In this document: piece by piece, positions 1 through 64,000 of the stretch
How the letters are laid out: every line of letters starts with the position of its first letter
How positions within the stretch are numbered: position 1 is the first letter of the stretch
Origin: Elusimicrobiota bacterium
GTDB lineage: Bacteria > Elusimicrobiota > Elusimicrobia > UBA1565 > UBA9628
Length of the DNA stretch: 64,000 nt
Direction of reading: 5' to 3'
Assembly (NCBI GenBank): GCA_023249675.1
Contig: JAHFCE010000004.1
Span: forward strand, 62,675 to 126,674
Notes under the pieces: model-generated
Databases searched by the model: none
Told to the model about the DNA's origin: nothing
The model's input: only the letters and a program-made list of their open reading frames with translations
Made by a program: the position numbers and the translations under genes

Positions 1-567
1 GGCGCCGGTGGTCCGCGAACGAGGGCCGTAAACGTTGAAAAGCCTCAAGGACAAGCAGGGAAGTCCGTACACCTTGGCCCAGTGCAGGACGTATTGTTCC
101 GCGACGTTTTTGGTGAGTGCGTAGGGATAGAGGGGGCGCATCGGCGCCGTTTCCGGTGTCGGGAATATGTCGGGTATTCCGTAGCAGGATGAGGAGGCCG
201 CATAGAGGAACCTCTTCACCCCGGCTGCGCGCGCCGCCTCCAGGGCCGCCACGGTCGCGTCTACGTTGCAGGCGTGATATGTCTGGGGTTCTGCGACTGA
301 TGGGACAATGTCGGCCAAGGCCGCTAGATGGAAGACCCAATCCGCGCCCGTAAAAACATCCTTAAGCCGCTTCCCGTCGGAAAGGCTGGCGCGCTGGAAT
401 GAAAAGGAGGGGTTGTGACTCACGGACGCCAAATTCTCGAGCCTTCCCCGCGACAAATCGTCCAGGACCCGGACTCGGTGGCCGTCTTGCAGCAGTCTTT
501 CCACCAGATGGCTGCCGATGAATCCCGCCCCACCTGTGACGACGGCGCATTGAGACGTCACTTTCAC
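1..567 (-). CDS. NAD-dependent sugar epimerase/dehydratase (SDR), C-terminus outside window
   Basis: Extended short-chain dehydrogenase that should act on a nucleotide-sugar. The first 189 residues are present. The N-terminus has the Rossmann motif TGGAGFIGSH (residues about 10-19), an acidic residue ending strand 2 (VLDDLSRG), and the catalytic Tyr-Lys pair in YPYALTK followed by RLFNVYGPR, typical of UDP-glucose 4-epimerase-like enzymes. The GTG at 567 is chosen because an extended -10 (TG-C-TACAAT on the minus strand) ends 6 nt upstream, so the mRNA would be leaderless. It diverges from the radical SAM gene and belongs to the polysaccharide region. The exact substrate cannot be read, and the missing C-terminal half would hold the substrate-binding residues. 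Confidence 0.85.
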   Translation of the reverse strand, partial: MKVTSQCAVVTGGAGFIGSHLVERLLQDGHRVRVLDDLSRGRLENLASVSHNPSFSFQRASLSDGKRLKDVFTGADWVFHLAALADIVPSVAEPQTYHACNVDATVAALEAARAAGVKRFLYAASSSCYGIPDIFPTPETAPMRPLYPYALTKNVAEQYVLHWAKVYGLPCLSLRLFNVYGPRSRTTGA

Positions 568-573
568 CGGCCC

Positions 574-582
574 ATTGTAGCA
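574..582 (-). promoter_or_regulatory. Extended -10 promoter of the partial epimerase
   Basis: On the minus strand TG-C-TACAAT ends 6 nt before the GTG start at 567. No good -35 is visible. This spacing places the transcription start at about the start codon. Confidence 0.5.
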
Positions 583-589
583 CAAGAAC

Positions 590-618
590 TTGTTTTTCGA
601 CGAGGAACCTGTTAAACT
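590..618 (+). promoter_or_regulatory. Promoter of the radical SAM gene
   Basis: TTGTTT (590-595), a 17-nt spacer, then TAAACT (613-618) preceded by TG at 610-611. The coding start at 668 lies about 50 nt downstream, so this unit has a normal leader. Confidence 0.45.
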
Positions 619-667
619 TCGATGAGCGCCGACCGACCTGGAGGCGCGCGCGGTTTTCTCGGAGATC

Positions 668-1678
668 ATGACCGTCAAAAAAGCCGACCTCAAGGAATAC
701 CTCCGAGAACGCATCAACACGAGGACGCGCTACGAGGGCCTGCTCAGCTTCCCTAGCTACTTGGAGATCGAGACGGTCAACGTCTGCAACGCCCGCTGTC
801 CCATGTGCACCATCGATGATTGGGAGCGCGGCGGTCGTCCCATGACCGATGAACTGTACGCCAAGATCGCCCGAGAAGTGATCGCGCATGCCGACCAGGT
901 GGAGCGGGTGAGTCTGTACCGCGACGGGGAGCCACTCATCGACATGAAGCTGGCCAATCGGGTCGCGATGCTCAAAAAGGGCGGGATAAAAAACGTCTGC
1001 ATCAGCACCAATGTCTCCCTGCTCAATGAGGCCCGGTCCCGAGACCTGCTGACAGCCGGCTTGGACACGATCATCATGTCCATCGACAGTCTGGACAAAA
1101 AAACATTTGAGGGCATCCGAGTCCGGCTGGTCTTCGAGGAAGTGCTGGCCAACGCCCTGCGCTTCATCGAGTTGCGCAATCAGCTGCGTCCCGAAACGAA
1201 AATATGGATGCGCATGATCCGGCAGGAAAGCAACAAGGACGAGTGGCCCAGCTATCAGGCGTACTGGTCCAAGCGTCTGGCGCCCACCGACCGAATCTAT
1301 TATCACAACATCTTCAACTGGGGCGGACAGCTCAAGGGGTTTAAGCCCGTCACCACGAGTTACGAGCCCAATCTCCCTTGCGTGGCTTTGTGGTCTCTCA
1401 TGGTCATCTTCTGCAATGGCGACGTCCCGCTGTGCAACGTGGATTTCAACAACAAGTTTCCTTCCGGGAGCGTCGTCAAGGACACGATCGTAGACCTTTG
1501 GCGTTCCAAATTAATGAACGAAAGCAGGGAGATGCATCTTGCGGGACGCAAAGCCTGCATCAGTCTTTGCAAGAACTGCAATGTTTGGGACGAGCCTCCC
1601 GGCGGGGAGAATATCTCGGCGCGTTATGCGGCTCCGGCGGTCATCGGCGGCGACGCCGCCGCGGATTTGAAACCATAG
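668..1678 (+). CDS. Radical SAM protein with SPASM-like C-terminus
   Basis: 336 residues. The [4Fe-4S]/SAM motif CX3CX2C is at Cys40, Cys44 and Cys47 (CNARCPMC). The SAM-binding barrel follows (YRDGEP, ISTNVSLL, SIDS). The C-terminal third has further cysteines (FCNGDVPLCN and CISLCKNC) fitting a SPASM auxiliary cluster. Such proteins modify peptides, sugars or small molecules; the setting among nucleotide-sugar genes suggests a sugar or lipid-linked substrate, which is inference. It is followed 22 nt later by an RmlD-like reductase on the same strand and is probably co-transcribed with it. Confidence 0.85.
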   Translation: MTVKKADLKEYLRERINTRTRYEGLLSFPSYLEIETVNVCNARCPMCTIDDWERGGRPMTDELYAKIAREVIAHADQVERVSLYRDGEPLIDMKLANRVAMLKKGGIKNVCISTNVSLLNEARSRDLLTAGLDTIIMSIDSLDKKTFEGIRVRLVFEEVLANALRFIELRNQLRPETKIWMRMIRQESNKDEWPSYQAYWSKRLAPTDRIYYHNIFNWGGQLKGFKPVTTSYEPNLPCVALWSLMVIFCNGDVPLCNVDFNNKFPSGSVVKDTIVDLWRSKLMNESREMHLAGRKACISLCKNCNVWDEPPGGENISARYAAPAVIGGDAAADLKP

Positions 1679-1700
1679 GCTGCCGTCCGGCGGATGCCCA

Positions 1701-2606
1701 ATGAGCCCGCGCGATAAGATCCTGATCCTCGGCGCTTCGAGCTATGTGGGACGTCCTCTCTTCGACCGTCTTGGACCGCAGAGAGCGGCGGCGACCTACC
1801 ATCAGCGGCCCCTGGACGCGGCCGTGCGCTTCGATTCCCTGTCTATGGATTTGGCTGAGGTCGTGAAGGACCCGTCCTCTTTCTCCCACGCCGTTATTCT
1901 TTTTGCGGACAAGAACCCCGAGAGCTGCGCGGCCGATCCTGCCGGTTCCAGGGCGCTCAACGTGGAGAGCGTCTGTCGCGTCCTGGACCGCTTGAGGCAG
2001 TGGGGGGTGACGCCGATCTTCGCCTCCACCGAATTCGTCTTCGACGGCAGCGAGGGCCGCCGCCGGGAGACCGACGCGATCCGGCCGGTGCTCGTCTATG
2101 GACGTCAAAAAGCCGAGGTGGAGCGGCGCATTCAGGAATCTTTCGGCCGTCACCTGATCCTGAGATTGGGCAAAGTCTTCGGCCGTCAGCGCGGAGACGG
2201 GACGCTCTTCACGAAGTGGCTTGACGCCATTGAGCGCGGCGAGACGATCCGTCTGGCGACCGACCAGATCTTTTCTCCAGTCTATATCGATGACGTCATC
2301 GAAGCGGTCGTCCGTCTCATCGACTTAGACCTCTCCGGGATCTATCATGTCGCCGGCGGTCAGACCGCGAGCCGTCCGGAATTTCTGGAGATGCTCCTGG
2401 AGGAGCTGCGCCGCCGCGGCCCGTTCGAGCCGAAGGTGGCGCGCTGCAGCCTTCATGGCTTGGGACTCAATGAACTGTGGCCCCTCGACGTCTCCCTCGA
2501 CTCAAGGAAGCTGGTGGCCGAGACGGGACTGAGGCTCACCGATGTTCGGCGGGTTTGCCGCGATCTCGCGGCGGACTTGCCGGAAGGGCTCACTCAAAGA
2601 CGATGA
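1701..2606 (+). CDS. RmlD-like NDP-sugar reductase (SDR)
   Basis: 301 residues. The N-terminal Rossmann loop reads GASSYVG. STEFVFDGSEG followed by YGRQKAEVE is the RmlD-type pattern (Ser, then Tyr-x3-Lys catalytic set). RmlD enzymes reduce the 4-keto group of dTDP-4-keto sugars with NAD(P)H. IYHVAGGQTASRPEF is the usual late substrate-side motif. The 3' end overlaps the convergent methyltransferase gene by 17 nt. It is likely the second gene of an operon with the radical SAM protein. The precise sugar is unknown; an SDR epimerase role is the alternative. Confidence 0.75.
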   Translation: MSPRDKILILGASSYVGRPLFDRLGPQRAAATYHQRPLDAAVRFDSLSMDLAEVVKDPSSFSHAVILFADKNPESCAADPAGSRALNVESVCRVLDRLRQWGVTPIFASTEFVFDGSEGRRRETDAIRPVLVYGRQKAEVERRIQESFGRHLILRLGKVFGRQRGDGTLFTKWLDAIERGETIRLATDQIFSPVYIDDVIEAVVRLIDLDLSGIYHVAGGQTASRPEFLEMLLEELRRRGPFEPKVARCSLHGLGLNELWPLDVSLDSRKLVAETGLRLTDVRRVCRDLAADLPEGLTQRR

Positions 2607-3252
2607 AGGACCAGTCTCCGGTGTAGCCGGCCTTCTCGAAGAACCACTCCCATTCCCGTGGCGTATAGAACGTCCGGCAGGTCAGCTGCCAATAGAGCAG
2701 GTTGGCCTTCTCCCGCTCGTTGCGGTAGCTTTCCACGACCACATGTTTGGGACCGCGGGCGACGCGCTCGATTTCCCGCAAGGCGTCGAAGAGTTCGTAG
2801 TTGTGAAGATTATGGAGAGTGTTGACGGAAAAAACAAAGTCGAACGACTTGTCCGGATAAGGCAGCTTTTCGGCCCGGCCGAGAGTCAAGAACGGCCGCA
2901 CCTCTTCTTTGGCGTTGTCCAGCGCGTAGCGCGAGACGTCGATGCCGGCCGCCTGGGCGCCCGGCACGGCTTGGCTGAACTCATGGAGAAGAAAACCCTT
3001 GCCGCAGCCGACGTCGAGGATGCGGGCCCCCGGCTTCAAGCCGTAATGCCCGGCCATCGCTTGGGCGACGGGCCTCCAGCGCCCATCGTAACGATACCCG
3101 CCGTAGCCGTGCTTGCGTTCCCCGTCCCAGTAGTCTTTGTCCCACTTGAGGGCGACCTCGGCGCAGGATGCTTTATCCGCCTCGTTGACTCGGGCGAGGT
3201 AGTCTCGCTGGGTGGACGTGTGTATCTTGGCGATGAAATCAATGATGGCCAT
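2590..3252 (-). CDS. Class I SAM-dependent methyltransferase
   Basis: 220 residues. Motif I is ILDVGCGKGFLLHEF (residues about 78-92), the acidic residue of motif II is in AAGIDVSRYAL, and motif IV/post-I reads FDFVFSVNTLHNL. This is a Methyltransf_11/25-type fold that transfers a methyl group from SAM. It is the last gene of the ten-gene minus-strand operon, starting 7 nt after the preceding dehydratase ends, so a sugar or lipid-linked intermediate is the likely acceptor (inference). The long N-terminal extension before motif I has a conserved-looking KWDKDYWDGERKHGYGG stretch. Confidence 0.8.
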   Translation of the reverse strand: MAIIDFIAKIHTSTQRDYLARVNEADKASCAEVALKWDKDYWDGERKHGYGGYRYDGRWRPVAQAMAGHYGLKPGARILDVGCGKGFLLHEFSQAVPGAQAAGIDVSRYALDNAKEEVRPFLTLGRAEKLPYPDKSFDFVFSVNTLHNLHNYELFDALREIERVARGPKHVVVESYRNEREKANLLYWQLTCRTFYTPREWEWFFEKAGYTGDWSFIVFE

Positions 3253-3259
3253 GAAGCTC

Positions 3260-4252
3260 CTATGGTCGATGCCGGTACTCGAGAGGCTGTCGGGCGATCT
3301 CGTCCCAATTTTTTACGACCCACTCCGCGGCTTCGGAAAGGCCGTCATCTAGCGACACGCTCGGACTCCAGCCGAGTTCGGCGCGCGCTTTGCTCGAGTC
3401 GAGCACATAGGCCCTGTCCTGGCCCGCGCGTTCCGCGACCGTGCGCGTCGCGGCGGCAAAATCCTTGCCCATGCGCCGGCAGAGACGCTCCACCAAGTCT
3501 CTGACCGCGATGCCGTCATCGGGAGAAAGATGGTAGATCTCGCCCAAACGCCCTTTTTCCAAAATCGCCAGCTCTCCGCGCGAGACGTCGCGCACGTGGA
3601 TGTAGGACTTGATCGCGCTTCCGCCGCCATGCAGCTCGATGGTCCGGCCCAGCTTGAGGTAGATGAGCGCGCGCGGGATGATCTTGAAGAGCTGTTGGCG
3701 CGCTCCATAGACGTTGGTGGCGCGCACGGTCAGCAGCGGGAGGCCGAACTGGCGGCGATAGACTTCCAGGAGCATATCGGCGGCAGCTTTGGAGGCGGCG
3801 TAGGGGGTGCTCGGGTTGAGGGCCGTCGATTCCTTGACGCGGCCGTCGCAGGCGCCGTAAGCCTCGGGAGAAGAGACGTGCAGGTAGCGCTTCAGCCACC
3901 GGCAGCGGCGCAGATGGTTGGCCAGGCGCGCGAGGGCCACGGTGTTGGTCTGATACCAATGCTCCGGATGCTCCCAGCTGGGGGCCACCTCGCTTTGCGC
4001 GGCGAAATTGACGATCTCCTCGGGACGTTCGCGATCGAGGAGATCGAAGAGGGCTTCCATGTCCCGGTTCAAGTCGAGGGCGAAATAGCGGTAGCGAGAG
4101 AGATCTGGGCGCGATTTGTAGCGCAGAAACAAGGCCGAACGCTCGATGGAACGGCTGACTCCGATGACCGCGCGCTCGGGATCATCAAGGAGAAGATCCG
4201 TGAAGTCCTGCCCTGAGAATGAATTCGCGCCTAGGACGAGTATTTTTTTCAT
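3260..4252 (-). CDS. NDP-sugar 4,6-dehydratase-like SDR
   Basis: 330 residues starting MKKILVLGANSFSGQDF. The family signature FAAQSEVAPSWEHP followed by the catalytic TPYAASKAAAD and ATNVYGARQQLFKIIPRA resembles GDP-mannose and dTDP-glucose 4,6-dehydratases, which make the 4-keto-6-deoxy intermediate. The ATG at 4252 overlaps the stop of the upstream HAD-phosphotransferase gene as ATGA, which decides the start and implies translational coupling. The tight packing indicates it works in the same sugar pathway. The nucleotide (GDP, dTDP, CDP or ADP) cannot be deduced by eye. Confidence 0.8.
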   Translation of the reverse strand: MKKILVLGANSFSGQDFTDLLLDDPERAVIGVSRSIERSALFLRYKSRPDLSRYRYFALDLNRDMEALFDLLDRERPEEIVNFAAQSEVAPSWEHPEHWYQTNTVALARLANHLRRCRWLKRYLHVSSPEAYGACDGRVKESTALNPSTPYAASKAAADMLLEVYRRQFGLPLLTVRATNVYGARQQLFKIIPRALIYLKLGRTIELHGGGSAIKSYIHVRDVSRGELAILEKGRLGEIYHLSPDDGIAVRDLVERLCRRMGKDFAAATRTVAERAGQDRAYVLDSSKARAELGWSPSVSLDDGLSEAAEWVVKNWDEIARQPLEYRHRP

Positions 4253-5829
4253 CGGGTCTGCATCGCCTCCCGCAGTTTGGCGCGCGCCTTGCCGAGCTGG
4301 AGATGTCGTCTCTCGGAGAGGTCGGTGGAACCCAAGGCAAAGCGCCTGCGCGCCTGCGCCGCGGGGAGGAAGTCGTTGAGCAGGATGCAGGCCCACTTGA
4401 CCCGATAGACCGGCCTCAACAGCCCGGCGCGCGCCGCCAGATCGGGGTCGCCGCCCAGGACTTTCCCGATACCCGAGACAAATTCCTCGTGTAGGGAGAG
4501 GGGAACGGGGACGGCCGGCTGTTCGAAGAAATCGCAGATGGTCTTAGCCGGGTCGTCCCATCCCGCGTACTCGAAGTCGAGAAAACGCAGACGTCCATCG
4601 CAACCCAGGAGGGCGTTGTGGAAGCCGAAATCGGAGGGGGAAAGGCAGCGCCGCGCTCGCGGAAGAGGCCGGGCCGGATCAAACCCCGCCTCGCGAGCGA
4701 GGCGCCGCGCCGACTCCTCGGCCCTGCGCCAGGAGTCGAGGAGCTCCGTCTGGACAAAAGACTTGAAGGACGGATCGGACTCCGGGGAGTGGTCCAAGGC
4801 TTCCACGCGCCGGCCGACCAAGGACAAATGCTCATTGATGGAGAAGCAGGCTTCTGAAGCCTCCGGTAGCGCCATTGCCGCGTCCCGGTGGGCGTTGAGA
4901 GCGGCAAAAAATTCAAGAGCCTGAAGAACGGCCCCGGCGTCGACTTCCTCCGGGGCAAGACGGCGTCCGTCCACCCAGTCGAACAGGGCCAGACGCCGCC
5001 GCGGATCAAAAGCCAGCGGCCGCGGCAACTGCCGCAGGCCCGCGTCCCAGGCGAAGCGCGAAAAAGAGAATTCTGCGCCGACGCGGTCGCGTGTGTCCTC
5101 GGGATGCGTGAAGTAGGCCTTGAGCAGGGCGCGGGAGCTTCCGCTGCGTGCGATCAAGACACGGTTGTTGGCCGCGCCCGGCACTCTGGCCAGCCGCACA
5201 GGTCCTGCCAGCTGCGCTTGGGCGCACAATTCCGCGGCCCCCAAGGTCAAGGCCTCGGCCTCCGCCCAAGAGCAGACGTCGGGAAACGGGCTCTGGTGCG
5301 TGCCGCTGGGATCAAAGAGCAGGCGCTCGACGCCTGGAGGGAAAGCCGGCTCACAGAGAAATTCCGGAAGGTCATCAATAAAGTGCGTGCAGCCTTGCTC
5401 TGCGATGCGTGAGAGCTTCCCCGCCTTTGTCTCCTCGAAGAAAACCTGCTCGGGACGCAGGCCCGTGTTCTCGAAAAAACGGTGGCTCGCAAGCCACGCA
5501 TACGCGGCTGCGTGCAAATCATGGGCCGGACCGCGGAAAGGTTTTTTCGTGCGGTGACTGATGATGCGCACGGCCACGCCGCGTTCGCGGCAGCGGGCAA
5601 GAAATTCAACTACCCCGGGAGACGGGGCGGCCTGCTCCATGCCGGGGCCGTAGACGAAGCTTTGCAGTTCAGTCCAATCGTCCTCCCGGTCCGCGCGGCG
5701 CAGGGCGTCGCGCACGGCGTCTTTGACCGCGGGCGTGCCGGGGGCAATCAGCCCCCGCTCCACCGCGACGCGGTGGAAGACCTCATCGTAAGATACGATC
5801 GTGTTGTCGAAGTCGATTCCGATGAGCAT
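4249..5829 (-). CDS. HAD phosphatase-like / aminoglycoside-phosphotransferase-like fusion protein
   Basis: 526 residues with two enzyme domains. Residues about 1-200 are HAD-like: motif I IDFDNT (Asp6, Asp8), motif II Ser/Thr in RIISHRTKK, and motif IV FIDDLPEF. Residues about 225-520 are APH/choline-kinase-like: the catalytic loop SPSDFGFHNALL and the metal-binding FLDFEYAGWDDP. The ATG at 5829 overlaps the stop of the alcohol dehydrogenase gene by one base (TGATG), and the 3' end overlaps the next gene by 4 nt. In this operon it may phosphorylate and dephosphorylate a sugar or alcohol intermediate (inference). A HAD fused to an APH-type kinase is unusual for a polysaccharide locus. Confidence 0.75.
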   Translation of the reverse strand: MLIGIDFDNTIVSYDEVFHRVAVERGLIAPGTPAVKDAVRDALRRADREDDWTELQSFVYGPGMEQAAPSPGVVEFLARCRERGVAVRIISHRTKKPFRGPAHDLHAAAYAWLASHRFFENTGLRPEQVFFEETKAGKLSRIAEQGCTHFIDDLPEFLCEPAFPPGVERLLFDPSGTHQSPFPDVCSWAEAEALTLGAAELCAQAQLAGPVRLARVPGAANNRVLIARSGSSRALLKAYFTHPEDTRDRVGAEFSFSRFAWDAGLRQLPRPLAFDPRRRLALFDWVDGRRLAPEEVDAGAVLQALEFFAALNAHRDAAMALPEASEACFSINEHLSLVGRRVEALDHSPESDPSFKSFVQTELLDSWRRAEESARRLAREAGFDPARPLPRARRCLSPSDFGFHNALLGCDGRLRFLDFEYAGWDDPAKTICDFFEQPAVPVPLSLHEEFVSGIGKVLGGDPDLAARAGLLRPVYRVKWACILLNDFLPAAQARRRFALGSTDLSERRHLQLGKARAKLREAMQTR

Positions 5830-6875
5830 CAGGACAAGGATAAATCGAGCAGGGGGCGTACGGACCGGCCGGTTTCCAGGTCCGCGAGGGCCTCGTTGAC
5901 CCGCGCCAGTGGGTAAGAATCCGACAGCAGCGGCGACAGATCCAGGCGTCCGGACGACAGAAAAGAGAACCATCGTGGGAAATCGCGGTCTGGATCGTTA
6001 TCCCCGCCCCAGGTTCCGAGCAGGCGCTTGCCCTCATTGAATTGGCGCGGGTCCAGGGAGAGGGCCTCTCCATGCCTGGCGTTGCCCGCCATCACCGCCG
6101 TCCCTCCGCGGGGGCGCACGCACGAGAGGGCTTGGCTCATCACGTCGGGGCGGCCGCTGGCCTCGATGGCGTAGTCAAATCCTCCCGGCGCCAGGGCGCG
6201 CAGGGATTCACCCGAAGCCTCCTCGGCCCTCAACGTATGTGTCGCACCCAGCTGTCGGGCGGCTTCGAGTCGTTGCGTCCTCCTGTCCACGGCGACCACG
6301 GGAGAGCAGCCTGCCAGGCGGGCGGCCGCCACGGCGCACAGACCCACCCCGCCTGTTCCGAACACGACCAGGCTGCTGCCCGCTTCGCTGCGCAGAGCGT
6401 TGAAGACCATGCCGAAGCCCGTGGGCACCGCGCAGCCGAACAGAGCGGCCTCGCGCAAAGGGAAGCCAGAGGGCAAGACGGTGAGGCGGTTTTCGCTGAC
6501 CACGGTGGATCTCGCGAACGTGGTGATGGCCCCGGCGTTGACCGGCTTCCCTTTCCAGGAGTAGACGGTTCCCGGCGCTTCAGCGCCAGAGCCTTTCATC
6601 CAGGACAACAGCACCACGTCTCCGGTCTTGACCTTGCGGACCTGCGCGCCGGTCTCAAGGACTCGGCCCGAGCCCTCATGCCCGAGCCCATGAGGCAAGT
6701 AGCGATCCGGCCCGCGGAAACCGCGCGTCTCTAAAAGCTGGGTGTGGCAGACTCCGCTGAAAGCGATGTCCACCAGGACCTGGCCCGGTTTGAGGGCCGG
6801 GATTGCGAGGTCGGCCAATTCCAGCGGCCGGCCGGTCTCGACAAGGACGGCGGCCAAAGTCGTGCTCCGGCTCAC
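5829..6875 (-). CDS. Zinc-type alcohol dehydrogenase (MDR family)
   Basis: 348 residues. Catalytic zinc ligands are visible as SGVCHTQL, GLGHEGSG and FGCAVPTGFG. The Rossmann fold is FGTGGVGLCAV followed by AVDRR. The lobe that normally carries four structural-zinc cysteines is replaced by a cysteine-free loop (about residues 85-115), so only the catalytic zinc is expected. The start is GTG at 6875, overlapping the transketolase stop as GTGA. It would oxidise or reduce an alcohol/aldehyde with NAD(P); the substrate is presumably a sugar-pathway intermediate made by the neighbouring transketolase subunits. Confidence 0.85.
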   Translation of the reverse strand: MSRSTTLAAVLVETGRPLELADLAIPALKPGQVLVDIAFSGVCHTQLLETRGFRGPDRYLPHGLGHEGSGRVLETGAQVRKVKTGDVVLLSWMKGSGAEAPGTVYSWKGKPVNAGAITTFARSTVVSENRLTVLPSGFPLREAALFGCAVPTGFGMVFNALRSEAGSSLVVFGTGGVGLCAVAAARLAGCSPVVAVDRRTQRLEAARQLGATHTLRAEEASGESLRALAPGGFDYAIEASGRPDVMSQALSCVRPRGGTAVMAGNARHGEALSLDPRQFNEGKRLLGTWGGDNDPDRDFPRWFSFLSSGRLDLSPLLSDSYPLARVNEALADLETGRSVRPLLDLSLS

Positions 6876-7789
6876 AGGCGCTCCAGCACCCGCGCGACGA
6901 TGGCCTCGGCGTCCAATCCGAAGCGACGCCGGGCGTACTCCTGTTCGCCCGCCTCGTGCAGGAAGGCGTCGGGGCCTCCGATGCGGCATAAACGCGTCTT
7001 GACGGGCTTCTGATCGCAGAGCCATTCCGCCACCGCGCTTCCTAATCCCCCGATCAGTCCGTGCTCTTCAACGGTGGCCACGAGCTCGAAACGGGAGAAA
7101 ATGCGATGGAGCAGGGCCTCGTCCAGAGGTTTGACGGTGTGAAAGCTGACCAGTTCGGTCGACACGCCCCGGCGCTCCAATTCCGCGGCCGCGGCCAAGG
7201 ATTCAGGCAAGAGGGTCCCGCAGGACAGCAGTCCGACGCGCTGCCCGGGTTTAAGGACGATGCCGCGCCCGATGATGAATTCCGGTGGTTTCTGATGAAC
7301 GCCGGGCTCTCCTTTCTTGCCAAGGCGCAGGTAGACCGGCCCCGGATGCTTCAGCGCCGCGCGCAGCGCCAAGCCCGCCTCAATGGGATCGCCGGGACAG
7401 ACCACGCTCATGTGCGGCAGGGCGCGCAGGCAGGCCACGTCTTCCAGCGAATGGTGAGTCGCGCCGAGAGCGGCGTAGGAGAGCCCGGCACCCACGCCGA
7501 CGATCACGACCGGAACGTTGTGGTAGCAAACGTCGACGCGGATCTGTTCCAGGCAGCGCAGGGTGACAAAGGGCGCGATGGTGTAGACGATGGGGCGCAT
7601 GCCGCTTGACGCCAGGGCCGCGGCCACGCTCATCATGTTCTGCTCGGCCACGCCGCAGTTGTAGAAACGGTCCGGGAAAGCGGACTTGTACTTATCGAAC
7701 AGGCGGTTGCCGATGTCTCCGGACAGCATGATCACCCGCGGGTCCGCTCCGGCCAAAGCGGTCAGCTCCGCGGCGAAGGCGTCTCTCAC
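6872..7789 (-). CDS. Transketolase-like C-terminal subunit (pyrimidine-binding + C-terminal domains)
   Basis: 305 residues. This half covers the PYR domain and transketolase C-terminal domain: IMLSGDIGNR, then NCGVAEQNMMSVAAAL with the conserved Glu that activates ThDP, and SCGTLLPESL and EEHGLIGGLGSAVAE near the end. It pairs with the N-terminal subunit just upstream to make a split transketolase or 1-deoxyxylulose-synthase-like enzyme, moving a two-carbon ketol unit between sugars. The start is GTG at 7789, overlapping the upstream stop as GTGA. Two-subunit transketolases in polysaccharide operons probably make a specific ketose or branched sugar; that role is inferred from context. Confidence 0.85.
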   Translation of the reverse strand: MRDAFAAELTALAGADPRVIMLSGDIGNRLFDKYKSAFPDRFYNCGVAEQNMMSVAAALASSGMRPIVYTIAPFVTLRCLEQIRVDVCYHNVPVVIVGVGAGLSYAALGATHHSLEDVACLRALPHMSVVCPGDPIEAGLALRAALKHPGPVYLRLGKKGEPGVHQKPPEFIIGRGIVLKPGQRVGLLSCGTLLPESLAAAAELERRGVSTELVSFHTVKPLDEALLHRIFSRFELVATVEEHGLIGGLGSAVAEWLCDQKPVKTRLCRIGGPDAFLHEAGEQEYARRRFGLDAEAIVARVLERL

Positions 7790-8610
7790 GGAAGCCCCAA
7801 CTCGCGCCGGGCCGCCGACAGTTCCTGTGCGTTGGGGCTGCGATAATGCCAATTATTGTCGTCTTCCATGAAGGAGACGCCCTTTCCTTTGATCGTGTGC
7901 GCGACGATGGCGCGCGGACGCCCCTCGGGGTCCGCGCGTTCGGCCAGGGCGGAGGCCAGCGCGCCGAGGTCGTGCCCATCGACCTCGCGCGCGTTCCAGC
8001 CGAAAGACTCCCATTTTCGCGCGAGCGGCTCGAGGGCCATGATCTGGTTGCTTCTCCCCGTGGCCTGCCACTTGTTGTAGTCAACCACGACCGTGATGGC
8101 GGACAGTTTGTGCGCAGGAGCCATCAGGGCGGCCTCCCAGGTCGAGCCCTCTTGGCATTCGCCGTCGCTCACGATCGCGATGACGCGAGAATCGCTCCGG
8201 CGCAGGCGCGCGGCCAAGGAGAGTCCCACGGCCCAGGATAATCCATGGCCGAGAGATCCCGTGGCCACCTCGACTCCCGGGGCGCAGCCGGGGCTGGGTT
8301 GTTCGGCGAGTCGGCCCCCATCCACGCAGTATTGGTCGAGAAGCGCCGGGGCGAAAAACCCCCGCTCGGCCAAGGTCGCGTAGAGGGCCATGGCTGCGTG
8401 TCCCTTGCTGAAGACCAGGCGGTCGCGATCCCGGTCGTCGGGCTTTTTCGGGTCGATGCGCAAGGCCGTCCAGTAGCATGCCACGAGTATGTCCACGCAG
8501 GAGAGCGAGGAGGCGAGATGTGCCGTGCCGGCCTTGTGAGACATGTCCAGGACCTGGCCGCGCACGCGGCGGGCGACGGTTTGGAGAGCGGCGAGATTCG
8601 GGGCCGTCAC
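7786..8610 (-). CDS. Transketolase-like N-terminal subunit (ThDP-binding domain)
   Basis: 274 residues. The N-terminal PP domain is complete: FSKGHAAMALYATL, GSLGHGLSWAVG, and the ThDP/Mg motif SDGECQEGSTWEA followed about 25 residues later by VVDYN. HTIKGKGVSFME is the usual end of the domain. The GTG start at 8610 overlaps the stop of the upstream epimerase as GTGA. Together with the downstream subunit it rebuilds one transketolase. The split and the location argue against the central pentose-phosphate enzyme and for a dedicated biosynthetic one. Confidence 0.88.
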   Translation of the reverse strand: MTAPNLAALQTVARRVRGQVLDMSHKAGTAHLASSLSCVDILVACYWTALRIDPKKPDDRDRDRLVFSKGHAAMALYATLAERGFFAPALLDQYCVDGGRLAEQPSPGCAPGVEVATGSLGHGLSWAVGLSLAARLRRSDSRVIAIVSDGECQEGSTWEAALMAPAHKLSAITVVVDYNKWQATGRSNQIMALEPLARKWESFGWNAREVDGHDLGALASALAERADPEGRPRAIVAHTIKGKGVSFMEDDNNWHYRSPNAQELSAARRELGLP

Positions 8611-9623
8611 CGCAGGTGAGCCGCCTGCATGGTGCGGATATTATGGTAGCGGGCGTCCTGAGGGTCCTTGACTTTTCCGGCTTGGAAGGCCGAGACGAGA
8701 CTTTCGGCGGCTTGGGCGATGGTACGGCGGGTCTTGAACCCCAATTTGCGCAGGACGCGGGCCGAAGAAATCTTGTAGGAGCGCTGGTCGTTGCTGGGCA
8801 CCACGGCCAGCTCGATGGGGCCGCGCTCCGGGGCTAGGCGTCCGACCACTCCGTGCGCCAGCTCCGCCAGTTCTCTGACGGTCTTGTTTTCGTCGCCCAC
8901 ATTGAACGTCTCTCCGGCGACATCCCGATCCGGCAAGGAGAGAAGAAAAGTGTAAAAGTCGACCATATCCGCCACATGGATGTTCGGACGCATCTGGTCG
9001 CCGCCGAAAACCTCGATTCTTCGATCGAAGTAGGCGCGGCTGGCGAGGATGTTGACCACGAGGTCCAGACGCAGGCGCTCGGCCCAGCCGCAGACCGTGG
9101 CCGGACGAACGACGACTGGAACAAAAGACGGCGCGGCAAGCCCCAAGAGGACGGGTTCGCAGAGCGCTTTGTACTTGCTGTAATCCGTCATGGGCCTGAG
9201 GGGATGATCTTCCGTTACGTCGGCCGCGTCGCTGACCCCGTAGACGCTCGATGTCGAGGCATAGATGAAGCGCCTGACCCCCGCCTCCCGCGATAGGCGG
9301 GCCAGCGGCTTGAAAGCGTCGAAGTTGATGGATTTGCCCAACGAGGGATTGAGTTCGAAGCTGGGGTCGTTGGAGATGCAGGCGAGGTGGATGACGGCGT
9401 CGCTGTCCTTGAGTGCGCGTTTGACCAAGTCCTCATCGCGCAGGTCCCCCTTGATCTCCTCGAGATTTTTGTGCCCGCGTACCGGCGCCAGGGCTTGCTC
9501 GCCGTACAGGTAGAGGTCGAGGACGCGCACCCGATAACCCTCCTCAAGCAGGCGGGGGACCAGGGCCGAGCCCACGTATCCGGCGCCGCCTGTGACCAAG
9601 ACCCCGTCGACCTTTCCGCTCAT
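8607..9623 (-). CDS. NAD-dependent epimerase/dehydratase (SDR)
   Basis: 338 residues. Rossmann motif TGGAGYVGSALV at the N-terminus, catalytic YASTSSVYG and DYSKYKALCE (Tyr-x3-Lys), and a substrate-side MRPNIHVADMVDF and ETFNVGDENKT. It is of the UDP-glucose 4-epimerase-like extended SDR class. The ATG at 9623 overlaps the stop of the HldE-like gene as ATGA. It likely epimerises, dehydrates or reduces the nucleotide sugar produced by the upstream nucleotidyltransferase; the sugar is not identifiable. Confidence 0.82.
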   Translation of the reverse strand: MSGKVDGVLVTGGAGYVGSALVPRLLEEGYRVRVLDLYLYGEQALAPVRGHKNLEEIKGDLRDEDLVKRALKDSDAVIHLACISNDPSFELNPSLGKSINFDAFKPLARLSREAGVRRFIYASTSSVYGVSDAADVTEDHPLRPMTDYSKYKALCEPVLLGLAAPSFVPVVVRPATVCGWAERLRLDLVVNILASRAYFDRRIEVFGGDQMRPNIHVADMVDFYTFLLSLPDRDVAGETFNVGDENKTVRELAELAHGVVGRLAPERGPIELAVVPSNDQRSYKISSARVLRKLGFKTRRTIAQAAESLVSAFQAGKVKDPQDARYHNIRTMQAAHLR

Positions 9624-11140
9624 TTCAGCAGGGATTCCAGGTGCTTGACCAAAGCGGCCTTTTCAAGGAAGTCGCGATTGCCGATCGTCGCCACGGCGCG
9701 CGCGCCCGCTGCGTTGCCCACCAGGCTTGAAATCTCTAAGGGAGCTCCCAGCCGGTCGCAGAGGGCGGCGACGGACAGGAACGCGTCCCCGGCGCCGATG
9801 CGGTCTTGGACTTGACCTGCGAAAGCCGGAACCTCAACAAAGCCCTCGCGCCTGTCGTAGGCCAGGCAGCCGCTCTTCCCGCGCGTGACGAGAAGACGGC
9901 GAAAACCCGTACGTCGCGAAAAAGCAGGCACCAAGCGGCGTAGGTCGCCGCGGCGGTCGCGCGCCTCCATGCGCATCTCCGCTTCGGTCAGGCAGGCCAA
10001 GTCCGCGCGCGGGTAACGGTCGATGGTGTGGTAGCCAATATTGCCCGCGTTGGACTGGGCGTTGACCGTCAAGTAGCGCGCTTTGCGGCAGATCAGCTGG
10101 ATTGTTTTGTCATCGAGCATTCCGTGTCCATAATCGACCACGATCACGACGTCGTAGAGCGGCAGTTCCCGCTGTAGGACGGCGCGCAAGGCGCGCCCGT
10201 CGCGTTCGTCCATGAGCGCGTCGTTGATCTCGTAGATTTCGAGGAGCTTCGAGAAGTGGTACTGCTCGACGTAACGCCGCTTGACGATGGTCGGTGCGTC
10301 GGCGCGGTAGAGGAAGCGGGGCTTGACGTTGGGCCGGAGCTTCCCTTTGATGAACCCGAGGCGGGAATTTTGTGCGCCGAGGAAGGTGACCAACCTGACC
10401 TTGGCTCCCAAGCCGGCCACGTGATTGGCCACGGCCAAAGCCCCTCCCGCGAAGGATTCCCGCTCAAGTTGGCGCACGACCAAGGTCGGCTCCTTGGAGG
10501 ATTTTCCGATGGCCTCGCAGTAGACGTACTCATCGATGATGGCTTCCCCGATGACCAGGACCTTGAGGTCCGCCGCCGCCTGCAACGGTTGAAGAGCCGC
10601 GCGCAGTCCCAGGCGCCGGCGGAAGCCGTTGAGGTATTCGTGTACGGCGGGCGGAAACAGGGGTAGGCGCTGGTTGAGCAGGCTCGAAGAGCTGAAAACG
10701 ATGTCATCGGTGAAGGCGAGGCGGCCGCCGGCGGCGCGCACGGCGGCCTTTTCCCGGCGGATGCCGCCGGTGATGTCGTCTTTGGCTCGGCGGTAGTCCG
10801 AGCCCTTGACGTAGAATTGAGGCCGGATCAGGCGGATGGCTTCCACCGCGGTGGGCCGGCGGTTGATGGCGACACAGTCGACGCAATCAAGCGAGGCCAA
10901 GGCTTCCGCGCGCAGATTCTCATTGAAGGAGGGTCGGTGCGGCCCCTTGTTGACGTAGCGATCGGAAGTCAAGGTGACCACGAGCATGTCGCCCATGGCC
11001 CGGGCTTTCTGGAAGTGGCGAATATGGCCGATGTGCAGGAGGTCGAAAACTCCGTGGCAATGCGCCACCCGGCGGCCGGCCGCGCGAGCCTCGGCCGAGG
11101 CGGCGGCCAAATCCTCTAGGCTCAGAATCTTACTTTTCAT
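9620..11140 (-). CDS. HldE-like bifunctional protein with reversed order: nucleotidyltransferase then PfkB kinase
   Basis: 506 residues. Residues about 20-150 are a cytidylyltransferase-like domain with HGVFDLLHIGHIRHF (HxGH nucleotide motif) and YVKGSDYR. Residues about 190-500 are a PfkB/ribokinase domain with FAGGALAVANHVAGLGA, and near the end DRIGAGDAF carrying the catalytic Asp. Both domains resemble those of HldE, which phosphorylates heptose-7-phosphate at C1 and adenylylates heptose-1-phosphate, but E. coli HldE has the kinase first. The ATG at 11140 overlaps the previous stop by 11 nt, and the 3' end overlaps the next gene as ATGA. It probably activates a sugar phosphate; heptose is plausible because transketolase can make sedoheptulose-7-phosphate. 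Confidence 0.85.
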   Translation of the reverse strand: MKSKILSLEDLAAASAEARAAGRRVAHCHGVFDLLHIGHIRHFQKARAMGDMLVVTLTSDRYVNKGPHRPSFNENLRAEALASLDCVDCVAINRRPTAVEAIRLIRPQFYVKGSDYRRAKDDITGGIRREKAAVRAAGGRLAFTDDIVFSSSSLLNQRLPLFPPAVHEYLNGFRRRLGLRAALQPLQAAADLKVLVIGEAIIDEYVYCEAIGKSSKEPTLVVRQLERESFAGGALAVANHVAGLGAKVRLVTFLGAQNSRLGFIKGKLRPNVKPRFLYRADAPTIVKRRYVEQYHFSKLLEIYEINDALMDERDGRALRAVLQRELPLYDVVIVVDYGHGMLDDKTIQLICRKARYLTVNAQSNAGNIGYHTIDRYPRADLACLTEAEMRMEARDRRGDLRRLVPAFSRRTGFRRLLVTRGKSGCLAYDRREGFVEVPAFAGQVQDRIGAGDAFLSVAALCDRLGAPLEISSLVGNAAGARAVATIGNRDFLEKAALVKHLESLLK

Positions 11141-12035
11141 CGCCCGGGGCCGCCGGCTGTGCAATTCCCAGCCGGATATTCTGGACGATAGCCGGGATCT
11201 TGTCGCGGAAGAGAACTTGAGGCTTCCAGCCCGTCAGCCGGAAGGCTTTTCTGTTATCAAACGCGAAGCCGTTGTCCCCTCCAGCCAGCTTTTTTATTTT
11301 CACTGCGGGTTCCGCAAGGCTCACGAATTCCTTGAGAGAAATTAAATTGCGTTTGCCGCCGCCGGCGTGAATTCTTTCCGAGAAAATCTTCCGTTCGAAT
11401 AGCCGCTCAATGAGCCGCCCGAGGTCATCGATGTGGAGGGGGTCTCTGAATTGCAGGCCGCCGCGGGTCAGCGACACCGACTTGTCGAGAACGGCAGCTC
11501 TGCCCAGCTGAACCACCCAATTATTGCCCCCGGAAAAATCGAAGTCTGTATAGCAGGTGGACAGGCGTATCACGTTGCTGCGCGGGTGGGACTCGGAAAT
11601 AAACTCTGCGATCAGCTTTGATTTACTGTAAAAGTTCTGCGGCGCGAACGGGAAGGTCTCGTCTACCAGCCACTTGGGCCGGTAGCCCGCCTTCGTCTTG
11701 ATCACGTCCTTCGGCCCGTAAACGGACCCAAAGATTTCCCGAGTCGACATTTGAAACCAGGCGATGTCGCTGCCCTTTAGGGTCCTGGCCAGGTGCCGAG
11801 CGCCAGCCACATTCACCTCGTCGGCGGGTGCGTCTAACTGATAGGTCCGAGACTGACGGTCCGCCACCACGGAGAAATTGATCAGAGCTTCGATGTTTTC
11901 TTGGGCCAAAAAAGAAGCGCTGATGTTGAAAATATTTTCTTTTTTATCCCAGCCGAACACGCGATGGCGGCGGCCGAGGTAAGCAAAAAGAGCCCTTCCC
12001 AGATAACCCTCGTGACCGACCAGCAGGATGTTCAT
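11130..12035 (-). CDS. NAD-dependent epimerase/reductase-like SDR
   Basis: 301 residues. The Rossmann loop is GHEGYLGRAL; the catalytic region has QMSTREIFGSVYG and FYSKSKLIAEF (Tyr-x3-Lys). FRDPLHIDDLGRLIERL is the usual extended-SDR late motif. The coding sequence is noticeably richer in A and T than neighbouring genes, suggesting more recent acquisition. Its start follows directly on the stop of the upstream SDR gene, with no gap. Substrate unknown; an NDP-sugar is expected from context. Confidence 0.75.
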   Translation of the reverse strand: MNILLVGHEGYLGRALFAYLGRRHRVFGWDKKENIFNISASFLAQENIEALINFSVVADRQSRTYQLDAPADEVNVAGARHLARTLKGSDIAWFQMSTREIFGSVYGPKDVIKTKAGYRPKWLVDETFPFAPQNFYSKSKLIAEFISESHPRSNVIRLSTCYTDFDFSGGNNWVVQLGRAAVLDKSVSLTRGGLQFRDPLHIDDLGRLIERLFERKIFSERIHAGGGKRNLISLKEFVSLAEPAVKIKKLAGGDNGFAFDNRKAFRLTGWKPQVLFRDKIPAIVQNIRLGIAQPAAPGDEK

Positions 12036-12794
12036 CTACATGCCTCCGCCATCGATGCCGACGATCGATCCGGCCATGAACGAGGCCGGCTCGGAGCATA
12101 GAAAGGCAACGACCGAAGAAACCTCTTCAGCGCGGCCTAGACGCTTAATCGGCAGGTGGTTGCGGAAATAGTCATCCAGGGCGGCTGGGTTTTCTCGCTG
12201 GAGCTTGGCGAAGTAGCGGCCCTCGGAATAGATGACTCCGGGTGCCACGGCGGAAACAATCACATTGTTTTTGGCGACCTCGCGGCTGATGGTTTTCACG
12301 TAGCCGTCGAGAGCGCATTTGGCGGACACATAGGCCGAGTAACCGTTGTAGTTGGTTGCCGCCAGCGTTGACAGATGGACGATTCTGCCCCAGCGCTTTT
12401 TCACCATGGAGGGGATGAAAGCCCGGTTGAGCTCATGGGCGATGCCCACGTTGAACTGCCAGACCTTTTTCCAATCCTCGCAGGAAGCGAAGCTCTGTTG
12501 GACCCCGATCGAGCCGCCCAGATTGTGGACCATGATGTCCGGCTCGCTCTGCGCGGAGGCCATGGCCTGGACCAGTTCAGCCACCCCCGTTGCGGACATG
12601 AGATCGATGGCAAAGCACTGGTGTCTTCCCGCGGCGCCGCCCAGTTCCCGGCGCACCGCCTGGAGCGGGTCTGCGGACCGGGCGACCATGACCACCCGGG
12701 CGCCTTCTCGAGCCAACTCGATGGCGATGGCGCGCCCGATGCCCCGGCTGGCTCCGGTGACCAGGGCTATCCGGTCCTTGATCCCCAAATCCAT
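12036..12794 (-). CDS. Classical SDR oxidoreductase (3-oxoacyl-ACP reductase/glucose dehydrogenase-like)
   Basis: 252 residues. The cofactor motif is TGASRGIGRAIA, the structural NNAG-equivalent is HNLGGSIG, and the catalytic residues are Ser in HLSTLAATN and Tyr/Lys in YSAYVSAK. The C-terminus (GSIVGIDGGGM) is the standard classical-SDR ending. It is the first gene of the ten-gene minus-strand operon and diverges from the GT2 gene. Family members reduce keto groups of fatty acyl-ACP, steroids or sugars; a sugar-pathway keto intermediate is inferred from its neighbours. Confidence 0.8.
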   Translation of the reverse strand: MDLGIKDRIALVTGASRGIGRAIAIELAREGARVVMVARSADPLQAVRRELGGAAGRHQCFAIDLMSATGVAELVQAMASAQSEPDIMVHNLGGSIGVQQSFASCEDWKKVWQFNVGIAHELNRAFIPSMVKKRWGRIVHLSTLAATNYNGYSAYVSAKCALDGYVKTISREVAKNNVIVSAVAPGVIYSEGRYFAKLQRENPAALDDYFRNHLPIKRLGRAEEVSSVVAFLCSEPASFMAGSIVGIDGGGM

Positions 12795-12833
12795 TCCTGC
12801 CGAGTATAGCTATTTTGCGACCCATCAACTTGC

Positions 12834-12839
12834 TACAAT
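12834..12839 (+). promoter_or_regulatory. -10 element of the GT2-flippase unit
   Basis: TACAAT with an upstream TG one base away (TG-C-TACAAT) lies in the 58-nt divergent spacer. It favours the ATG at 12853 over the ATG at 12838, which overlaps the -10 itself. Confidence 0.4.
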
Positions 12840-12852
12840 GGCGCGCCGCAAT

Positions 12853-13908
12853 ATGACAGAAGTGCAGAAGGCACCACCGGCCGGCAGCACGCTCTCCGTC
12901 GTCCTGCCCAGCTATAATCATTCCCGCTATTTGACGGCCTCTCTTGAGGCGATCATCGGCCAATCCTTCAAGCCCAAGGAGATCTTGGTCATCGATGACG
13001 CGTCGACCGACGACAGCGTCAAGATAATCGAGTCTTTTGCTCGGCGCCATCCGGTGGTGAGGCTTTTGCGAAATCCTCGGAACATGGGCGTCAATGCGGT
13101 TCGTCAGCGCGGCATCGAGGAAAGTTCCGGGGATTACATCATCTTTCCGGCCGCCGACGACCCGATTTTGCCTGGCCTCTTCGAGAAATCGATGTCCCTG
13201 CTTTCCCGACATCCGCAGGCGGGGCTCTGCTCGGCGCTGGCGCGGCTCATCGACGCCGATGGGCGGGATGTGGGACCCTACGAGACCGCCGTCGTTTCCG
13301 ACAAGGAATGTTTCATTGCGCCGGACCAATTTCTGGCGACCTATCGGTATTACAGCAACTGGATCGTCACTTATACCGTTATCCTCAAGCGCGCCGCCAT
13401 AGCTGGAGTGGGCGGGCAGGACTCGGAACTGGGCCCTGCCGCCGACGCCTGGCTTAACGCCAGGGTCGCGATGAAGTATGGAGCATGCTTTATTCCCGAG
13501 CCTTTGGCTCTATGGCGCAGGGTGGAGAGCAGCTATGCGCAAGACTACGGGAAAAAAGACATCAACAAACCTCTGGAGAAGCTGGACTTAGTCGAGCGCC
13601 GAGTGCTGTTTCCTCGGGATGGCTCCAAGCCGGAGCCGCAGGAGCTGGAGTTCATGAGGCTCTGGAAGCGGCGGGTTCTTTGTCTCCACCTTCTCGCCTT
13701 GAATGGGTGGGTTCCCTGTCCGTATGATGGAATTGCGAAAGTCAAAGAGCATCTCCCATCTCTAACGCTCATCGATCGGATTTATTTCTCGGGGCTGCCG
13801 TTATGGTCTCGGCTGGGCGTTTTTCCCACGAGGCTCTATCTGTGGACCCAACAAGCTCGCTGGGAACAGCGGCAGTCCTTGCGGCATAAGCTCCGGGCCG
13901 TCTTATGA
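12853..13908 (+). CDS. Family 2 glycosyltransferase
   Basis: 351 residues (or 356 from the ATG at 12838). GT-A fold: SVVLPSYNHSRYL at the start, LVIDDASTDDS for nucleotide binding, and AADDPILPG as the metal-binding region. It is cytoplasmic and transfers a sugar from a nucleotide donor to a growing lipid-linked glycan. The residues after about 200 are variable and set acceptor specificity. The stop overlaps the flippase start as ATGA, so the two are coupled. Donor and acceptor are unknown. Confidence 0.85.
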   Translation: MTEVQKAPPAGSTLSVVLPSYNHSRYLTASLEAIIGQSFKPKEILVIDDASTDDSVKIIESFARRHPVVRLLRNPRNMGVNAVRQRGIEESSGDYIIFPAADDPILPGLFEKSMSLLSRHPQAGLCSALARLIDADGRDVGPYETAVVSDKECFIAPDQFLATYRYYSNWIVTYTVILKRAAIAGVGGQDSELGPAADAWLNARVAMKYGACFIPEPLALWRRVESSYAQDYGKKDINKPLEKLDLVERRVLFPRDGSKPEPQELEFMRLWKRRVLCLHLLALNGWVPCPYDGIAKVKEHLPSLTLIDRIYFSGLPLWSRLGVFPTRLYLWTQQARWEQRQSLRHKLRAVL

Positions 13909-15440
13909 CGGCCGAGAAATCATTCCGGTTCGCTCGAAACGTCGGCTGGAACCTTTTGGGCCAGATCGGCGTCGCGGCATTTAATTTCCTCACCCTCCCT
14001 TACATCGTCCATCGGATGGGAGTGGATGCCTACGGCCTCTACATACTTCTGCACACGGCGGGAAGCTACTTGTTCCTCGCTTCTTTCGGCGCCAGCGCGG
14101 CCACGCCGAAATATGTGGCCGCCTTCGATGCCTCCAAGGACGGCCGCGGCATGTCCGACACCGTCCTGTATGCAGCCGCGATGCATGGACTCGGCGTCTT
14201 GATCGCCGCGGCGATACTGGGTCTGGAAGCGCGGTTTTTCGCGACCAGGCTGTTTCATCTTTCCCCGGAGAATCTCGCAACCGGGATCTTCGTCATACGC
14301 TGCGCGGCGGTCGCCGCCGTATTCGCCGCGCTTCTCCAGTTCTCTTTCGGCGTTCTGCAGGGGCTTCAATATTTCGACCGTTATAACCTGATCGTCATGA
14401 TCCAGAGCGGGCTTCAGCCCGCCGGGGTCGCGGCCTTGCTGTTCGCGGGCCGCGGGATCAAGGCCGCTGCCTGCTGGTACGTCGCGCTCAACATGGGACT
14501 ATGCTTGGTCGTCGGCGCGCAGACATTGCGGCTTCTGCGTCCCGCCATGGCGTCGTCCGGCGCGAAGGGCCTGCGCCTGAAGACCTTCATGGAGTGGAGT
14601 CTAACCCAGTGGCTTGGCGGGCTCGGCATTTTCGTGAGCAGCCAATTCGACAAGATATTCATCGCCCGGGCGATCTCTTTGTCCAGCCTGACTTTGTATT
14701 CGGTGCCGGCCGGCCTCTTGCAACGCTTTCAGATTCTTCCCGGCATGGTCTCCGTGGTGGCCCTGCCGATGATGGTCGAAGTTTCCGGGCCTGACTCCCG
14801 GGAGGCGCTGAGACGGATGTACCTGAAATCCGTCAGATTCTTGTTGGGGGCGGGACTGCCGACGTTGGTCCTCATGCTCACGCTGATGCCGCAGTTCCTC
14901 TCGCTCTGGCTGGGGGGCGATTTCGGCAGCAAGAGCGTCCAACCCACCCGGCTGCTGGTCATCGGCCAGCTTTTTGTCTTGCTCGTCACCATGCCCACCA
15001 CCGTCGTCAACACGCAGAGTAACCCATGGCGCACGCCGATGCTCTACTGGGCGCAAGCCCTCACGAGCGTCTTCCTGTGGAGGCTGCTTATCCCGCGCTA
15101 CGGCATCCTGGGAGTCGCCATCGGAACCCTGGCCGCCCAGGCCGTGCCGACCTGCGTTTATATCTGGATCGTCCACAAAAAAATTCTGCACATGCCGTTT
15201 ACGCGCTATGCGGCGGAGGGGCTCTGGGCGCCGCTGTGCAGCGCCGCTCTGCAGCTCTGCGTTATTTTCCCGAGGCATGATGCCGCCACGAGCTGGTTCA
15301 CGATGGCTCTCTTCGCCTGTGCGGGCTACGGCGTCTACTACGGGTCGTTGTGGCTGCTGCTGAATGCCGAGGAAAAAAGCCTGATTCGGAACTATCTGCG
15401 CATGAGCGGCTTCACGACCCGAATGCGCTTGGGGGTTTAG
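13905..15440 (+). CDS. Wzx-like polysaccharide flippase (MATE/MOP superfamily)
   Basis: 511 residues, highly hydrophobic with about 12-14 predicted membrane helices. The N-terminus (FARNVGWNLLGQIGVAAFN, then LTLPYIVHRMGVDAYGLY) is the usual polysaccharide biosynthesis/flippase start. It should move lipid-linked oligosaccharide units across the inner membrane. The start overlaps the GT2 stop as ATGA. The 3' end overlaps the convergent GT9 gene by 29 nt. Length fits Wzx/MurJ relatives; MurJ itself is less likely given the glycan gene setting. Confidence 0.85.
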   Translation: MTAEKSFRFARNVGWNLLGQIGVAAFNFLTLPYIVHRMGVDAYGLYILLHTAGSYLFLASFGASAATPKYVAAFDASKDGRGMSDTVLYAAAMHGLGVLIAAAILGLEARFFATRLFHLSPENLATGIFVIRCAAVAAVFAALLQFSFGVLQGLQYFDRYNLIVMIQSGLQPAGVAALLFAGRGIKAAACWYVALNMGLCLVVGAQTLRLLRPAMASSGAKGLRLKTFMEWSLTQWLGGLGIFVSSQFDKIFIARAISLSSLTLYSVPAGLLQRFQILPGMVSVVALPMMVEVSGPDSREALRRMYLKSVRFLLGAGLPTLVLMLTLMPQFLSLWLGGDFGSKSVQPTRLLVIGQLFVLLVTMPTTVVNTQSNPWRTPMLYWAQALTSVFLWRLLIPRYGILGVAIGTLAAQAVPTCVYIWIVHKKILHMPFTRYAAEGLWAPLCSAALQLCVIFPRHDAATSWFTMALFACAGYGVYYGSLWLLLNAEEKSLIRNYLRMSGFTTRMRLGV

Positions 15441-16719
15441 GACCGTTCTGGGATAGCAACGGCTGGTAGCGGCGGCGTATTGAGTCGACGACTTCCTGAA
15501 CCGAGAGCTCATTCAAGCAGGCGCGGTGCCCGCAATTGGCGAAGTTGATGACGCCGTCGCCTTCGTTGCGCAAGCCCATGCGGATGCAGGGAGAACAAGG
15601 AAGTTGATGGTGGATCTCGAGATGTCTCTCGGGGTTCCAGACGATCCCGTAGCCGGGGCGGTCCGACGGCCCCCAGACCGCGACCGTGGGAACGCCGAGC
15701 GCCATGGCCGCCTTGGAAAGGCCCGTGTCGTTGCCGAGGAATAGGTCGCAGCGGCGGATCAATTCCAGGCTCTTGAGCAGGCCGCAGCGGCCGACCATGT
15801 TGACGTACGGACCCTGGAAGGCGGATTCAAAGCGTGCGGGGAGTTCCGCCTCATCGGGCCCTCCCAAGAGAACCACGCGCAGGCGGTCGGTTGCGGCGAG
15901 TTCCCGGCAGACGGCGCCCCAGCGCTCAGGAGCCCAGACCTTGGCGTACTGGCTGTGGGGAGAGCCGATGTGGAGGCCGACGGTCCTTTCTCGCGGCGCG
16001 GGTTTTAGGACTTGGTCCGCGAAGACGATTGCTTCATCGGCGCGGGGAAGCGCGGGGCGGCAGGTGGCGGCTTCCGGGGTCGAGAGGCCCAAAGCTTGGA
16101 CCAAGCGCAGGTTGCGCGTCGTCATGTGCTCATCGTCCTCGCGCACCCACACCTTTGAGTTGAAGATCAGGCGGCGCTCAAACTCCTCGGCGATGATGCC
16201 GCGGCGCAGGCGCCAGAGCGCATAGCGGGGCCATGACCAGCCCGTGTGCGGGGCCTCGATCGGCCGGCAATGTCCGACTCGCAGCGGGATGGAAAAAAGG
16301 GAGGAGCCAAAAAATCGGGCTGAGGCCGGCAGGCTCACAAGAACGGCGTCGAAGCGACCCTCGCGGATTTTCCGCAGCATCGGCGCTGGAGCCTGATGGT
16401 AGCCGTAAGGGGCCTCGATGGTCCAGAATTCGTCGGCCACGTCCGTCGCGGGTAGGAGCTCCGCGGTGGACGGATAGCTGTTGCCGAGGCAGGTGATGTG
16501 GGCGTCGGGTAATCCGCGGCGTAGTGCCTGCAGCGCCGGGAGCAGGAAGATGGAATCTCCCACGGCAGTGTAGGCGAGGACCAGGATGCGCTTGGGCGCG
16601 TTCTGGGGAGCCGGACGCTGGAAGGCGCCGCGGAGCAGCCAGGAGAAAGTCAGCCGCAGGAGATTGCCGAGGATGACCGCCAGATGAAACGATTTGGTGA
16701 GCAAGCCGGATAAGGGCAT
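15412..16719 (-). CDS. Family 9 glycosyltransferase (heptosyltransferase-like)
   Basis: 435 residues. RILVLAYTAVGDSIFLLPALQAL is replaced in the middle by family-typical residues, and the C-terminal half has VGLHIGSPHSQ, RVVLLGGPDEAELP and LFLGNDTGLSKAAMALGVPTVAVWGPSD, the GT9 donor-binding pattern of WaaC/WaaF/RfaQ. The ATG at 16719 is one base after the stop of the FkbM gene, and is preferred over an in-frame ATG 21 nt upstream. A cysteine pair near the end (LPCSPCIRMG) is common in this family. It likely adds heptose or another sugar to a lipid-A-core or capsule acceptor. Confidence 0.85.
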   Translation of the reverse strand: MPLSGLLTKSFHLAVILGNLLRLTFSWLLRGAFQRPAPQNAPKRILVLAYTAVGDSIFLLPALQALRRGLPDAHITCLGNSYPSTAELLPATDVADEFWTIEAPYGYHQAPAPMLRKIREGRFDAVLVSLPASARFFGSSLFSIPLRVGHCRPIEAPHTGWSWPRYALWRLRRGIIAEEFERRLIFNSKVWVREDDEHMTTRNLRLVQALGLSTPEAATCRPALPRADEAIVFADQVLKPAPRERTVGLHIGSPHSQYAKVWAPERWGAVCRELAATDRLRVVLLGGPDEAELPARFESAFQGPYVNMVGRCGLLKSLELIRRCDLFLGNDTGLSKAAMALGVPTVAVWGPSDRPGYGIVWNPERHLEIHHQLPCSPCIRMGLRNEGDGVINFANCGHRACLNELSVQEVVDSIRRRYQPLLSQNGPKPPSAFGS

Positions 16720-16720
16720 C

Positions 16721-17554
16721 TTAGGCCTGCGGGGAGGCATAGGTGAAGCAGCGGAGGTCTTGGCTGTCGTAGCGGAACTCCGCGAACAGCTCCTTCAAGC
16801 CCCGGCTTTCCTCTTCGGAGTCGCGTTCGAAGACGATGCGGGGCCGATGCCGTCGGAGGGTCTGCTGCGCGCCGCGCAGGATGGCCGGGACGTTGCCTTC
16901 CGTGTCGATCTTGATGAGATCGACACGCTCCAATTTCTGCTCCACGACGACCTGATCGACGGTCTTGAGTTCCACCGGAATGGAACGTCCAGTCCGTCGC
17001 TTCAGGGAGTGGTTGATGCCGCGCTCATGCACGAAAAGATCGGCCGAGCCTGAGCGTTCCTCGAGCGCTATCCGGACGAGGCGCACGTTGCCCAGGCCGT
17101 TGCGCGCGACGTTTCCCGCGAGCATGCCGAAGTTGTCCGGATGGGGCTCGATGGCGACGATGAGGCCGGACTCGCCGACGCGTCTGGCCGCCAGGGTCGT
17201 GAATATACCCACGTTGGCTCCTGCATCCACGATCACCTGTCCGGCGGAGGGCCGGAAGCCTTCGACCTGCTCGTAGTCCCTGTCGCCGATGATGGAGTGC
17301 AGGGGATCAAACGCCGTGTGGAGGTCCAGCCGCAGGCGGACATGCTCGGGTGTTTCCACTTCGATCGGGATGTCCGAGAAGCCGGAGCGTTTGAGCCAGT
17401 CGAGGCAGCGCAGGTGCCGGTCCCCGCGGCGAAAAATGATGTAGATGGAATAATAGGCGGTGAGATAGGCGAGGCGCAGAAGAAGCCCTCCCCGCACGGA
17501 CCAATGGAAGAGGTAGTTCTTCCTGATGTTGCGGCACGCCTCCGACAACGCCAT
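16721..17554 (-). CDS. FkbM-family SAM methyltransferase
   Basis: 277 residues. The SAM-binding region is VIVDAGANVGIFTTLAARRVG followed by IVAIEPHPDNFGML, the FkbM signature, and DLIKIDTEGNVPAILRGA closes the domain. An N-terminal hydrophobic stretch (about residues 20-40) may associate with the membrane. FkbM proteins O-methylate sugars and polyketides; here a surface glycan is the likely target. The start at 17554 faces the divergent Spx-like gene, and the A/T-rich spacer between them holds promoter-like sequence for both. Confidence 0.82.
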   Translation of the reverse strand: MALSEACRNIRKNYLFHWSVRGGLLLRLAYLTAYYSIYIIFRRGDRHLRCLDWLKRSGFSDIPIEVETPEHVRLRLDLHTAFDPLHSIIGDRDYEQVEGFRPSAGQVIVDAGANVGIFTTLAARRVGESGLIVAIEPHPDNFGMLAGNVARNGLGNVRLVRIALEERSGSADLFVHERGINHSLKRRTGRSIPVELKTVDQVVVEQKLERVDLIKIDTEGNVPAILRGAQQTLRRHRPRIVFERDSEEESRGLKELFAEFRYDSQDLRCFTYASPQA

Positions 17555-17595
17555 GTTTTTATTGTATATAAAACCCAAAGTCGGGTGTGAACCGG

Positions 17596-17601
17596 TATAA
17601 T
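17596..17601 (+). promoter_or_regulatory. -10 element of the Spx-like gene (leaderless)
   Basis: Perfect TATAAT ending 7 nt before the ATG at 17609. No -35 hexamer is recognisable. Confidence 0.5.
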
Positions 17602-17608
17602 CCCCGCC

Positions 17609-17965
17609 ATGGTCGTGCGTATCTATCAGTACGAGAAATGTTCCACCTGCCGCCAGGCCCTTAAATTCCTCGAGGCCCGGAAGATCGCCTTTGTGAAGAC
17701 GCCGATCGTGGACCAGCCGCCGTCCTTGGCCGAGCTCAAGGCCATGCTCGTCTATACGGGCGACTTGCGCCGCCTGTTCAATGTCTCCGGCGTGCTGTAC
17801 CGTGAGATGGAGCTCGGCGAGAAGTTGAAAACCATGGGCCAAGGCGACGCCCTGGCCCTCCTCGCCCGGCACGGCAAGCTCGTCAAACGCCCTTTCGTCC
17901 TGCTCACGGACCGAGGCCTTCTCGGCTTCAAGGAAGAAGAATGGAAAGCCGCCTTCCGTTCCTGA
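17609..17965 (+). CDS. ArsC/Spx/MgsR-family thioredoxin-fold protein
   Basis: 118 residues, the usual length. The N-terminal redox motif YEKCSTCRQALKFL contains Cys12 and Cys15 as in Spx/MgsR and YffB-type proteins. The later segment RRLFNVSGVLYREM and LVKRPFVLL match the family, including the conserved Arg-Pro. Members are either arsenate reductases or RNA-polymerase-binding redox regulators; CXXC favours the Spx/MgsR group, but no functional proof is possible here. Its 3' end overlaps the next glycosyltransferase by 25 nt, tying it to the polysaccharide operon. Confidence 0.8.
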   Translation: MVVRIYQYEKCSTCRQALKFLEARKIAFVKTPIVDQPPSLAELKAMLVYTGDLRRLFNVSGVLYREMELGEKLKTMGQGDALALLARHGKLVKRPFVLLTDRGLLGFKEEEWKAAFRS

Positions 17966-19149
17966 CGCGCTGGAGCGCGCGTCGTTTCGATGTCTCCGTC
18001 TTCACCCTTGCCCTCGCCGTGCGCCTTGCCGCCCTCGCGCTGTTCCAGGCTCGGGGGCTCGGCGACGCGTACGGGCGAGACATCTATTTTACCCTCGCGC
18101 TGTCCTGGCTCGGCCGGCTACCGATGCCGTCCTTCGATGCGACGCATCCGCCGCTTTATACCTTGCTGATCGCCGGCGTTCTCGGGCTGCTCAAAACCTC
18201 GAGCCAGCTCCCGGTCCTTTTTTTGCAGGTCTTCCTCGGAGCCGGCTCGGTCCTGCTGGCGCGTCGCATCGGAGCCTTTCTGCTGGATGAGAAAACCGCG
18301 CGGCTGGGCGCGCTGTGGCTTGCGCTCGATCCGGCCGTGATTTTCTTCACCCCGCAATTGCAGACGGAAACGCTGTTCGTCGCGATGATGCTGGCATTCT
18401 TCCTGGGGTTATTGGAGTTATGGGATAAGCCGTTGTCGTGGCGCCACGCCGCGCTTGGCCTGTGGGGCGGCCTGTGCGTCTCGTGCCGCTCGGTCTTCGG
18501 CGCCTTTCCCGCCTTTTTATTCTGGGCCGTTTGGCGTTCAAAAGGTTTTTTCCGCGCCTTGTTCTTCTGTCTCGTGCTCGCGCCGGGCTGGTTTCTTCCA
18601 TCGGGGCTGTGGGCGGCGCGTAACTACTGGAAGTACCGCCAGCTCGTCCCGCTGTCGGGGCAGATGGGCTGGACGTTGTACGAGGGCTTCTCGCTTGACC
18701 GAGAGGTCGTGCGCAACCACCCGATGGAGATGACGGCCGAAGCGAAGCGGATGGGCGTCGGCGAGCGCGCCGTCGGCGCGTACTTCTTCGCTCGATGGAA
18801 GACCTTCGTGCGTGAAAATCCGCTGCAGTCTGCGGCGATTGTCGTCGGCAAGATAATCCTATACTGGCGGCCGTGGCTGTACGACCCGTACACCGGGTGG
18901 CAGCGCGCCGTCATGGGCGTCTACTTTACCGTCCTGTTTGCCTGCGCCCTGTTCGGCGCGCGAACGGCGCTGGCCTCGCGCGCGCCGTGGGGTCCCGTGT
19001 GGGCCGCGCTCGTCTATCACACCGCCGTGCACGCCGTGTTCATGACGTCGTTGCGTTATCGCGTCCCGCTCGAGCCGTTTTTGTGCCTTCTGGCTGCGGC
19101 GGGCGTCGCCCCGTACTTGGCTTTCCGGGTGGGAAGTCCGCGTGCGTAG
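17941..19149 (+). CDS. GT-C membrane glycosyltransferase (ArnT/PMT-like)
   Basis: 402 residues with about ten hydrophobic helices. The first extracytoplasmic loop carries acidic and aromatic residues (GDAYGRDIYF) as in GT39/GT83 enzymes, which use polyprenyl-phosphate sugars at the periplasmic face. The segment DATHPPLYTLLI is typical of the PMT_2 domain. It begins inside the end of the Spx-like gene (25-nt overlap) and its stop overlaps the next GT-C gene by 8 nt. The DPM1-like GT2 downstream is a candidate supplier of its lipid-linked donor (inference). Confidence 0.75.
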   Translation: MESRLPFLTRWSARRFDVSVFTLALAVRLAALALFQARGLGDAYGRDIYFTLALSWLGRLPMPSFDATHPPLYTLLIAGVLGLLKTSSQLPVLFLQVFLGAGSVLLARRIGAFLLDEKTARLGALWLALDPAVIFFTPQLQTETLFVAMMLAFFLGLLELWDKPLSWRHAALGLWGGLCVSCRSVFGAFPAFLFWAVWRSKGFFRALFFCLVLAPGWFLPSGLWAARNYWKYRQLVPLSGQMGWTLYEGFSLDREVVRNHPMEMTAEAKRMGVGERAVGAYFFARWKTFVRENPLQSAAIVVGKIILYWRPWLYDPYTGWQRAVMGVYFTVLFACALFGARTALASRAPWGPVWAALVYHTAVHAVFMTSLRYRVPLEPFLCLLAAAGVAPYLAFRVGSPRA

Positions 19150-20809
19150 GAAGGTCTGGCCCGATGCGCGAACGTCGCGGCTCTGGGCTGTTTTCGGCGT
19201 CATGGCTTTAGCCGCAGGGCTGCGCTTTGCCGCGCTCGGCTACGGCCTGCCGCACACCTACAACGCCGATGAGCCGCACCTCGTCAATATGGCCGTCTCA
19301 TTCGGGAGCGGAAGCTTGCGTCCTTATTCGTTCAAGTACCCGACGCTGTGGCCGACCGTGCTCGCCGGCTTTTACGGTCTTTGGTTTACGCTTTGGTCGG
19401 TGTTCGGCCTGCGCAAAGGTCCGATCGATTTCGCGGCCCTGTACGGCTTTGTCCCGACGGGTTTTTATCTGATCGCGCGCTTCGCTTCGGCTTTGTCTTC
19501 GCTTGCGGCCGTCATCGTCGTCGCGCGCGCCGAACGTGTCGATCGCAACGGCGCGCGCTGGCCCTATGGCGCGCTGATCCTCGCCTTCGCGCCGGTTCTC
19601 GTGGACCTTGCGCACGCCGCCAAGCCGGACTCGCTCATGCTCCTGCTCATCGCCGGCGCTTGGTCCTGCGCCCTGCGTTTTCAATCGGGCGGGGCGCATG
19701 GCTGGCTGTACGCCTCGGCTGCGCTCGTCGGGGCCGCCTGCTCGACGCAGTACACGGCGGCCCCGGCCGCTTTGATCGTGCCGCTGGCCTGGCTGCTGCG
19801 CGACGGCGGGCGGGCGCCTCTCTCAGGGCTTGTTCAGGCCGTCCTCTTTGCCGCGGCCGTCTTTTTCGCCGGCTCGCCCTTTGTCGCGCTCGACTTCCGC
19901 CGTTTCGTCGCGGACTGGACCGACTACGCCGACCTTGGACGACTGCGTCCGTACGATGCCGCGGCGATGGCTAAGAGCGTGGCGCATAATCTTTGGGCTT
20001 ACGGCGGCGAAGGCTCTCCCGCCGGCGCGGCCGCCATCCTCGGTCTCGGCGTGCTGCTGTGGAGGCGTACGCGCCGGGCACTTTTTCTCGCCGTCCCGAT
20101 CGGAGCGTACTTCGCCGTGCTCGCGGCGAGCCCTGATGGAGGTTGGCAGCGTTACCTGCTTGGGGTGTTTCCGGCGCTGGCGCTTCTGTCAAGCGAGGGC
20201 CTGGCTTTTCTGGGCGGAGAGAATCGTTGGCGGCGCGGCGCGGTTGCGGTTCTCATTGGCGCACCTGGTCTTTTCCTCTCCGGGCATTTGGTCGCCGATC
20301 TCACCTTGCCCGACACGCGGGCCCAGGCCGAGACCTGGATGAAGGCGAATGTGCCTGCGGGTGAAACGATCTTGCTCGATCAGGCCCACGCCTCGCCGCG
20401 CGCGATTCCGTCAAAAGAGCAGTGCGCCGATTTGGCCATCCGCACCGCCGCCGCCGGCTCGCCGCGCTCGCGGCTTTGGCGCGCGATGGCGGAGCGCCAT
20501 CCCGGCGGCGGCTGGAGGATCTACCGCATCCAGCGTTCGGCGGGTGACCTACTCTCCGCACCGCGGCACGTCGCGGCTTCCCAGGCCGACTCGGACTTCC
20601 TGGATGTGCGCCCCGGCCTCGATCCCGTGCGTGCGGTGCGCGCGAACTGGGTTGTCACCTCGAGCGCCGGCGCCGATCCCCGACACGTCCGTGAGCTTGC
20701 GACGTTCTTCTCTGAGCTCGCCGCCGGCGCCGATCTCATCCAGGAATTCCCCCCTGAGCCGGGCAAGATCATGGGTCCGTGGTTGAGAGTCTGGCGCCTG
20801 CGGAGATGA
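19142..20809 (+). CDS. GT-C membrane glycosyltransferase (PMT-like), second copy
   Basis: 555 residues, GTG start at 19142 overlapping the previous stop. The N-terminal helix is followed by YNADEPHLVNMAVSF, the acidic pair of the first periplasmic loop in GT39-like enzymes. About nine to eleven helices are expected, then a soluble C-terminal part (about residues 390-555). The function is sugar transfer from a polyprenyl-phosphate donor at the outer face of the inner membrane. No close relative of the first copy by eye beyond shared topology. Confidence 0.72.
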   Translation: MRRKVWPDARTSRLWAVFGVMALAAGLRFAALGYGLPHTYNADEPHLVNMAVSFGSGSLRPYSFKYPTLWPTVLAGFYGLWFTLWSVFGLRKGPIDFAALYGFVPTGFYLIARFASALSSLAAVIVVARAERVDRNGARWPYGALILAFAPVLVDLAHAAKPDSLMLLLIAGAWSCALRFQSGGAHGWLYASAALVGAACSTQYTAAPAALIVPLAWLLRDGGRAPLSGLVQAVLFAAAVFFAGSPFVALDFRRFVADWTDYADLGRLRPYDAAAMAKSVAHNLWAYGGEGSPAGAAAILGLGVLLWRRTRRALFLAVPIGAYFAVLAASPDGGWQRYLLGVFPALALLSSEGLAFLGGENRWRRGAVAVLIGAPGLFLSGHLVADLTLPDTRAQAETWMKANVPAGETILLDQAHASPRAIPSKEQCADLAIRTAAAGSPRSRLWRAMAERHPGGGWRIYRIQRSAGDLLSAPRHVAASQADSDFLDVRPGLDPVRAVRANWVVTSSAGADPRHVRELATFFSELAAGADLIQEFPPEPGKIMGPWLRVWRLRR

Positions 20810-20825
20810 CAGGCCTGCCATTTTC

Positions 20826-20831
20826 TATAAT
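20826..20831 (+). promoter_or_regulatory. -10 element of the DPM1-like GT2 (near-leaderless)
   Basis: Perfect TATAAT 9 nt before the ATG at 20841. It gives the second half of this gene run its own promoter. Confidence 0.45.
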
Positions 20832-20840
20832 GTCGGCCTT

Positions 20841-21593
20841 ATGTCCCGGCCCAAAGTCATCGTCGTTATGCCCGCCTACAACGCGGAAAAGACCCTCGAG
20901 CGCACGATCAAGGATATTCCCGCCGGCACGGTGGACGAAGTCATACTCGTCGATGACTGCTCGAAAGACGGCACGGTGGCGCTCGCGAAGAGGCTGGGGC
21001 TGACCGTCATCCAGCACCAGAGCAACAAGGGCTATGGCGGCAACCAGAAGACCTGCTATCGAGCCGCTCTTCAGCGTGGTGCGGACATCGTGGTCATGGT
21101 CCACCCCGATTACCAGTACGACGCGCGCCTCGTGCCGATCATGTCGGACCTGATCAGCAACGACATCTGCGATATGGTCTGCGGCAACCGCATCCGCACG
21201 CGTTGGGAAGCTCTTGATGGCGGCATGCCGGTCTACAAATACGTGTTCAACCGCCTACTGACGATGTTCGAGAACTTCGTTACCGGTCAAAACCTCGGCG
21301 AGTGGCACTCGGGCCTGCGCGCCTATTCGCGTCAGTGTCTCGAGATCGTGCCGTGGGAGGGGAATTCCGACGACTTCGTGTTTGATCAACAGTTCCTCAT
21401 CCAAGCCGCCTATATGAAACAAAGATTGGGGGATGTGCCCGTCGCCGCGCGCTACTTTCCGGAGGCCTCGTCGATCAACTTCAAGCGCTCCTGCGAGTAC
21501 GGTTTGTCGGCGCTGTGGTGCTTGGGACAGTCCGTGCTGCAGCGCCTGGGTGTGGTGCGCTTCGCCTTGTTCGAGCCGAAAACCCCTCAATGA
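20841..21593 (+). CDS. DPM1-like family 2 glycosyltransferase
   Basis: 250 residues. GT-A motifs: VVMPAYNAEKTLERTI, VDDCSKDGT and NKGYGGNQKTCY. The usual DADGQ metal site reads VHPDYQYD, as in a bacterial subgroup of dolichol-phosphate-mannose-synthase-like proteins. No membrane helix is obvious, so it is cytoplasmic or peripheral. It likely moves a sugar from a nucleotide to undecaprenyl phosphate, feeding the GT-C enzymes around it (inference). The stop overlaps the next start as ATGA. Confidence 0.82.
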   Translation: MSRPKVIVVMPAYNAEKTLERTIKDIPAGTVDEVILVDDCSKDGTVALAKRLGLTVIQHQSNKGYGGNQKTCYRAALQRGADIVVMVHPDYQYDARLVPIMSDLISNDICDMVCGNRIRTRWEALDGGMPVYKYVFNRLLTMFENFVTGQNLGEWHSGLRAYSRQCLEIVPWEGNSDDFVFDQQFLIQAAYMKQRLGDVPVAARYFPEASSINFKRSCEYGLSALWCLGQSVLQRLGVVRFALFEPKTPQ

Positions 21594-23551
21594 ACCGAGC
21601 CGCGGCGGCCTTCGCTCTGCTGACGGCCGGACTCGGCGCGCTGTCGGCGGCGGATTCTCTGTGGGTGGCGCTCCGCCCGGGTTTCGTGCCCTGCGTTCTC
21701 CTCGTGCTGACGATCCTGCTCGCCACGGGCTCCGGCCGCGTCCTCGTCGGGAGCTTGGGCCTGTCCGACATGAGCGAGTCGCAGAAGACCTTGGCCGGGG
21801 CGACCGTGGGCCTGGGCCTGCTCGCCCTCGGGGGCTTTTTTCTCGGGGCATTCGGGTTGTTCAAGCCTTGGGCCGCCTCGGCCTTTCTCGCGGCGCTGTG
21901 GGTGATCGGATATGCGCAGCTCAAGCCGGCGCTGCGGTCGCTGGCCCCCGACAAAAACCTGCTCCGCGAGCGCCCGCTTGCGGCCGCGGCCGTCGTTCTG
22001 CCGCTGCTCGCGGCGCTGTGGATGTGCCTTGTGCCGCCCCATCAGTACGATTCTCTCGTCTACCACCTCGCCTTGCCGCAGGCCTATCTGCGCGCCGGGC
22101 AATTATTCGCCCCGGCGGGAATCGTTTACGCGCACTTCCCGCAGAACGGGGAGATGCTTTTTTCCTTGGCCCTGCTGCTCGGCTCCGACATCCTGGCGCA
22201 GATGTACATGTGGCTCTCCACCGTGCTCGCGATCTGGTGGGTGTTCGCGCTCGGGCGGCGCGAGGCGCCGATGAGCGCGGTGGCGCTGGCTGCGATCTTC
22301 ATCGCGACGCATTCGGCGGTGCTCCTGATGGCGTCGACGACCTACGTCGAGCCGCTCGTCATGCTGTGGATCACGGCGGCAGTATTCGGTTTCGAGCGCT
22401 GGCGCCAGCTCGCGCCGGGGGGCGGGGGGCCGCGCGGCTGGCTGATCCTGTCGGCGATCTTCACGGGTCTGGCGTTGGGGACCAAGTACTATGCCGGTAT
22501 CGGCGCGGCAGTGTTCGGCCTGCGCCTGCTCTGCGCGCTGACGTTCGACCGCCGCAAGCAAAGAGCCGTCGATCTGGCTCTGTTCATCGGGATCGTGAGC
22601 GCGTTGTTTGCGCCGTGGCTGATCAAGAACTGGGTGTGCGTGCGCAACCCCGTGTTCCCGTTCTTCTATGAGTATTTTGAGAACACCAACACCGGCTGGA
22701 ACGCAGAGCTCGCCGCAGGCTATTTCAGAGTGCTGGTCGAGTACGGCCATGTCGGCGGCTTCTTCCACAGCCTGATCTCCCTGCCGATCCTGCTGCTGCA
22801 TAATCCGCTGCGTTTCGGCGGGGGCATGGACGTACTCGGCGACCTTGGCTGGGACATTTCCCTGTGGCTTCTGCCGCTTGGCGCGTGGGCGGCCTCGAAG
22901 AATAAAGTCCTTCGGGGGCTTCTTCTCTTCTGCTTCCTGTGGGGCGCGGCATGGTTCTCGAGCGGCGTCGTCCTGCGCTTTCTGACCGTGCTCGTGCCGA
23001 TCCTGGCGCTCCTGGGAGCCTGCGGCTTGGTCCGTCTCTGGGACGGGCTTGCGCGCTGGGCGCGCTGGGCGATGGCGGGCTCTCTTGGGATCATGACCCT
23101 CGCCCACCTCTTCTTGTTTGTGTTTGTCCACGCGGTCTTCGGCTCGGGTTCGACGGCCTTTGGGCTCGAGACGCGGGAGGCGTTCCTGACGCGCCGTCTC
23201 GACTACTACGCCTGCGCGGACTGGCTCCGAGTTCACGCCGCCGAGCATGATAAAATACTTGTCGTTGGCGAACAGCGCGGCTACTATCTGCCGATCGACC
23301 ATCTTCCCAGCACCGTGCACATGCCTAATCTCTTCGTGCGCCGCGCCAATTCGTGCGCCTCTCCCGAGGCGTTGTTGGACTCCCTGCGCGCCGATGGATT
23401 TACGCGCGTGCTGATCGTCCCGCGCGAGGCCGCGCGCTTGGGCTCGGGACTCGGCAGACTCACCCCAGCCGGCGCAGCCAACTGGAAGGGTCTCGAAGAC
23501 GCGCTCAAGACCGAGTTCGCGGGCCGCGGCTGCGTGGTGGCGCCTTTGTGA
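21590..23551 (+). CDS. Large GT-C-like membrane glycosyltransferase
   Basis: 653 residues with about 11-13 membrane helices and a soluble C-terminus. The first extracytoplasmic loop contains PPHQYDSLVYHLALPQAYL-like residues with a conserved Asp, the pattern of bacterial GT39-type proteins. ATG at 21590 overlaps the previous stop as ATGA, and its own stop overlaps the WecA-like start as GTGA. It is probably a lipid-linked-sugar-dependent glycosyltransferase or polymerase; an O-antigen-polymerase-type function cannot be excluded. Confidence 0.7.
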   Translation: MNRAAAAFALLTAGLGALSAADSLWVALRPGFVPCVLLVLTILLATGSGRVLVGSLGLSDMSESQKTLAGATVGLGLLALGGFFLGAFGLFKPWAASAFLAALWVIGYAQLKPALRSLAPDKNLLRERPLAAAAVVLPLLAALWMCLVPPHQYDSLVYHLALPQAYLRAGQLFAPAGIVYAHFPQNGEMLFSLALLLGSDILAQMYMWLSTVLAIWWVFALGRREAPMSAVALAAIFIATHSAVLLMASTTYVEPLVMLWITAAVFGFERWRQLAPGGGGPRGWLILSAIFTGLALGTKYYAGIGAAVFGLRLLCALTFDRRKQRAVDLALFIGIVSALFAPWLIKNWVCVRNPVFPFFYEYFENTNTGWNAELAAGYFRVLVEYGHVGGFFHSLISLPILLLHNPLRFGGGMDVLGDLGWDISLWLLPLGAWAASKNKVLRGLLLFCFLWGAAWFSSGVVLRFLTVLVPILALLGACGLVRLWDGLARWARWAMAGSLGIMTLAHLFLFVFVHAVFGSGSTAFGLETREAFLTRRLDYYACADWLRVHAAEHDKILVVGEQRGYYLPIDHLPSTVHMPNLFVRRANSCASPEALLDSLRADGFTRVLIVPREAARLGSGLGRLTPAGAANWKGLEDALKTEFAGRGCVVAPL

Positions 23552-24582
23552 GGAGCTATTCGGGTTTGTTGGCGATTTCCTTTGTCTGCTCGGCGGCGGT
23601 CTCGTTCTTCACGACTCCGCTCGTGCGCGCGCTGTCTTTGCGTCTGGGCGTGCTCGACTTGCCGAGCTCCACGGTCAAGACGCATCAGGAGCCGACGCCT
23701 GTGTTCGGTGGCGTCGCGATCTGGTTCGGCTTCATGGCGACCATGTTCCTGCTGCGCATGACTACGAGCTTTCCGACGGGCACCCTCTACAACCTGCGCT
23801 CGCTCGTGCTCGGCGGATCGTTGGTCTTCGCGCTCGGTCTCATCGACGATTTGAAAAGGCCCGAAGGGGTGGACTACAAGCCGAAATTCTTCGTACAGAT
23901 GCTGGCCGCAGCGCTGCTGATCCTGTTCGGCCTGCGCATGCGCTTTCTCCAGCCTGCTTATGTCGCGGCTGCGGTCACGATGGTTTGGGTCGTCGGCGTG
24001 ACGAACGCCTTCAACATCGTGGACATCATGGACGGGCTGTCCGCGAGTCAGGCGGCGGCGGCCGCACTCGCCTTCCTGATGATTTCCTTGCCGTCGGAGG
24101 AGTTGTACGTCAATTTCGCTTCCGCCGCCCTCGCCGGCGCAGCGCTCGGTTTCCTGCCCTGGAATCTGTCGAAGAAGCGCAAGATCTTCATGGGCGACTC
24201 CGGAAGCCTGCTGATCGGGTTCCTGCTCGCGGGCATCTCTCTTGGCGCGCGCTATTCCGACGTCAACGACGCGGGCGTTTTCGCGCCGCTGTTGATCCTC
24301 TTTGTGCCGGCTTTCGACACCGTCTTCGTGAGCCTTCTGCGGCTGAATCAGGGCAAGTCCCCGTTCCTCGGCTCGAGGGACCACTTCGCCCTGCGCCTGG
24401 AGAAGATGGGATTCTCGCGCGGGAAGGTCGTGCTGATGTCGGCCGCGGCTGCGGGCTTCATGGGATTTTGCGCGTTCCTGGTGACCCTGCTTCCGCTGCG
24501 CGGCGCGGTCCTGGTCTATCTCCTGGTCGCCGTCCTCGTTCTCTGGTTCGGGCGCCGCATGGCGCTCGTCGAGATGCAATGA
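23548..24582 (+). CDS. WecA/TagO-like undecaprenyl-phosphate sugar-1-phosphate transferase
   Basis: 344 residues, about ten helices, MraY superfamily (GT4-type PNPT). Diagnostic motifs are HQEPTPVFGGVAIW, LIDDLKRP, TNAFNIVDIMDGLSA, IFMGDSGSLL and the late SRDHFALRL loop. It starts glycan assembly by transferring GlcNAc-1-phosphate (or a related sugar phosphate) to undecaprenyl phosphate at the cytoplasmic face. The GTG start at 23548 overlaps the preceding stop as GTGA and is preferred to upstream in-frame codons. The stop overlaps the next gene as ATGA. It is the best candidate for the initiating enzyme of this locus. Confidence 0.88.
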   Translation: MRSYSGLLAISFVCSAAVSFFTTPLVRALSLRLGVLDLPSSTVKTHQEPTPVFGGVAIWFGFMATMFLLRMTTSFPTGTLYNLRSLVLGGSLVFALGLIDDLKRPEGVDYKPKFFVQMLAAALLILFGLRMRFLQPAYVAAAVTMVWVVGVTNAFNIVDIMDGLSASQAAAAALAFLMISLPSEELYVNFASAALAGAALGFLPWNLSKKRKIFMGDSGSLLIGFLLAGISLGARYSDVNDAGVFAPLLILFVPAFDTVFVSLLRLNQGKSPFLGSRDHFALRLEKMGFSRGKVVLMSAAAAGFMGFCAFLVTLLPLRGAVLVYLLVAVLVLWFGRRMALVEMQ

Positions 24583-25937
24583 AGGTCGACGTCCTCATCC
24601 TCGGTGGCGGCCTGGCGGGCCTCTCGGCCGCGCATCATTTGGGCGAGCGTGGCGTGCGTTCGCGCCTCATCGTCGAGGCGAAGGAGCGCGTCGGCGGCAC
24701 GGCCGGCTCGGTGACGGCGGGCGGCTTCACCTTCGATTATACGGGGCATCTGCTTCATCTGCATGATCCTGACGGGCAGGCGTTGATTCTCGATCTGCTC
24801 AAGGACAACCTCGCGACGCACGAACGCAGGGCGTGGATCTATTCGCAGGGCGTGTTCACGCGCTATCCGTTTCAGGCCAACACGAAGGGCCTGCCCCCTG
24901 CGACCGTCGCCGAGTGCGTCGCGGGCTTTCTTGAGACCGTGCACCGGCCGCGCCCGCTGGCGCGCGCGCCCGACTTCCTGTCATGGAGCCGCGCGACGTT
25001 CGGCGAGGGCATCACGCGCCGCTTCATGCGCCCGTACAATGAAAAGTTGTGGCGCATGCCCCTGTCGCAGCTGACGACCGAGTGGCAGGGCCGTTTCGTC
25101 CCTAAGCCGTCCGCGTCTGAAGTTTTATATGGAGCCCTCACCGAGAAGAATGCTCAGTTCGGCTACAACGCAACTTTTCGCTATCCCGTGCGCGGCGGAA
25201 TCCAGTCCTTGCCCGATGCCCTCGCTGGACGCCTGGAGCCGGGCGTCGTGCGCGTGGGAAGCCCCGTTGTCGCCGTCGACCTCCGCGAGAAAGTCGCGCA
25301 GGTGCAGGGCCTTGGCGAAGTGCATTACGAGAGGCTTGTGAATACTTTGCCGCTGAATATTTTTCTCGATCTCGCGGCGCCGCTGCCGGATACGGTGAAA
25401 CAGGCGAGAGGCGCTTTGCGCTGGAACACGGTTTGGAACCTCAATGTCGGGATCGACCGTCCGGCTCCTGTCGACAAGCATTGGATCTATTATCCGGAGA
25501 AGCATTTTCCATTTTATCGCGTCGGCTACTCGAGCAACTTCTCGCCGAACCTCGCGCCTGAGGGCCACGCCGCGGTCTACATCGAAGCGGCGCGTCCCGG
25601 CGGAGCGCGTGTGGACCGCGACAAGCTCGAGGCGGCCATGATCAAGGGCCTGCGCGAGGCGGGTCTTCTGCGTCGCAGCGATGAGATCTCGGCCAAGATT
25701 TGGATGCCGGTCGAGGTGGGCTACGTTGTCTACGACCGCGCGCGCACGCCCGCCGTCGAGGCCATCTTCCGCCATTTCCAGACGCTCGGCGTCGAGTCGA
25801 TCGGCCGCTACGGCGGCTGGAAGTATTCGTTCATGGAAGAGACGATTCTCGACGGCAAACGCTGCGCTGAGCGCCTCACCGGCGCGGCCGCGGCGCCTGA
25901 GGCGCCACCCACCGCCGTACTGAGGGCCCTGACATGA
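24579..25937 (+). CDS. FAD-dependent UDP-galactopyranose mutase-like protein
   Basis: 452 residues. The FAD-binding start is VLILGGGLAGLSAAHHL, then GGTAGSVTAGGFTFDYTGHLLHL. RYPFQANTKGLPP and RRFMRPYNEKLWRMP resemble the eukaryotic-type UDP-galactopyranose mutases more than the short bacterial Glf, and a protoporphyrinogen-oxidase-like fold is shared. It may interconvert pyranose and furanose forms of UDP-galactose or catalyse a related redox-neutral reaction. ATG at 24579 overlaps the WecA-like stop as ATGA. Alternative: a generic amine-oxidase-like flavoprotein of polysaccharide loci. Confidence 0.72.
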   Translation: MKVDVLILGGGLAGLSAAHHLGERGVRSRLIVEAKERVGGTAGSVTAGGFTFDYTGHLLHLHDPDGQALILDLLKDNLATHERRAWIYSQGVFTRYPFQANTKGLPPATVAECVAGFLETVHRPRPLARAPDFLSWSRATFGEGITRRFMRPYNEKLWRMPLSQLTTEWQGRFVPKPSASEVLYGALTEKNAQFGYNATFRYPVRGGIQSLPDALAGRLEPGVVRVGSPVVAVDLREKVAQVQGLGEVHYERLVNTLPLNIFLDLAAPLPDTVKQARGALRWNTVWNLNVGIDRPAPVDKHWIYYPEKHFPFYRVGYSSNFSPNLAPEGHAAVYIEAARPGGARVDRDKLEAAMIKGLREAGLLRRSDEISAKIWMPVEVGYVVYDRARTPAVEAIFRHFQTLGVESIGRYGGWKYSFMEETILDGKRCAERLTGAAAAPEAPPTAVLRALT

Positions 25938-26719
25938 TCAAGCTCAACCGCGCGCTTTGCATCTTCGACCTGGAGGCCACCGGCACCAACGTTCTCGAAG
26001 ATCGGATCGTGGATATCTGCGTCCTGCGCCGGGAACCCGGCGGGGCCGAGGCGGTCTTCTCGTCGCTCGTCAACCCCGGTGTGCCGATTCCGCCCGAGGC
26101 CTCGGCGATTCATCACATCACCGACGACATGGTCAAAGACCAGCCGCGCCTCTGCGACCTCGCGCCGCAAATCCTCGCGATCTTCAAAGATGCGGACCTG
26201 TCCGGCTTCAACGCGGCCCGGTACGACATTCCGCTGCTCGCCGCCGAGTTCAAGCGCTTCGGCGCCGACTGGCCGGAGGCGGGCAAGAGGGTCGTGGATT
26301 CCTTCACGATCTTCGCGCGCAAGGAGCGCCGCGACTTGAGCGCCGCCTACAAGTTTTACTGCGGCAAGGACCTGACCGGCGCGCACCGCGCCGAAGCCGA
26401 CACGCGCGCCACCGCCGAGATTCTATGGGCCCAGGCCGAGCGCTATCCCGACCTCCCGCGGGACGTCGCCGGGATTGAGGCGTGGTGCAATCAGATCGAC
26501 CCAAGCCGCGTGGACGCCGATGGCAAGTTCGTCTGGAAGAACGGTGAGGCCACTTTCGGCTTCGGCAATAAGCACAAAGGTAAAACACTTCGCGAGGTCG
26601 TCCGCGCCGACCGCGGATATTTCGCGTGGATGATCGAGAAGGGAAACTTCAGCGCGGATGTGGTCCGCATCTGCCGCGAAGCCCTCGAGCACAAGTTCCC
26701 GGAGAAAAAAGATAAGTGA
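25934..26719 (+). CDS. DnaQ-like 3'-5' exonuclease with a C-terminal DUF3820-like domain
   Basis: 261 residues. DEDD exonuclease motifs: ExoI FDLEATGTN, ExoII GFNAARYDIPLL and ExoIII HRAEADTRATAE, giving a DEDDh enzyme with His in the last motif. The C-terminal part FGFGNKHKGKTLREV followed by YFAWMIEKGNFS matches the DUF3820-type domain often fused to such nucleases. It degrades DNA or RNA from the 3' end; proofreading or repair is plausible. It overlaps the preceding flavoprotein gene as ATGA, which is odd for a nuclease in a glycan operon. Confidence 0.82.
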   Translation: MIKLNRALCIFDLEATGTNVLEDRIVDICVLRREPGGAEAVFSSLVNPGVPIPPEASAIHHITDDMVKDQPRLCDLAPQILAIFKDADLSGFNAARYDIPLLAAEFKRFGADWPEAGKRVVDSFTIFARKERRDLSAAYKFYCGKDLTGAHRAEADTRATAEILWAQAERYPDLPRDVAGIEAWCNQIDPSRVDADGKFVWKNGEATFGFGNKHKGKTLREVVRADRGYFAWMIEKGNFSADVVRICREALEHKFPEKKDK

Positions 26720-26870
26720 TGAAGAGCCTCCGCTCAGGTTCCCAGGTTGGTCCGGCGATCGCCGGACGCAGACATCGGGTTATTCCCAACGCTTCCAACG
26801 TTGGAAACACGGGGGATAACTTCGATCCTCAAGCCAACCGGGTTAGCATCAAGATGCCTGGGCAACGGCA
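26720..26870 (+). promoter_or_regulatory. Structured leader upstream of queC (possible riboswitch, class not recognised)
   Basis: The 151-nt gap holds a perfect 16-nt palindrome at 26751-26766, a perfect 14-nt palindrome at 26793-26806, then a hairpin formed by GGGGAU and AUCCUC, followed by CCGG/CUGG and GCAU/AUGC stems just before the queC start at 26871. Queuosine genes are often controlled by preQ1 riboswitches, but the compact preQ1-I consensus is not visible. No clear promoter or T-rich terminator is present. I see structure but cannot assign a ligand. Confidence 0.35.
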
Positions 26871-27545
26871 ATGAAGCAACGTATAGCCGTTGTTCTTCTT
26901 TCCGGAGGTCTCGACTCGACCACGGCGCTGTATTGGGCCAAGAAGGAAAAATATTCCGTCGTAGCGCTGTCGATCCGTTACGGTCAACGGCATGTCCGGG
27001 AATTAAACGCGGCCCGCGCTGTCGCGCGGGCCGCGAGGGTTCCCATCAAAGAAGTGTCATTGACGCTTCCGTGGTTGTCGGGCTCATCGTTGACCAATGC
27101 GTCCCTTCGAATCCCGGACATGCCGCTGAAAAAGATCGGCCAAGGCGGGATTCCATCGACGTACGTGCCCGGACGCAACACCATCTTTTTGTCGTTGGCC
27201 GTGTCGTTGGCGGACGCCGTTGGAGCGGAGGCGATCGTGATTGGCGCCAACGCTCTCGACTATTCCGGCTATCCCGACTGTCGCCCGCCGTTCATCAGCG
27301 CCTTCGGCAAGGTCGCCCTTGAGGGAACGAAGCGCGGAGCGGAAGGCCGGCCGTTGAAAATACTCGCGCCGCTTCTGCGTTTGGATAAGAAGGCGGTCGT
27401 CCGTCTCGCCCAAAAGGTTGGCGCTCCCCTGCGCCTGACCTGGTCGTGCTACTCGGGGAAAGCCAAACCATGCGGCGCATGCGATTCGTGCAAGCTGCGC
27501 GCCAAAGGTTTCCGCGAAGCGGGCCTTCAGGATCCCGCGGCTTGA
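26871..27545 (+). CDS. queC: 7-cyano-7-deazaguanine synthase QueC
   Basis: 224 residues, the normal length. The PP-loop ATP site is [15 protein letters not shown], the family motif [13 protein letters not shown] is in the middle, and the zinc site is formed by the C-terminal cysteines in [15 protein letters not shown]. QueC converts 7-carboxy-7-deazaguanine plus ammonia and ATP to preQ0 in the queuosine pathway. Its stop overlaps the queE start as TTGA. No queD or folE is in the window. Confidence 0.95.
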
Positions 27546-28261
27546 CCGAGACGCTCAAGCTGTCGGACGAGGCCCGGGCGAGGGTCGTCGAAATCTTCTC
27601 CTCGCTGCAGGGCGAGGGCCCGCGCCTGGGCGAGCGCCAGATTTTTGTGCGCTTGGGCGGATGCAACCTTCACTGCGACTATTGCGACGAGCCCGACACG
27701 ATTCCGATTCCGTCGGGATTGATCCGGTCCGCGGAAGACGTCAAAAGCGAGATCTCGGCGTTGGCCCGCGCGCGCGCGCATCACGCGATCTCTTGGACCG
27801 GCGGCGAGCCGCTGCTGCATCAGAGGTTCTTGACGCCGTTGATGCGTTGGGCGCGCAAGAAGGGCCTCGAGAACTATCTCGAGACCAATGGAACGCTTCC
27901 GGTGCCCATGGCGGAGCTCGCGCCGTTGTGCGACGCGGTCGCGATGGACGTCAAGCTTCCATCCTCGACGGGCCGCGAGACGTGGAGCGCTCACCGAGAT
28001 TTTCTTCGCGTCGCCCCGCCGAACACGTTCATTAAAGTGGTGCTCAGCGACCGTTCCACCGAGGATGAGTGGAAGAAGGTTATCGAACTTGTGCGCCGCG
28101 CCCCGCGGTCGCTTCAGTTGTACCTTCAACCGGCGACGCCGATCGGCGCAGTGAAGCCGATTCCCGCCACCCGCTGCCTACGCTTCGAGGCTTTGGCGCG
28201 CCGTTCCGTCAAAGAGGTGTTCGTGCGCCCGCAGTGGCACCATCTTTGGAATCTGCCCTAA
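27542..28261 (+). CDS. queE: 7-carboxy-7-deazaguanine synthase QueE (radical SAM)
   Basis: 239 residues from a TTG start at 27542 that overlaps the queC stop (TTGA). [18 protein letters not shown] is the QueE start pattern; the radical SAM cysteines lie in [13 protein letters not shown] (CX3CX2C), followed by [10 protein letters not shown] and ETNGTLP. The enzyme contracts 6-carboxy-tetrahydropterin to 7-carboxy-7-deazaguanine, the substrate of QueC. An upstream in-frame ATG exists within queC, but the usual N-terminus fits the TTG. The 3' end overlaps the convergent YwiC-like gene by 4 nt. Confidence 0.92.
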
Positions 28262-29043
28262 CAGGCCCGGCCGGTCAAAGCCATGCCCATCACGATGACG
28301 AACAGGGCGGAATAGGCGACCTCCGCATAGCCGAGCGAGCGGAAGTCGACGCGTGCGGGCGCGCGGGCGCCGCGCAGGACGGTCTTGAGGAAGGAGGCGG
28401 CGAAGGGGATGGCGGCCGCGATCGGGACCCCGCCGGAGGCCGCCCAGATGATAACGGCGGCCAAAGTCAGGCCATGATAAGCCGCCGACAGTCGGCGCAT
28501 GTGCTCGAGTTGGGGCAGCGCCGCGGGGTCCAGCGCGGCGCGGTGCTGGAGAGCGGCCATCTTCACATGGAAGATGGGTCCCATGAAAAAGGCCGCGCAC
28601 AGAATCCCGAGCGACCAGGCCTCGGGGCCGAGATTGAAGGAGGCCGCGTAGAAGGCGGCCGGAGCGCCCAGGCAGAGGCCCAGGACGCCGGCGGCCTCGT
28701 TGAAGGCGCTGAAGCGCCGTCCCGATTTATTCGCGGCCAGGTTCGCGGCCAGGAGCAGGCCGGCGGGCACGGCGAAAAATATCAGCTTCCAGCATCCCAG
28801 CAGCACGATCAGCGGGAAAAAACTCCCCGCCGTCAAAGCGGCGTAAAGGGCCAGCCACCGCAGCGCCCGGCGGTCATTGGGCCGCGCCAGCAGGGCTTGA
28901 AGCGGCGCGCGCAGCAAGAAGGCGGCCAGCGCGCCGAGGACGAAGAGTCCGGCGGCGAGCGGCGAGAACGCGGGGGCGCCCAGCAGTCCGACCAGGATCG
29001 GGGCGATGAGCAGGGCCCAAGCGCCATGTTCACGGGGCAACAT
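28258..29043 (-). CDS. YwiC-like integral membrane protein
   Basis: 261 residues with about eight membrane helices. The N-terminus [19 protein letters not shown] is the hallmark of the YwiC-like family, which begins with the same PxEHGAW motif and resembles UbiA-type membrane proteins. Function of the family is not established. It is convergent with queE and divergent from malic enzyme. No regulatory clue is seen. Confidence 0.75.
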
Positions 29044-29093
29044 GGAGAACTTCCGCGCAACGTTTCGGCCAGGAGGCTTGGCCGACCTGTTGC

Positions 29094-30773
29094 GTGCCCG
29101 GAGGCATGATCCAAAACCACATCGCGTCCCGCAACGTGGTTCACCCCGGCAAGACCGGCGCGGACTTGCTGCATGATCCCTTGCTCAACAAGGGCACGGC
29201 GTTTACTGACGAAGAGAGGCGCCGCTTCGGGCTCGTTGGCTTGCTTCCGCCGAAGGTGTCGACGCTCAAAGAGCAGTCGACCCGGGTCATGGCCAATGTC
29301 AGGAAGCGCGCCGCCGACTTGGAGAAATACGTGGACATGCTGTCTTTGCTCGACCGCAACGAGACGCTTTTCTACCGGGTCGTCATCGACCATATCGATG
29401 AACTCATGCCGATCATCTATACCCCGGTGGTCGGCGCGGCCTGCCAGCTGTACGCGCATCTCTATCGCCGTTCGCGAGGCCTTTTCATCACGAAGCGCGA
29501 GAAAGGACGGATTCGCGAGATATTGCGCGGCTGGCCGCAGAAGGACGTGCAGGTGATCGTCGTCACCGATGGGCAGCGCATCCTCGGCCTCGGCGACCTC
29601 GGCGCCAGCGGCATGGCCATTCCCGTGGGCAAGCTGTCGCTCTACACGGCCTGCGGCGGCATTTCTCCCGCCGCCACTTTGCCGGTGACGCTGGACGTGG
29701 GCACCAACAACCCGGCGCTGTTGGCCGACCCCCTTTATCTCGGCACCCCCGAGCGGCGCATCGAAGGCCGCGAATACGACGAGCTGGTCGATGAGTTCGT
29801 GTCGGCGGTCCAAGAGGTCTTCCCGAAGGCGCTTCTGCAGTTCGAGGACTTCGCCAACCACAACGCCTTCCGCCTGCTCGAGCGCTACCGGGACCGAGTC
29901 TGCTGCTTCAACGACGACATCCAAGGCACCGCCGCGGTCACCTTGGCCGGACTTTACTCCGCCGGCCGCATCACAAAAAGACGGCTCGTCGATGAAAAGA
30001 TACTCTTCCACGGCGCCGGCGAGGCGGCCATCGGCATCGGAGACCTCGTCGTCGGCGCGATGATGGCCGAAGGTCTGACCAAGCAGGAGGCGATGTCGCG
30101 CTGCTGGTTCATGGACTCCAAGGCGTTGGTCGACGCCGGCCGCAAAGACCTACAGGACCACAAGAAGCCCTACGCCCACGCGCACTCCCATGGGCCGGTC
30201 ACGGACCTGCTTTCGGCCGTCAAGGCGCTCAAGCCCACCGCGCTGATCGGCGTCTCGGGACAGGCCGCGCAATTCACCTCGGAGATCGTCGCCGAGATGG
30301 CTCGCCTCAACGCGCGGCCGCTGGTCTTCGCGCTGTCCAACCCCACTTCCAATGCCGAGTGCACTGCGGAGCAGGCCTACGGCTGGTCCGCGGGCCGGGC
30401 TATCTTCGCCAGCGGCAGTCCCTTCTCCCCGGTCATCTTCCGCGGCCGGACTTTCGTCCCGGGCCAAGGCAACAACGCCTACATCTTTCCGGGCGTCGGC
30501 CTGGGCGTCGTGGCTTCCGCCGCCGAACGCGTCACCGATGAGATGTTCTTCGAGGCGGCGCGGGCCTTGGCCAAGCTCGTCACGGAGGAGGACCTGGCGC
30601 AAGGAGCGCTCTTTCCGCCTCTGACAAAAGTGAGGGAGATTTCCGCCTGCATCGCCGAAGCCGTCGCCCGGGTCGCCTACGAGCGCGGCTTGGCGGGCGA
30701 GCCTCGCCCCAAGGACATCCGAAGAAGGATCGAAGCGTTGCAGTACCAGCCAGAATACAAGGAATACATCTAA
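29094..30773 (+). CDS. maeA: NAD-type malic enzyme
   Basis: 559 residues from GTG at 29094 (555 from ATG at 29106, equally possible). The N-terminus LLNKGTAFTDEERRRFGL, the active-site YTPVVGAACQLY, the lysine-containing RILGLGDLGASGM, and the metal site FEDFANHNAF plus NDDIQGTAAV define the family. The Rossmann part is FHGAGEAAIGIGD. It decarboxylates malate to pyruvate with NAD(P); cofactor preference is by resemblance to E. coli MaeA. It is followed 10 nt later by an FprA-type reductase, probably in one operon. Confidence 0.92.
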   Translation: MPGGMIQNHIASRNVVHPGKTGADLLHDPLLNKGTAFTDEERRRFGLVGLLPPKVSTLKEQSTRVMANVRKRAADLEKYVDMLSLLDRNETLFYRVVIDHIDELMPIIYTPVVGAACQLYAHLYRRSRGLFITKREKGRIREILRGWPQKDVQVIVVTDGQRILGLGDLGASGMAIPVGKLSLYTACGGISPAATLPVTLDVGTNNPALLADPLYLGTPERRIEGREYDELVDEFVSAVQEVFPKALLQFEDFANHNAFRLLERYRDRVCCFNDDIQGTAAVTLAGLYSAGRITKRRLVDEKILFHGAGEAAIGIGDLVVGAMMAEGLTKQEAMSRCWFMDSKALVDAGRKDLQDHKKPYAHAHSHGPVTDLLSAVKALKPTALIGVSGQAAQFTSEIVAEMARLNARPLVFALSNPTSNAECTAEQAYGWSAGRAIFASGSPFSPVIFRGRTFVPGQGNNAYIFPGVGLGVVASAAERVTDEMFFEAARALAKLVTEEDLAQGALFPPLTKVREISACIAEAVARVAYERGLAGEPRPKDIRRRIEALQYQPEYKEYI

Positions 30774-30783
30774 CGGAGACACT

Positions 30784-32175
30784 ATGAGCTTACCTGGCAC
30801 CCCCGACAGGCCCCTTTGCATCGCGATCATCGGAGCCGGACCTTCCGGCTTCTACGCCGCCGAAGCTCTGCTGAAGGCCCCCGGACTGGCGGTTCGCGTG
30901 GATCTCTACGACCGCCTGCCCACGCCGTTCGGACTGGTGCGCGGCGGCGTGGCGCCGGACCATCAAAAGATCAAGTCCGTCGTGATGGTCTATGAGAAAG
31001 TGGCCATGGATCCGCGCGTGCGTTTCTTCGGCCAGGTGAGGCTCGGGCGGGAGCTGACCATCGAGGACCTGCGCGCCCGCTACGATCAGATCGTTTTTGC
31101 GGTCGGCTGCGAGAGCGACCGGCGCATGGCGATTCCGGGCGAGGAACTGGCCGGCTCGCACTCGGCGACTGAATTCGTGGGCTGGTACAACGGTCATCCC
31201 GACCACCGTCACCGGAGCTTCGACCTATCCTGCGAGAGCGTGGCGGTCGTCGGCATCGGAAACGTCGCGATGGACGTGACCCGGCTGCTGGCCTGCGACC
31301 CCGAGCGGCTTGCTCAGACCGACATCGCCGATTACGCATTGGAGGCGTTGCGCCGCAGCCGGGTCAAGACCGTGTGGCTGCTCGGTCGCCGCGGTCCCGC
31401 CGAAGCCGCGTATTCCCCCGTCGAGATCGAGGAGTTCGGAAAGCTCGCCGGCTGCGATCTCGTGATCAAGCCGGAGGAGGCCGTTGTGGGCGCGGTTTCG
31501 CGCCTTGAGCGCGCCGAGGCGAACGACAAGAAGAAGGTCGCGTATGTCCAAGAGCATGCCGCGCTGGGTGAGGGGAGCCAGGTCCGCAAGATCCGGCTGC
31601 GTTTTTGCGTTTCGCCGGTCGAGATCCTCGGCGAAGGCGGCCGGGTCAAATCCGTCCGCTTGGAAAAGAACAAGCTCGTCGACGACGGCAAAGGCGGGGC
31701 CAGGTGCGTGGGCATCGGCGAATTTGAGACGATCCCGGCGGGGATGATCCTGCGCTCCGTCGGCTATCGCGGCGTGCCGATTCCAGGCGTGGCCTTCGAT
31801 GAAAAGTCGGGTCACATTCCGCACGAGGCCGGCCGCGTCGTTGCCGGGGACGCCGCGGTTCCGGGCGAGTACGTCGTCGGCTGGGCCAAGCGCGGCCCTT
31901 CGGGCCTCATCGGGACCAATCGCGCGGACTCGGTCCTGACCGTGCAGTCGATGCTCGAAGACCTGAAAGCCGGCCGCCTGCCGGCTCGGCCGGTCGACGC
32001 CTCCGCGGAAGCCGCGCCGAAGCTGCTGGAAGCGCGCGGCGCTAAGCCCGTGAGCTACGCCCAGTGGAAGAAGCTTGATGCGCTCGAACGCAGCCGCGGC
32101 GCCGAGCGCGGAAAAATCCGCGAGAAGTTCACGCAGATCGAGGATATGCTCGCTGCGCTGAGCGTCGGGCCCTAG
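30784..32175 (+). CDS. fprA: FprA/adrenodoxin-reductase-type ferredoxin-NADP reductase
   Basis: 463 residues. FAD site IAIIGAGPSGFYAAEAL, DRLPTPFGLVRGGVAPDHQKIK, NADP site VAVVGIGNVAMDVTRLL, and GWAKRGPSGLIGTNRADS near the C-terminus are the adrenodoxin-reductase (FprA, ARH1) pattern. The enzyme passes electrons between NADPH and ferredoxin-like proteins. A GGAG ribosome site sits 5-8 nt before the ATG at 30784. Linked to malic enzyme, which may supply reducing power (inference). Confidence 0.92.
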   Translation: MSLPGTPDRPLCIAIIGAGPSGFYAAEALLKAPGLAVRVDLYDRLPTPFGLVRGGVAPDHQKIKSVVMVYEKVAMDPRVRFFGQVRLGRELTIEDLRARYDQIVFAVGCESDRRMAIPGEELAGSHSATEFVGWYNGHPDHRHRSFDLSCESVAVVGIGNVAMDVTRLLACDPERLAQTDIADYALEALRRSRVKTVWLLGRRGPAEAAYSPVEIEEFGKLAGCDLVIKPEEAVVGAVSRLERAEANDKKKVAYVQEHAALGEGSQVRKIRLRFCVSPVEILGEGGRVKSVRLEKNKLVDDGKGGARCVGIGEFETIPAGMILRSVGYRGVPIPGVAFDEKSGHIPHEAGRVVAGDAAVPGEYVVGWAKRGPSGLIGTNRADSVLTVQSMLEDLKAGRLPARPVDASAEAAPKLLEARGAKPVSYAQWKKLDALERSRGAERGKIREKFTQIEDMLAALSVGP

Positions 32176-32183
32176 AAATTAGG

Positions 32184-32226
32184 AGGCGCCGAGACCGGCG
32201 TCCACTAAGGGACCGTCTCGGCGCCT
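32184..32226. terminator. Perfect 12-bp inverted repeat between convergent units
   Basis: AGGCGCCGAGAC and its exact complement are separated by 19 nt that include a GTCC/GGAC inner stem. Strong GC hairpin 9 nt after the reductase stop, without a long T run; it could terminate both the reductase operon and the putative small RNA. Confidence 0.5.
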
Positions 32227-32349
32227 CGAAGAACCCGCCCCGAAACCAACCTCCAGCCTGCCACTCACTTCATCGCCGGTTACGGCCTCGGCCTCAACTC
32301 GGCGTCCACCTCGCGGCGCCCACGGCACGAACGGCTTCGGAGCGGGTAT
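32184..32349 (-). ncRNA. Putative small RNA gene (rod-like, 6S-like shape possible)
   Basis: Between the convergent reductase and mutL ends, a minus-strand promoter (TTGACG, 16 nt, TATACT at 32356-32383) points into about 170 nt with no convincing reading frame. The predicted 5' end (32333-32347) can pair over 15 bp, with G-U pairs, with 32233-32247, closing a rod. The unit ends with a perfect 12-bp inverted repeat (32184-32195 / 32215-32226) with an inner 4-bp stem. A 6S RNA is conceivable because of the closed rod and length, but no diagnostic primary motif was recognised; it does not look like SRP RNA, tmRNA or RNase P RNA. Confidence 0.4.
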
Positions 32350-32355
32350 GAGATG

Positions 32356-32383
32356 AGTATAGCCCCGAACGTTCAAACGTCAA
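32356..32383 (-). promoter_or_regulatory. Promoter of the putative small RNA
   Basis: Minus-strand TTGACG (32378-32383), 16-nt spacer, TATACT (32356-32361). It lies downstream of mutL and its terminator-like element, with no protein gene ahead of it. Confidence 0.5.
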
Positions 32384-32397
32384 GACCCACGCCCGGT

Positions 32398-32434
32398 AAA
32401 AAAATTCAGGGCGAAAACGAATTGGGAGTTTTCG
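32398..32434 (-). terminator. Probable terminator of mutS-mutL
   Basis: On the minus strand a CGAAAAC/GTTTTCG hairpin (32412-32434) is followed after 7 nt by seven T residues (32404 down to 32398), 28 nt past the mutL stop. Confidence 0.4.
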
Positions 32435-32461
32435 TCAAGTGGCCGCCGCTCGCCGAGGGCG

Positions 32462-34222
32462 CTAGAGCGGCACGGCCCCGGGGCGCTGGAAGCGCCGCGC
32501 GAGTTCGTCTCGGTTGAGGGCCAGCATGGCGCGGCGGCCATGGGGACAGGCTGAGCCGTCTTTGCAGTCCTTGAGCGCGTCGAGGAGTTTATACGCCTCG
32601 TCTTCGCCCAGGCGGTCGTGCGATTTCACGGCGGCCTTGCACGCGATCGTCGCGATCGCGTCGTGGCGCAGCTGCTCGGCTTCGGCGATGGGATCGGACA
32701 ACGCATCGACCACGCGGTGGACGAGCTTCTTGACCTCGTCGGCTCTGTAGAAGAGAGATGGCACGGCTGTCACGTGCAGGCCGTTTTTGCCGAAAGCCGC
32801 CACCTCAAAGCCGATCTTGTGCAGACGGTCCGCTTTGTCAAGAACGGCGCGCACGGCCGAGGCCGGCAGGTCGATCGGGACCGGCAGCATCAGTGTCTGC
32901 GACTTGGCCCCGCCGCTCTCGATCTCGCCCAGTAGTTTTTCATATAAGACGCGCTCAGCCGCGGCATGCTGATCGAGGATGAAGAGGCCGCCGTTGGCCT
33001 CGAACAGCATGTAGCTGCGCTCGATCTGGCCCAGGTAGCGAAACGGCGGCGTGTACCAGGCGGGCGCTCCTTCGGGCGCCGCCAGCGCCACGGCGGCGCC
33101 GAGCTTGAGCTGCTGAAACTCTTCGGGAATGAAGCCGCGGCCGCCGAGGTAGAAAGGCTCCGGAGCGTCGGCGACGACGGCGGCGGGAGCGGGCTCGATG
33201 GTGATCGGGGCGGCGGCCTTGGCCTTGGCCAGCGCGGAGGCGACGAGGCCGCTCACGATCTCGAACATCTCGCCGTCTTTCTTGAATCGCACCTCGCGCT
33301 TGCCGGGATGAACGTTGGCGTCGAACGCGTCAGGATTGAGCTCGAGAAGCGCCACGCATACCGGCTGCTTGCCGGCGGGACGGTGGTCGCCGTACGCCTT
33401 ATACAGCGCCGTTTGCAATATCTTCGATGACACGGGGCGCTTGTTGACGAAGAAGTACTGGAAGCTGCGCGAAGACGGCATCTTGTCTAACGGCGAGACG
33501 AGCATGCGCACGCGCACGCCGGGGCGCTCGACGTCGATGGGCAGCAGGCCGCCCGCCAGGTCGTCGCCGAGTACGGCGGCCGCGCGCATGTCGAAGTCCT
33601 GGAAGACGTCGCCCGAGTCCTCGGGCTCGAAGCGCAGGATCTGCCGCCCCTCGGATTTATAGGTGAAGCGCACCGCCGGGTTGGCGAGCGCGGCCTCTTC
33701 GATGACTGCGGTCAGGCGCGAGCGCTCGGAGCCGTCGGATTTGAGGAATTCGAGGCGCGCGGGCGTGTTGTAGAACAGATCCTTCACGAACACGGTCGTG
33801 CCGGGAACCGCGGGCGCGGGGCCGTTGGTGAGCTTGCCGCCTTCGCTCGTGACGCGCCAGCCGGTCTTGGCGTCTTTTCGGGCGCTCGTGATCGTGATTT
33901 TTGAAACAGCCGCGATCGCGTACAGCGCCTCGCCGCGGAAGCCGAACGTGTGGAGCGTGTCGAGGTCCTCGAACGCGGCGATCTTGCTCGTCGCGTGGCG
34001 TTCAAGACACATCTTGACGTCTTCGGCGTCCATGCCGCAGCCGTCATCAGACACACGCAACGTTGTCTTTCCGGCGCCAGTGACCTCGATGTCAATGCGC
34101 GTCGCTTGGGCGTCGAGCGAGTTCTCGATCAGTTCCTTAAGCAGAGCTGCCGGTCTCTCCACGACTTCCCCGGCGGCAATTCTCGAAAAGACTTCTTCCG
34201 TTAATTTTTGGATGATCGGCAT
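32462..34222 (-). CDS. mutL: DNA mismatch repair protein MutL, endonuclease type
   Basis: 586 residues. GHKL ATPase motifs: RIAAGEVVERPAALLKELI, DDGCGMD and FGFRGEALYAIA. The C-terminal domain has the endonuclease metal motif DQHAAAERVLYE (DQHAx2Ex4E), a CKAAVKSHDRL motif and CPHGRRAM. It therefore should nick DNA itself, unlike E. coli MutL, which needs MutH. Its ATG overlaps the mutS stop by one base (TGATG), so the two are co-translated. Confidence 0.95.
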   Translation of the reverse strand: MPIIQKLTEEVFSRIAAGEVVERPAALLKELIENSLDAQATRIDIEVTGAGKTTLRVSDDGCGMDAEDVKMCLERHATSKIAAFEDLDTLHTFGFRGEALYAIAAVSKITITSARKDAKTGWRVTSEGGKLTNGPAPAVPGTTVFVKDLFYNTPARLEFLKSDGSERSRLTAVIEEAALANPAVRFTYKSEGRQILRFEPEDSGDVFQDFDMRAAAVLGDDLAGGLLPIDVERPGVRVRMLVSPLDKMPSSRSFQYFFVNKRPVSSKILQTALYKAYGDHRPAGKQPVCVALLELNPDAFDANVHPGKREVRFKKDGEMFEIVSGLVASALAKAKAAAPITIEPAPAAVVADAPEPFYLGGRGFIPEEFQQLKLGAAVALAAPEGAPAWYTPPFRYLGQIERSYMLFEANGGLFILDQHAAAERVLYEKLLGEIESGGAKSQTLMLPVPIDLPASAVRAVLDKADRLHKIGFEVAAFGKNGLHVTAVPSLFYRADEVKKLVHRVVDALSDPIAEAEQLRHDAIATIACKAAVKSHDRLGEDEAYKLLDALKDCKDGSACPHGRRAMLALNRDELARRFQRPGAVPL

Positions 34223-36801
34223 CAGAGTTGTTTTTTCAACGCGCTCAAGGCCTGCAATGCCTCGATCGGCGTCAGAGTTTCGGGATTGATGAGCTTGAGC
34301 GTGCGCAAAACCGGATTCTCCTCGAAAAGGGGCAGTTCCGATGAGACGGGGTGGGTCGGGCCGGACTTGTTTTCAAGGCCGGAAAGAATTTTCTGCGCCC
34401 GCGAGATGAGCTGGGCCGGAAGGCCGGCCAAGGCCGCGACATGAATTCCGTAGGAGCGATCGGCCGGGCCTGGAGCGATCTTGTGAAGAAAAACCACCTC
34501 GGTGCGGCCCTCGGCGCTAGACCATTCTTTGACTTCGACGTTGCCGTTCACGACGCCGGGCAAGGTTTTGGCCAACTCCGTCAATTCGAAATAATGGGTG
34601 GCGAACAGGGTTCTCGGCCCCCGGGGGCCGTTCTTATCATTGGTTGCATAAGACGAGTGCAGGTGCTCGAGCACGGCCCAGGCGATCGAGATGCCGTCGA
34701 ACGTGGATGTGCCGCGGCCGACCTCATCGAGCACCACGAGCGAGCGCGCCGTCGCCGAGCGCAGGATGTGCGAGGTTTCCTTCATTTCCACCATGAAGGT
34801 GGAATCACCCTGGGCAAGGGCGTCCTGCGCGCCGATACGGGTCAATATTTTATCGACGATGCCGACGCGCGCGGACTTCGCGGGCACGAAGGACCCGATC
34901 TGGGCGAGCAGCGCGATCAAGGCGTTCTGGCGCAAGTAGGTGGACTTGCCGGCCATGTTCGGGCCGGTCAGGATCAAAATCTGGGGATCGCAGGCGTTGA
35001 GCGAGAGCGAGTTCGCGACGAAGGTGCCCGAGGGCAAAAGTGCTGCCAAAACGGGATGGCGGCCGTCGACGATGTCCAGGTCATGAGAGAAGTCGACCTT
35101 CGGCTTGACGAAGTCGTGCATCGCCGCGACCGAGGAGAGCGATTGGAAGCCGTCGAGCTCGCTCAATAACTCGGACAGACGGAGGAGCGGGGCGTGGAAG
35201 CCGACCGCCTCGTCGCGCAGCTCGCCGAACAGGCTCGCCTCGAGACGCAGCATCTTTTCTTCGGCCGACAGGATCTTCGTTTCCAGCTCCTTGAGCTCGG
35301 GCGTAATGTAGCGCTCGGCGTTGGTCAAGGTCTGCTTGCGCGTATACGAGGCGGGAGCTTTGGCGCTCTGGCCCTTGCTGATCTCGAGGTAGTAGCCGAA
35401 CACCGAGTTATAGCCGGCCTTGAGGCTTGAGAGGCCCGTCGCTTTGCGCTCGCGGGCCTCGAGCTCGGCGAGGACCTGGTCGGAGTCGGTCTTGAGGCGG
35501 CGCAGGTCGTCGAGCTCTTTATGGAAGCCGGAGCGGAATAGGCCTCCGTCGGACAGTTTGACCGGTGGATCGTCGATGAGCGCTGCGATGAGCTTCGCGC
35601 CGAGCGCTTCGAGCGACTTGGTCGTCTCGCGCAGGTCGCAGGCAAGGTCGGCGAGGCCGGAGGAGAAAGAGGTCTCGGCGAGCCAGGCCTCGAGTTGGGG
35701 CAGGCGAGCGAGCGAGCGGCGCAGGGCGCCGAGGTCTCTCGGGCTCGCCGCGCGCGTGGCCAGACGGCTCGTCACGCGGGGCAGGTCGGCGACTTCCTGC
35801 AAAATTTGACCCAGCGACCGCCGAGCTTCCGGCTTGTCCAACAAATCTTCAACGCAATTTTGCCTATGCTCGATCTCGCGCAGGTCGGTCGAGGGATGCA
35901 GAAGCCAGGTCTTGAGCTTGCGGCTTCCCATCGGCGTGCGGCACAAATCGAGCAGGCCCCAGAGCGTGTGGCGCTTCTCGCCGCTCGCGGCTTCGATGAG
36001 TTCGAGCGTGCGGATCGCCGTCTCATCGAGCTGCATGACCGATCCGGCCTCGCGGTAGGCGGGTTCGGGCATTTCGCGCAGGCGGAACTTGGCCTCGTCG
36101 ATATATTGCCTTGCCGCGGTGACCGCGGCAAGCGCCAGATGATGATTGCGCCAGATCGAGCCCGCCGCCCAGGCGGGCGGCGCCGCGCTCTTGGCGCTTT
36201 CGCGCAGCGTGAGGCAGGTTTTCGGCGGCAGAATCGAACGCAGCCGCAGCGCGGAGGACGCGTCTGCGGAGACGACCACTTCGGCGGGGCGCATGCGCGC
36301 GAGCAGATCATGGAGCTTGCGGTGGTCTCGGTCGTTGAGCGTCTGCGTCGCCCACGATTCTCCAGTCGAGACGTCGAGGCAGGCCGCTCCCCATCCGACC
36401 AGATCGTTTTCGACAGCGATCAGGCAGTTCGCGGCGGCGGGATCGAGGAGCTCGTCTTCGACGATCGTGCCGGGCGTCACCACGCGCACGACGTCGCGCG
36501 CGACGATTTTCTTGTCTTTTGAAGGCGCTTCGAGCTGTTCGGCGATCGCGACCTTGCGGCCGGCGCGGAGTAGACGGGCGACGTAGTTCTGGGCGTTGTG
36601 GAAGGGCACGCCGCACATCGGCACGCCCTGGCGCTGGGTCAGGACCAGGCCGAGGATCGCGGAGGCTTCCTGCGCGTCAAGGCCGAACATCTCATAAAAG
36701 TCGCCGAGTCGGAAAAAGAGAATGCTGTGGGGATGACGGGCCTTGATGTTCTGGTACTGCCGCATCACGGGCGTGTCGGGCATGGCCTCGACGGGGAGCA
36801 T
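34222..36801 (-). CDS. mutS: DNA mismatch repair protein MutS
   Basis: 859 residues, full length. The mismatch-binding FYEMF (in RLGDFYEMFGLDA), the Walker A TGPNMAGKSTYLRQNAL, Walker B LVVLDEVGRGTSTFDG and the signature region TLFATHYFELTEL are present. MutS finds mismatches and recruits MutL. The ATG at 36801 lies 7 nt after an extended -10 element, so the operon mRNA is probably leaderless. The gene order mutS-mutL is common. Confidence 0.96.
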   Translation of the reverse strand: MLPVEAMPDTPVMRQYQNIKARHPHSILFFRLGDFYEMFGLDAQEASAILGLVLTQRQGVPMCGVPFHNAQNYVARLLRAGRKVAIAEQLEAPSKDKKIVARDVVRVVTPGTIVEDELLDPAAANCLIAVENDLVGWGAACLDVSTGESWATQTLNDRDHRKLHDLLARMRPAEVVVSADASSALRLRSILPPKTCLTLRESAKSAAPPAWAAGSIWRNHHLALAAVTAARQYIDEAKFRLREMPEPAYREAGSVMQLDETAIRTLELIEAASGEKRHTLWGLLDLCRTPMGSRKLKTWLLHPSTDLREIEHRQNCVEDLLDKPEARRSLGQILQEVADLPRVTSRLATRAASPRDLGALRRSLARLPQLEAWLAETSFSSGLADLACDLRETTKSLEALGAKLIAALIDDPPVKLSDGGLFRSGFHKELDDLRRLKTDSDQVLAELEARERKATGLSSLKAGYNSVFGYYLEISKGQSAKAPASYTRKQTLTNAERYITPELKELETKILSAEEKMLRLEASLFGELRDEAVGFHAPLLRLSELLSELDGFQSLSSVAAMHDFVKPKVDFSHDLDIVDGRHPVLAALLPSGTFVANSLSLNACDPQILILTGPNMAGKSTYLRQNALIALLAQIGSFVPAKSARVGIVDKILTRIGAQDALAQGDSTFMVEMKETSHILRSATARSLVVLDEVGRGTSTFDGISIAWAVLEHLHSSYATNDKNGPRGPRTLFATHYFELTELAKTLPGVVNGNVEVKEWSSAEGRTEVVFLHKIAPGPADRSYGIHVAALAGLPAQLISRAQKILSGLENKSGPTHPVSSELPLFEENPVLRTLKLINPETLTPIEALQALSALKKQL

Positions 36802-36808
36802 ACTCGTG

Positions 36809-36817
36809 ATTGTACCA
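36809..36817 (-). promoter_or_regulatory. Extended -10 promoter of mutS-mutL (leaderless)
   Basis: Minus-strand TG-G-TACAAT ending 7 nt before the mutS ATG. No convincing -35, as usual for extended -10 promoters. Confidence 0.5.
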
Positions 36818-36833
36818 ATTTAGGGCTGCGAGG

Positions 36834-37334
36834 CTATTTTGCCAGGGCGGCTTGGACGTCGTGGGCGAGCTTCTCGACGGACTTTGAGCCGAACTCGCGC
36901 AAGAGCACCTTTCCATCGCGGCCGATCAGGTAGGCGGTCGGCAGTCCCGGCACGACCCAGCCTTTCGGCGCGCGCTCCCCGCCGTTTAAAATGATCGGGT
37001 AATTGATCCGCATCTTCTTGGCGAACGGAGCGACTTCGGAGATGTCTTCGTCCATGGAGACGCCGAGGACGACGAAGCCCTTGGCGCCGAGGTTTTTCTG
37101 GAGCTTCACGAGTTCGGGGATTTCGGCTCGGCAGGGGTCGCACCAAGTGGCCCAGAAATCCACGAGAATCACCTTGCCCTTATAGTCAGCCAAGGAGAGG
37201 GTGCTGCCTTCAAGCGTTTTGCCGAAAAGAGCGGGTGTTGCTTCGGTCGAGCCGGGGGGAGTGGACGGCGTGCAAGCCCCCGTCCAAGCGAGCGCCGCGA
37301 TAAAAATAATGGGATAACGGCGTATTTTTTTCAA
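36834..37334 (-). CDS. TlpA/ResA-like periplasmic thiol-disulfide protein (probable lipoprotein)
   Basis: 166 residues from a TTG at 37334 that overlaps the ccdA stop (TTGA); a longer in-frame ATG start at 37379 would spoil the signal peptide. The N-terminus is a basic-hydrophobic signal ending TGAC, a plausible lipobox. The thioredoxin fold has FWATWCDPCRAEIPEL (CXXC) and VVPGLPTAYLIG with the cis-proline. It should be anchored in the periplasm and pass electrons from CcdA to oxidised substrates. Its neighbours (CcdA, divergent MsrBA) suggest methionine sulfoxide reduction as one target (inference). Confidence 0.85.
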   Translation of the reverse strand: MKKIRRYPIIFIAALAWTGACTPSTPPGSTEATPALFGKTLEGSTLSLADYKGKVILVDFWATWCDPCRAEIPELVKLQKNLGAKGFVVLGVSMDEDISEVAPFAKKMRINYPIILNGGERAPKGWVVPGLPTAYLIGRDGKVLLREFGSKSVEKLAHDVQAALAK

Positions 37335-38065
37335 AGGAGGAATCGTTCCATGACTTTCGGGGTGAGGCGGTTGAGCCATGTGAGTTTGTCGAAGAAGATC
37401 AGGAGGCCGATCCCGATGAGCAAAGCGCCCGCGGCGATCTCGCCGGTGCGGATGTATTTTTTATAACGCACGAAGAAGCGCATGAAGCGCGTGACCGCGA
37501 ATCCGGTGATCACGAACGGGATGCCGAGGCCGAGAGAGTACACGAACAGCAAGGCCATGCCCTGGCCCACGGTCTCGCGCGTGGCGGCGAGCGCCAGAAT
37601 TCCCGATAGGATCGGGCCGATGCACGGGGTCCAGCCGAAGGCGAAGGCTAGGCCCATGAAGAAAGAGCCGACGTAGCCGGCCTTGAAGGCCGCGGTGTCC
37701 GCGCGCTTGTGGTAATAGAGCCACTCGATCGGCAGAAGGCCGGTCATGTGCAGGCCGAATAGGATCACGACGGCGCCGGCGATCTTGCTGACGACCGCAA
37801 CCTGCTCGGCCAGCAGGCGGCCGATCTCGGTCGCGGTCGCGCCAAGCAGAGTGAAGATAAGAGAGAAGCCGGCGACGAAGCACAGGGATTCCCAGCCGGC
37901 ATGGCGCAGACGCGTGCGGTCGTCGCCTCCGGCGGACAGTTCCTCAAGGGTTAGGCCGGACATGAACGAGATGTAGCCTGGCACCAGGGGGAGAACGCAG
38001 GGAGACAGGAAGGAAGCGAGCCCTCCCAGAAGCGCCGCGCCGTAGCCGACCGTTCCGTTTCCCAT
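37331..38065 (-). CDS. ccdA: CcdA-family transmembrane electron carrier
   Basis: 244 residues with six helices. The two redox cysteines sit in FLSPCVLPLVPGY and FGWTPCIGPILSG, as in CcdA/short DsbD. It carries electrons from cytoplasmic thioredoxin to periplasmic thiol proteins. The second of two adjacent ATG codons (38065) is chosen because it lies 7 nt after an extended -10. It overlaps the TlpA-like gene by 4 nt and diverges from msrBA across only about 20 nt. Confidence 0.9.
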   Translation of the reverse strand: MGNGTVGYGAALLGGLASFLSPCVLPLVPGYISFMSGLTLEELSAGGDDRTRLRHAGWESLCFVAGFSLIFTLLGATATEIGRLLAEQVAVVSKIAGAVVILFGLHMTGLLPIEWLYYHKRADTAAFKAGYVGSFFMGLAFAFGWTPCIGPILSGILALAATRETVGQGMALLFVYSLGLGIPFVITGFAVTRFMRFFVRYKKYIRTGEIAAGALLIGIGLLIFFDKLTWLNRLTPKVMERFLL

Positions 38066-38072
38066 CATTTTG

Positions 38073-38082
38073 ATCCTATCAT
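38073..38082. promoter_or_regulatory. Overlapping divergent -10 elements of ccdA and msrBA
   Basis: Minus strand TG-A-TAGGAT (TAGGAT at 38073-38078) lies 7 nt from the ccdA ATG at 38065; plus strand TATCAT (38077-38082) lies 6 nt from the msrBA ATG. The two -10 sites share bases, so the units may compete or be co-regulated. Confidence 0.4.
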
Positions 38083-38088
38083 TTCAGT

Positions 38089-39123
38089 ATGATGACCCGA
38101 ATGAGGACGATTCTCGTCGTACTGATCCTAGCCCCGGCCGCCGTTTGGGCCGCGCCGGCCCCGCATAAGAAGGAGACCAAAGTGACCGAATATTCCAAGC
38201 CTTCCGAGAGCGAGCTCAAAAAACGGCTGACTTCGGAGCAGTTTTCCGTGGTCTGCAACGCGGCCACCGAACCGCCCTTTCACAACGCCTTCTGGAACCA
38301 CCATGCGGCGGGCATCTACGTGGACATCGCCAGCGGCGAGCCGCTGTTCTCCTCGACCGACAAGTTCGATTCCGGGACGGGTTGGCCGAGCTTCACCCAG
38401 CCGATCGACCCCGGCAATATCGTCGAGAAGAAGGACCGCGAGTTCGGCATGACGCGCACCGAGGTCCGCTCCAAGCACGGCGACAGCCATCTGGGTCACG
38501 TCTTCGAGGACGGCCCCAAGGACAAGGGCGGCCTGCGCTTTTGCATCAACTCCGCGTCCCTGCGTTTCGTTGCTGTGGACAAACTCGAGGCCGAGGGCTA
38601 CGGGCGCTTCCTGCCGCTGTTCGCTCGGGCGAAGACGGAGACCGTCGAGCTGGCGGGCGGCTGTTTCTGGGGAATGCAGCGCATCCTGCGCAAGATCCCG
38701 GGCGTGGTCCGTACCGACGTCGGTTACGCCGGAGGCCAGGTCGTGAACGCGACCTACCGCAACCACGAGGGCCATGCCGAGGCCGTCCGCGTCGAGTATG
38801 ACCCGCAGAAGCTCCCGTTTGAGCAGCTTTTACGCTGGTACTTCCGCATGCACGATCCGACCACCAAGGACCGCCAGGGCAACGACCAGGGCAGTTCATA
38901 CCGTTCCGCGATCTTCTACCACACCGCCGCCCAGAAGAAGACCGCCGAGGCGTTCATCGCGCGGCTCAACAAAAAAGGGAAGTGGGGCGCGCCGATCGTG
39001 ACCGAGGTCAAGAAGGCGGACCAATACTGGAAGGCCGAAGAGGAGCACCAGGATTATCTCGAGAAGCGGCCGGACGGCTATACCTGCCACTTCCTGCGGC
39101 CGGAGTCAGTCCTCGGAGACTGA
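38089..39123 (+). CDS. msrBA: Exported MsrB-MsrA methionine sulfoxide reductase fusion
   Basis: 344 residues. A signal peptide (residues 1-22, ending VWAAPA) precedes MsrB (about 35-165) with [20 protein letters not shown] and the catalytic Cys in RFCINSASL. MsrA follows (about 180-335) with its catalytic Cys in [11 protein letters not shown] and GYAGG and [13 protein letters not shown]. The protein repairs R- and S-methionine sulfoxide in exported proteins. The domain order MsrB-MsrA is the reverse of PilB-type fusions. MsrB has no CXXC zinc pairs. Divergent ccdA-tlpA probably recycles it. Confidence 0.93.
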
Positions 39124-39130
39124 GGCGTCG

Positions 39131-39535
39131 TCAGGGGTACAGCGCCACCCCGCACCGTCGGAAGTCCTCGTCGAACCCGAACACTCCATCGAGGCCTTCC
39201 GATTTTACGGTCGCGATGACGGCCGCGTCGGTGAAGCTCAGCTTTTTGTCCCGGAATCTGCGCATCGTCGCGACGGCGGCCCGGTCCAATGTCTCATCGG
39301 CGTAATGCACGACGGACCATAGGCGGCTGCCGAGGCAACCCTCCGCGAAGCGGACGGCCGCGTCTTGCCCGTAGCGCGCCGCCATGAGGGTGACAGTTTC
39401 GGCGAAGACCAGGTTGCTCGTGGCCAGGTAAGTCCCCGGCGGCAGGCAGCGAAGGAACTCGACGGCTCGGGCGTGGTACGGATCCCGGGGAGCGTTCAGC
39501 GCCGTCAGGGCCCCGGTGTCGACGAAAAGTTTCAT
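39131..39535 (-). CDS. PIN-domain toxin (VapC-like)
   Basis: 134 residues. Acidic metal-binding residues are placed as in PIN ribonucleases: Asp6 (FVDTGAL), Glu46 (FAETVTL), Asp103 (FTDAAVIA) and Asp122/124 (GFDEDF). VapC toxins cut tRNA or rRNA and are held by a VapB antitoxin. The ATG overlaps the antitoxin stop as ATGA. The 3' end lies 7 nt from the convergent msrBA. Confidence 0.85.
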   Translation of the reverse strand: MKLFVDTGALTALNAPRDPYHARAVEFLRCLPPGTYLATSNLVFAETVTLMAARYGQDAAVRFAEGCLGSRLWSVVHYADETLDRAAVATMRRFRDKKLSFTDAAVIATVKSEGLDGVFGFDEDFRRCGVALYP

Positions 39536-39816
39536 GACGCCTTGCCTCTTTTCTTTAGATCGCCGCCGTAAATGTACTTGTCATGATTGAGCGTCGAGTC
39601 GTTGGGGCCGCCGTCGATCGGATCTCCGAATGTTCCGATCAGCTTGAGCAGGGGGTCCTCCTTCCAGTCAAGATCGCTCTTCAGCCCGGCATCGATGCCG
39701 TAGGTCTTTTCCACCGCCTCCCTCAGCAAGCGGGAGACCGTGGTCTTGCGCCGGTGCGCGAGAGCCTTCATTCGCCCTAAAGTTCGTTTCGGAACCGTCA
39801 GCAAGGTCTTGGTCAT
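39532..39816 (-). CDS. Antitoxin of the PIN module (ribbon-helix-helix-like)
   Basis: 94 residues. The N-terminus MTKTLLTVPKRTLGRMKALAHRRKTTVSRLLREAV is not quoted in full here beyond its pattern: a short strand followed by two helices, as in ribbon-helix-helix antitoxins. ATG at 39816 is preferred over 39822 because a GGAG ribosome site is then 8 nt away rather than 2. The C-terminal part is polar and would wrap the toxin. It should bind the A/T-rich direct repeats upstream and repress its own operon. Confidence 0.72.
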   Translation of the reverse strand: MTKTLLTVPKRTLGRMKALAHRRKTTVSRLLREAVEKTYGIDAGLKSDLDWKEDPLLKLIGTFGDPIDGGPNDSTLNHDKYIYGGDLKKRGKAS

Positions 39817-39830
39817 TTCCATGTCTCCAG

Positions 39831-39847
39831 TATATCAGGATATATCA
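39831..39847 (-). promoter_or_regulatory. Promoter and direct repeats of the PIN module
   Basis: Two copies of TATATCA (39831-39837 and 39841-39847, 10-bp period) overlap a minus-strand -10 (TATACT), placed upstream of a GGAG ribosome site. Likely operator for autoregulation. Confidence 0.4.
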
Positions 39848-39908
39848 TAGGCTGCCAGGTCGGCCGGGACCGTCTCTATCATACGATCGAGCTCCCCCAA
39901 AAGTTCCA

Positions 39909-39942
39909 TTGAAAGACGAACAGGCGCCGCTTTTTATATCAT
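39909..39942 (+). promoter_or_regulatory. Promoter region of fumC
   Basis: TATCAT (39937-39942) ends 6 nt before the ATG at 39949, fitting a leaderless start. TTGAAA (39909-39914) is 17 nt from an alternative TTTTAT, so the exact -10 is uncertain. Confidence 0.4.
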
Positions 39943-39948
39943 CGGGGC

Positions 39949-41351
<1,403 letters not shown>

Positions 41352-41352
<1 letters not shown>

Positions 41353-42014
41353 TGGACAAGGGCCAACAGGAAATTCTGCGCCGCGCCGCGTCCGTCATCG
41401 GACATGATCTGCGTAATCCTCTCGCGGTGATCAACAATTCCTCCTATTTCGTGCGTGCGAAGCTGGGGGGCAAGGGCCTCGACCCGAAGGTCGAGAAGCA
41501 CCTTAAGATCATCGAGAGCGAAGTCGCACGTGCCGACAAGCTGCTCGCCGACATGCTGACCTTCTCTCGCCCCTACGAGCCTGCCGCTGAGACGATGCCG
41601 CTTGATTCCATTGTCGCCGCCGCAGTCGAGGGCTTTTCGAAGCCAGCGGGCGGGAAAATCGACTTGCGGCTTGGCGCGAAGGGCGCTTCCTCCAAGTTCG
41701 ACGGAAAGGCGATCGCCGACGCGCTCGCGCGCCTGATCGACAATGCCTTCGCCGCCCAGGAAGAGAAAGGCGCGATTAAGGTCGCCACCGTCGCGGGCAA
41801 GGACGTCCTCGTGATTTCGGTCAGCGACAGCGGCCCCGGCGTCGATCCAAAGATCGCCGGCGTCTTGTATGAGGCCTTCATGACCACCAAGCCCAAGGGC
41901 ATGGGGCTTGGGCTCGCGCTTGCGCGCAAGTACATCGAAGGCAACGGCGGTACGGTGACCTACGAGACCGGGCCCAAGGGCTCGACCTTCAAGTTGACCC
42001 TCCCGAAGGCGTGA
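41352..42014 (+). CDS. Soluble histidine kinase core (HisKA + HATPase)
   Basis: 220 residues. The phosphoacceptor His is in VIGHDLRNPLAVI near the N-terminus, the N box RLIDNAFAAQ, the G1 box SDSGPGVDP and the G2 box GMGLGLALARK are present. There is no sensor domain, membrane helix or neighbouring response regulator, so input and partner are unknown. It directly follows fumC with TGATG coupling; a link to fumarate metabolism is only a guess. Confidence 0.85.
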
Positions 42015-42169
42015 GCGGTTTTTAGCCCCCCTCGAAATAGACGCCCCGGCCGCAATAATAATGCCCCGCGGCCTTCCGATCTCGTGGTAGAATCTAGTCA
42101 AGGGAAAACGTTTCCCGCGCCACATAAGACGTACGTGAGCAAGACGTAAACAAGAGGACATACAAGACA
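42015..42169 (+). promoter_or_regulatory. Long leader of the cold-shock gene
   Basis: A possible -10 TAGAAT (42088-42093) would give a leader of about 70 nt. It contains a GGGAAA-ACG-TTTCCC hairpin (42102-42116) and two copies of AAGACGTA about 17 nt apart. Long structured leaders are typical of cspA-type genes, where they control stability with temperature. Confidence 0.4.
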
Positions 42170-42373
42170 ATGGCTACCGGAAAAGTGAAGTGGTTCAACG
42201 ATCAGAAGGGCTTTGGTTTCATCACGCCGGACGACGGGTCTAAGGACCTGTTCGTTCACCACTCGTCCATCATGGGCGATGGCTTCAAGACTTTGGCCGA
42301 GAATCAGGCCGTCGAGTTCGACGTGGAGCAGTCCGAAAAGGGCCCCCGCGCCGGCAACGTTCGCAAGCTCTAA
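42170..42373 (+). CDS. csp: Cold shock domain protein
   Basis: 67 residues, full length. RNP1 is KGFGFITPD and RNP2 is LFVHHSSI; the N-terminus GKVKWFNDQ is standard. It binds single-stranded RNA and DNA and acts as an RNA chaperone. It is a monocistronic gene with a strong terminator directly after it. Confidence 0.96.
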
Positions 42374-42399
42374 TCAGCTGACGAACACCGCCTGAGAAA

Positions 42400-42439
42400 G
42401 ACCCCCTCGCCGCTTGCGGCGGGGGGGTCGCTTCTTTTT
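42400..42439 (+). terminator. Intrinsic terminator of csp
   Basis: A GACCCCC stem pairs with GGGGGTC around an inner CGCCGC/GCGGCG stem (42400-42429), followed by GCTTCTTTTT. Confidence 0.9.
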
Positions 42440-42454
42440 AGATATCATGTCGCC

Positions 42455-42991
42455 GTGGAAAATATGGCCGGAATGGCCGCGCACGCCGCGCGCCGCGTCG
42501 AACGCCTCAAGGCGGAGCTACCCATCGCGACTTTGCGAGCGCTTCCCGGCTACGCGCGTGTTCCCCGCGACTTTAAGCCCGCCCTCTCCGGCGCCGTGAT
42601 GGACCTGCGTTTTGCCGAGCCGGGACGCGGCCTGCTCGTCTCCGGCGGCGAGGTCACGGCCGCATACGCCGCGCGTCGAGCCGTCTCGGCCGTGGCTCGG
42701 GGCGCCTCCGGCCTCGGCGTCTGGACTGAGCGCAATTTCCACGCAGGCGACTATCCCCATCTCGACGCGGTCCGTGCGGCGCTTCCGGACGTATTGCTCG
42801 CGATGATGGACTACGTCGTGGACTCCTGGCAGCTCGAGCGCGCCCGCGCGGGGGGCGCTGATGCCGTCCTTCTGATCCCGGAACTTCTCGGCGCGTACCT
42901 CGAGCGCATGAGCGCCCTCGCCCGGACCCTCGGTCTGACTCCGATCGCCTGGGCCGACGGCGCTGCGCCCCGCCTCCTTCCCCTCCAATGA
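42455..42991 (+). CDS. Degenerate indole-3-glycerol-phosphate-synthase-like protein
   Basis: 178 residues from GTG at 42455 (ATG at 42464 also possible). The middle resembles TrpC: GLGVWTERNFHAGDYPHL matches the SVLTEP-type strand, and VVDSWQLERARAGGADAVLLI matches the motif after the catalytic lysine. That lysine (xLRKDF in TrpC) corresponds to Met118, and the chain ends where the second half of the barrel should begin. It is therefore unlikely to make indoleglycerol phosphate. The stop overlaps the EVE-domain gene as ATGA, hinting at a shared, unknown role. Confidence 0.55.
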   Translation: MENMAGMAAHAARRVERLKAELPIATLRALPGYARVPRDFKPALSGAVMDLRFAEPGRGLLVSGGEVTAAYAARRAVSAVARGASGLGVWTERNFHAGDYPHLDAVRAALPDVLLAMMDYVVDSWQLERARAGGADAVLLIPELLGAYLERMSALARTLGLTPIAWADGAAPRLLPLQ

Positions 42992-43443
42992 CGGCGTTTT
43001 GGCTGATGAAGTCCGAGCCGGAGGTCTTCTCGATCGACGACCTGGCAGACAAGCAAACCAGCGGCTGGGACGGCGTGCGCAACTATCAGGCGCGCAATTT
43101 CATGAAGGACATGACGGTCGGCGACAGGGTCCTCTTCTATCACTCGAACGCTTCGCCATCCGGCATCGCGGGCATCGCCGAGGTGTGCCGCACGGCGTAT
43201 CCGGACCCGACTCAGTTCGACAAGAAGGACGGCCACTACGACCCGAAAGCCGCGCCGGACAAGCCGATCTGGTTTCAGGTGGACCTGCGCTTCGTGTCGA
43301 AGTTCCCACGCTTCATTGCGCTTGACGAGCTGCGCGGCATATCCGCCATTCAGGACATGATGCTGTTCCGCCGCTCGCGCCTCTCGGTGCAGCCCGTGAC
43401 GCCTCAGCAGTGGAGAATCATCACGAAACGAGGCGGCGGCTAG
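42988..43443 (+). CDS. EVE-domain protein (Thy28-like)
   Basis: 151 residues, the full length of the EVE fold. Signature residues are FWLMKSEPEVFSIDDL, GWDGVRNYQARNFMKDM and DRVLFYHSN, then GIAGIAEV. EVE proteins are PUA-related and bind modified bases in DNA or RNA. It overlaps the TrpC-like gene as ATGA and converges with the Ser/Thr kinase gene with a 23-nt overlap. The bound ligand is unknown. Confidence 0.92.
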   Translation: MTAFWLMKSEPEVFSIDDLADKQTSGWDGVRNYQARNFMKDMTVGDRVLFYHSNASPSGIAGIAEVCRTAYPDPTQFDKKDGHYDPKAAPDKPIWFQVDLRFVSKFPRFIALDELRGISAIQDMMLFRRSRLSVQPVTPQQWRIITKRGGG

Positions 43444-45736
43444 ACCAATCGCCGATCGCGTCGAGCCGGTTCCAGAACTCGGCCGGCGTGGAGATGCGCT
43501 TGTCGGGATCCGGCTCGAGAGCGCCGTCGATGAGGGCGTCGAGTTCCGGACTCAGCCCATGCACGCGCGTTGAGGGCCGCAGGTAGCTCTTCGCGAGCTT
43601 GGCCGGGGTCGCGCCGTCGTAGGGGCGCGCGCCGGTCACCATTTCGTAGAGCACCGCGCCGAGCACGAAGACGTCGTTCTCGCGGCGGATGACGCCGTAT
43701 TCCTGCTCGGGCGCCATGTAGTGCGGGGTGCCGATGACGGTCTGGGTCATCGTTGCGCTCTTGCCGCGCAGTGCGGTGTGGCGCGAGATGCCGAAGTCGA
43801 GGACTTTCACGCCGCCGTCCTTGGTCAGCATCACGTTGCCGGGCTTCAGGTCGCGATGGACGACGTTGTGCGCGTGGGCGTAGGTCAGAGCCGCGCAGAC
43901 GGGGCCGAGCACGCGTTTGGCCTCGGAGAGGGGCAGGATTGTCTGCTCGGTGATCAGTTCGTCGAGGGTCCGGCCTTCAAGGCGCTCGAACACAAGGTAG
44001 AGGCCGCGCTCGTCCTGCTCGATGGCATGGATCTCCACGATCGAAGGGTGGTGGAGCTCGGCCACCGTGGCGGCCTCCTCGATGAGGGACTTTTTGGCCG
44101 CGTCGTCGAGCATGAACTCCTGACGCAGCATCTTGATGGCGACCGGGCGCTTGAGGCGCTTGTCGAGGGCCTCGTAGACGACTCCCATGCCGCCTTGGCC
44201 GATCGCCTTGCCGATTTCATAGCGGAGTTCGATGCCCGATGGGGGGAGCGGCTTTTTCCCAGTCTCGCCGCGCAGGCCGTTGCCGACATGCATGAGGCCG
44301 AGGCCGATGAGCAGGCCGCCTCCGAGGGTGAACAGGAACATGACGCCGAAGGAACGGACGCGCGCAGGCACGCGCAGGATGGAGGTCCTTTCAGGGCCGC
44401 GCGTCAGCGTCGCCGGGCTCAAGCCGTGGCGCCGGGTCGAGTCGCGGTAGTCGGGCTCGAACTGGGAGTTGAGCAGGGCCGCGGCCTTGAGGTCGGCTGC
44501 CATCGCTTCGTAGTCGCCGCGTCCCTCCTGCGCGTGGCCGCGGTTGGCGAAGGCGTACGGGTTCTTGGGATCGATCTCAAGCGAGTGGTTGGCGTCGGAG
44601 ATCGCGTCGGCGAAGCGGCCCATGCGGATCGACGCCCACGAGCGGGCGTCGCGCAGGAACGCGGCGGAGGGCGAGATCGACAGCCCGCGCGAGGCGTCCC
44701 GGTCGGCGTCGCCGTAGCGTCCGAGCAGGTTCTCGGCGGCGGCGCGGTAGAACAGCGCGTCGCTGTTGTCGGGCTCGAGTTCGAGGACTTTGTCAGCTTC
44801 GTCGATGGCGCCGTAGTAGTCCTTGAGCGCGAGTTTGGAGCCGGCGGTTTCAATGAAACGCCGGACCGTCTTCGCGGCTAGATGCTCCGGCGGCGTCTGG
44901 CGGAGGGCTTCGACTTGGTTGAGCTGCTGGACCATGCCGTGGTACTCGCGCTCGACGGACTGAGCTAAGCTCGTGTTCTCGAATTTGGGCGCGGCGACGG
45001 TGCGGCCCTCGGACAGCTTCATCAGCGCGTAAGCGGTCTTGTCGTTCGGGTCGACGGCGAGCGCGCGGCGGGCGTCCTCGGCGGCCTGCAGGTAGTTGCC
45101 GAGGCCGTAGGAGGCCGCGGCGCGCGCGGTCCAGGCCCCGGCTTCGCGAGGCGCGCGGCGCAGCACCGCGTCGGCATCGGCGTAGCCGAGCGCGAAGTCG
45201 CCGAGCGCGGAACTCGCCTGGGAGCGGCTGATCAGGGCGTCTTTGTCCGTGGGGTCGAAGCCGAGCGCCAAGTCGGCGAGCTCGCGGCCTTCCTGCCAGC
45301 GCTCGGCGCGGTTGTTGAGGGCGGCCGCCTGGGCCGCGACTATCACCGCGAAATCCTTCGGCGCGTCTTTGGACATGTTGCGGATCGAGATGTTGAGCTC
45401 GCCAAGATGATTGTCGATCCAGATCTGCTGGTCGGCGGGCTTGATCTTGTCGGCGGCCTTGATCAAGTCGTCGACGACCAAGATGAGTTCGACCTGGGCC
45501 TTGCTCGCGGGCGAACCGGCCAGCGCCTTCTTGAAATCGCGGAGCAGGCCGCGCGAGGGCGCGCCCGCCGGGGCGCTGAGCGTCGGTCCTCGGCCCGCGT
45601 CGGCCGGTACCACGCGCCAGTTCAGCGGCGCGGGGGCGCCGATCGCGGCGGGAGCGTCGACGTCGTCCTTCGCGGCGCGCGCGGGCGTCAGGGTGAACGT
45701 AAAAATGAGCGCCAAAGGCGCGAATAAAAGCTTCAT
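43421..45736 (-). CDS. Exported TPR domain - membrane helix - cytoplasmic Ser/Thr kinase
   Basis: 771 residues. Signal peptide (1-21), TPR-like repeats (about 140-425, for example GNYLQAAEDARRALAVDP), one membrane helix (about 463-485), then a Hanks kinase (about 504-760). Kinase motifs: GQGGMGVVYEA, Lys535 in VAIKML, HRDLKPGN (Asp629) and DFGISRH. PknB-like kinases usually have the kinase first and a C-terminal sensor; here the sensor is N-terminal and periplasmic, as in eukaryotic receptor kinases. It may sense an envelope protein through the TPRs (inference). No RBS of note. Confidence 0.9.
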   Translation of the reverse strand: MKLLFAPLALIFTFTLTPARAAKDDVDAPAAIGAPAPLNWRVVPADAGRGPTLSAPAGAPSRGLLRDFKKALAGSPASKAQVELILVVDDLIKAADKIKPADQQIWIDNHLGELNISIRNMSKDAPKDFAVIVAAQAAALNNRAERWQEGRELADLALGFDPTDKDALISRSQASSALGDFALGYADADAVLRRAPREAGAWTARAAASYGLGNYLQAAEDARRALAVDPNDKTAYALMKLSEGRTVAAPKFENTSLAQSVEREYHGMVQQLNQVEALRQTPPEHLAAKTVRRFIETAGSKLALKDYYGAIDEADKVLELEPDNSDALFYRAAAENLLGRYGDADRDASRGLSISPSAAFLRDARSWASIRMGRFADAISDANHSLEIDPKNPYAFANRGHAQEGRGDYEAMAADLKAAALLNSQFEPDYRDSTRRHGLSPATLTRGPERTSILRVPARVRSFGVMFLFTLGGGLLIGLGLMHVGNGLRGETGKKPLPPSGIELRYEIGKAIGQGGMGVVYEALDKRLKRPVAIKMLRQEFMLDDAAKKSLIEEAATVAELHHPSIVEIHAIEQDERGLYLVFERLEGRTLDELITEQTILPLSEAKRVLGPVCAALTYAHAHNVVHRDLKPGNVMLTKDGGVKVLDFGISRHTALRGKSATMTQTVIGTPHYMAPEQEYGVIRRENDVFVLGAVLYEMVTGARPYDGATPAKLAKSYLRPSTRVHGLSPELDALIDGALEPDPDKRISTPAEFWNRLDAIGDWSSRRLVS

Positions 45737-45808
45737 GTTCTTGGGGAAGGAACCATGTCAGTTTAAAGAGCTGGGATGGGGGAGTCAAGGGCCCTCTTCT
45801 TGTCGATT

Positions 45809-45817
45809 TGCTAAAAT
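45809..45817 (+). promoter_or_regulatory. Extended -10 promoter of the sarcosine-oxidase-like gene
   Basis: TG-C-TAAAAT, 28 nt before the ATG at 45846, in the divergent spacer with the kinase gene. Confidence 0.4.
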
Positions 45818-45845
45818 AAGCCGAGATCAGGGGGCGGTTTCTGAG

Positions 45846-46997
45846 ATGAACGTCAAGAATTCGGTGATCATCGTCGGCGGCGGCATTATGGGCGTGCAGA
45901 CGGCCTATCACCTGGCTTTGCTCGGCCACACGGTCACCGTCCTTGATCAGCATGATGTCCCCAACCAATGGGCGGCCTCGGGCGATCACCTGCGCGTGTT
46001 CCGCCTCACGTACGGCAAGGACTCGTTCTACACCGAGATGGCGCTTAAGGCGCTGCCGATGTGGCTCGAGCTTAATACGCTTGCTGAGGACACGCTTCTG
46101 CAGCAGAACGGCGTGATCGAGTTTGCGCCGAGGGCCGCCGGCTATGAGGCGCAGAGCCTGGCCGCGCTCAAGGAGCGCAAAATCCGTTTCGAGCGCCTGC
46201 TGCCTCCGGACGTCAAGAAGCGCTATCCGATGTACCGCTCGGGCGCCTTTAAGTGGGCGTTGTTCCACCCGGACGGCGGCATGATCTGGGCCAACCGCGC
46301 GGTTGCCGCGACGGCGTCCCTTGCCCAGCGCAAGGGCGTTAAGATCCGCAACGGCGTCAAGGTCGTCGCGGTCCAGAAGGACAAAACCGGGATCAAATCG
46401 GTCAAGGACTCGACGGGCAAGGTCTGGGAGGCCGACAAGTTCCTGTTCGCGGCCGGGTACTGGTCCAACGAGCTGCTCAAGCCCTGGGGCGTGCCGATCA
46501 AGATCACGAAACAGGAGCAGCTGTTCCTTCGGCCGCAGGTGGGACGCGGCCGCTACCGCCCCGAGCACTTTCCCGTTTTCGCGAGCCTCACCGGCGGCTT
46601 TTACGGCTTTCCGGTGCACATCCAGGGCTTCATCAAGATCGGCGACCACCGCAAGGGACCCGTCGTGAAGGCCGCGAATCCCGACGAGCTGCGCACCCTC
46701 TCGCCGAAGTTCGAGAAGTCCTGCCGCAAGTTTCTCCAGCGGTTCATGCCCGAACTCGCCGGCTTCGTCGACTTCGAGGGCCACGTGTGCTGGTACGACA
46801 ACACGCCTGATGACGACTTCATCCTGGACCGCCTGCCCGACGCGCCGAACGGCTTTGTCGCGGCCGGCTTCTCGGGACACGGCTTCAAGTTCGCGCCGAT
46901 CATCGGCAAGTCCATGGCGGAGCTCATCGTCGGCGGCAAGTCCGAGCTGAACCTGCACCGCTTCCGCCTCGGGCGCTTCAAGCTGCGGAAGGCTTAG
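45846..46997 (+). CDS. Sarcosine oxidase-like flavoprotein with covalent-FAD cysteine
   Basis: 383 residues, the length of monomeric sarcosine oxidase (MSOX). FAD site IIVGGGIMGVQTAYHLA; Arg50 and Arg53 in DHLRVFRLTYG; Cys315 in GHVCWYDNTPDDDF at the position of the MSOX covalent FAD link; Lys348 in GFSGHGFKFA. These residues fit MSOX/SolA enzymes, which oxidise N-methyl amino acids or cyclic imino acids to give formaldehyde and hydrogen peroxide. It converges with a LysR regulator (3 nt apart). The substrate is not predictable beyond a secondary amine. Confidence 0.88.
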   Translation: MNVKNSVIIVGGGIMGVQTAYHLALLGHTVTVLDQHDVPNQWAASGDHLRVFRLTYGKDSFYTEMALKALPMWLELNTLAEDTLLQQNGVIEFAPRAAGYEAQSLAALKERKIRFERLLPPDVKKRYPMYRSGAFKWALFHPDGGMIWANRAVAATASLAQRKGVKIRNGVKVVAVQKDKTGIKSVKDSTGKVWEADKFLFAAGYWSNELLKPWGVPIKITKQEQLFLRPQVGRGRYRPEHFPVFASLTGGFYGFPVHIQGFIKIGDHRKGPVVKAANPDELRTLSPKFEKSCRKFLQRFMPELAGFVDFEGHVCWYDNTPDDDFILDRLPDAPNGFVAAGFSGHGFKFAPIIGKSMAELIVGGKSELNLHRFRLGRFKLRKA

Positions 46998-47010
46998 GGA
47001 TCAGTAAGCC
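46991..47010. other. Small inverted repeat across two convergent stop codons
   Basis: GGCTTA and TAAGCC flank 8 nt and include both stop codons of the flavoprotein and LysR genes. It may form a weak hairpin; no T run follows. Confidence 0.3.
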
Positions 47011-47894
47011 ACGCGCTTAATCGAGAGCGCGACGGTGTCGATGAAGGCCGCGACTGATTGCGGCAAAGGCCGCCCCCGGCGCTTGAGGAAGTAGATTTCG
47101 CGGCCGAGCTCCGGCCCCGGCAGGCGCGTCACGAGGCCTTGGCGCCACTCGCGTTTGATCACGAAGTCGGGCAGCACCGCGGCCGCGATCCCGTCGAGCG
47201 CGTAGCGCCGGTGCGTCTCGAGGAATTCGCCCTCATACTGGATGAGGCGGGGGCTTTCTTGATCGGGGAAGCCGTCGAGGCTCGGCTCGGCCGGATCGGA
47301 GGCAAAATAGCGCGGAGCGATGAACGGCAGGGCGCGCACGTCCTTGAAGTCGCGGGGCGCGCTCTTGCCTTTCCACAGGGCGGCGGAGGCGTAGACGTGG
47401 GAGGAGAGTTTGCCCAAGGAGCGGATCTCGAGCGCAGGATCGGGGATCTCGGCGCTGTAGTAGAAGCCGAAGTCGATCTGGTCCTTGCGCAGGGCCGAGG
47501 CCATCTCGCGTGGACCCAGCTCGTAGACCCCGAAGCGCGTCGCGGGATGACTCTTGCGGAAGGCGAGCAAGGAAGGGCCGAGCAGGTAGTTCGTGATCAT
47601 TTCGCGGCTGCCGATCTTGAGCATGGCGGGCGAGTTCGCCTCGCCGCGCAGGTCGAGGCGGGCGCGTTCGATCTGGTCGTAGATGCCTTCCGCGTGGGCC
47701 TTCAGGCGCTCGCCGGCCTGCGTCAGCTGAACGAGGCGCCGCGTCCGCGTGAGAAGAGCCTGACCGACCGAGCGTTCAAGCAGCGCCACGCTCTTGCTGA
47801 CGGCGGGCGTCGAGAGGCCCAGGTTCTCGGCGGCGCGCGTGAAGTTGAGGGTCCGGGCGACTTCGAGGAAGTAGCGCAGCTGGTAGAGGTCCAT
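47001..47894 (-). CDS. LysR-family transcriptional regulator
   Basis: 297 residues. The N-terminal winged helix-turn-helix is MDLYQLRYFLEVARTLNFTRA in pattern, then AAENLGLSTPAVSKSVALLE. The C-terminal half is a periplasmic-binding-like effector domain. It is divergent from the diiron-oxygenase-like gene, across 79 nt, and convergent with the flavoprotein, so the diiron gene is its likely target. A minus-strand TTGACA (47923-47928) lies in that spacer. Confidence 0.92.
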   Translation of the reverse strand: MDLYQLRYFLEVARTLNFTRAAENLGLSTPAVSKSVALLERSVGQALLTRTRRLVQLTQAGERLKAHAEGIYDQIERARLDLRGEANSPAMLKIGSREMITNYLLGPSLLAFRKSHPATRFGVYELGPREMASALRKDQIDFGFYYSAEIPDPALEIRSLGKLSSHVYASAALWKGKSAPRDFKDVRALPFIAPRYFASDPAEPSLDGFPDQESPRLIQYEGEFLETHRRYALDGIAAAVLPDFVIKREWRQGLVTRLPGPELGREIYFLKRRGRPLPQSVAAFIDTVALSIKRVAY

Positions 47895-47922
47895 GCCATA
47901 GTTAGCTTTTAGTTAACACTTA

Positions 47923-47967
47923 TGTCAATATTAGATACTTCACAGAAATGGACTAACGGCGTATACT
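47923..47967 (+). promoter_or_regulatory. Divergent LysR / diiron-oxygenase promoter region
   Basis: Plus strand: TTCACA (47939-47944), exactly 17 nt, TATACT (47962-47967), 6 nt, ATG at 47974: a leaderless sigma-70-type promoter. An A/T-rich dyad-like GTTAGC...GTTAAC (47901-47917) upstream is a candidate LysR site. Confidence 0.6.
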
Positions 47968-47973
47968 GCGGGC

Positions 47974-48807
47974 ATGAAAGAATTCGAGGCCTTCAAGAGC
48001 GTCGTGCGCCGCGAGCTGTTCACCCACCCCGTCATCACCGGCAATCCCTTCACCGCGTGGTTTTCCCGGGGCGAGGCGGACGAGGAGCAGGTCGCCGACC
48101 TGCTGGTCCAGTTCTCGGTGTTCTCGAACCACTTTCTCGTCTTGCAGGTCAAGCGCATGGTCAACGCAGGAACGCTCGAGGGCGAGCGCTGCGCGCGCAA
48201 TATCCTAATGAACGAGTGCGGAGTCGGCCTTGACCCGCGTACGGGCTCGGTCGAGGGCCGGACCTTCGCCACGGGCAACGCGCACTTGAACTGGCTGCGC
48301 GAGGCCGGCGCCGCTCTGGGCCTTGAGCCGATGCAGCTTGGGCGCTGGTCGTCGGGTTCGGGCGCGACGCACCGTTTCTTAAACGGCCTCGACAAAACCT
48401 ACGGCTCGCGCGACGCGATGATCGGCGCGGGCGCTTCCTTCGCGATCGAGTGCTGGGCGGCGTCCGGCCTCGGCGGCGGGCCCCGCCTCGAGGCGGGCAA
48501 CTTCTGGCGTCAGCTGATCTGCGGTCTTGAGAGAGTCAATGGTCGGCGCTCCGCCGAAGGTCTCGATCGCATCCCGCTGGGGTTCTTTAAGTTCCACGCC
48601 GAGATCGAGGCGGGTCACGGCGTCAACGTGTGGCGCGAGCTCGAGGAGACCTTGGCCCAGCCCGGCTTCGACGCGAGGCGCTTTCTGCGCGGCGGCAAGA
48701 AGGCTCTTGACGCCATCGAGGTGTTCTGGCTCGGGCTTGACGCGAGCCGCCGCGAACGCGGCCGCGATGCGTTCGCGGACGTCAATATCGCGCAGTGGGC
48801 GCTGTGA
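47974..48807 (+). CDS. Heme-oxygenase-like diiron oxidase/oxygenase (HDO) family protein
   Basis: 277 residues, mostly helical. A complete candidate diiron ligand set is visible: Glu81 (MNECG), His104 (GNAHLNW), Glu159 (FAIECWA) and His208, Glu212, His215 (FHAEIEAGH, H-x3-E-x2-H). This matches the HDO pattern of CADD, UndA, BesC and SznF rather than TenA or heme oxygenase. Members cleave C-C or N-C bonds or hydroxylate amines with O2. Substrate unknown; the nearby N-methyl amino acid oxidase-like gene suggests amine chemistry (inference). Confidence 0.82.
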   Translation: MKEFEAFKSVVRRELFTHPVITGNPFTAWFSRGEADEEQVADLLVQFSVFSNHFLVLQVKRMVNAGTLEGERCARNILMNECGVGLDPRTGSVEGRTFATGNAHLNWLREAGAALGLEPMQLGRWSSGSGATHRFLNGLDKTYGSRDAMIGAGASFAIECWAASGLGGGPRLEAGNFWRQLICGLERVNGRRSAEGLDRIPLGFFKFHAEIEAGHGVNVWRELEETLAQPGFDARRFLRGGKKALDAIEVFWLGLDASRRERGRDAFADVNIAQWAL

Positions 48808-48811
48808 GCCG

Positions 48812-49042
48812 TTAATCGACGAGAGCGACGAATTCATCCACGCCGAGTCCTGCTTGACGAATAATCGAGCGGAGGGTTCCGGTGGCCAACTCCGTATGAT
48901 CGGGAACCACAACGGTCATCGTCGTACCAGGAAGCGCCTTTTGAAGAACAATGTGGCTTCCGGACTGGCGCACCCGAGTGAAGCCGATCTTCGCGAGCGC
49001 GTGGATCGCTTCTTTCCCGGACAGAACGGGTAGACGGCCCAT
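48812..49042 (-). CDS. hicA: HicA-family mRNA interferase toxin
   Basis: 76 residues. The double-stranded RNA-binding-like fold has ALAKIGFTRVRQSGSHIVL with the catalytic His in GSH, then VVVPDHTELATGTLRSIIRQAGL, the full HicA pattern. It cleaves mRNA when free of HicB. It follows hicB with a one-base overlap (TGATG), antitoxin first, which is the less usual order. Confidence 0.92.
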   Translation of the reverse strand: MGRLPVLSGKEAIHALAKIGFTRVRQSGSHIVLQKALPGTTMTVVVPDHTELATGTLRSIIRQAGLGVDEFVALVD

Positions 49043-49260
49043 CAGATCGTGACTTCGAGAGTCGTGATGAGCGGACGCGAGGACAAAACAGCTTTCAATT
49101 CTTTCGGAGAGGCGGCCTCAAGAAAAAGGGTCACGGCCTCCTTCAAGTTGGCCAAGGCGGCATCGATTGACTTGCCCTGGCTGGCGATATCGAGTTCGGG
49201 ACAAAGGGCGACAAAGAACTTCCCCTCTTTCTCAATGATAGCGGAGAATGAGTAGCTCAT
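49042..49260 (-). CDS. hicB: HicB-family antitoxin
   Basis: 72 residues. The partially degraded RNase-H-like fold is FSAIIEKEGKFFVALCPELDIASQGKSIDAALANLKEAV in pattern (CPELDIASQG core). No C-terminal DNA-binding domain follows, so another mechanism of autoregulation is likely. The ATG is 6 nt downstream of a TACACT box, and the gene is coupled to hicA. Confidence 0.9.
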   Translation of the reverse strand: MSYSFSAIIEKEGKFFVALCPELDIASQGKSIDAALANLKEAVTLFLEAASPKELKAVLSSRPLITTLEVTI

Positions 49261-49266
49261 AGACCT

Positions 49267-49295
49267 AGTGTAGGGCGTTCGGGTGCATTGCGCAA
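49267..49295 (-). promoter_or_regulatory. Leaderless promoter of hicBA
   Basis: Minus-strand TTGCGC (49290-49295), exactly 17 nt, TACACT (49267-49272), 6 nt, then the hicB ATG. Confidence 0.6.
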
Positions 49296-49298
49296 GGG

Positions 49299-52010
<2,712 letters not shown>

Positions 52011-52019
52011 CAGAAAGCA

Positions 52020-52053
52020 CTCCTTTCAAATACAGGCGAAAGTATTTTATCAT
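52020..52053. promoter_or_regulatory. Overlapping divergent promoters of acnA and the OmpA lipoprotein
   Basis: Plus strand: TTCAAA (52025-52030), 17 nt, TATCAT (52048-52053), 6 nt, ATG 52060. Minus strand: TG-A-TAAAAT (52044-52052) and ribosome site AAGGAG (52020-52025) before the acnA ATG. The -10 sites overlap. Confidence 0.5.
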
Positions 52054-52059
52054 TTCGCC

Positions 52060-53058
52060 ATGAAACGATTCCTCCCCTTCCTCGTTCTCTTCACCTTGAC
52101 CGCCTGCGCCGGCGCGAAGCTCGAGAAGCAGAAAAAAGAGATCGAAGACCTTCAAACGAAGGCTGGCTCTCTCTATGGTCAGCTCAAGGAGCGAACCGCG
52201 GAGGCCGAGACTCTTAAAGCGTCCAAGACCGAGCTTGAAGGCAGGATTGTCGAGCTCGAGGGCCGCTCCGCCGCCGCCGAGGGCCGCGTGTCGACCTTGA
52301 CGAAATCCAACAAGTCCCTGTCCGATGCGATCGGCGCGAGCAAGGACGCGCTCGGCGCGAAGCTCAACGCGGTCGTGGCCGAAAAGGACGATCTCGCGAG
52401 GAAGCTGTCCGACGCGGTGAAGGAGAAGCTTTCGCTCGAGCGCCTGAAGACCGCCGCTCAGTTCCTGCAGGAGAAGGTCGGGCGGGAGCTGGCCAAGATT
52501 AAGGAGGAGCGCGAGGCGCTCCGGCGGAAGCTGGCCGGAATTGAGGCGCTGTCGAAGAAGTCCGATGAAGCGCGCGCCGCCGCCATCCTCAAAACCCGTG
52601 GAGAGATGGGGGCCGCGGCCGACGCCCTTCTTCAGGAAATGCAGGCGGGCAAGGCTCTCGTCGAACAGAATGGGGAAAGCTTCCTGATCACTTTGGACGA
52701 TGGCGCGCTCTTCGCGGAGGGCTCTGCGAAAGTCACGGAGCTGGGTGCGGCTTTGCTCGGGCGCATCGACGCGGCGCTCAAGGCCCTGCCGTCGAAAGCT
52801 CTGCGCATCGAGGCGCACTCCGACAACGTCCCGTTTAAAAAGGGTCTGCTCGGAGGCTACAGCGGGCACTGGGAACTGACCGCCGCGCGGGCGACGGCGG
52901 CGGCGCGCTGGTTGTTGGAGCATGCGGGCTGGGATCCTGCGCGCCTATCGGCCGCCGGCTTCGGAGAGTTCCGCCCGGCCAAGCCCAACGACACTCCTGA
53001 GGGACGCGCGGCGAACCGCCGCGTCGTGATCGTCGTCTCGCCCATGAACTTGCCGTAA
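52060..53058 (+). CDS. OmpA-family coiled-coil lipoprotein
   Basis: 332 residues. Lipobox LTAC at residues 13-16 after a short signal; a long coiled coil (about 20-190) rich in Glu, Lys, Leu; then an OmpA/MotB peptidoglycan-binding domain with LRIEAHSDNVPF and RVVIVVSP. It likely ties the outer or inner membrane to peptidoglycan. It starts from a leaderless-type promoter. Function beyond envelope attachment is unknown. Confidence 0.85.
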   Translation: MKRFLPFLVLFTLTACAGAKLEKQKKEIEDLQTKAGSLYGQLKERTAEAETLKASKTELEGRIVELEGRSAAAEGRVSTLTKSNKSLSDAIGASKDALGAKLNAVVAEKDDLARKLSDAVKEKLSLERLKTAAQFLQEKVGRELAKIKEEREALRRKLAGIEALSKKSDEARAAAILKTRGEMGAAADALLQEMQAGKALVEQNGESFLITLDDGALFAEGSAKVTELGAALLGRIDAALKALPSKALRIEAHSDNVPFKKGLLGGYSGHWELTAARATAAARWLLEHAGWDPARLSAAGFGEFRPAKPNDTPEGRAANRRVVIVVSPMNLP

Positions 53059-53063
53059 ACCCC

Positions 53064-53092
53064 TTGACGGGGAAAGCCTCACCCCCTACACT
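53064..53092 (+). promoter_or_regulatory. Leaderless promoter of the CPXCG protein gene
   Basis: TTGACG (53064-53069), exactly 17 nt, TACACT (53087-53092), 6 nt, ATG at 53099. Confidence 0.6.
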
Positions 53093-53098
53093 CCAAGC

Positions 53099-53422
53099 AT
53101 GCCGAAGACCAAAGCCCCCGCCAAGGCGAAGAAGACGAAAAAGGCGGCATCCGGTCCCCATCCCGACGCGCGCGAGCACAAAACCGCCGAGCGGATCATG
53201 GAAACGGTGCTCAAGGAGCAGAGCGTTGAGGCTTCGGCCGAGCGGCTTGATCAGTGGGTGACCATCGAATGTCCGCATTGCGGCGAGGGCACCGAGCTTC
53301 ATGTGATCGCCGACATGGATGGCCAGTCCATCGATCAAGACTGTACGGTTTGCTGCCGCGCCTTTGTCGCGCACATCGAGATCGATGACGGCGAGGCTCA
53401 TGTCGGCATCGAAGCGGCCTAA
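53099..53422 (+). CDS. CPXCG-motif cysteine-rich zinc-ribbon protein
   Basis: 107 residues. The C-terminal half has ECPHCGEGTEL and DCTVCCRAFVAHIE, two CXXC-type pairs that bind zinc as in the CPXCG family. The N-terminal 25 residues are very basic (KAKKTKKAA) and may bind nucleic acid. Function unknown. The stop overlaps the next gene by 23 nt. Confidence 0.8.
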   Translation: MPKTKAPAKAKKTKKAASGPHPDAREHKTAERIMETVLKEQSVEASAERLDQWVTIECPHCGEGTELHVIADMDGQSIDQDCTVCCRAFVAHIEIDDGEAHVGIEAA

Positions 53423-53849
53423 CGAAGAGGCCTGCCGTCTGCCCGCGGGGGGTCCGCCTGAGGAGGTTGTCGCGAAGATTCTGGCGCTGCGCGTGATCGC
53501 GGTTGTGGGCATTTCCCCAAAGGCGGAGCGCCCCTCGCATTACGTCTCGGAGTACCTCCAGGAGCACGGCTACAAGATCGTGCCCGTCAATCCCGGCCAT
53601 CAGGAAATCCTCGGCGAGACATGCTGGCCGAGCGTGGCCGACATCCCCTTTCCCATCGACGTCGTGGCCGTGTTCCGCCGTTCGGAGGAGGCGCTGGCGC
53701 CGATCCTCGAGGCGATCGCCAAGAAAGCGCAGGCCGTCTGGCTGCAGGACGGCGTCCATCACGACGAGGGGGAGCGTGCGGCGCGCGCCGCGGGCCTGCT
53801 CGTCGTCGCCAACGACTGCCTGATGCGCCGTCATGCGCGGCGCGGCTGA
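53400..53849 (+). CDS. CoA-binding (YccU-like) Rossmann protein
   Basis: 149 residues. VIAVVGISPKAERPSHYVSEYL and the NPGHQEILG and AVWLQDGVHHDE stretches fit the CoA-binding domain family (YccU). These bind CoA and have unclear physiological roles. It begins within the end of the CPXCG gene, so both are one unit. The 3' end converges with the FKBP gene, 2 nt apart. Confidence 0.85.
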   Translation: MSASKRPNEEACRLPAGGPPEEVVAKILALRVIAVVGISPKAERPSHYVSEYLQEHGYKIVPVNPGHQEILGETCWPSVADIPFPIDVVAVFRRSEEALAPILEAIAKKAQAVWLQDGVHHDEGERAARAAGLLVVANDCLMRRHARRG

Positions 53850-53851
53850 CT

Positions 53852-54550
53852 TTATTTCTGCTGGGCGTCAGGCTTGACGATCTCGACGAGCTCGACCTCG
53901 AAGACCAAGGTGGCGCCCGGCTTGATGCCGGGGCGGCCCGGGTCGCCGTAGGCGACGTCGGACGGGCAGACGAGCTTGGCCTTGCCCCCGACTTTCATCA
54001 TCGCGATGCCGTTGGTCCAGCAGGCGATCACGGCGTTGAGCGCGAACTCCGTCGGGGCGCCGCGCGAGTAGGAGGAGTCGAACTCGACGCCTTCGATCGT
54101 GGTGCCGCGGTAGTGGGCCTTGATCGTGTCGGTCGGCGACGGGGTCGGTCCGGAACCGGCCTTCGTCTCGAGATACCAGCCGCCGCCGGGGATCGCCCGG
54201 GGCTTGCTGTCCTTGACGAATTTCTCCGTGTAGGCCCGGCCCTTTCCCTTTTCCTTGGCCGCGGCGCTGACCATACGCTTGGAGAGGAGTTCGTTGACGC
54301 GGGGCTGGTAGAAGCGGACGTCGACTTGAGGCTGCTTGCCCAGGATCGCGTCGCCAAGGCCGGCCTGAATGACCCTCACTTCGGCCGGGGTCATGCTGAA
54401 GGAAGCGACATTGCGGCCCATCAGGAAGCCGATCGTGTAGATCGCGCGCTCATCGTCAGTTTTGAGGGGATTCTTCGACGCGGCGGCTGGGGCGTCGGCG
54501 GCGAAGGCGGGCGCGGCGGCGAGAATCAAAGACATCAGGACGAGTTTCAT
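53852..54550 (-). CDS. Exported FKBP-type peptidyl-prolyl isomerase (Mip/FkpA-like)
   Basis: 232 residues. A signal peptide (1-18, ending PAFAA) precedes an N-terminal helical dimerisation domain (about 30-125), then a FKBP fold with DTIKAHYRGTTIEG, ACWTNGIAMMKVGGKA and SDVAYGDPGRPG. It folds proline-containing proteins in the periplasm. The AGGAG ribosome site 7 nt before the ATG and an extended -10 (TG-C-TATTAT) are visible. Divergent from the MFS gene. Confidence 0.9.
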   Translation of the reverse strand: MKLVLMSLILAAAPAFAADAPAAASKNPLKTDDERAIYTIGFLMGRNVASFSMTPAEVRVIQAGLGDAILGKQPQVDVRFYQPRVNELLSKRMVSAAAKEKGKGRAYTEKFVKDSKPRAIPGGGWYLETKAGSGPTPSPTDTIKAHYRGTTIEGVEFDSSYSRGAPTEFALNAVIACWTNGIAMMKVGGKAKLVCPSDVAYGDPGRPGIKPGATLVFEVELVEIVKPDAQQK

Positions 54551-54576
54551 TCAAGTTCTCCTGGTGAAATCGGGCG

Positions 54577-54586
54577 TATAATAGCA
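54577..54586. promoter_or_regulatory. Divergent -10 elements of the FKBP and MFS genes
   Basis: Plus strand TATAAT (54577-54582), 17 nt before ATG 54600. Minus strand TG-C-TATTAT (54578-54586) upstream of the FKBP gene. The two share bases. Confidence 0.4.
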
Positions 54587-54599
54587 CATCAATAATCGA

Positions 54600-55832
54600 A
54601 TGCTTTCGATGCCAAAAGGGGTTGGCCGCAACGTCGTCTGGATGGGCGCGGTGAGCTTTTTCGCCGATGTCGCTGGCGAGATGATCGCGCCCCTGCTTCC
54701 TTTGTACATGACCGCGGTGCTGGGCGCTCCGCCTACGGCGGTCGGCCTTGTGGAGGGCGCAGCCGAGCTGTCGGCGAGCGTCTTTCGCGGCGTCGGCGGC
54801 TGGTGGAGCGACCGCGCCGGCGCGCGCAAGCCGACGGTCGTCTTCGGCTACACGCTCTCGGCCTTCGCCAAACCCGCGCTGGCCTTGGCCGGCGGCTGGC
54901 CGGGCCTGCTCGCCGCCCGCTTCGCGGACCGGGCGGGCAAGGGCCTGCGCGGCTCGGCGCGCGACGCGCTGATCGCGGCCTCGACGAGCCCGGAGCACTG
55001 GGGCAAGGCGTTTAGCCTGCACCGCGCGATGGACACCGCGGGCGCGGTCGCGGGGCCGCTGATCGGTCTGTTGCTTCTGAGCGCGGGCCTGTCTTATCGC
55101 GCGATCTTTCTGTGGGCGGCCGCGCCCGCCTTCGCGGCGGTGTTCGTGCTGGTCTCGCGTGTGCGCGAAGCCGAGGTCGTCAAGGAGATGCCGCCCCCCG
55201 AGGCGGTCGTGCGCTCCCGTGCGCCGTTGTCGCCTCGGTTCTGGCGCTTTCTCGCGGTGTACGGACTGTTCGCGCTGGGCAACTCATCGGACTCATTTCT
55301 CCTCCTCAAGGGCCGCGACGCGGGGATGAGCGCTGCCGCCGTGATCCTCGCCTATGTGCTGTTCAACCTCGTCAACGCGAGCCTCGCGACGACGGCCGGC
55401 CACCTCGCCGACCGCTTCGGGCGGCGATTGACGGTGGCCGCGGGTATGGGCGTCTACGCGCTGTGCTATCTCGGCTTCGCGCGAGCCTCAAGCGCGGCGG
55501 CGCTCTGGCCTCTGTTCGCGCTGTACGGGATGCAGGCGGCGTTGATCGAGGGTTCTTTTCGCGCCGCGGTCGCCGACGCGAGCGATCCCGAGAACCGCGG
55601 CCTGGCGCAGGGCGTGTTCCAGGGAACGGCGGGCGTTCTGGCGTTCGCGGCGAGCGCTCTCGCGGGACTCCTCTGGACGAAGCTCTCGCCGTCGGCCCCC
55701 TTCTATTTCGGCGCGGCGTGCGCCGCCGCGGCCGCGGTGCTCCTGCCGTTCAGCGTGCTGACGCCCGGGTCCCCGCGGGAGGGGATCTCGGCCCTGAAGG
55801 CTTCCGCGCCGACGCGATCGGCCAGGAGATAG
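54600..55832 (+). CDS. MFS transporter
   Basis: 410 residues, 12 helices. The loop 2-3 motif reads GGWWSDRAGARKPTV, a variant of the MFS G-x3-D-R-x-G-R signature, and the second half has the equivalent GHLADRFGRRLTV. It is probably an efflux or uptake permease; substrate unknown. The end overlaps the convergent endonuclease I gene by 130 nt, much more than other convergent pairs in the window. Confidence 0.85.
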   Translation: MLSMPKGVGRNVVWMGAVSFFADVAGEMIAPLLPLYMTAVLGAPPTAVGLVEGAAELSASVFRGVGGWWSDRAGARKPTVVFGYTLSAFAKPALALAGGWPGLLAARFADRAGKGLRGSARDALIAASTSPEHWGKAFSLHRAMDTAGAVAGPLIGLLLLSAGLSYRAIFLWAAAPAFAAVFVLVSRVREAEVVKEMPPPEAVVRSRAPLSPRFWRFLAVYGLFALGNSSDSFLLLKGRDAGMSAAAVILAYVLFNLVNASLATTAGHLADRFGRRLTVAAGMGVYALCYLGFARASSAAALWPLFALYGMQAALIEGSFRAAVADASDPENRGLAQGVFQGTAGVLAFAASALAGLLWTKLSPSAPFYFGAACAAAAAVLLPFSVLTPGSPREGISALKASAPTRSARR

Positions 55833-56965
55833 TCGTCGATGAATGGATTGCGGTTGCCCTGGTAGGCCTCGACGAGATCGTTGCGCCGCGCCTCGAAGGT
55901 TGTCGGCGGGTACTTGCGGTTCCACTTCATCAGCAGCTCGATCTGCTGGTTCCAGAACACGACCGAGGTGCGGCCGAACATCCGTGAGTCCTTGTGGCGC
56001 GAGTAAAAATACAGCAGGCCGCGCGCGATGCGTCCCTTGACGGCGTCCGGCGGTTCGAAGACCCCGCCGCCGCGCTTGGCGCCGGCTTTATTCTCGTAGT
56101 CGGGCGTGCCGTGGACCTCGCCGAAGGGTAGGTTCCCTCGCACTGAGTTCGGGTGTACGAAGGTGGCCATCAGGTGGTGCAGGTCGGAGCGCATCGGCAG
56201 GGCCCTCTGAAACAGGGACTGGGGCCAGGTGTGCTCGACGTTCATGCCCTCTTTGTCGGGGAAGCCGTCACCGTCGGCGTCGCCGGGTTCAGGGTAGTTG
56301 CTGCCGTCCTTGCTTGTGCCGGGGACGAAGATGCCGGAATAAGCGTCGACGACGCCGCTCACACCATTGATCACGACATGGTCGGCCGTCGCGAAGAGGT
56401 AGTCGGAGGCCTCTTCGTAGGAATGCTCTCGGTGGCCCCGAGCGGAGATCGTGTGAAGCGCGTCGAGCAGCGCTGGGCCGGACAGCCCTTCGGTTCCGGG
56501 GACGGCCTTCGTCGGGGCGAGCGGGCCGTCCTCGAGAAGGTGGACGCGGACCGCGCCTTGACCCTTGGGAATCGCCGCGAAGACCGCACCCGTCTCGGAT
56601 TTGAGCGCGCGCCCACCATCGAAGAATTCTTCGCCGGGCTGGAAGTTGAAGCGGCTTGCCCAGCCATCGGCGGGGGTCGCGAGTCGCGCGGGCGTCTGGG
56701 TCCAGTCAGGCTCCGCGGCGGCCGGGATCACGACCTCGAGCGGGGTTGGTGACACCGTCTCGGGCAGCGCGGCCGCGAGCGAGGGCGCTGCCGGCAGCGG
56801 AGACAGGGCAGGCGGCGTGAGCGTCGGCTGGAACCCAGGGCCGGTGATCGCCGGGGCCGCGGGCAGTTCAGAGAGCGGGCCTGTGACCCGGACGGTCTGA
56901 GCGCGAAGGGGGAGGGCGAGGAGCAGCGCGACGAAAGCGCGCAGGACCAAGGAGGGGCGGGGCAT
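55703..56965 (-). CDS. Secreted endonuclease I family nuclease with long N-terminal region
   Basis: 420 residues from ATG 56965. Signal peptide (1-21, ending LPLRA), a Pro/Ala-rich linker (about 25-110), then endonuclease I motifs MNVEHTWPQS (catalytic His), DLHHLMATFVHPNSVRGN and FVPGTSKDG. EndI nucleases cut DNA or RNA outside the cytoplasm. Normal EndA is about 235 residues; the extra N-terminus and a C-terminal tail of about 43 residues that overlaps MFS antisense are unusual. The catalytic core ends before that overlap. Confidence 0.85.
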   Translation of the reverse strand: MPRPSLVLRAFVALLLALPLRAQTVRVTGPLSELPAAPAITGPGFQPTLTPPALSPLPAAPSLAAALPETVSPTPLEVVIPAAAEPDWTQTPARLATPADGWASRFNFQPGEEFFDGGRALKSETGAVFAAIPKGQGAVRVHLLEDGPLAPTKAVPGTEGLSGPALLDALHTISARGHREHSYEEASDYLFATADHVVINGVSGVVDAYSGIFVPGTSKDGSNYPEPGDADGDGFPDKEGMNVEHTWPQSLFQRALPMRSDLHHLMATFVHPNSVRGNLPFGEVHGTPDYENKAGAKRGGGVFEPPDAVKGRIARGLLYFYSRHKDSRMFGRTSVVFWNQQIELLMKWNRKYPPTTFEARRNDLVEAYQGNRNPFIDDYLLADRVGAEAFRAEIPSRGDPGVSTLNGRSTAAAAAHAAPK

Positions 56966-57035
56966 TGACCGAGTATGGACGCCCCGTCGTGCGTTCGCCT
57001 GGGCCATTCGGCCTACATTCTAGCACGGTCTCGTT

Positions 57036-57044
57036 TGCTACACT
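57036..57044 (+). promoter_or_regulatory. Extended -10 promoter of the DEAD-box helicase
   Basis: TG-C-TACACT, 12 nt before ATG 57057. A short leader of about 5 nt is implied. Confidence 0.4.
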
Positions 57045-57056
57045 ACTGTCGTTCTC

Positions 57057-58283
57057 ATGCCTTTCAACAGTTTCGGTCTTCGCCCCGAACTCCTCCAAGG
57101 AATACAGGCCCTCGGTTATGCCGTCCCGACCCCTGTCCAGGCCCGCGCCCTTCCGGAAGCGCTGCTGGGCAGGGATGTCATCGGCTCCGCGCAGACCGGC
57201 AGCGGCAAGACCGTCGCGTTCACCCTTCCGCTACTGCAGCGCCTGCTCGCCGACCGCGAGGCCGAGGGCGGCGCGAAGGCCGGCCTGCGCGTGCGCGCGC
57301 TCGTGCTGACGCCGACGCGCGAGCTCGCGAGCCAGGTCGAACGCATGATCAGCGAGCTCGCCAAGTTCTCGCCCGTCAAGTGCGTCACCGTGATCGGCGG
57401 CGCGAGCTTCCACGCGCAGACCCAAGAGCTCAAGCGCGGCGCCGAGGTGGTCGTCGCGACCCCCGGCCGCCTGCTCGACCACATCCGCTCCGGCACCTTC
57501 AACCTCCAGAACGTGCGCGTCGCCGTCCTCGATGAGGCCGACCGCATGCTCGACATGGGCTTCATGCCCGATGTGCGGCGCATCATGAAGATGCTCCCGG
57601 CCGAGCGCCAGACCCTGATGTTCTCCGCGACGATCCCGATCGAGGTCGAGCGCGTCGTCAACGAGTTCATGCGCGCGCCCATCCGCGTCGAGGTGGACCG
57701 GCCGCGGGCGACCGCGACGACGATCAAGCAGCGGCTGTTTCCGGTCACCGAGGACCAGAAGGCGGTCCTGCTTGAGGCGATGCTCAGGCTCGACGGGGTC
57801 GACTCCGTCATCATTTTCACGCGCACGAAGGTCCGGGCTGACCGCGTCGCTGGATGGCTTCAGCGCAAGGCCGTGCGCTGCGTCGTCCTGCACTCGGACC
57901 TCTCGCAGGGCGAGCGCGACCGCGCGATGGCCGATTTCCGCGAGGGCCGCCACACCGTTCTCGTCGCGACCGACCTGGCCGCGCGCGGCCTCGATGTTCC
58001 CGAGGTCTCCCACGTGATCAACTACGATGTGCCCGAGCATCCCGAGGACTACGTTCACCGCATCGGCCGCACCGGCCGCGCGATGACCGAGGGCGACGCC
58101 GCCACGCTCGTGGCCCTCGAGGAAGAGAAGCTCGTGCCGATCATCGAGGCCTTCATCGGCCAAGAAATCGAGCGCAAGGCGCTGGCCGGCTTCCCGTACC
58201 GCGTGCCGCCGCGCATGAAGACTTACCGCCCTTCCTTAATGTCCTCCTTTCGCATGCGCCGCCGCTCCATCCCGCGCCGCTAA
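57057..58283 (+). CDS. DEAD-box RNA helicase (RhlE-like)
   Basis: 408 residues. Q-motif region PTPVQARALP, motif I SAQTGSGKTVAF, Ia PTRELA, II DEADRMLDMGFMPD, III SAT, V ARGLDVPEV and VI HRIGRTGR are all present. It unwinds short RNA duplexes, as in ribosome assembly or RNA decay. The C-terminal extension is short and basic (RMRRRSIPRR). It converges with the pseudouridine synthase with a 4-nt overlap. Confidence 0.95.
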   Translation: MPFNSFGLRPELLQGIQALGYAVPTPVQARALPEALLGRDVIGSAQTGSGKTVAFTLPLLQRLLADREAEGGAKAGLRVRALVLTPTRELASQVERMISELAKFSPVKCVTVIGGASFHAQTQELKRGAEVVVATPGRLLDHIRSGTFNLQNVRVAVLDEADRMLDMGFMPDVRRIMKMLPAERQTLMFSATIPIEVERVVNEFMRAPIRVEVDRPRATATTIKQRLFPVTEDQKAVLLEAMLRLDGVDSVIIFTRTKVRADRVAGWLQRKAVRCVVLHSDLSQGERDRAMADFREGRHTVLVATDLAARGLDVPEVSHVINYDVPEHPEDYVHRIGRTGRAMTEGDAATLVALEEEKLVPIIEAFIGQEIERKALAGFPYRVPPRMKTYRPSLMSSFRMRRRSIPRR

Positions 58284-58837
58284 AGTTCCCGGCGGTCGAC
58301 CCAGCGCCATTTGCCCGGCGGCAAATCCTTCAGAGTGACCTTGCCGATGGCCGCGCGCACGAGGCGCAGGCACGGATGGCCGACGGCCGCGGTCATGCGC
58401 CGGACCTGGCGGTTGCGGCCCTCGATCATCGTGAGTTCGATCCATGACGTCGGGACGTTGAGGCGCAAGCGAATCGGCGGGTTGCGCGGCGGCAGATCGG
58501 GCTCGAAGTCGAGGAGGCGCGCGCCGCAGGACAACGTCTTGCCGTCGCTGAGCAGCACGCCTTTGCGCAGCTCTTTGAGCGTCGTCTCATCGGGTATGCG
58601 CTCGACCTGGGCCCAGTACACCCGCGGGTGGGCATGGCGCGGATCGGTGAGCCGGTGGACGAGGCCGCCGTCGTCGGTGAGCAGCAGCAGGCCCTCGCTG
58701 TCGAAATCAAGACGGCCTGCGGGATAGACGCCGGCGGGCAATGAGAAGCGCGACAAAGTCGGCTTGCCGTCCTTGTCCGTGAACTGGGTCAAGACCCCGT
58801 AGGGCTTATTGAGGGCGACGATGCGCGTCTTGGCCAT
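58280..58837 (-). CDS. rluE: RluE-like 23S rRNA pseudouridine synthase
   Basis: 185 residues. NKPYGVLTQFT at the N-terminus, the catalytic Asp in YPAGRLDFDSEGLLLLT, and GRNRQVRRMTAAVGH define the RsuA/RluB/E/F group; no S4 domain precedes, as in RluE. It isomerises uridine in 23S rRNA. ATG 58837 is chosen by the family N-terminus. It follows the small hypothetical gene by 5 nt, so they share a transcript. Confidence 0.88.
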   Translation of the reverse strand: MAKTRIVALNKPYGVLTQFTDKDGKPTLSRFSLPAGVYPAGRLDFDSEGLLLLTDDGGLVHRLTDPRHAHPRVYWAQVERIPDETTLKELRKGVLLSDGKTLSCGARLLDFEPDLPPRNPPIRLRLNVPTSWIELTMIEGRNRQVRRMTAAVGHPCLRLVRAAIGKVTLKDLPPGKWRWVDRREL

Positions 58838-58842
58838 TGGGC

Positions 58843-59232
58843 TTAGCCCGCTTTTCTTTCGCCGGAGAACGCATAGTGCACCACGCGCCCATCGCGCGCG
58901 CGCACGATCACGATGCCGGCGATGCGGTCGCCGTCGACGCGTCCCGACCACTCGATGGCCTCGCGGCTCGGATCGTCAAGGACGGCGGCGAAAATGGTGC
59001 CGTTTTCCTCGTCGCGCGCCTCGTAAAGGGTGGGGGAATAGCCCTGGCTCACCGCGCCGGCCACGACGAGCTTGCCGCCGTGGAAGACGAGCGTTTCGCG
59101 CCTGGAGCTCCAGTGGAAGAAGCCGTCCTGCTTAACCTTCACGTCCCAGGCGGTGCCGTCGATCGGCCCGCCGAAGATGGAGGCGTACACGAAGTTGATG
59201 GCGGTGAACAAAGCGCTCGAGAGCGTTTGCAT
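58843..59232 (-). CDS. Hypothetical beta-rich protein
   Basis: 129 residues, no family recognised. Alternating hydrophobic and glycine residues (TAWDVKVKQDGFF, GKLVVAG, GDRIAGIVIV) suggest a small beta-barrel or sandwich; no signal peptide or metal site is clear. It starts from a good leaderless promoter and is followed 5 nt later by rluE. I can only say it is a genuine-looking conserved-type gene of unknown function. Confidence 0.65.
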   Translation of the reverse strand: MQTLSSALFTAINFVYASIFGGPIDGTAWDVKVKQDGFFHWSSRRETLVFHGGKLVVAGAVSQGYSPTLYEARDEENGTIFAAVLDDPSREAIEWSGRVDGDRIAGIVIVRARDGRVVHYAFSGERKAG

Positions 59233-59240
59233 CCTTCATG

Positions 59241-59269
59241 GATATAACAGACGGACGGGACAGGCGCAA
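59241..59269 (-). promoter_or_regulatory. Leaderless promoter of the hypothetical-rluE unit
   Basis: Minus-strand TTGCGC (59264-59269), exactly 17 nt, TATATC (59241-59246), 8 nt, ATG at 59232. Confidence 0.55.
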
Positions 59270-59298
59270 GATCAAATATGTTACGGGCGAAGACGACA

Positions 59299-59307
59299 TG
59301 CTAGGAT
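59299..59307 (+). promoter_or_regulatory. Extended -10 promoter of the DEG9-like protease (leaderless)
   Basis: TG-C-TAGGAT, 6 nt before ATG 59314. Confidence 0.5.
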
Positions 59308-59313
59308 TCCTTC

Positions 59314-60771
59314 ATGACACGCCTTCTCTTTTTGATGTTCCTGTGGGCCGCGCCGGCCTTCGCCGCGCCGAATGATCGCGACATGCGCCGCGCGACCGTG
59401 CAGATCAATTTCGTGTCCGGCAGTCCCGACTATGCCCAGCCTTGGCAGCCCGGCCGCCAAGGCGGCGGGACCGGCTCCGGCGTCGTGATCGACGGCCGCC
59501 GCATACTGACCAACGGCCATGTGGTCGCCAACGCCGCCTATCTCTCGGTGCGCAAGTCGGGCGACATCAAGAAGTACCCCGCGCGCGTCGCCTTCGTGGG
59601 CCATGACGGCGAGACCGCGGTGCTCACCGTCGACGACGCCTCCTTTTTCGAGGGCACGACGGCCGCCAAGTTCGGCGGCCTGCCCTCCCAGCGCGACAAG
59701 GTCGCGGTGTACGGCTACCCGATCGGCGGCACCGACCTGTCCGTGACCGAGGGCATCGTCTCGCGCGTGGGGGTGACCGTCTACACCCACTCCGCGCGCT
59801 CTTTGCTTGCGGTGCAGACCGACGCGGCGATCAACCCCGGCAACTCCGGCGGCCCCGTGTTCCAGGACGGCCGTCTCGTCGGCATCGCCTTCCAGCACAG
59901 CGCCGGTGCGCAGAATATCGGCTACGTCGTGCCCATGCCCATCATCGAGCGCTTCCTGAAGGACATCAAGGACGGACATTACGACGGCATCCCCGAGCTT
60001 GGCATCTGGTCGCAGAGCACGGAGAATGACGGCCTGCGCAAGGCCCTCAACCTGGCCATGGATGACAGCGGCGTGCTCGTCACCAAGGTGGCCTACGGTT
60101 CCTCCGCTTGGAACGTTTTAAAGGAAGGCGACGTGCTGACCCGGATCGACGGCGTCGCGATCGGCCAGGACGGGACCATCCCCTTTCGCGACGACGAGCG
60201 TATCGATTTCTCCGATCTCATCAGCCGCCGCCAAGTCGGGGAGACGCTCGAGGCGACGGTCGTGCGCGACGGCAAGGAGCGGGCCGTCAAGATTCCGATG
60301 AAGCCCTCCGCCGACCTCGTTCCGGGGCCGCGCTACGACGTCAAGCCCGCCTACTTCATCATCGGGGGGCTCGTGTTCATGCCCCTGAGCGACGAGCTCA
60401 TCGGCGCGCGCGGCGCGGGCTTCCGCGTCCGCTCGCTCTCCGCCGACGGCATGCCCACGCCCGAGCGCACCGAGGTCGTCGTGCTCTCGCACGTGCTTGC
60501 CCACGACTTCAACCGCGGCTACCACAATTGGTCCATGGCGCCCGTCACGCGCGTCAACGGCCGCGCGATTAGCAAGCTCATCGACCTCGTGGCGGCCTTC
60601 AAGACGCCCATCGCCGGCCGCCACGAGATCGAATTCGAGCACTACTCCGGCTACGGCGAGAACAAGGGCTCGCGCATCGTCCTTGACGCCAAGACGGCCG
60701 CGCAGGTCCTGCCCGTGATCCTGGCGCGCTACGGCGTTCCCGCCGACCGCTCCAGCGACCTCAAGCCCTGA
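59314..60771 (+). CDS. Exported Deg/HtrA protease, plant DEG9-like architecture
   Basis: 485 residues. Signal peptide (1-17). Trypsin-like domain with His69 (TNGHVVAN) and Ser178 (NPGNSGGP). The third triad residue, normally Asp in the segment CDIALL, is Glu100 (HDGETAVLTV). The remainder tracks the plant DEG9/DEG10 layout: VPFR-type GTIPFRDDERI, a PDZ, AYFIIGGLVF, a second PDZ-like domain and a tail near SSDLK. It should degrade or chaperone periplasmic proteins. Whether Glu100 supports catalysis is uncertain. A hairpin (60776-60791) follows the stop. Confidence 0.85.
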   Translation: MTRLLFLMFLWAAPAFAAPNDRDMRRATVQINFVSGSPDYAQPWQPGRQGGGTGSGVVIDGRRILTNGHVVANAAYLSVRKSGDIKKYPARVAFVGHDGETAVLTVDDASFFEGTTAAKFGGLPSQRDKVAVYGYPIGGTDLSVTEGIVSRVGVTVYTHSARSLLAVQTDAAINPGNSGGPVFQDGRLVGIAFQHSAGAQNIGYVVPMPIIERFLKDIKDGHYDGIPELGIWSQSTENDGLRKALNLAMDDSGVLVTKVAYGSSAWNVLKEGDVLTRIDGVAIGQDGTIPFRDDERIDFSDLISRRQVGETLEATVVRDGKERAVKIPMKPSADLVPGPRYDVKPAYFIIGGLVFMPLSDELIGARGAGFRVRSLSADGMPTPERTEVVVLSHVLAHDFNRGYHNWSMAPVTRVNGRAISKLIDLVAAFKTPIAGRHEIEFEHYSGYGENKGSRIVLDAKTAAQVLPVILARYGVPADRSSDLKP

Positions 60772-60861
60772 AAAACTATCCTTGAGGATAGCGCCGCAAC
60801 GCGACCCAAGGGCCTAGGATCGTTTGCCCTTTGGCCCCAGGACTTGGTCGGCGTTGGGGTC

Positions 60862-60867
60862 TACAAT
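60862..60867 (+). promoter_or_regulatory. -10 element of the frameshifted secreted protein gene (leaderless)
   Basis: TACAAT, 7 nt before ATG 60875. It supports the true start being in the signal-peptide frame. Confidence 0.45.
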
Positions 60868-60874
60868 AGCGGAG

Positions 60875-62135
60875 ATGAGGTCAAACTTGCGTTTGCGGGG
60901 TTTTACGCCAGTCCTGGCCGTGCTGCTTCTTGGGCAGGGCGTTTTCTCCGCCGAGGTCGGCGCGGTCGCGATGAGCGGGGCGAGGACCGGCTTGCCGGTG
61001 AGCGCCGGCGCCATGGCCGGTCGCGGCTGAAGGCGCTCAGAGCACGAGCCGTCAGGTTCTGGAAGCCGGTGCGGAAAGCTCGGCGCGGGCGGTCACGGAC
61101 GATAGTCGTCAGGCCGCCTTGGACGAGGTCTACTTGGGCTCGCGGGAGCCGACGGCCGGCGGCTCCATCGCGCCGGACCTGTTTTTTGACGGCAGGCGGT
61201 TCGCCGATGTTGTCGCCGCGCAGATAGCGGCGCGGAAGATTCCTTTTCATACGCTGAAGCCCCGACGCGAAGTCCGTGTTTTGGATCACTTACAGAAGGG
61301 GAGAGCCTGGAACAATATCAGGTATGACTTAGAAGTCGGGAATCCGGGGTCCCCTCCCGAGACGAAAGCGGAGAAGCTCTATGTCTGGCTTCTGGCCCAG
61401 CCGGAACGTTCGGTGGCGCCGGACGCGCTGTGGCTGAAGGCGTTGGATATCTCCGGCGGCTCGGTTTGGGATGCCTTGACTATGGGTTGGGATGTGCTCT
61501 CTCTGGGGAATGGAGTAGGTGATCGCGAAAGGCAATTCCTTCCCAAGACCCTTCGATTGGCGGATATCCGGGGCGACATCAAATTGCTGCCCATAGTGCA
61601 TGATCTCGGCAATTCCAATTATCGCTGGACATCGTCAGCCGACAATTTCAGCGCTTGGTACCACTTTTGGGGCACCATGCTCTACGCGTATTATCGATCT
61701 TCAAAATTCGTGTTGGTACCCTTGCCGGGGCACTGGGTCGCCAAGGTGATGATCCTTCTGGAGGAGTCTGGGGGGCCGATGCTGGAATGGATTCCTCACG
61801 GTGAGTGGCGCGCTTTTTTGGATTTCCCCAAGAGACTGGAGACTGATGTCCAAGGGGCGGTTGCAGGAAGCCGTCTGGCGGCGAATCTGAAAGCCTTGAG
61901 GAAGAGGAAGACAAATCGGCTTGAGACTTCTGGAGGCAGCTATCTCACCCCGAAGCCTTGGTGGAAGAGGCTGATCATTACCGCAAAAGAGCTCGTGCCC
62001 GTTGGGGTGATGGGCGGCCTCATTGCGGCAATTCCCCATGTCTGGATCTTATTGGCACCCCTTTTCACCCTGGCCATTTTCCTGTCAGCATTATGCACAT
62101 TGGGCGCCTGGGGTGAGCGAAGGAGCCAACCTTAA
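60875..62135 (+). pseudogene. Secreted/membrane protein interrupted by one frameshift
   Basis: The first reading frame (60875-61030) encodes a signal peptide (RGFTPVLAVLLLGQGVFSAE) and stops. The next frame, open from about 61002, continues with an Ala/Ser-rich stretch and then a folded-looking region ending in a hydrophobic C-terminus (about residues 360-400) with one or two helices. A one-base shift near 61002-61030 would join them into about 420 residues. The length 1261 nt is not a multiple of three. Either a sequencing error, a real mutation or programmed shifting. No known domain; the 3' half is lower in GC than its neighbours. Confidence 0.6.
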
Positions 62136-62536
62136 CGCCAGTCCGCTTGGCGCGCGTTCCAGGAGCCGGCGCGCCTGAGCGGGCCGCCCGCGGCGGAGCC
62201 GAGGAAGATTCGCCGCGAGGAGACCCAGTAATAGGCGCTCTGCTTAAACAGCGCCGCGAGGGCGCACGCGGCTTTGGGTGAATCCGCGACCAGGCCCCAG
62301 CCGGGTTCCCGGTGCGAGCCGTCCCGGTTGCCCCCGGTGACGCGGAAGCAGGAAATTCTCATCGTCCGTAGACAGCGGCGCAGGGCCGCGTCGCGGCGCC
62401 GGTTTTCGGCGCGGGGAGATATCTTGCCCATCGGGTTGTGCGCGGTGACGATGGCGAAGCGGACGGGAAGCTCTCGTCCGCGCAGATCGGCGCGAAACCA
62501 GGCGCTGAAGTAGGGGGCTTTCAGGCGCTTGGCCAC
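62132..62536 (-). CDS. DUF3293 domain protein
   Basis: 134 residues from GTG at 62536. FAIVTAHNPMGKISPRAENRRRD and GLVADSPKAACALAALFKQSAYYW match the DUF3293 pattern of a TA(W/H)NP motif, an EN pair and a late Gln-x-A-x-aromatic. Function unknown. It follows the small zinc protein gene by 8 nt. The 3' end overlaps the convergent secreted protein by 4 nt. Confidence 0.72.
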   Translation of the reverse strand: MAKRLKAPYFSAWFRADLRGRELPVRFAIVTAHNPMGKISPRAENRRRDAALRRCLRTMRISCFRVTGGNRDGSHREPGWGLVADSPKAACALAALFKQSAYYWVSSRRIFLGSAAGGPLRRAGSWNARQADWR

Positions 62537-62544
62537 GAGGAGTT

Positions 62545-62817
62545 CTATTCCTGGGGCGGCGTCGTGTCGATGCCCTTGCAGCCGCGCATGTGGGTCAGGA
62601 GGCTCTCGGCCTTTTCGCCGCAGCGCTTGCAGTGGCCGGGCTTATTGATGCGGCCAAGCGCGTGATCGCCCGCCGCCTTGTTCTTATGGTTGTAGCGGTT
62701 GACGAGATCCTTGATGCCCTTTGCGCGGTCTTTCTTGTCCCGAAGAAGGGGGCACTCCGGCTTATGGTCGGAAAGCCTGACGACGTTGACCGTGTTGCAG
62801 CGGAAGCAGATCTTCAC
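62545..62817 (-). CDS. Small cysteine/histidine-rich zinc-binding protein
   Basis: 90 residues from GTG at 62817. CFRCNTV and later HKPEC, then CKRCGEKAESLLTHMRGC form two CXXC-H-C zinc sites like C2HC fingers. It may bind nucleic acid; no family recognised. The TACACT box (62825-62830) 7 nt upstream makes it a leaderless candidate. It leads a two-gene unit with the DUF3293 gene. Confidence 0.65.
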   Translation of the reverse strand: MKICFRCNTVNVVRLSDHKPECPLLRDKKDRAKGIKDLVNRYNHKNKAAGDHALGRINKPGHCKRCGEKAESLLTHMRGCKGIDTTPPQE

Positions 62818-62824
62818 CGGGTAC

Positions 62825-62830
62825 AGTGTA
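62825..62830 (-). promoter_or_regulatory. -10 of the small zinc protein gene (leaderless)
   Basis: Minus-strand TACACT, 7 nt before the GTG at 62817. Confidence 0.4.
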
Positions 62831-62849
62831 GCCTATCCGTGCCCCGGAC

Positions 62850-62878
62850 TTGACGCGCGGCGGCGATCGGGGTATAAC
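62850..62878 (+). promoter_or_regulatory. Leaderless promoter of the DUF4404 gene
   Basis: TTGACG (62850-62855), exactly 17 nt, TATAAC (62873-62878), 6 nt, ATG 62885. Confidence 0.6.
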
Positions 62879-62884
62879 TGGGGC

Positions 62885-63142
62885 ATGATCGAAGAAACGG
62901 TCGCCAAGATCGAGTCCGCCATACGCGAGGCGCGCGTCGCCGACCCCAAGAACAAGGCCGCGCTCATCGCTTTGCTCGAGACGCTCAAGGCCGAGGTGCG
63001 GCGGGAGAAGCGCTCCCAGGACCTGCTCAATGCGGCGGACGCGGGCCTCAAGGACGCGGCCGTCGAGTTCGACGCGACGCATCCCAAATTGGCGGCGGTC
63101 GTCGGCGAGGTCAGCGCGATGCTCGCGAAGATCGGGATATAG
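62885..63142 (+). CDS. DUF4404-like small helical protein
   Basis: 85 residues, predicted all-helical. The C-terminus FDATHPKLAAVVGEVSAMLAKIGI fits the DUF4404 pattern (E/DxxHPxLA...LxxIGI); the N-terminal half is an amphipathic Leu/Lys/Glu helix. Function unknown. It starts from a textbook leaderless promoter. It converges with the XRE regulator gene, 6 nt apart. Confidence 0.72.
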   Translation: MIEETVAKIESAIREARVADPKNKAALIALLETLKAEVRREKRSQDLLNAADAGLKDAAVEFDATHPKLAAVVGEVSAMLAKIGI

Positions 63143-63148
63143 CCGTTT

Positions 63149-63493
63149 TTACGCGACAGCCAACGCCCGGCGCTTCGCGGGTTTAAACTCAACTTCGACG
63201 ATGTATCCGAGCGCGGCCGCCACGCGCTGCACCGTCCGCAGCGTCAGACTGTTCTCCCCTTTTTCGATTCGCGAAACGGCGTTCTGCGCCATTCCGGCCC
63301 TGTTCGCCAGTTGCTTCTGTGTCATGTGGCGTTTCTCGCGCAGCTCATGCATCTTTTCCGCGATCACCGCTTCGAGATAATGCGCCTCGAAGGCCTCGCG
63401 GAACTTGTGGTCTTTCAGGTCCCTCTGTAGACCGGCGCGCAGCGTCTCCGCACCCGCCAACAGATTCCTCGCGGAACCATTTTCCTTGCTCAT
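63149..63493 (-). CDS. higA: XRE-family antitoxin (HigA-like)
   Basis: 114 residues from ATG 63493, with a GGGGAG ribosome site about 6 nt upstream. The C-terminal part has the helix-turn-helix MTQKQLANRAGMAQNAVSRIE-type region (QLANRAG, AVSRIEKGENSLT), then LRTVQRVAAALGY. It is the expected antitoxin/repressor of the upstream truncated toxin and probably binds the 12-bp inverted repeat at 63738-63771. Confidence 0.85.
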   Translation of the reverse strand: MSKENGSARNLLAGAETLRAGLQRDLKDHKFREAFEAHYLEAVIAEKMHELREKRHMTQKQLANRAGMAQNAVSRIEKGENSLTLRTVQRVAAALGYIVEVEFKPAKRRALAVA

Positions 63494-63538
63494 GGTCACT
63501 CCCCTCGCAATCATTTCGAGTGCTCGTCGTTGCGTCTG

Positions 63539-63694
63539 TTATTGATTCTGAGCTAAATAGTCGTGATGGAATCGTTCGGCACGGGCGATCTCCCGTTCAG
63601 GGATCGCATTGTCTTTCTTTAGGAAGCCGTGGGTTAAAATAATTTTGCGCAAGAGGCAGTCCTTCGCATCTTTGCTGAGGACGACTTCGTACAT
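63539..63694 (-). pseudogene. Truncated HigB/Gp49-family toxin
   Basis: 51 residues from ATG 63694, with a GAGGGGG ribosome site 8 nt upstream. ILTHGFLKKDNAIPEREIARAERFHHDYL matches the C-terminal part of HigB/phage Gp49-like toxins (LHGFxKKxxxxPxxEIxxAxxRxxDY), which are normally about 100-115 residues; the N-terminal half is missing. It is thus probably inactive. It lies directly between an intact operator-promoter and the antitoxin. Confidence 0.6.
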
Positions 63695-63737
63695 GGTTGC
63701 GGCCCCCTCGGTGCCCGTCTTTCGCGTCACCCCCTTG

Positions 63738-63777
63738 TATCATATATTTATTATATCACAAATATATGATATGTCAA
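63738..63777 (-). promoter_or_regulatory. Promoter-operator of the HigBA-like locus
   Basis: Minus-strand TTGACA (63772-63777), 16 nt, TATAAT (63750-63755), both perfect. A perfect 12-bp inverted repeat (63738-63749 / 63760-63771, 10-nt spacer) covers the -10 and spacer, the expected repressor site. Confidence 0.8.
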
Positions 63778-63845
63778 TGGGCCGAATCAGCTGGAAGGGA
63801 TGGCTTATTTGTATATCGGCCCTTCTACTCCCCATATCTCCATAA

Positions 63846-64000
63846 CTACCAGACGATCGAGACCCTCAAATAGTTCCCTCCTCCATTGTTCCCGGGGTGA
63901 GGAAAGAGTGGGTCTTCTGGTCCCGCCTTCGGGGACAAAAGAAGGGGGAAGGCTGGGTCCTCCGACCCCTGCGCCGCAGCCGGCCGGGCGTTACACTCGA
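63846..64000 (-). CDS. C-terminal end of an unidentified protein, 5' part outside window
   Basis: The minus strand is open from the window edge to TAG at 63846-63848 (51 codons). The encoded tail is rich in Pro, Gly and Asn (GSEDPAFPLLLSPKAGPE, then GNNGGGNYLRVSIVW), like a secreted or surface-protein C-terminus. No family recognised and the reading may be fortuitous. Between 63778 and 63845 I see nothing else. Confidence 0.35.
   Translation of the reverse strand, partial: ECNARPAAAQGSEDPAFPLLLSPKAGPEDPLFPHPGNNGGGNYLRVSIVW

Follow-up and report, generated by a model that had tools for sequence, protein, structure and literature searches.

A putative Elusimicrobiota-restricted non-coding RNA family that appears to keep its 3' hairpin while the rest is swapped, resized or lost

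Results

A structured unit downstream of mutL

We analysed a 64,000-nucleotide stretch of an Elusimicrobiota genome (hereafter, the window), in which the spacer following mutL carries a minus-strand unit composed of a promoter, a structured body, a terminal hairpin and a T-rich tail (Table 1). MutL (PF08676, PF01119) is encoded upstream of the unit on the same strand, and the gene for a pyridine-nucleotide oxidoreductase (PF07992) is convergent with it. The original prediction placed a minus-strand promoter here, downstream of a terminator-like hairpin belonging to mutL. The promoter was borne out: TTGACG, 16 nt and TATACT form a near-consensus promoter that is the only promoter-like site in the 800 bp between 31900 and 32700 (shuffles, mean 0.0), and the CTTGAC-N17-TATACT register and spacing are common to the units found in the family. 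The mutL hairpin fared less well, in that a 7-bp palindrome is present at this locus but is not kept in relatives. The UP-element-like A/T block is conserved in the genus, appearing as AATTTTTTACCG in relatives. Separately, CTTGAC-N17-TATACT promoters whose spacer is palindromic (TATATAGCGTATATGC) were noticed at G000:C50:37886-37914 and at comparable sites in many relatives throughout the order, and look like a common regulated promoter.

Table 1. Features of the RNA unit and its upstream region, in window coordinates.
Feature	Position	Strand	Sequence or form	Basis or remark
Second upstream block	32431-32440	minus	CACTTGACG	~50 nt upstream of promoter; kept in a subset of the genus
A/T-rich block, UP-element-like	32397..32406	minus	AATTTTTTTA	sequence; ~14-23 nt upstream of -35 box
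Whole RNA unit	32383-32181	minus	promoter, structured body, terminal hairpin, T-rich tail	
sigma70-type promoter	-35 32383-32378, -10 32361-32356	minus	TTGACG-16-TATACT	
Predicted transcript	32181..32349	minus	~170 nt, start ~7 nt past -10 box	promoter and terminal hairpin, fold z
Closing stem, 5' arm	32346-32333	minus	CCCGCTCCGAAGCC	pairs with 3' arm; fold and alignment
Body core hairpin	32274..32304	minus	CGCCG-AGTTGA-GGC-CGAG-GCC-GTAAC-CGGCG	alignment A3
Closing stem, 3' arm	32247-32234	minus	GGTTTCGGGGCGGG	pairs with 5' arm; fold and alignment
Terminal hairpin, constant core of the family	32227-32183 (32183..32227)	minus		A2 covariation, CM R2 matches, G-U versus A-C
Terminal inverted repeat, 13 bp, perfect	32227-32215 with 32195-32183	minus	GAGGCGCCGAGAC / GTCTCGGCGCCTC	
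1x4 internal loop	32214 / 32199-32196	minus		
Upper 4 bp	32213-32210 / 32203-32200	minus		
Apical loop, 6 nt	32209-32204	minus	CUUAGU	
3' tail, T-rich in family, terminator-like	32175..32182	minus	CTAATTTC	sequence

The predicted transcript is strongly folded, with an energy of -101.1 kcal/mol for the 173 nt from 32352 to 32180 (z = -5.06; 0/200 shuffles). Pairing of the unit's ends, put at 15 bp in the original prediction, holds as a closing stem of ~14 bp, and its conservation in relatives was confirmed: among 13 full-length members of the genus the stem is 89% paired, with 5 pairs changed on both sides. A 6-nt spacer separates this closed domain from the 45-nt terminal hairpin. Within the body, which is ~70 nt longer inside in many relatives and present in a shorter form in the source genome, the best conserved part in the genus is the core hairpin, whose CGCCG...YGAG...CGGCG pattern is nearly invariant in the same 13 members; one 3-bp body helix is kept in all of them (RNAalifold, alignment A3). 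A k-turn reading of this core was rejected by inspection, the loop sizes or sequences being unsuitable. The unit was also said to lack a convincing gene over its ~170 nt, and relatives give no coding signal: sense frames cross the body in some species and are interrupted by indels and stops in others, leaving no conserved open reading frame.

The terminal hairpin covaries as an RNA

The perfect inverted repeat that closes the unit is present as predicted, with one base pair more than the 12 originally counted. Its plan of 13 bp, a 1x4 internal loop, 4 bp and an apical loop accounts for 98.7% paired cells across 27 distinct terminal hairpins from three families, a percentage inflated by the fact that these hairpins were partly gathered by a script demanding the plan. 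The covariation among pairs is not inflated in this way, and covariance-model and exact-pattern matches are independent of the script. Both sides have changed in 11 of the 17 pairs, and the covariation score is 0.430 as against 0.187 for shuffled alignments (0/500) and at most 0.136 for slid registers. Imperfect pairs, read on the RNA strand, comprise 16 G-U and 0 A-C. This bias singles out the transcribed strand and would be unexpected for a DNA hairpin or an antisense RNA; together with the covariation, it argues that the terminal hairpin acts as RNA. The internal loop fits all 27 hairpins without gaps, with A opposite GCUU in 11 and G opposite GCCN, GACN and similar sequences in the other 16, while the apical loop ranges from 5 to 8 nt. 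Readings as SRP domain IV or as a CsrA-type GGA loop were discarded by inspection on account of unsuitable loop sizes or sequences.

The hairpin is stable and GC-rich. The T run lies 2-5 nt off the stem and is interrupted in many members (AATTTC here), and an interrupted, offset run of this kind hints at a weak terminator. The anti-Shine-Dalgarno-like motif CCTCCT straddles the 3' end of the stem in nearly all units and species of the genus; it is not kept in other genera and is thus at most a local specialisation.

The unit is confined to Elusimicrobiota in the collections searched

Searched with a 282-nt DNA query, almost all genomes of the genus yielded the unit; identity is ~70-84% in the body and as high as 93% in the last 68 nt. 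In all 14 members with both features on one contig the unit lies downstream of mutL on the same strand, at distances from ~40 nt to 9.4 kb, and units occur near mutL in several other genera too. Covariance model R2, which describes the terminal hairpin with its stated structure, found a match in 17 of the 19 genomes sampled from the genus. The two exceptions are G017, where mutL is not matched either, and G001, where mutL is less than 500 nt from the start of a contig. R2 also matched genera g10, g17, g18 (7/7 genomes) and g19, a single genome in family f2, another in f3 and, more weakly, two sites in family f4 of the same class. At these f4 sites GGGTCTTGAC precedes a -10 box (CAATACT or TATACT), which only a few bases separate from a hairpin AGAGGCACAAAAGC...GCTTTTGTGCCTCT with a T-rich tail, so that f4 probably carries the hairpin unit as well. 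Across the phylum 32 of 341 genomes were matched; searches spanning over 40 genomes were strictly filtered, with part of the candidates scored. Variants in f2 genomes G019 and G046 were spotted by eye rather than by the model.

An exact-pattern scan of 84,980 species returned 30 matches, all in Elusimicrobiota metagenome-assembled genomes (MAGs). Twenty-eight are titled Elusimicrobia or Elusimicrobiota, among them GWA2_66_18, RBG_16_66_12 and the complete genome CP096137.1, whose unit lies at about 3,445,275-3,445,550, and the two contigs titled only 'bacterium' (4,929 and 50,203 bases) match genus members G011 and G005. The phages, plasmids and viral contigs searched contained no match to the unit. 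The lack of a recognised match to a known RNA was upheld by an Rfam search of 4227 families, which gave nothing relevant in the spacer at gathering score or at E<=10. We found no description of an Elusimicrobiota small RNA of this kind in the open-access full-text literature, which is not proof of absence. The suggestion of a lineage-specific RNA is well supported by the comparative evidence: the promoter, the closing stem and the terminal hairpin are all kept in relatives, with covariation, and neither an Rfam match nor a coding signal was found.

Promoter and hairpin are constant and the body is modular

Promoter and 3' hairpin are constant across the family, and the 5' body is absent, tiny or 130-284 nt long. 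The distance from the -10 box to the hairpin core is 9-11 nt in 7 units, 31-56 nt in 5 and 130-284 nt in 26. Beside mutL the unit is body-less in genera g10 and g18 and has a large body in g1; G002, also in g1, combines a mutL-side copy bearing just a 15-nt stem with two further copies bearing the large body. These comparisons show the terminal hairpin, and not the closing stem, to be the conserved core of a dispersed modular family.

Copies per genome range from 1, as in the source genome (R2), to about 7, and are lower bounds since nearly all genomes are fragmented MAGs. In g18 species the model returned 2-8 rows, a few of which are reverse-strand echoes of one hairpin, so that true copies reach ~7. 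Several paralogs, each with its own promoter and 3' hairpin, occur per genome in g18 and in G002. Other copies adjoin unrelated genes, including recA, a queE-like radical SAM gene, a secretion ATPase and a flavin reductase. G045 carries two units, separated by 2.7 kb, that share 98% identity along a 140-bp stretch; the match starts shortly ahead of the promoter and runs as far as the T run, and the sequences on either side are unrelated. The unit can therefore also spread as a precisely bounded transcription unit.

Such a pair, and the dispersal of copies beside unrelated genes, is what a small non-autonomous repeat element (a MITE- or REP-like DNA hairpin without function as an RNA gene) would produce. 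We nonetheless regard that explanation as improbable: the wobbles are strand specific (16 G-U, 0 A-C), promoter spacing and the order of hairpin and tail are kept, the mutL-side copy is vertically kept and co-directional, and phage, plasmid or viral copies were not found. The minimal units raise another alternative, for in them the hairpin and its T run come directly after the promoter, and the hairpin shares with intrinsic (Rho-independent) terminators a GC-rich stem followed by a T-rich tail. They could therefore be mere promoter-terminator pairs without RNA function, acting for example as a transcription insulator after mutL. The conserved 1x4 internal loop is superfluous for a terminator, however, as are compensatory changes in a fixed 17-bp plan and folded bodies of 120-270 nt; the unit further differs from a terminator in having its own promoter immediately upstream and a plan kept across genera and families. 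We consider this reading highly improbable. From these comparisons the unit is very likely a genuine RNA gene, and it looks like a member of an uncatalogued, Elusimicrobiota-only non-coding RNA family in which the 3' hairpin is kept while the rest is swapped, resized or lost.

Discussion

The outline of the unit had been cautiously likened to that of 6S RNA, and the likeness does not go beyond outline: 6S RNA is likewise a closed rod from a strong promoter, ~170-240 nt long, and no other 6S RNA was recognised in 30 relatives. An RNA that mimics the open promoter and binds RNA polymerase would fit this outline. However, RF00013 had no match in the window at gathering score, in the spacer even at E<=10, or in any of the 30 relatives. 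The combination of closing stem, central bubble and terminal stem is not present in every Elusimicrobiota member, 7 related units lack a body altogether, several copies occur per genome in g18, and the body is divergent between genera. The lack of a model match, the body-less members and the multiple copies lead us to reject identity with 6S RNA, and we see scarcely any prospect that the RNA is even 6S-like in function.

Covariance models for SRP RNA (RF00169, RF01854) and tmRNA (RF00023) also had no match in the spacer, and the tmRNA of the source genome is located elsewhere, so both identities are rejected for this locus. As a side observation, the source genome (G000, 98.6% complete) gave a tmRNA match but none to the SRP RNA models, small or large; the search scored part of the candidates, so that an SRP RNA may be present but missed.

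A closer parallel is offered by FopS of Bacteroides thetaiotaomicron, a set of 14 paralogs of ~65-70 nt that are bound by RbpB and carry a single-stranded 5' seed ahead of a terminator hairpin (PMC11697453). Like the Elusimicrobiota RNAs, FopS forms a set of multicopy paralogous small RNAs within one lineage, with a common promoter and a 3' terminator hairpin and a length near that of the minimal Elusimicrobiota members. FopS, however, keeps its 5' seed (PMC11697453), whereas the Elusimicrobiota RNA keeps the 3' hairpin with its 1x4 loop, and its 5' part is absent or an exchangeable folded domain. Sibling small RNAs are the nearest known kind, with the Elusimicrobiota family inverting the FopS plan.

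That parallel brings with it the reading of the family as trans-acting, base-pairing sibling RNAs, in which the variable 5' bodies would supply target-specific seeds and the 3' hairpin would act as a terminator and stability element. Multicopy paralogs that have promoter and 3' hairpin in common but differ in their 5' parts conform to the usual sibling plan, of which FopS is a documented multicopy case (PMC11697453). Yet the 7 members with only 9-11 nt between -10 box and hairpin core have no single-stranded conserved seed, the bodies are for the most part tightly folded, with long closing stems, and Hfq was not detected in 48 relatives, among which ProQ was found only in G030, a genome without an R2 match. 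The usual chaperones are therefore unlikely partners, and we consider the sibling reading possible but doubtful.

We favour instead a role in protein binding. A strong sigma70 promoter would produce a short RNA ending in the constant hairpin, which would serve as the terminator or sit at it. In some members the hairpin would be essentially the whole RNA, ~55-60 nt and nearly devoid of a single-stranded 5' leader; other members, the source locus among them, would have a separately closed domain of ~30-284 nt between transcription start and hairpin. The minimal RNA would have no seed, because a long stem begins only a few nucleotides after its start, and the bases left unpaired are almost only the 6-nt loop, the 1x4 internal loop and the U tail, which favours protein binding over seed pairing. 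Indeed, a 17-bp hairpin with a 1x4 asymmetric loop and a small apical loop suggests the anatomy of a protein-binding RNA. Such an abundant, seedless hairpin RNA may bind a protein, as scaffold or decoy, and the 5' body may be an accessory domain that tunes this binding or adds a second interaction. Against this proposal, the long-form 5' bodies have unpaired stretches that could pair with mRNAs, and the protein-binding step is argued from anatomy; we judge the mechanism as a whole to be evenly balanced between right and wrong.

More speculatively, the family might constitute a modular system, in which a constant protein-docking hairpin and a stereotyped promoter are copied around the genome as a precise unit onto which folded 5' domains are grafted, giving an RNA-protein regulatory platform in a lineage where Hfq and ProQ were mostly not detected. 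We advance this wider picture tentatively, as something more likely to prove wrong than right. The architecture of constant hairpin and variable body nonetheless makes a clear prediction, namely that one protein binds all members through the hairpin with the 1x4 loop. Given the covariation support, the multiple copies in relatives and the long-kept place beside mutL, the family gives a tangible starting point for studying RNA regulation in a lineage that is almost uncultured and in which Hfq was not detected.

Finally, families f2 and f3 contain a second, similar kind of unit, with a strong promoter, a GUCG/GUUGCC-rich low-complexity body of ~150-400 nt and a different terminal hairpin (GGGGCAC-GA-stem, a loop with GAGGA, UG-GUGCCCC) with a T run. 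Examples lie at L136 ~1543 (minus), L138 ~1760 (minus), L140 ~3064 onward (plus) and, in L132, at CTTGACAAGTCGAGTATG. In f2, the region from mutL to the long RNA units also encodes small proteins whose C-termini are glycine-zipper-like (L136 734-1222, L138 893-1366, L140 near 3661-3957), and some of these genes abut the short hairpin unit at their ends.
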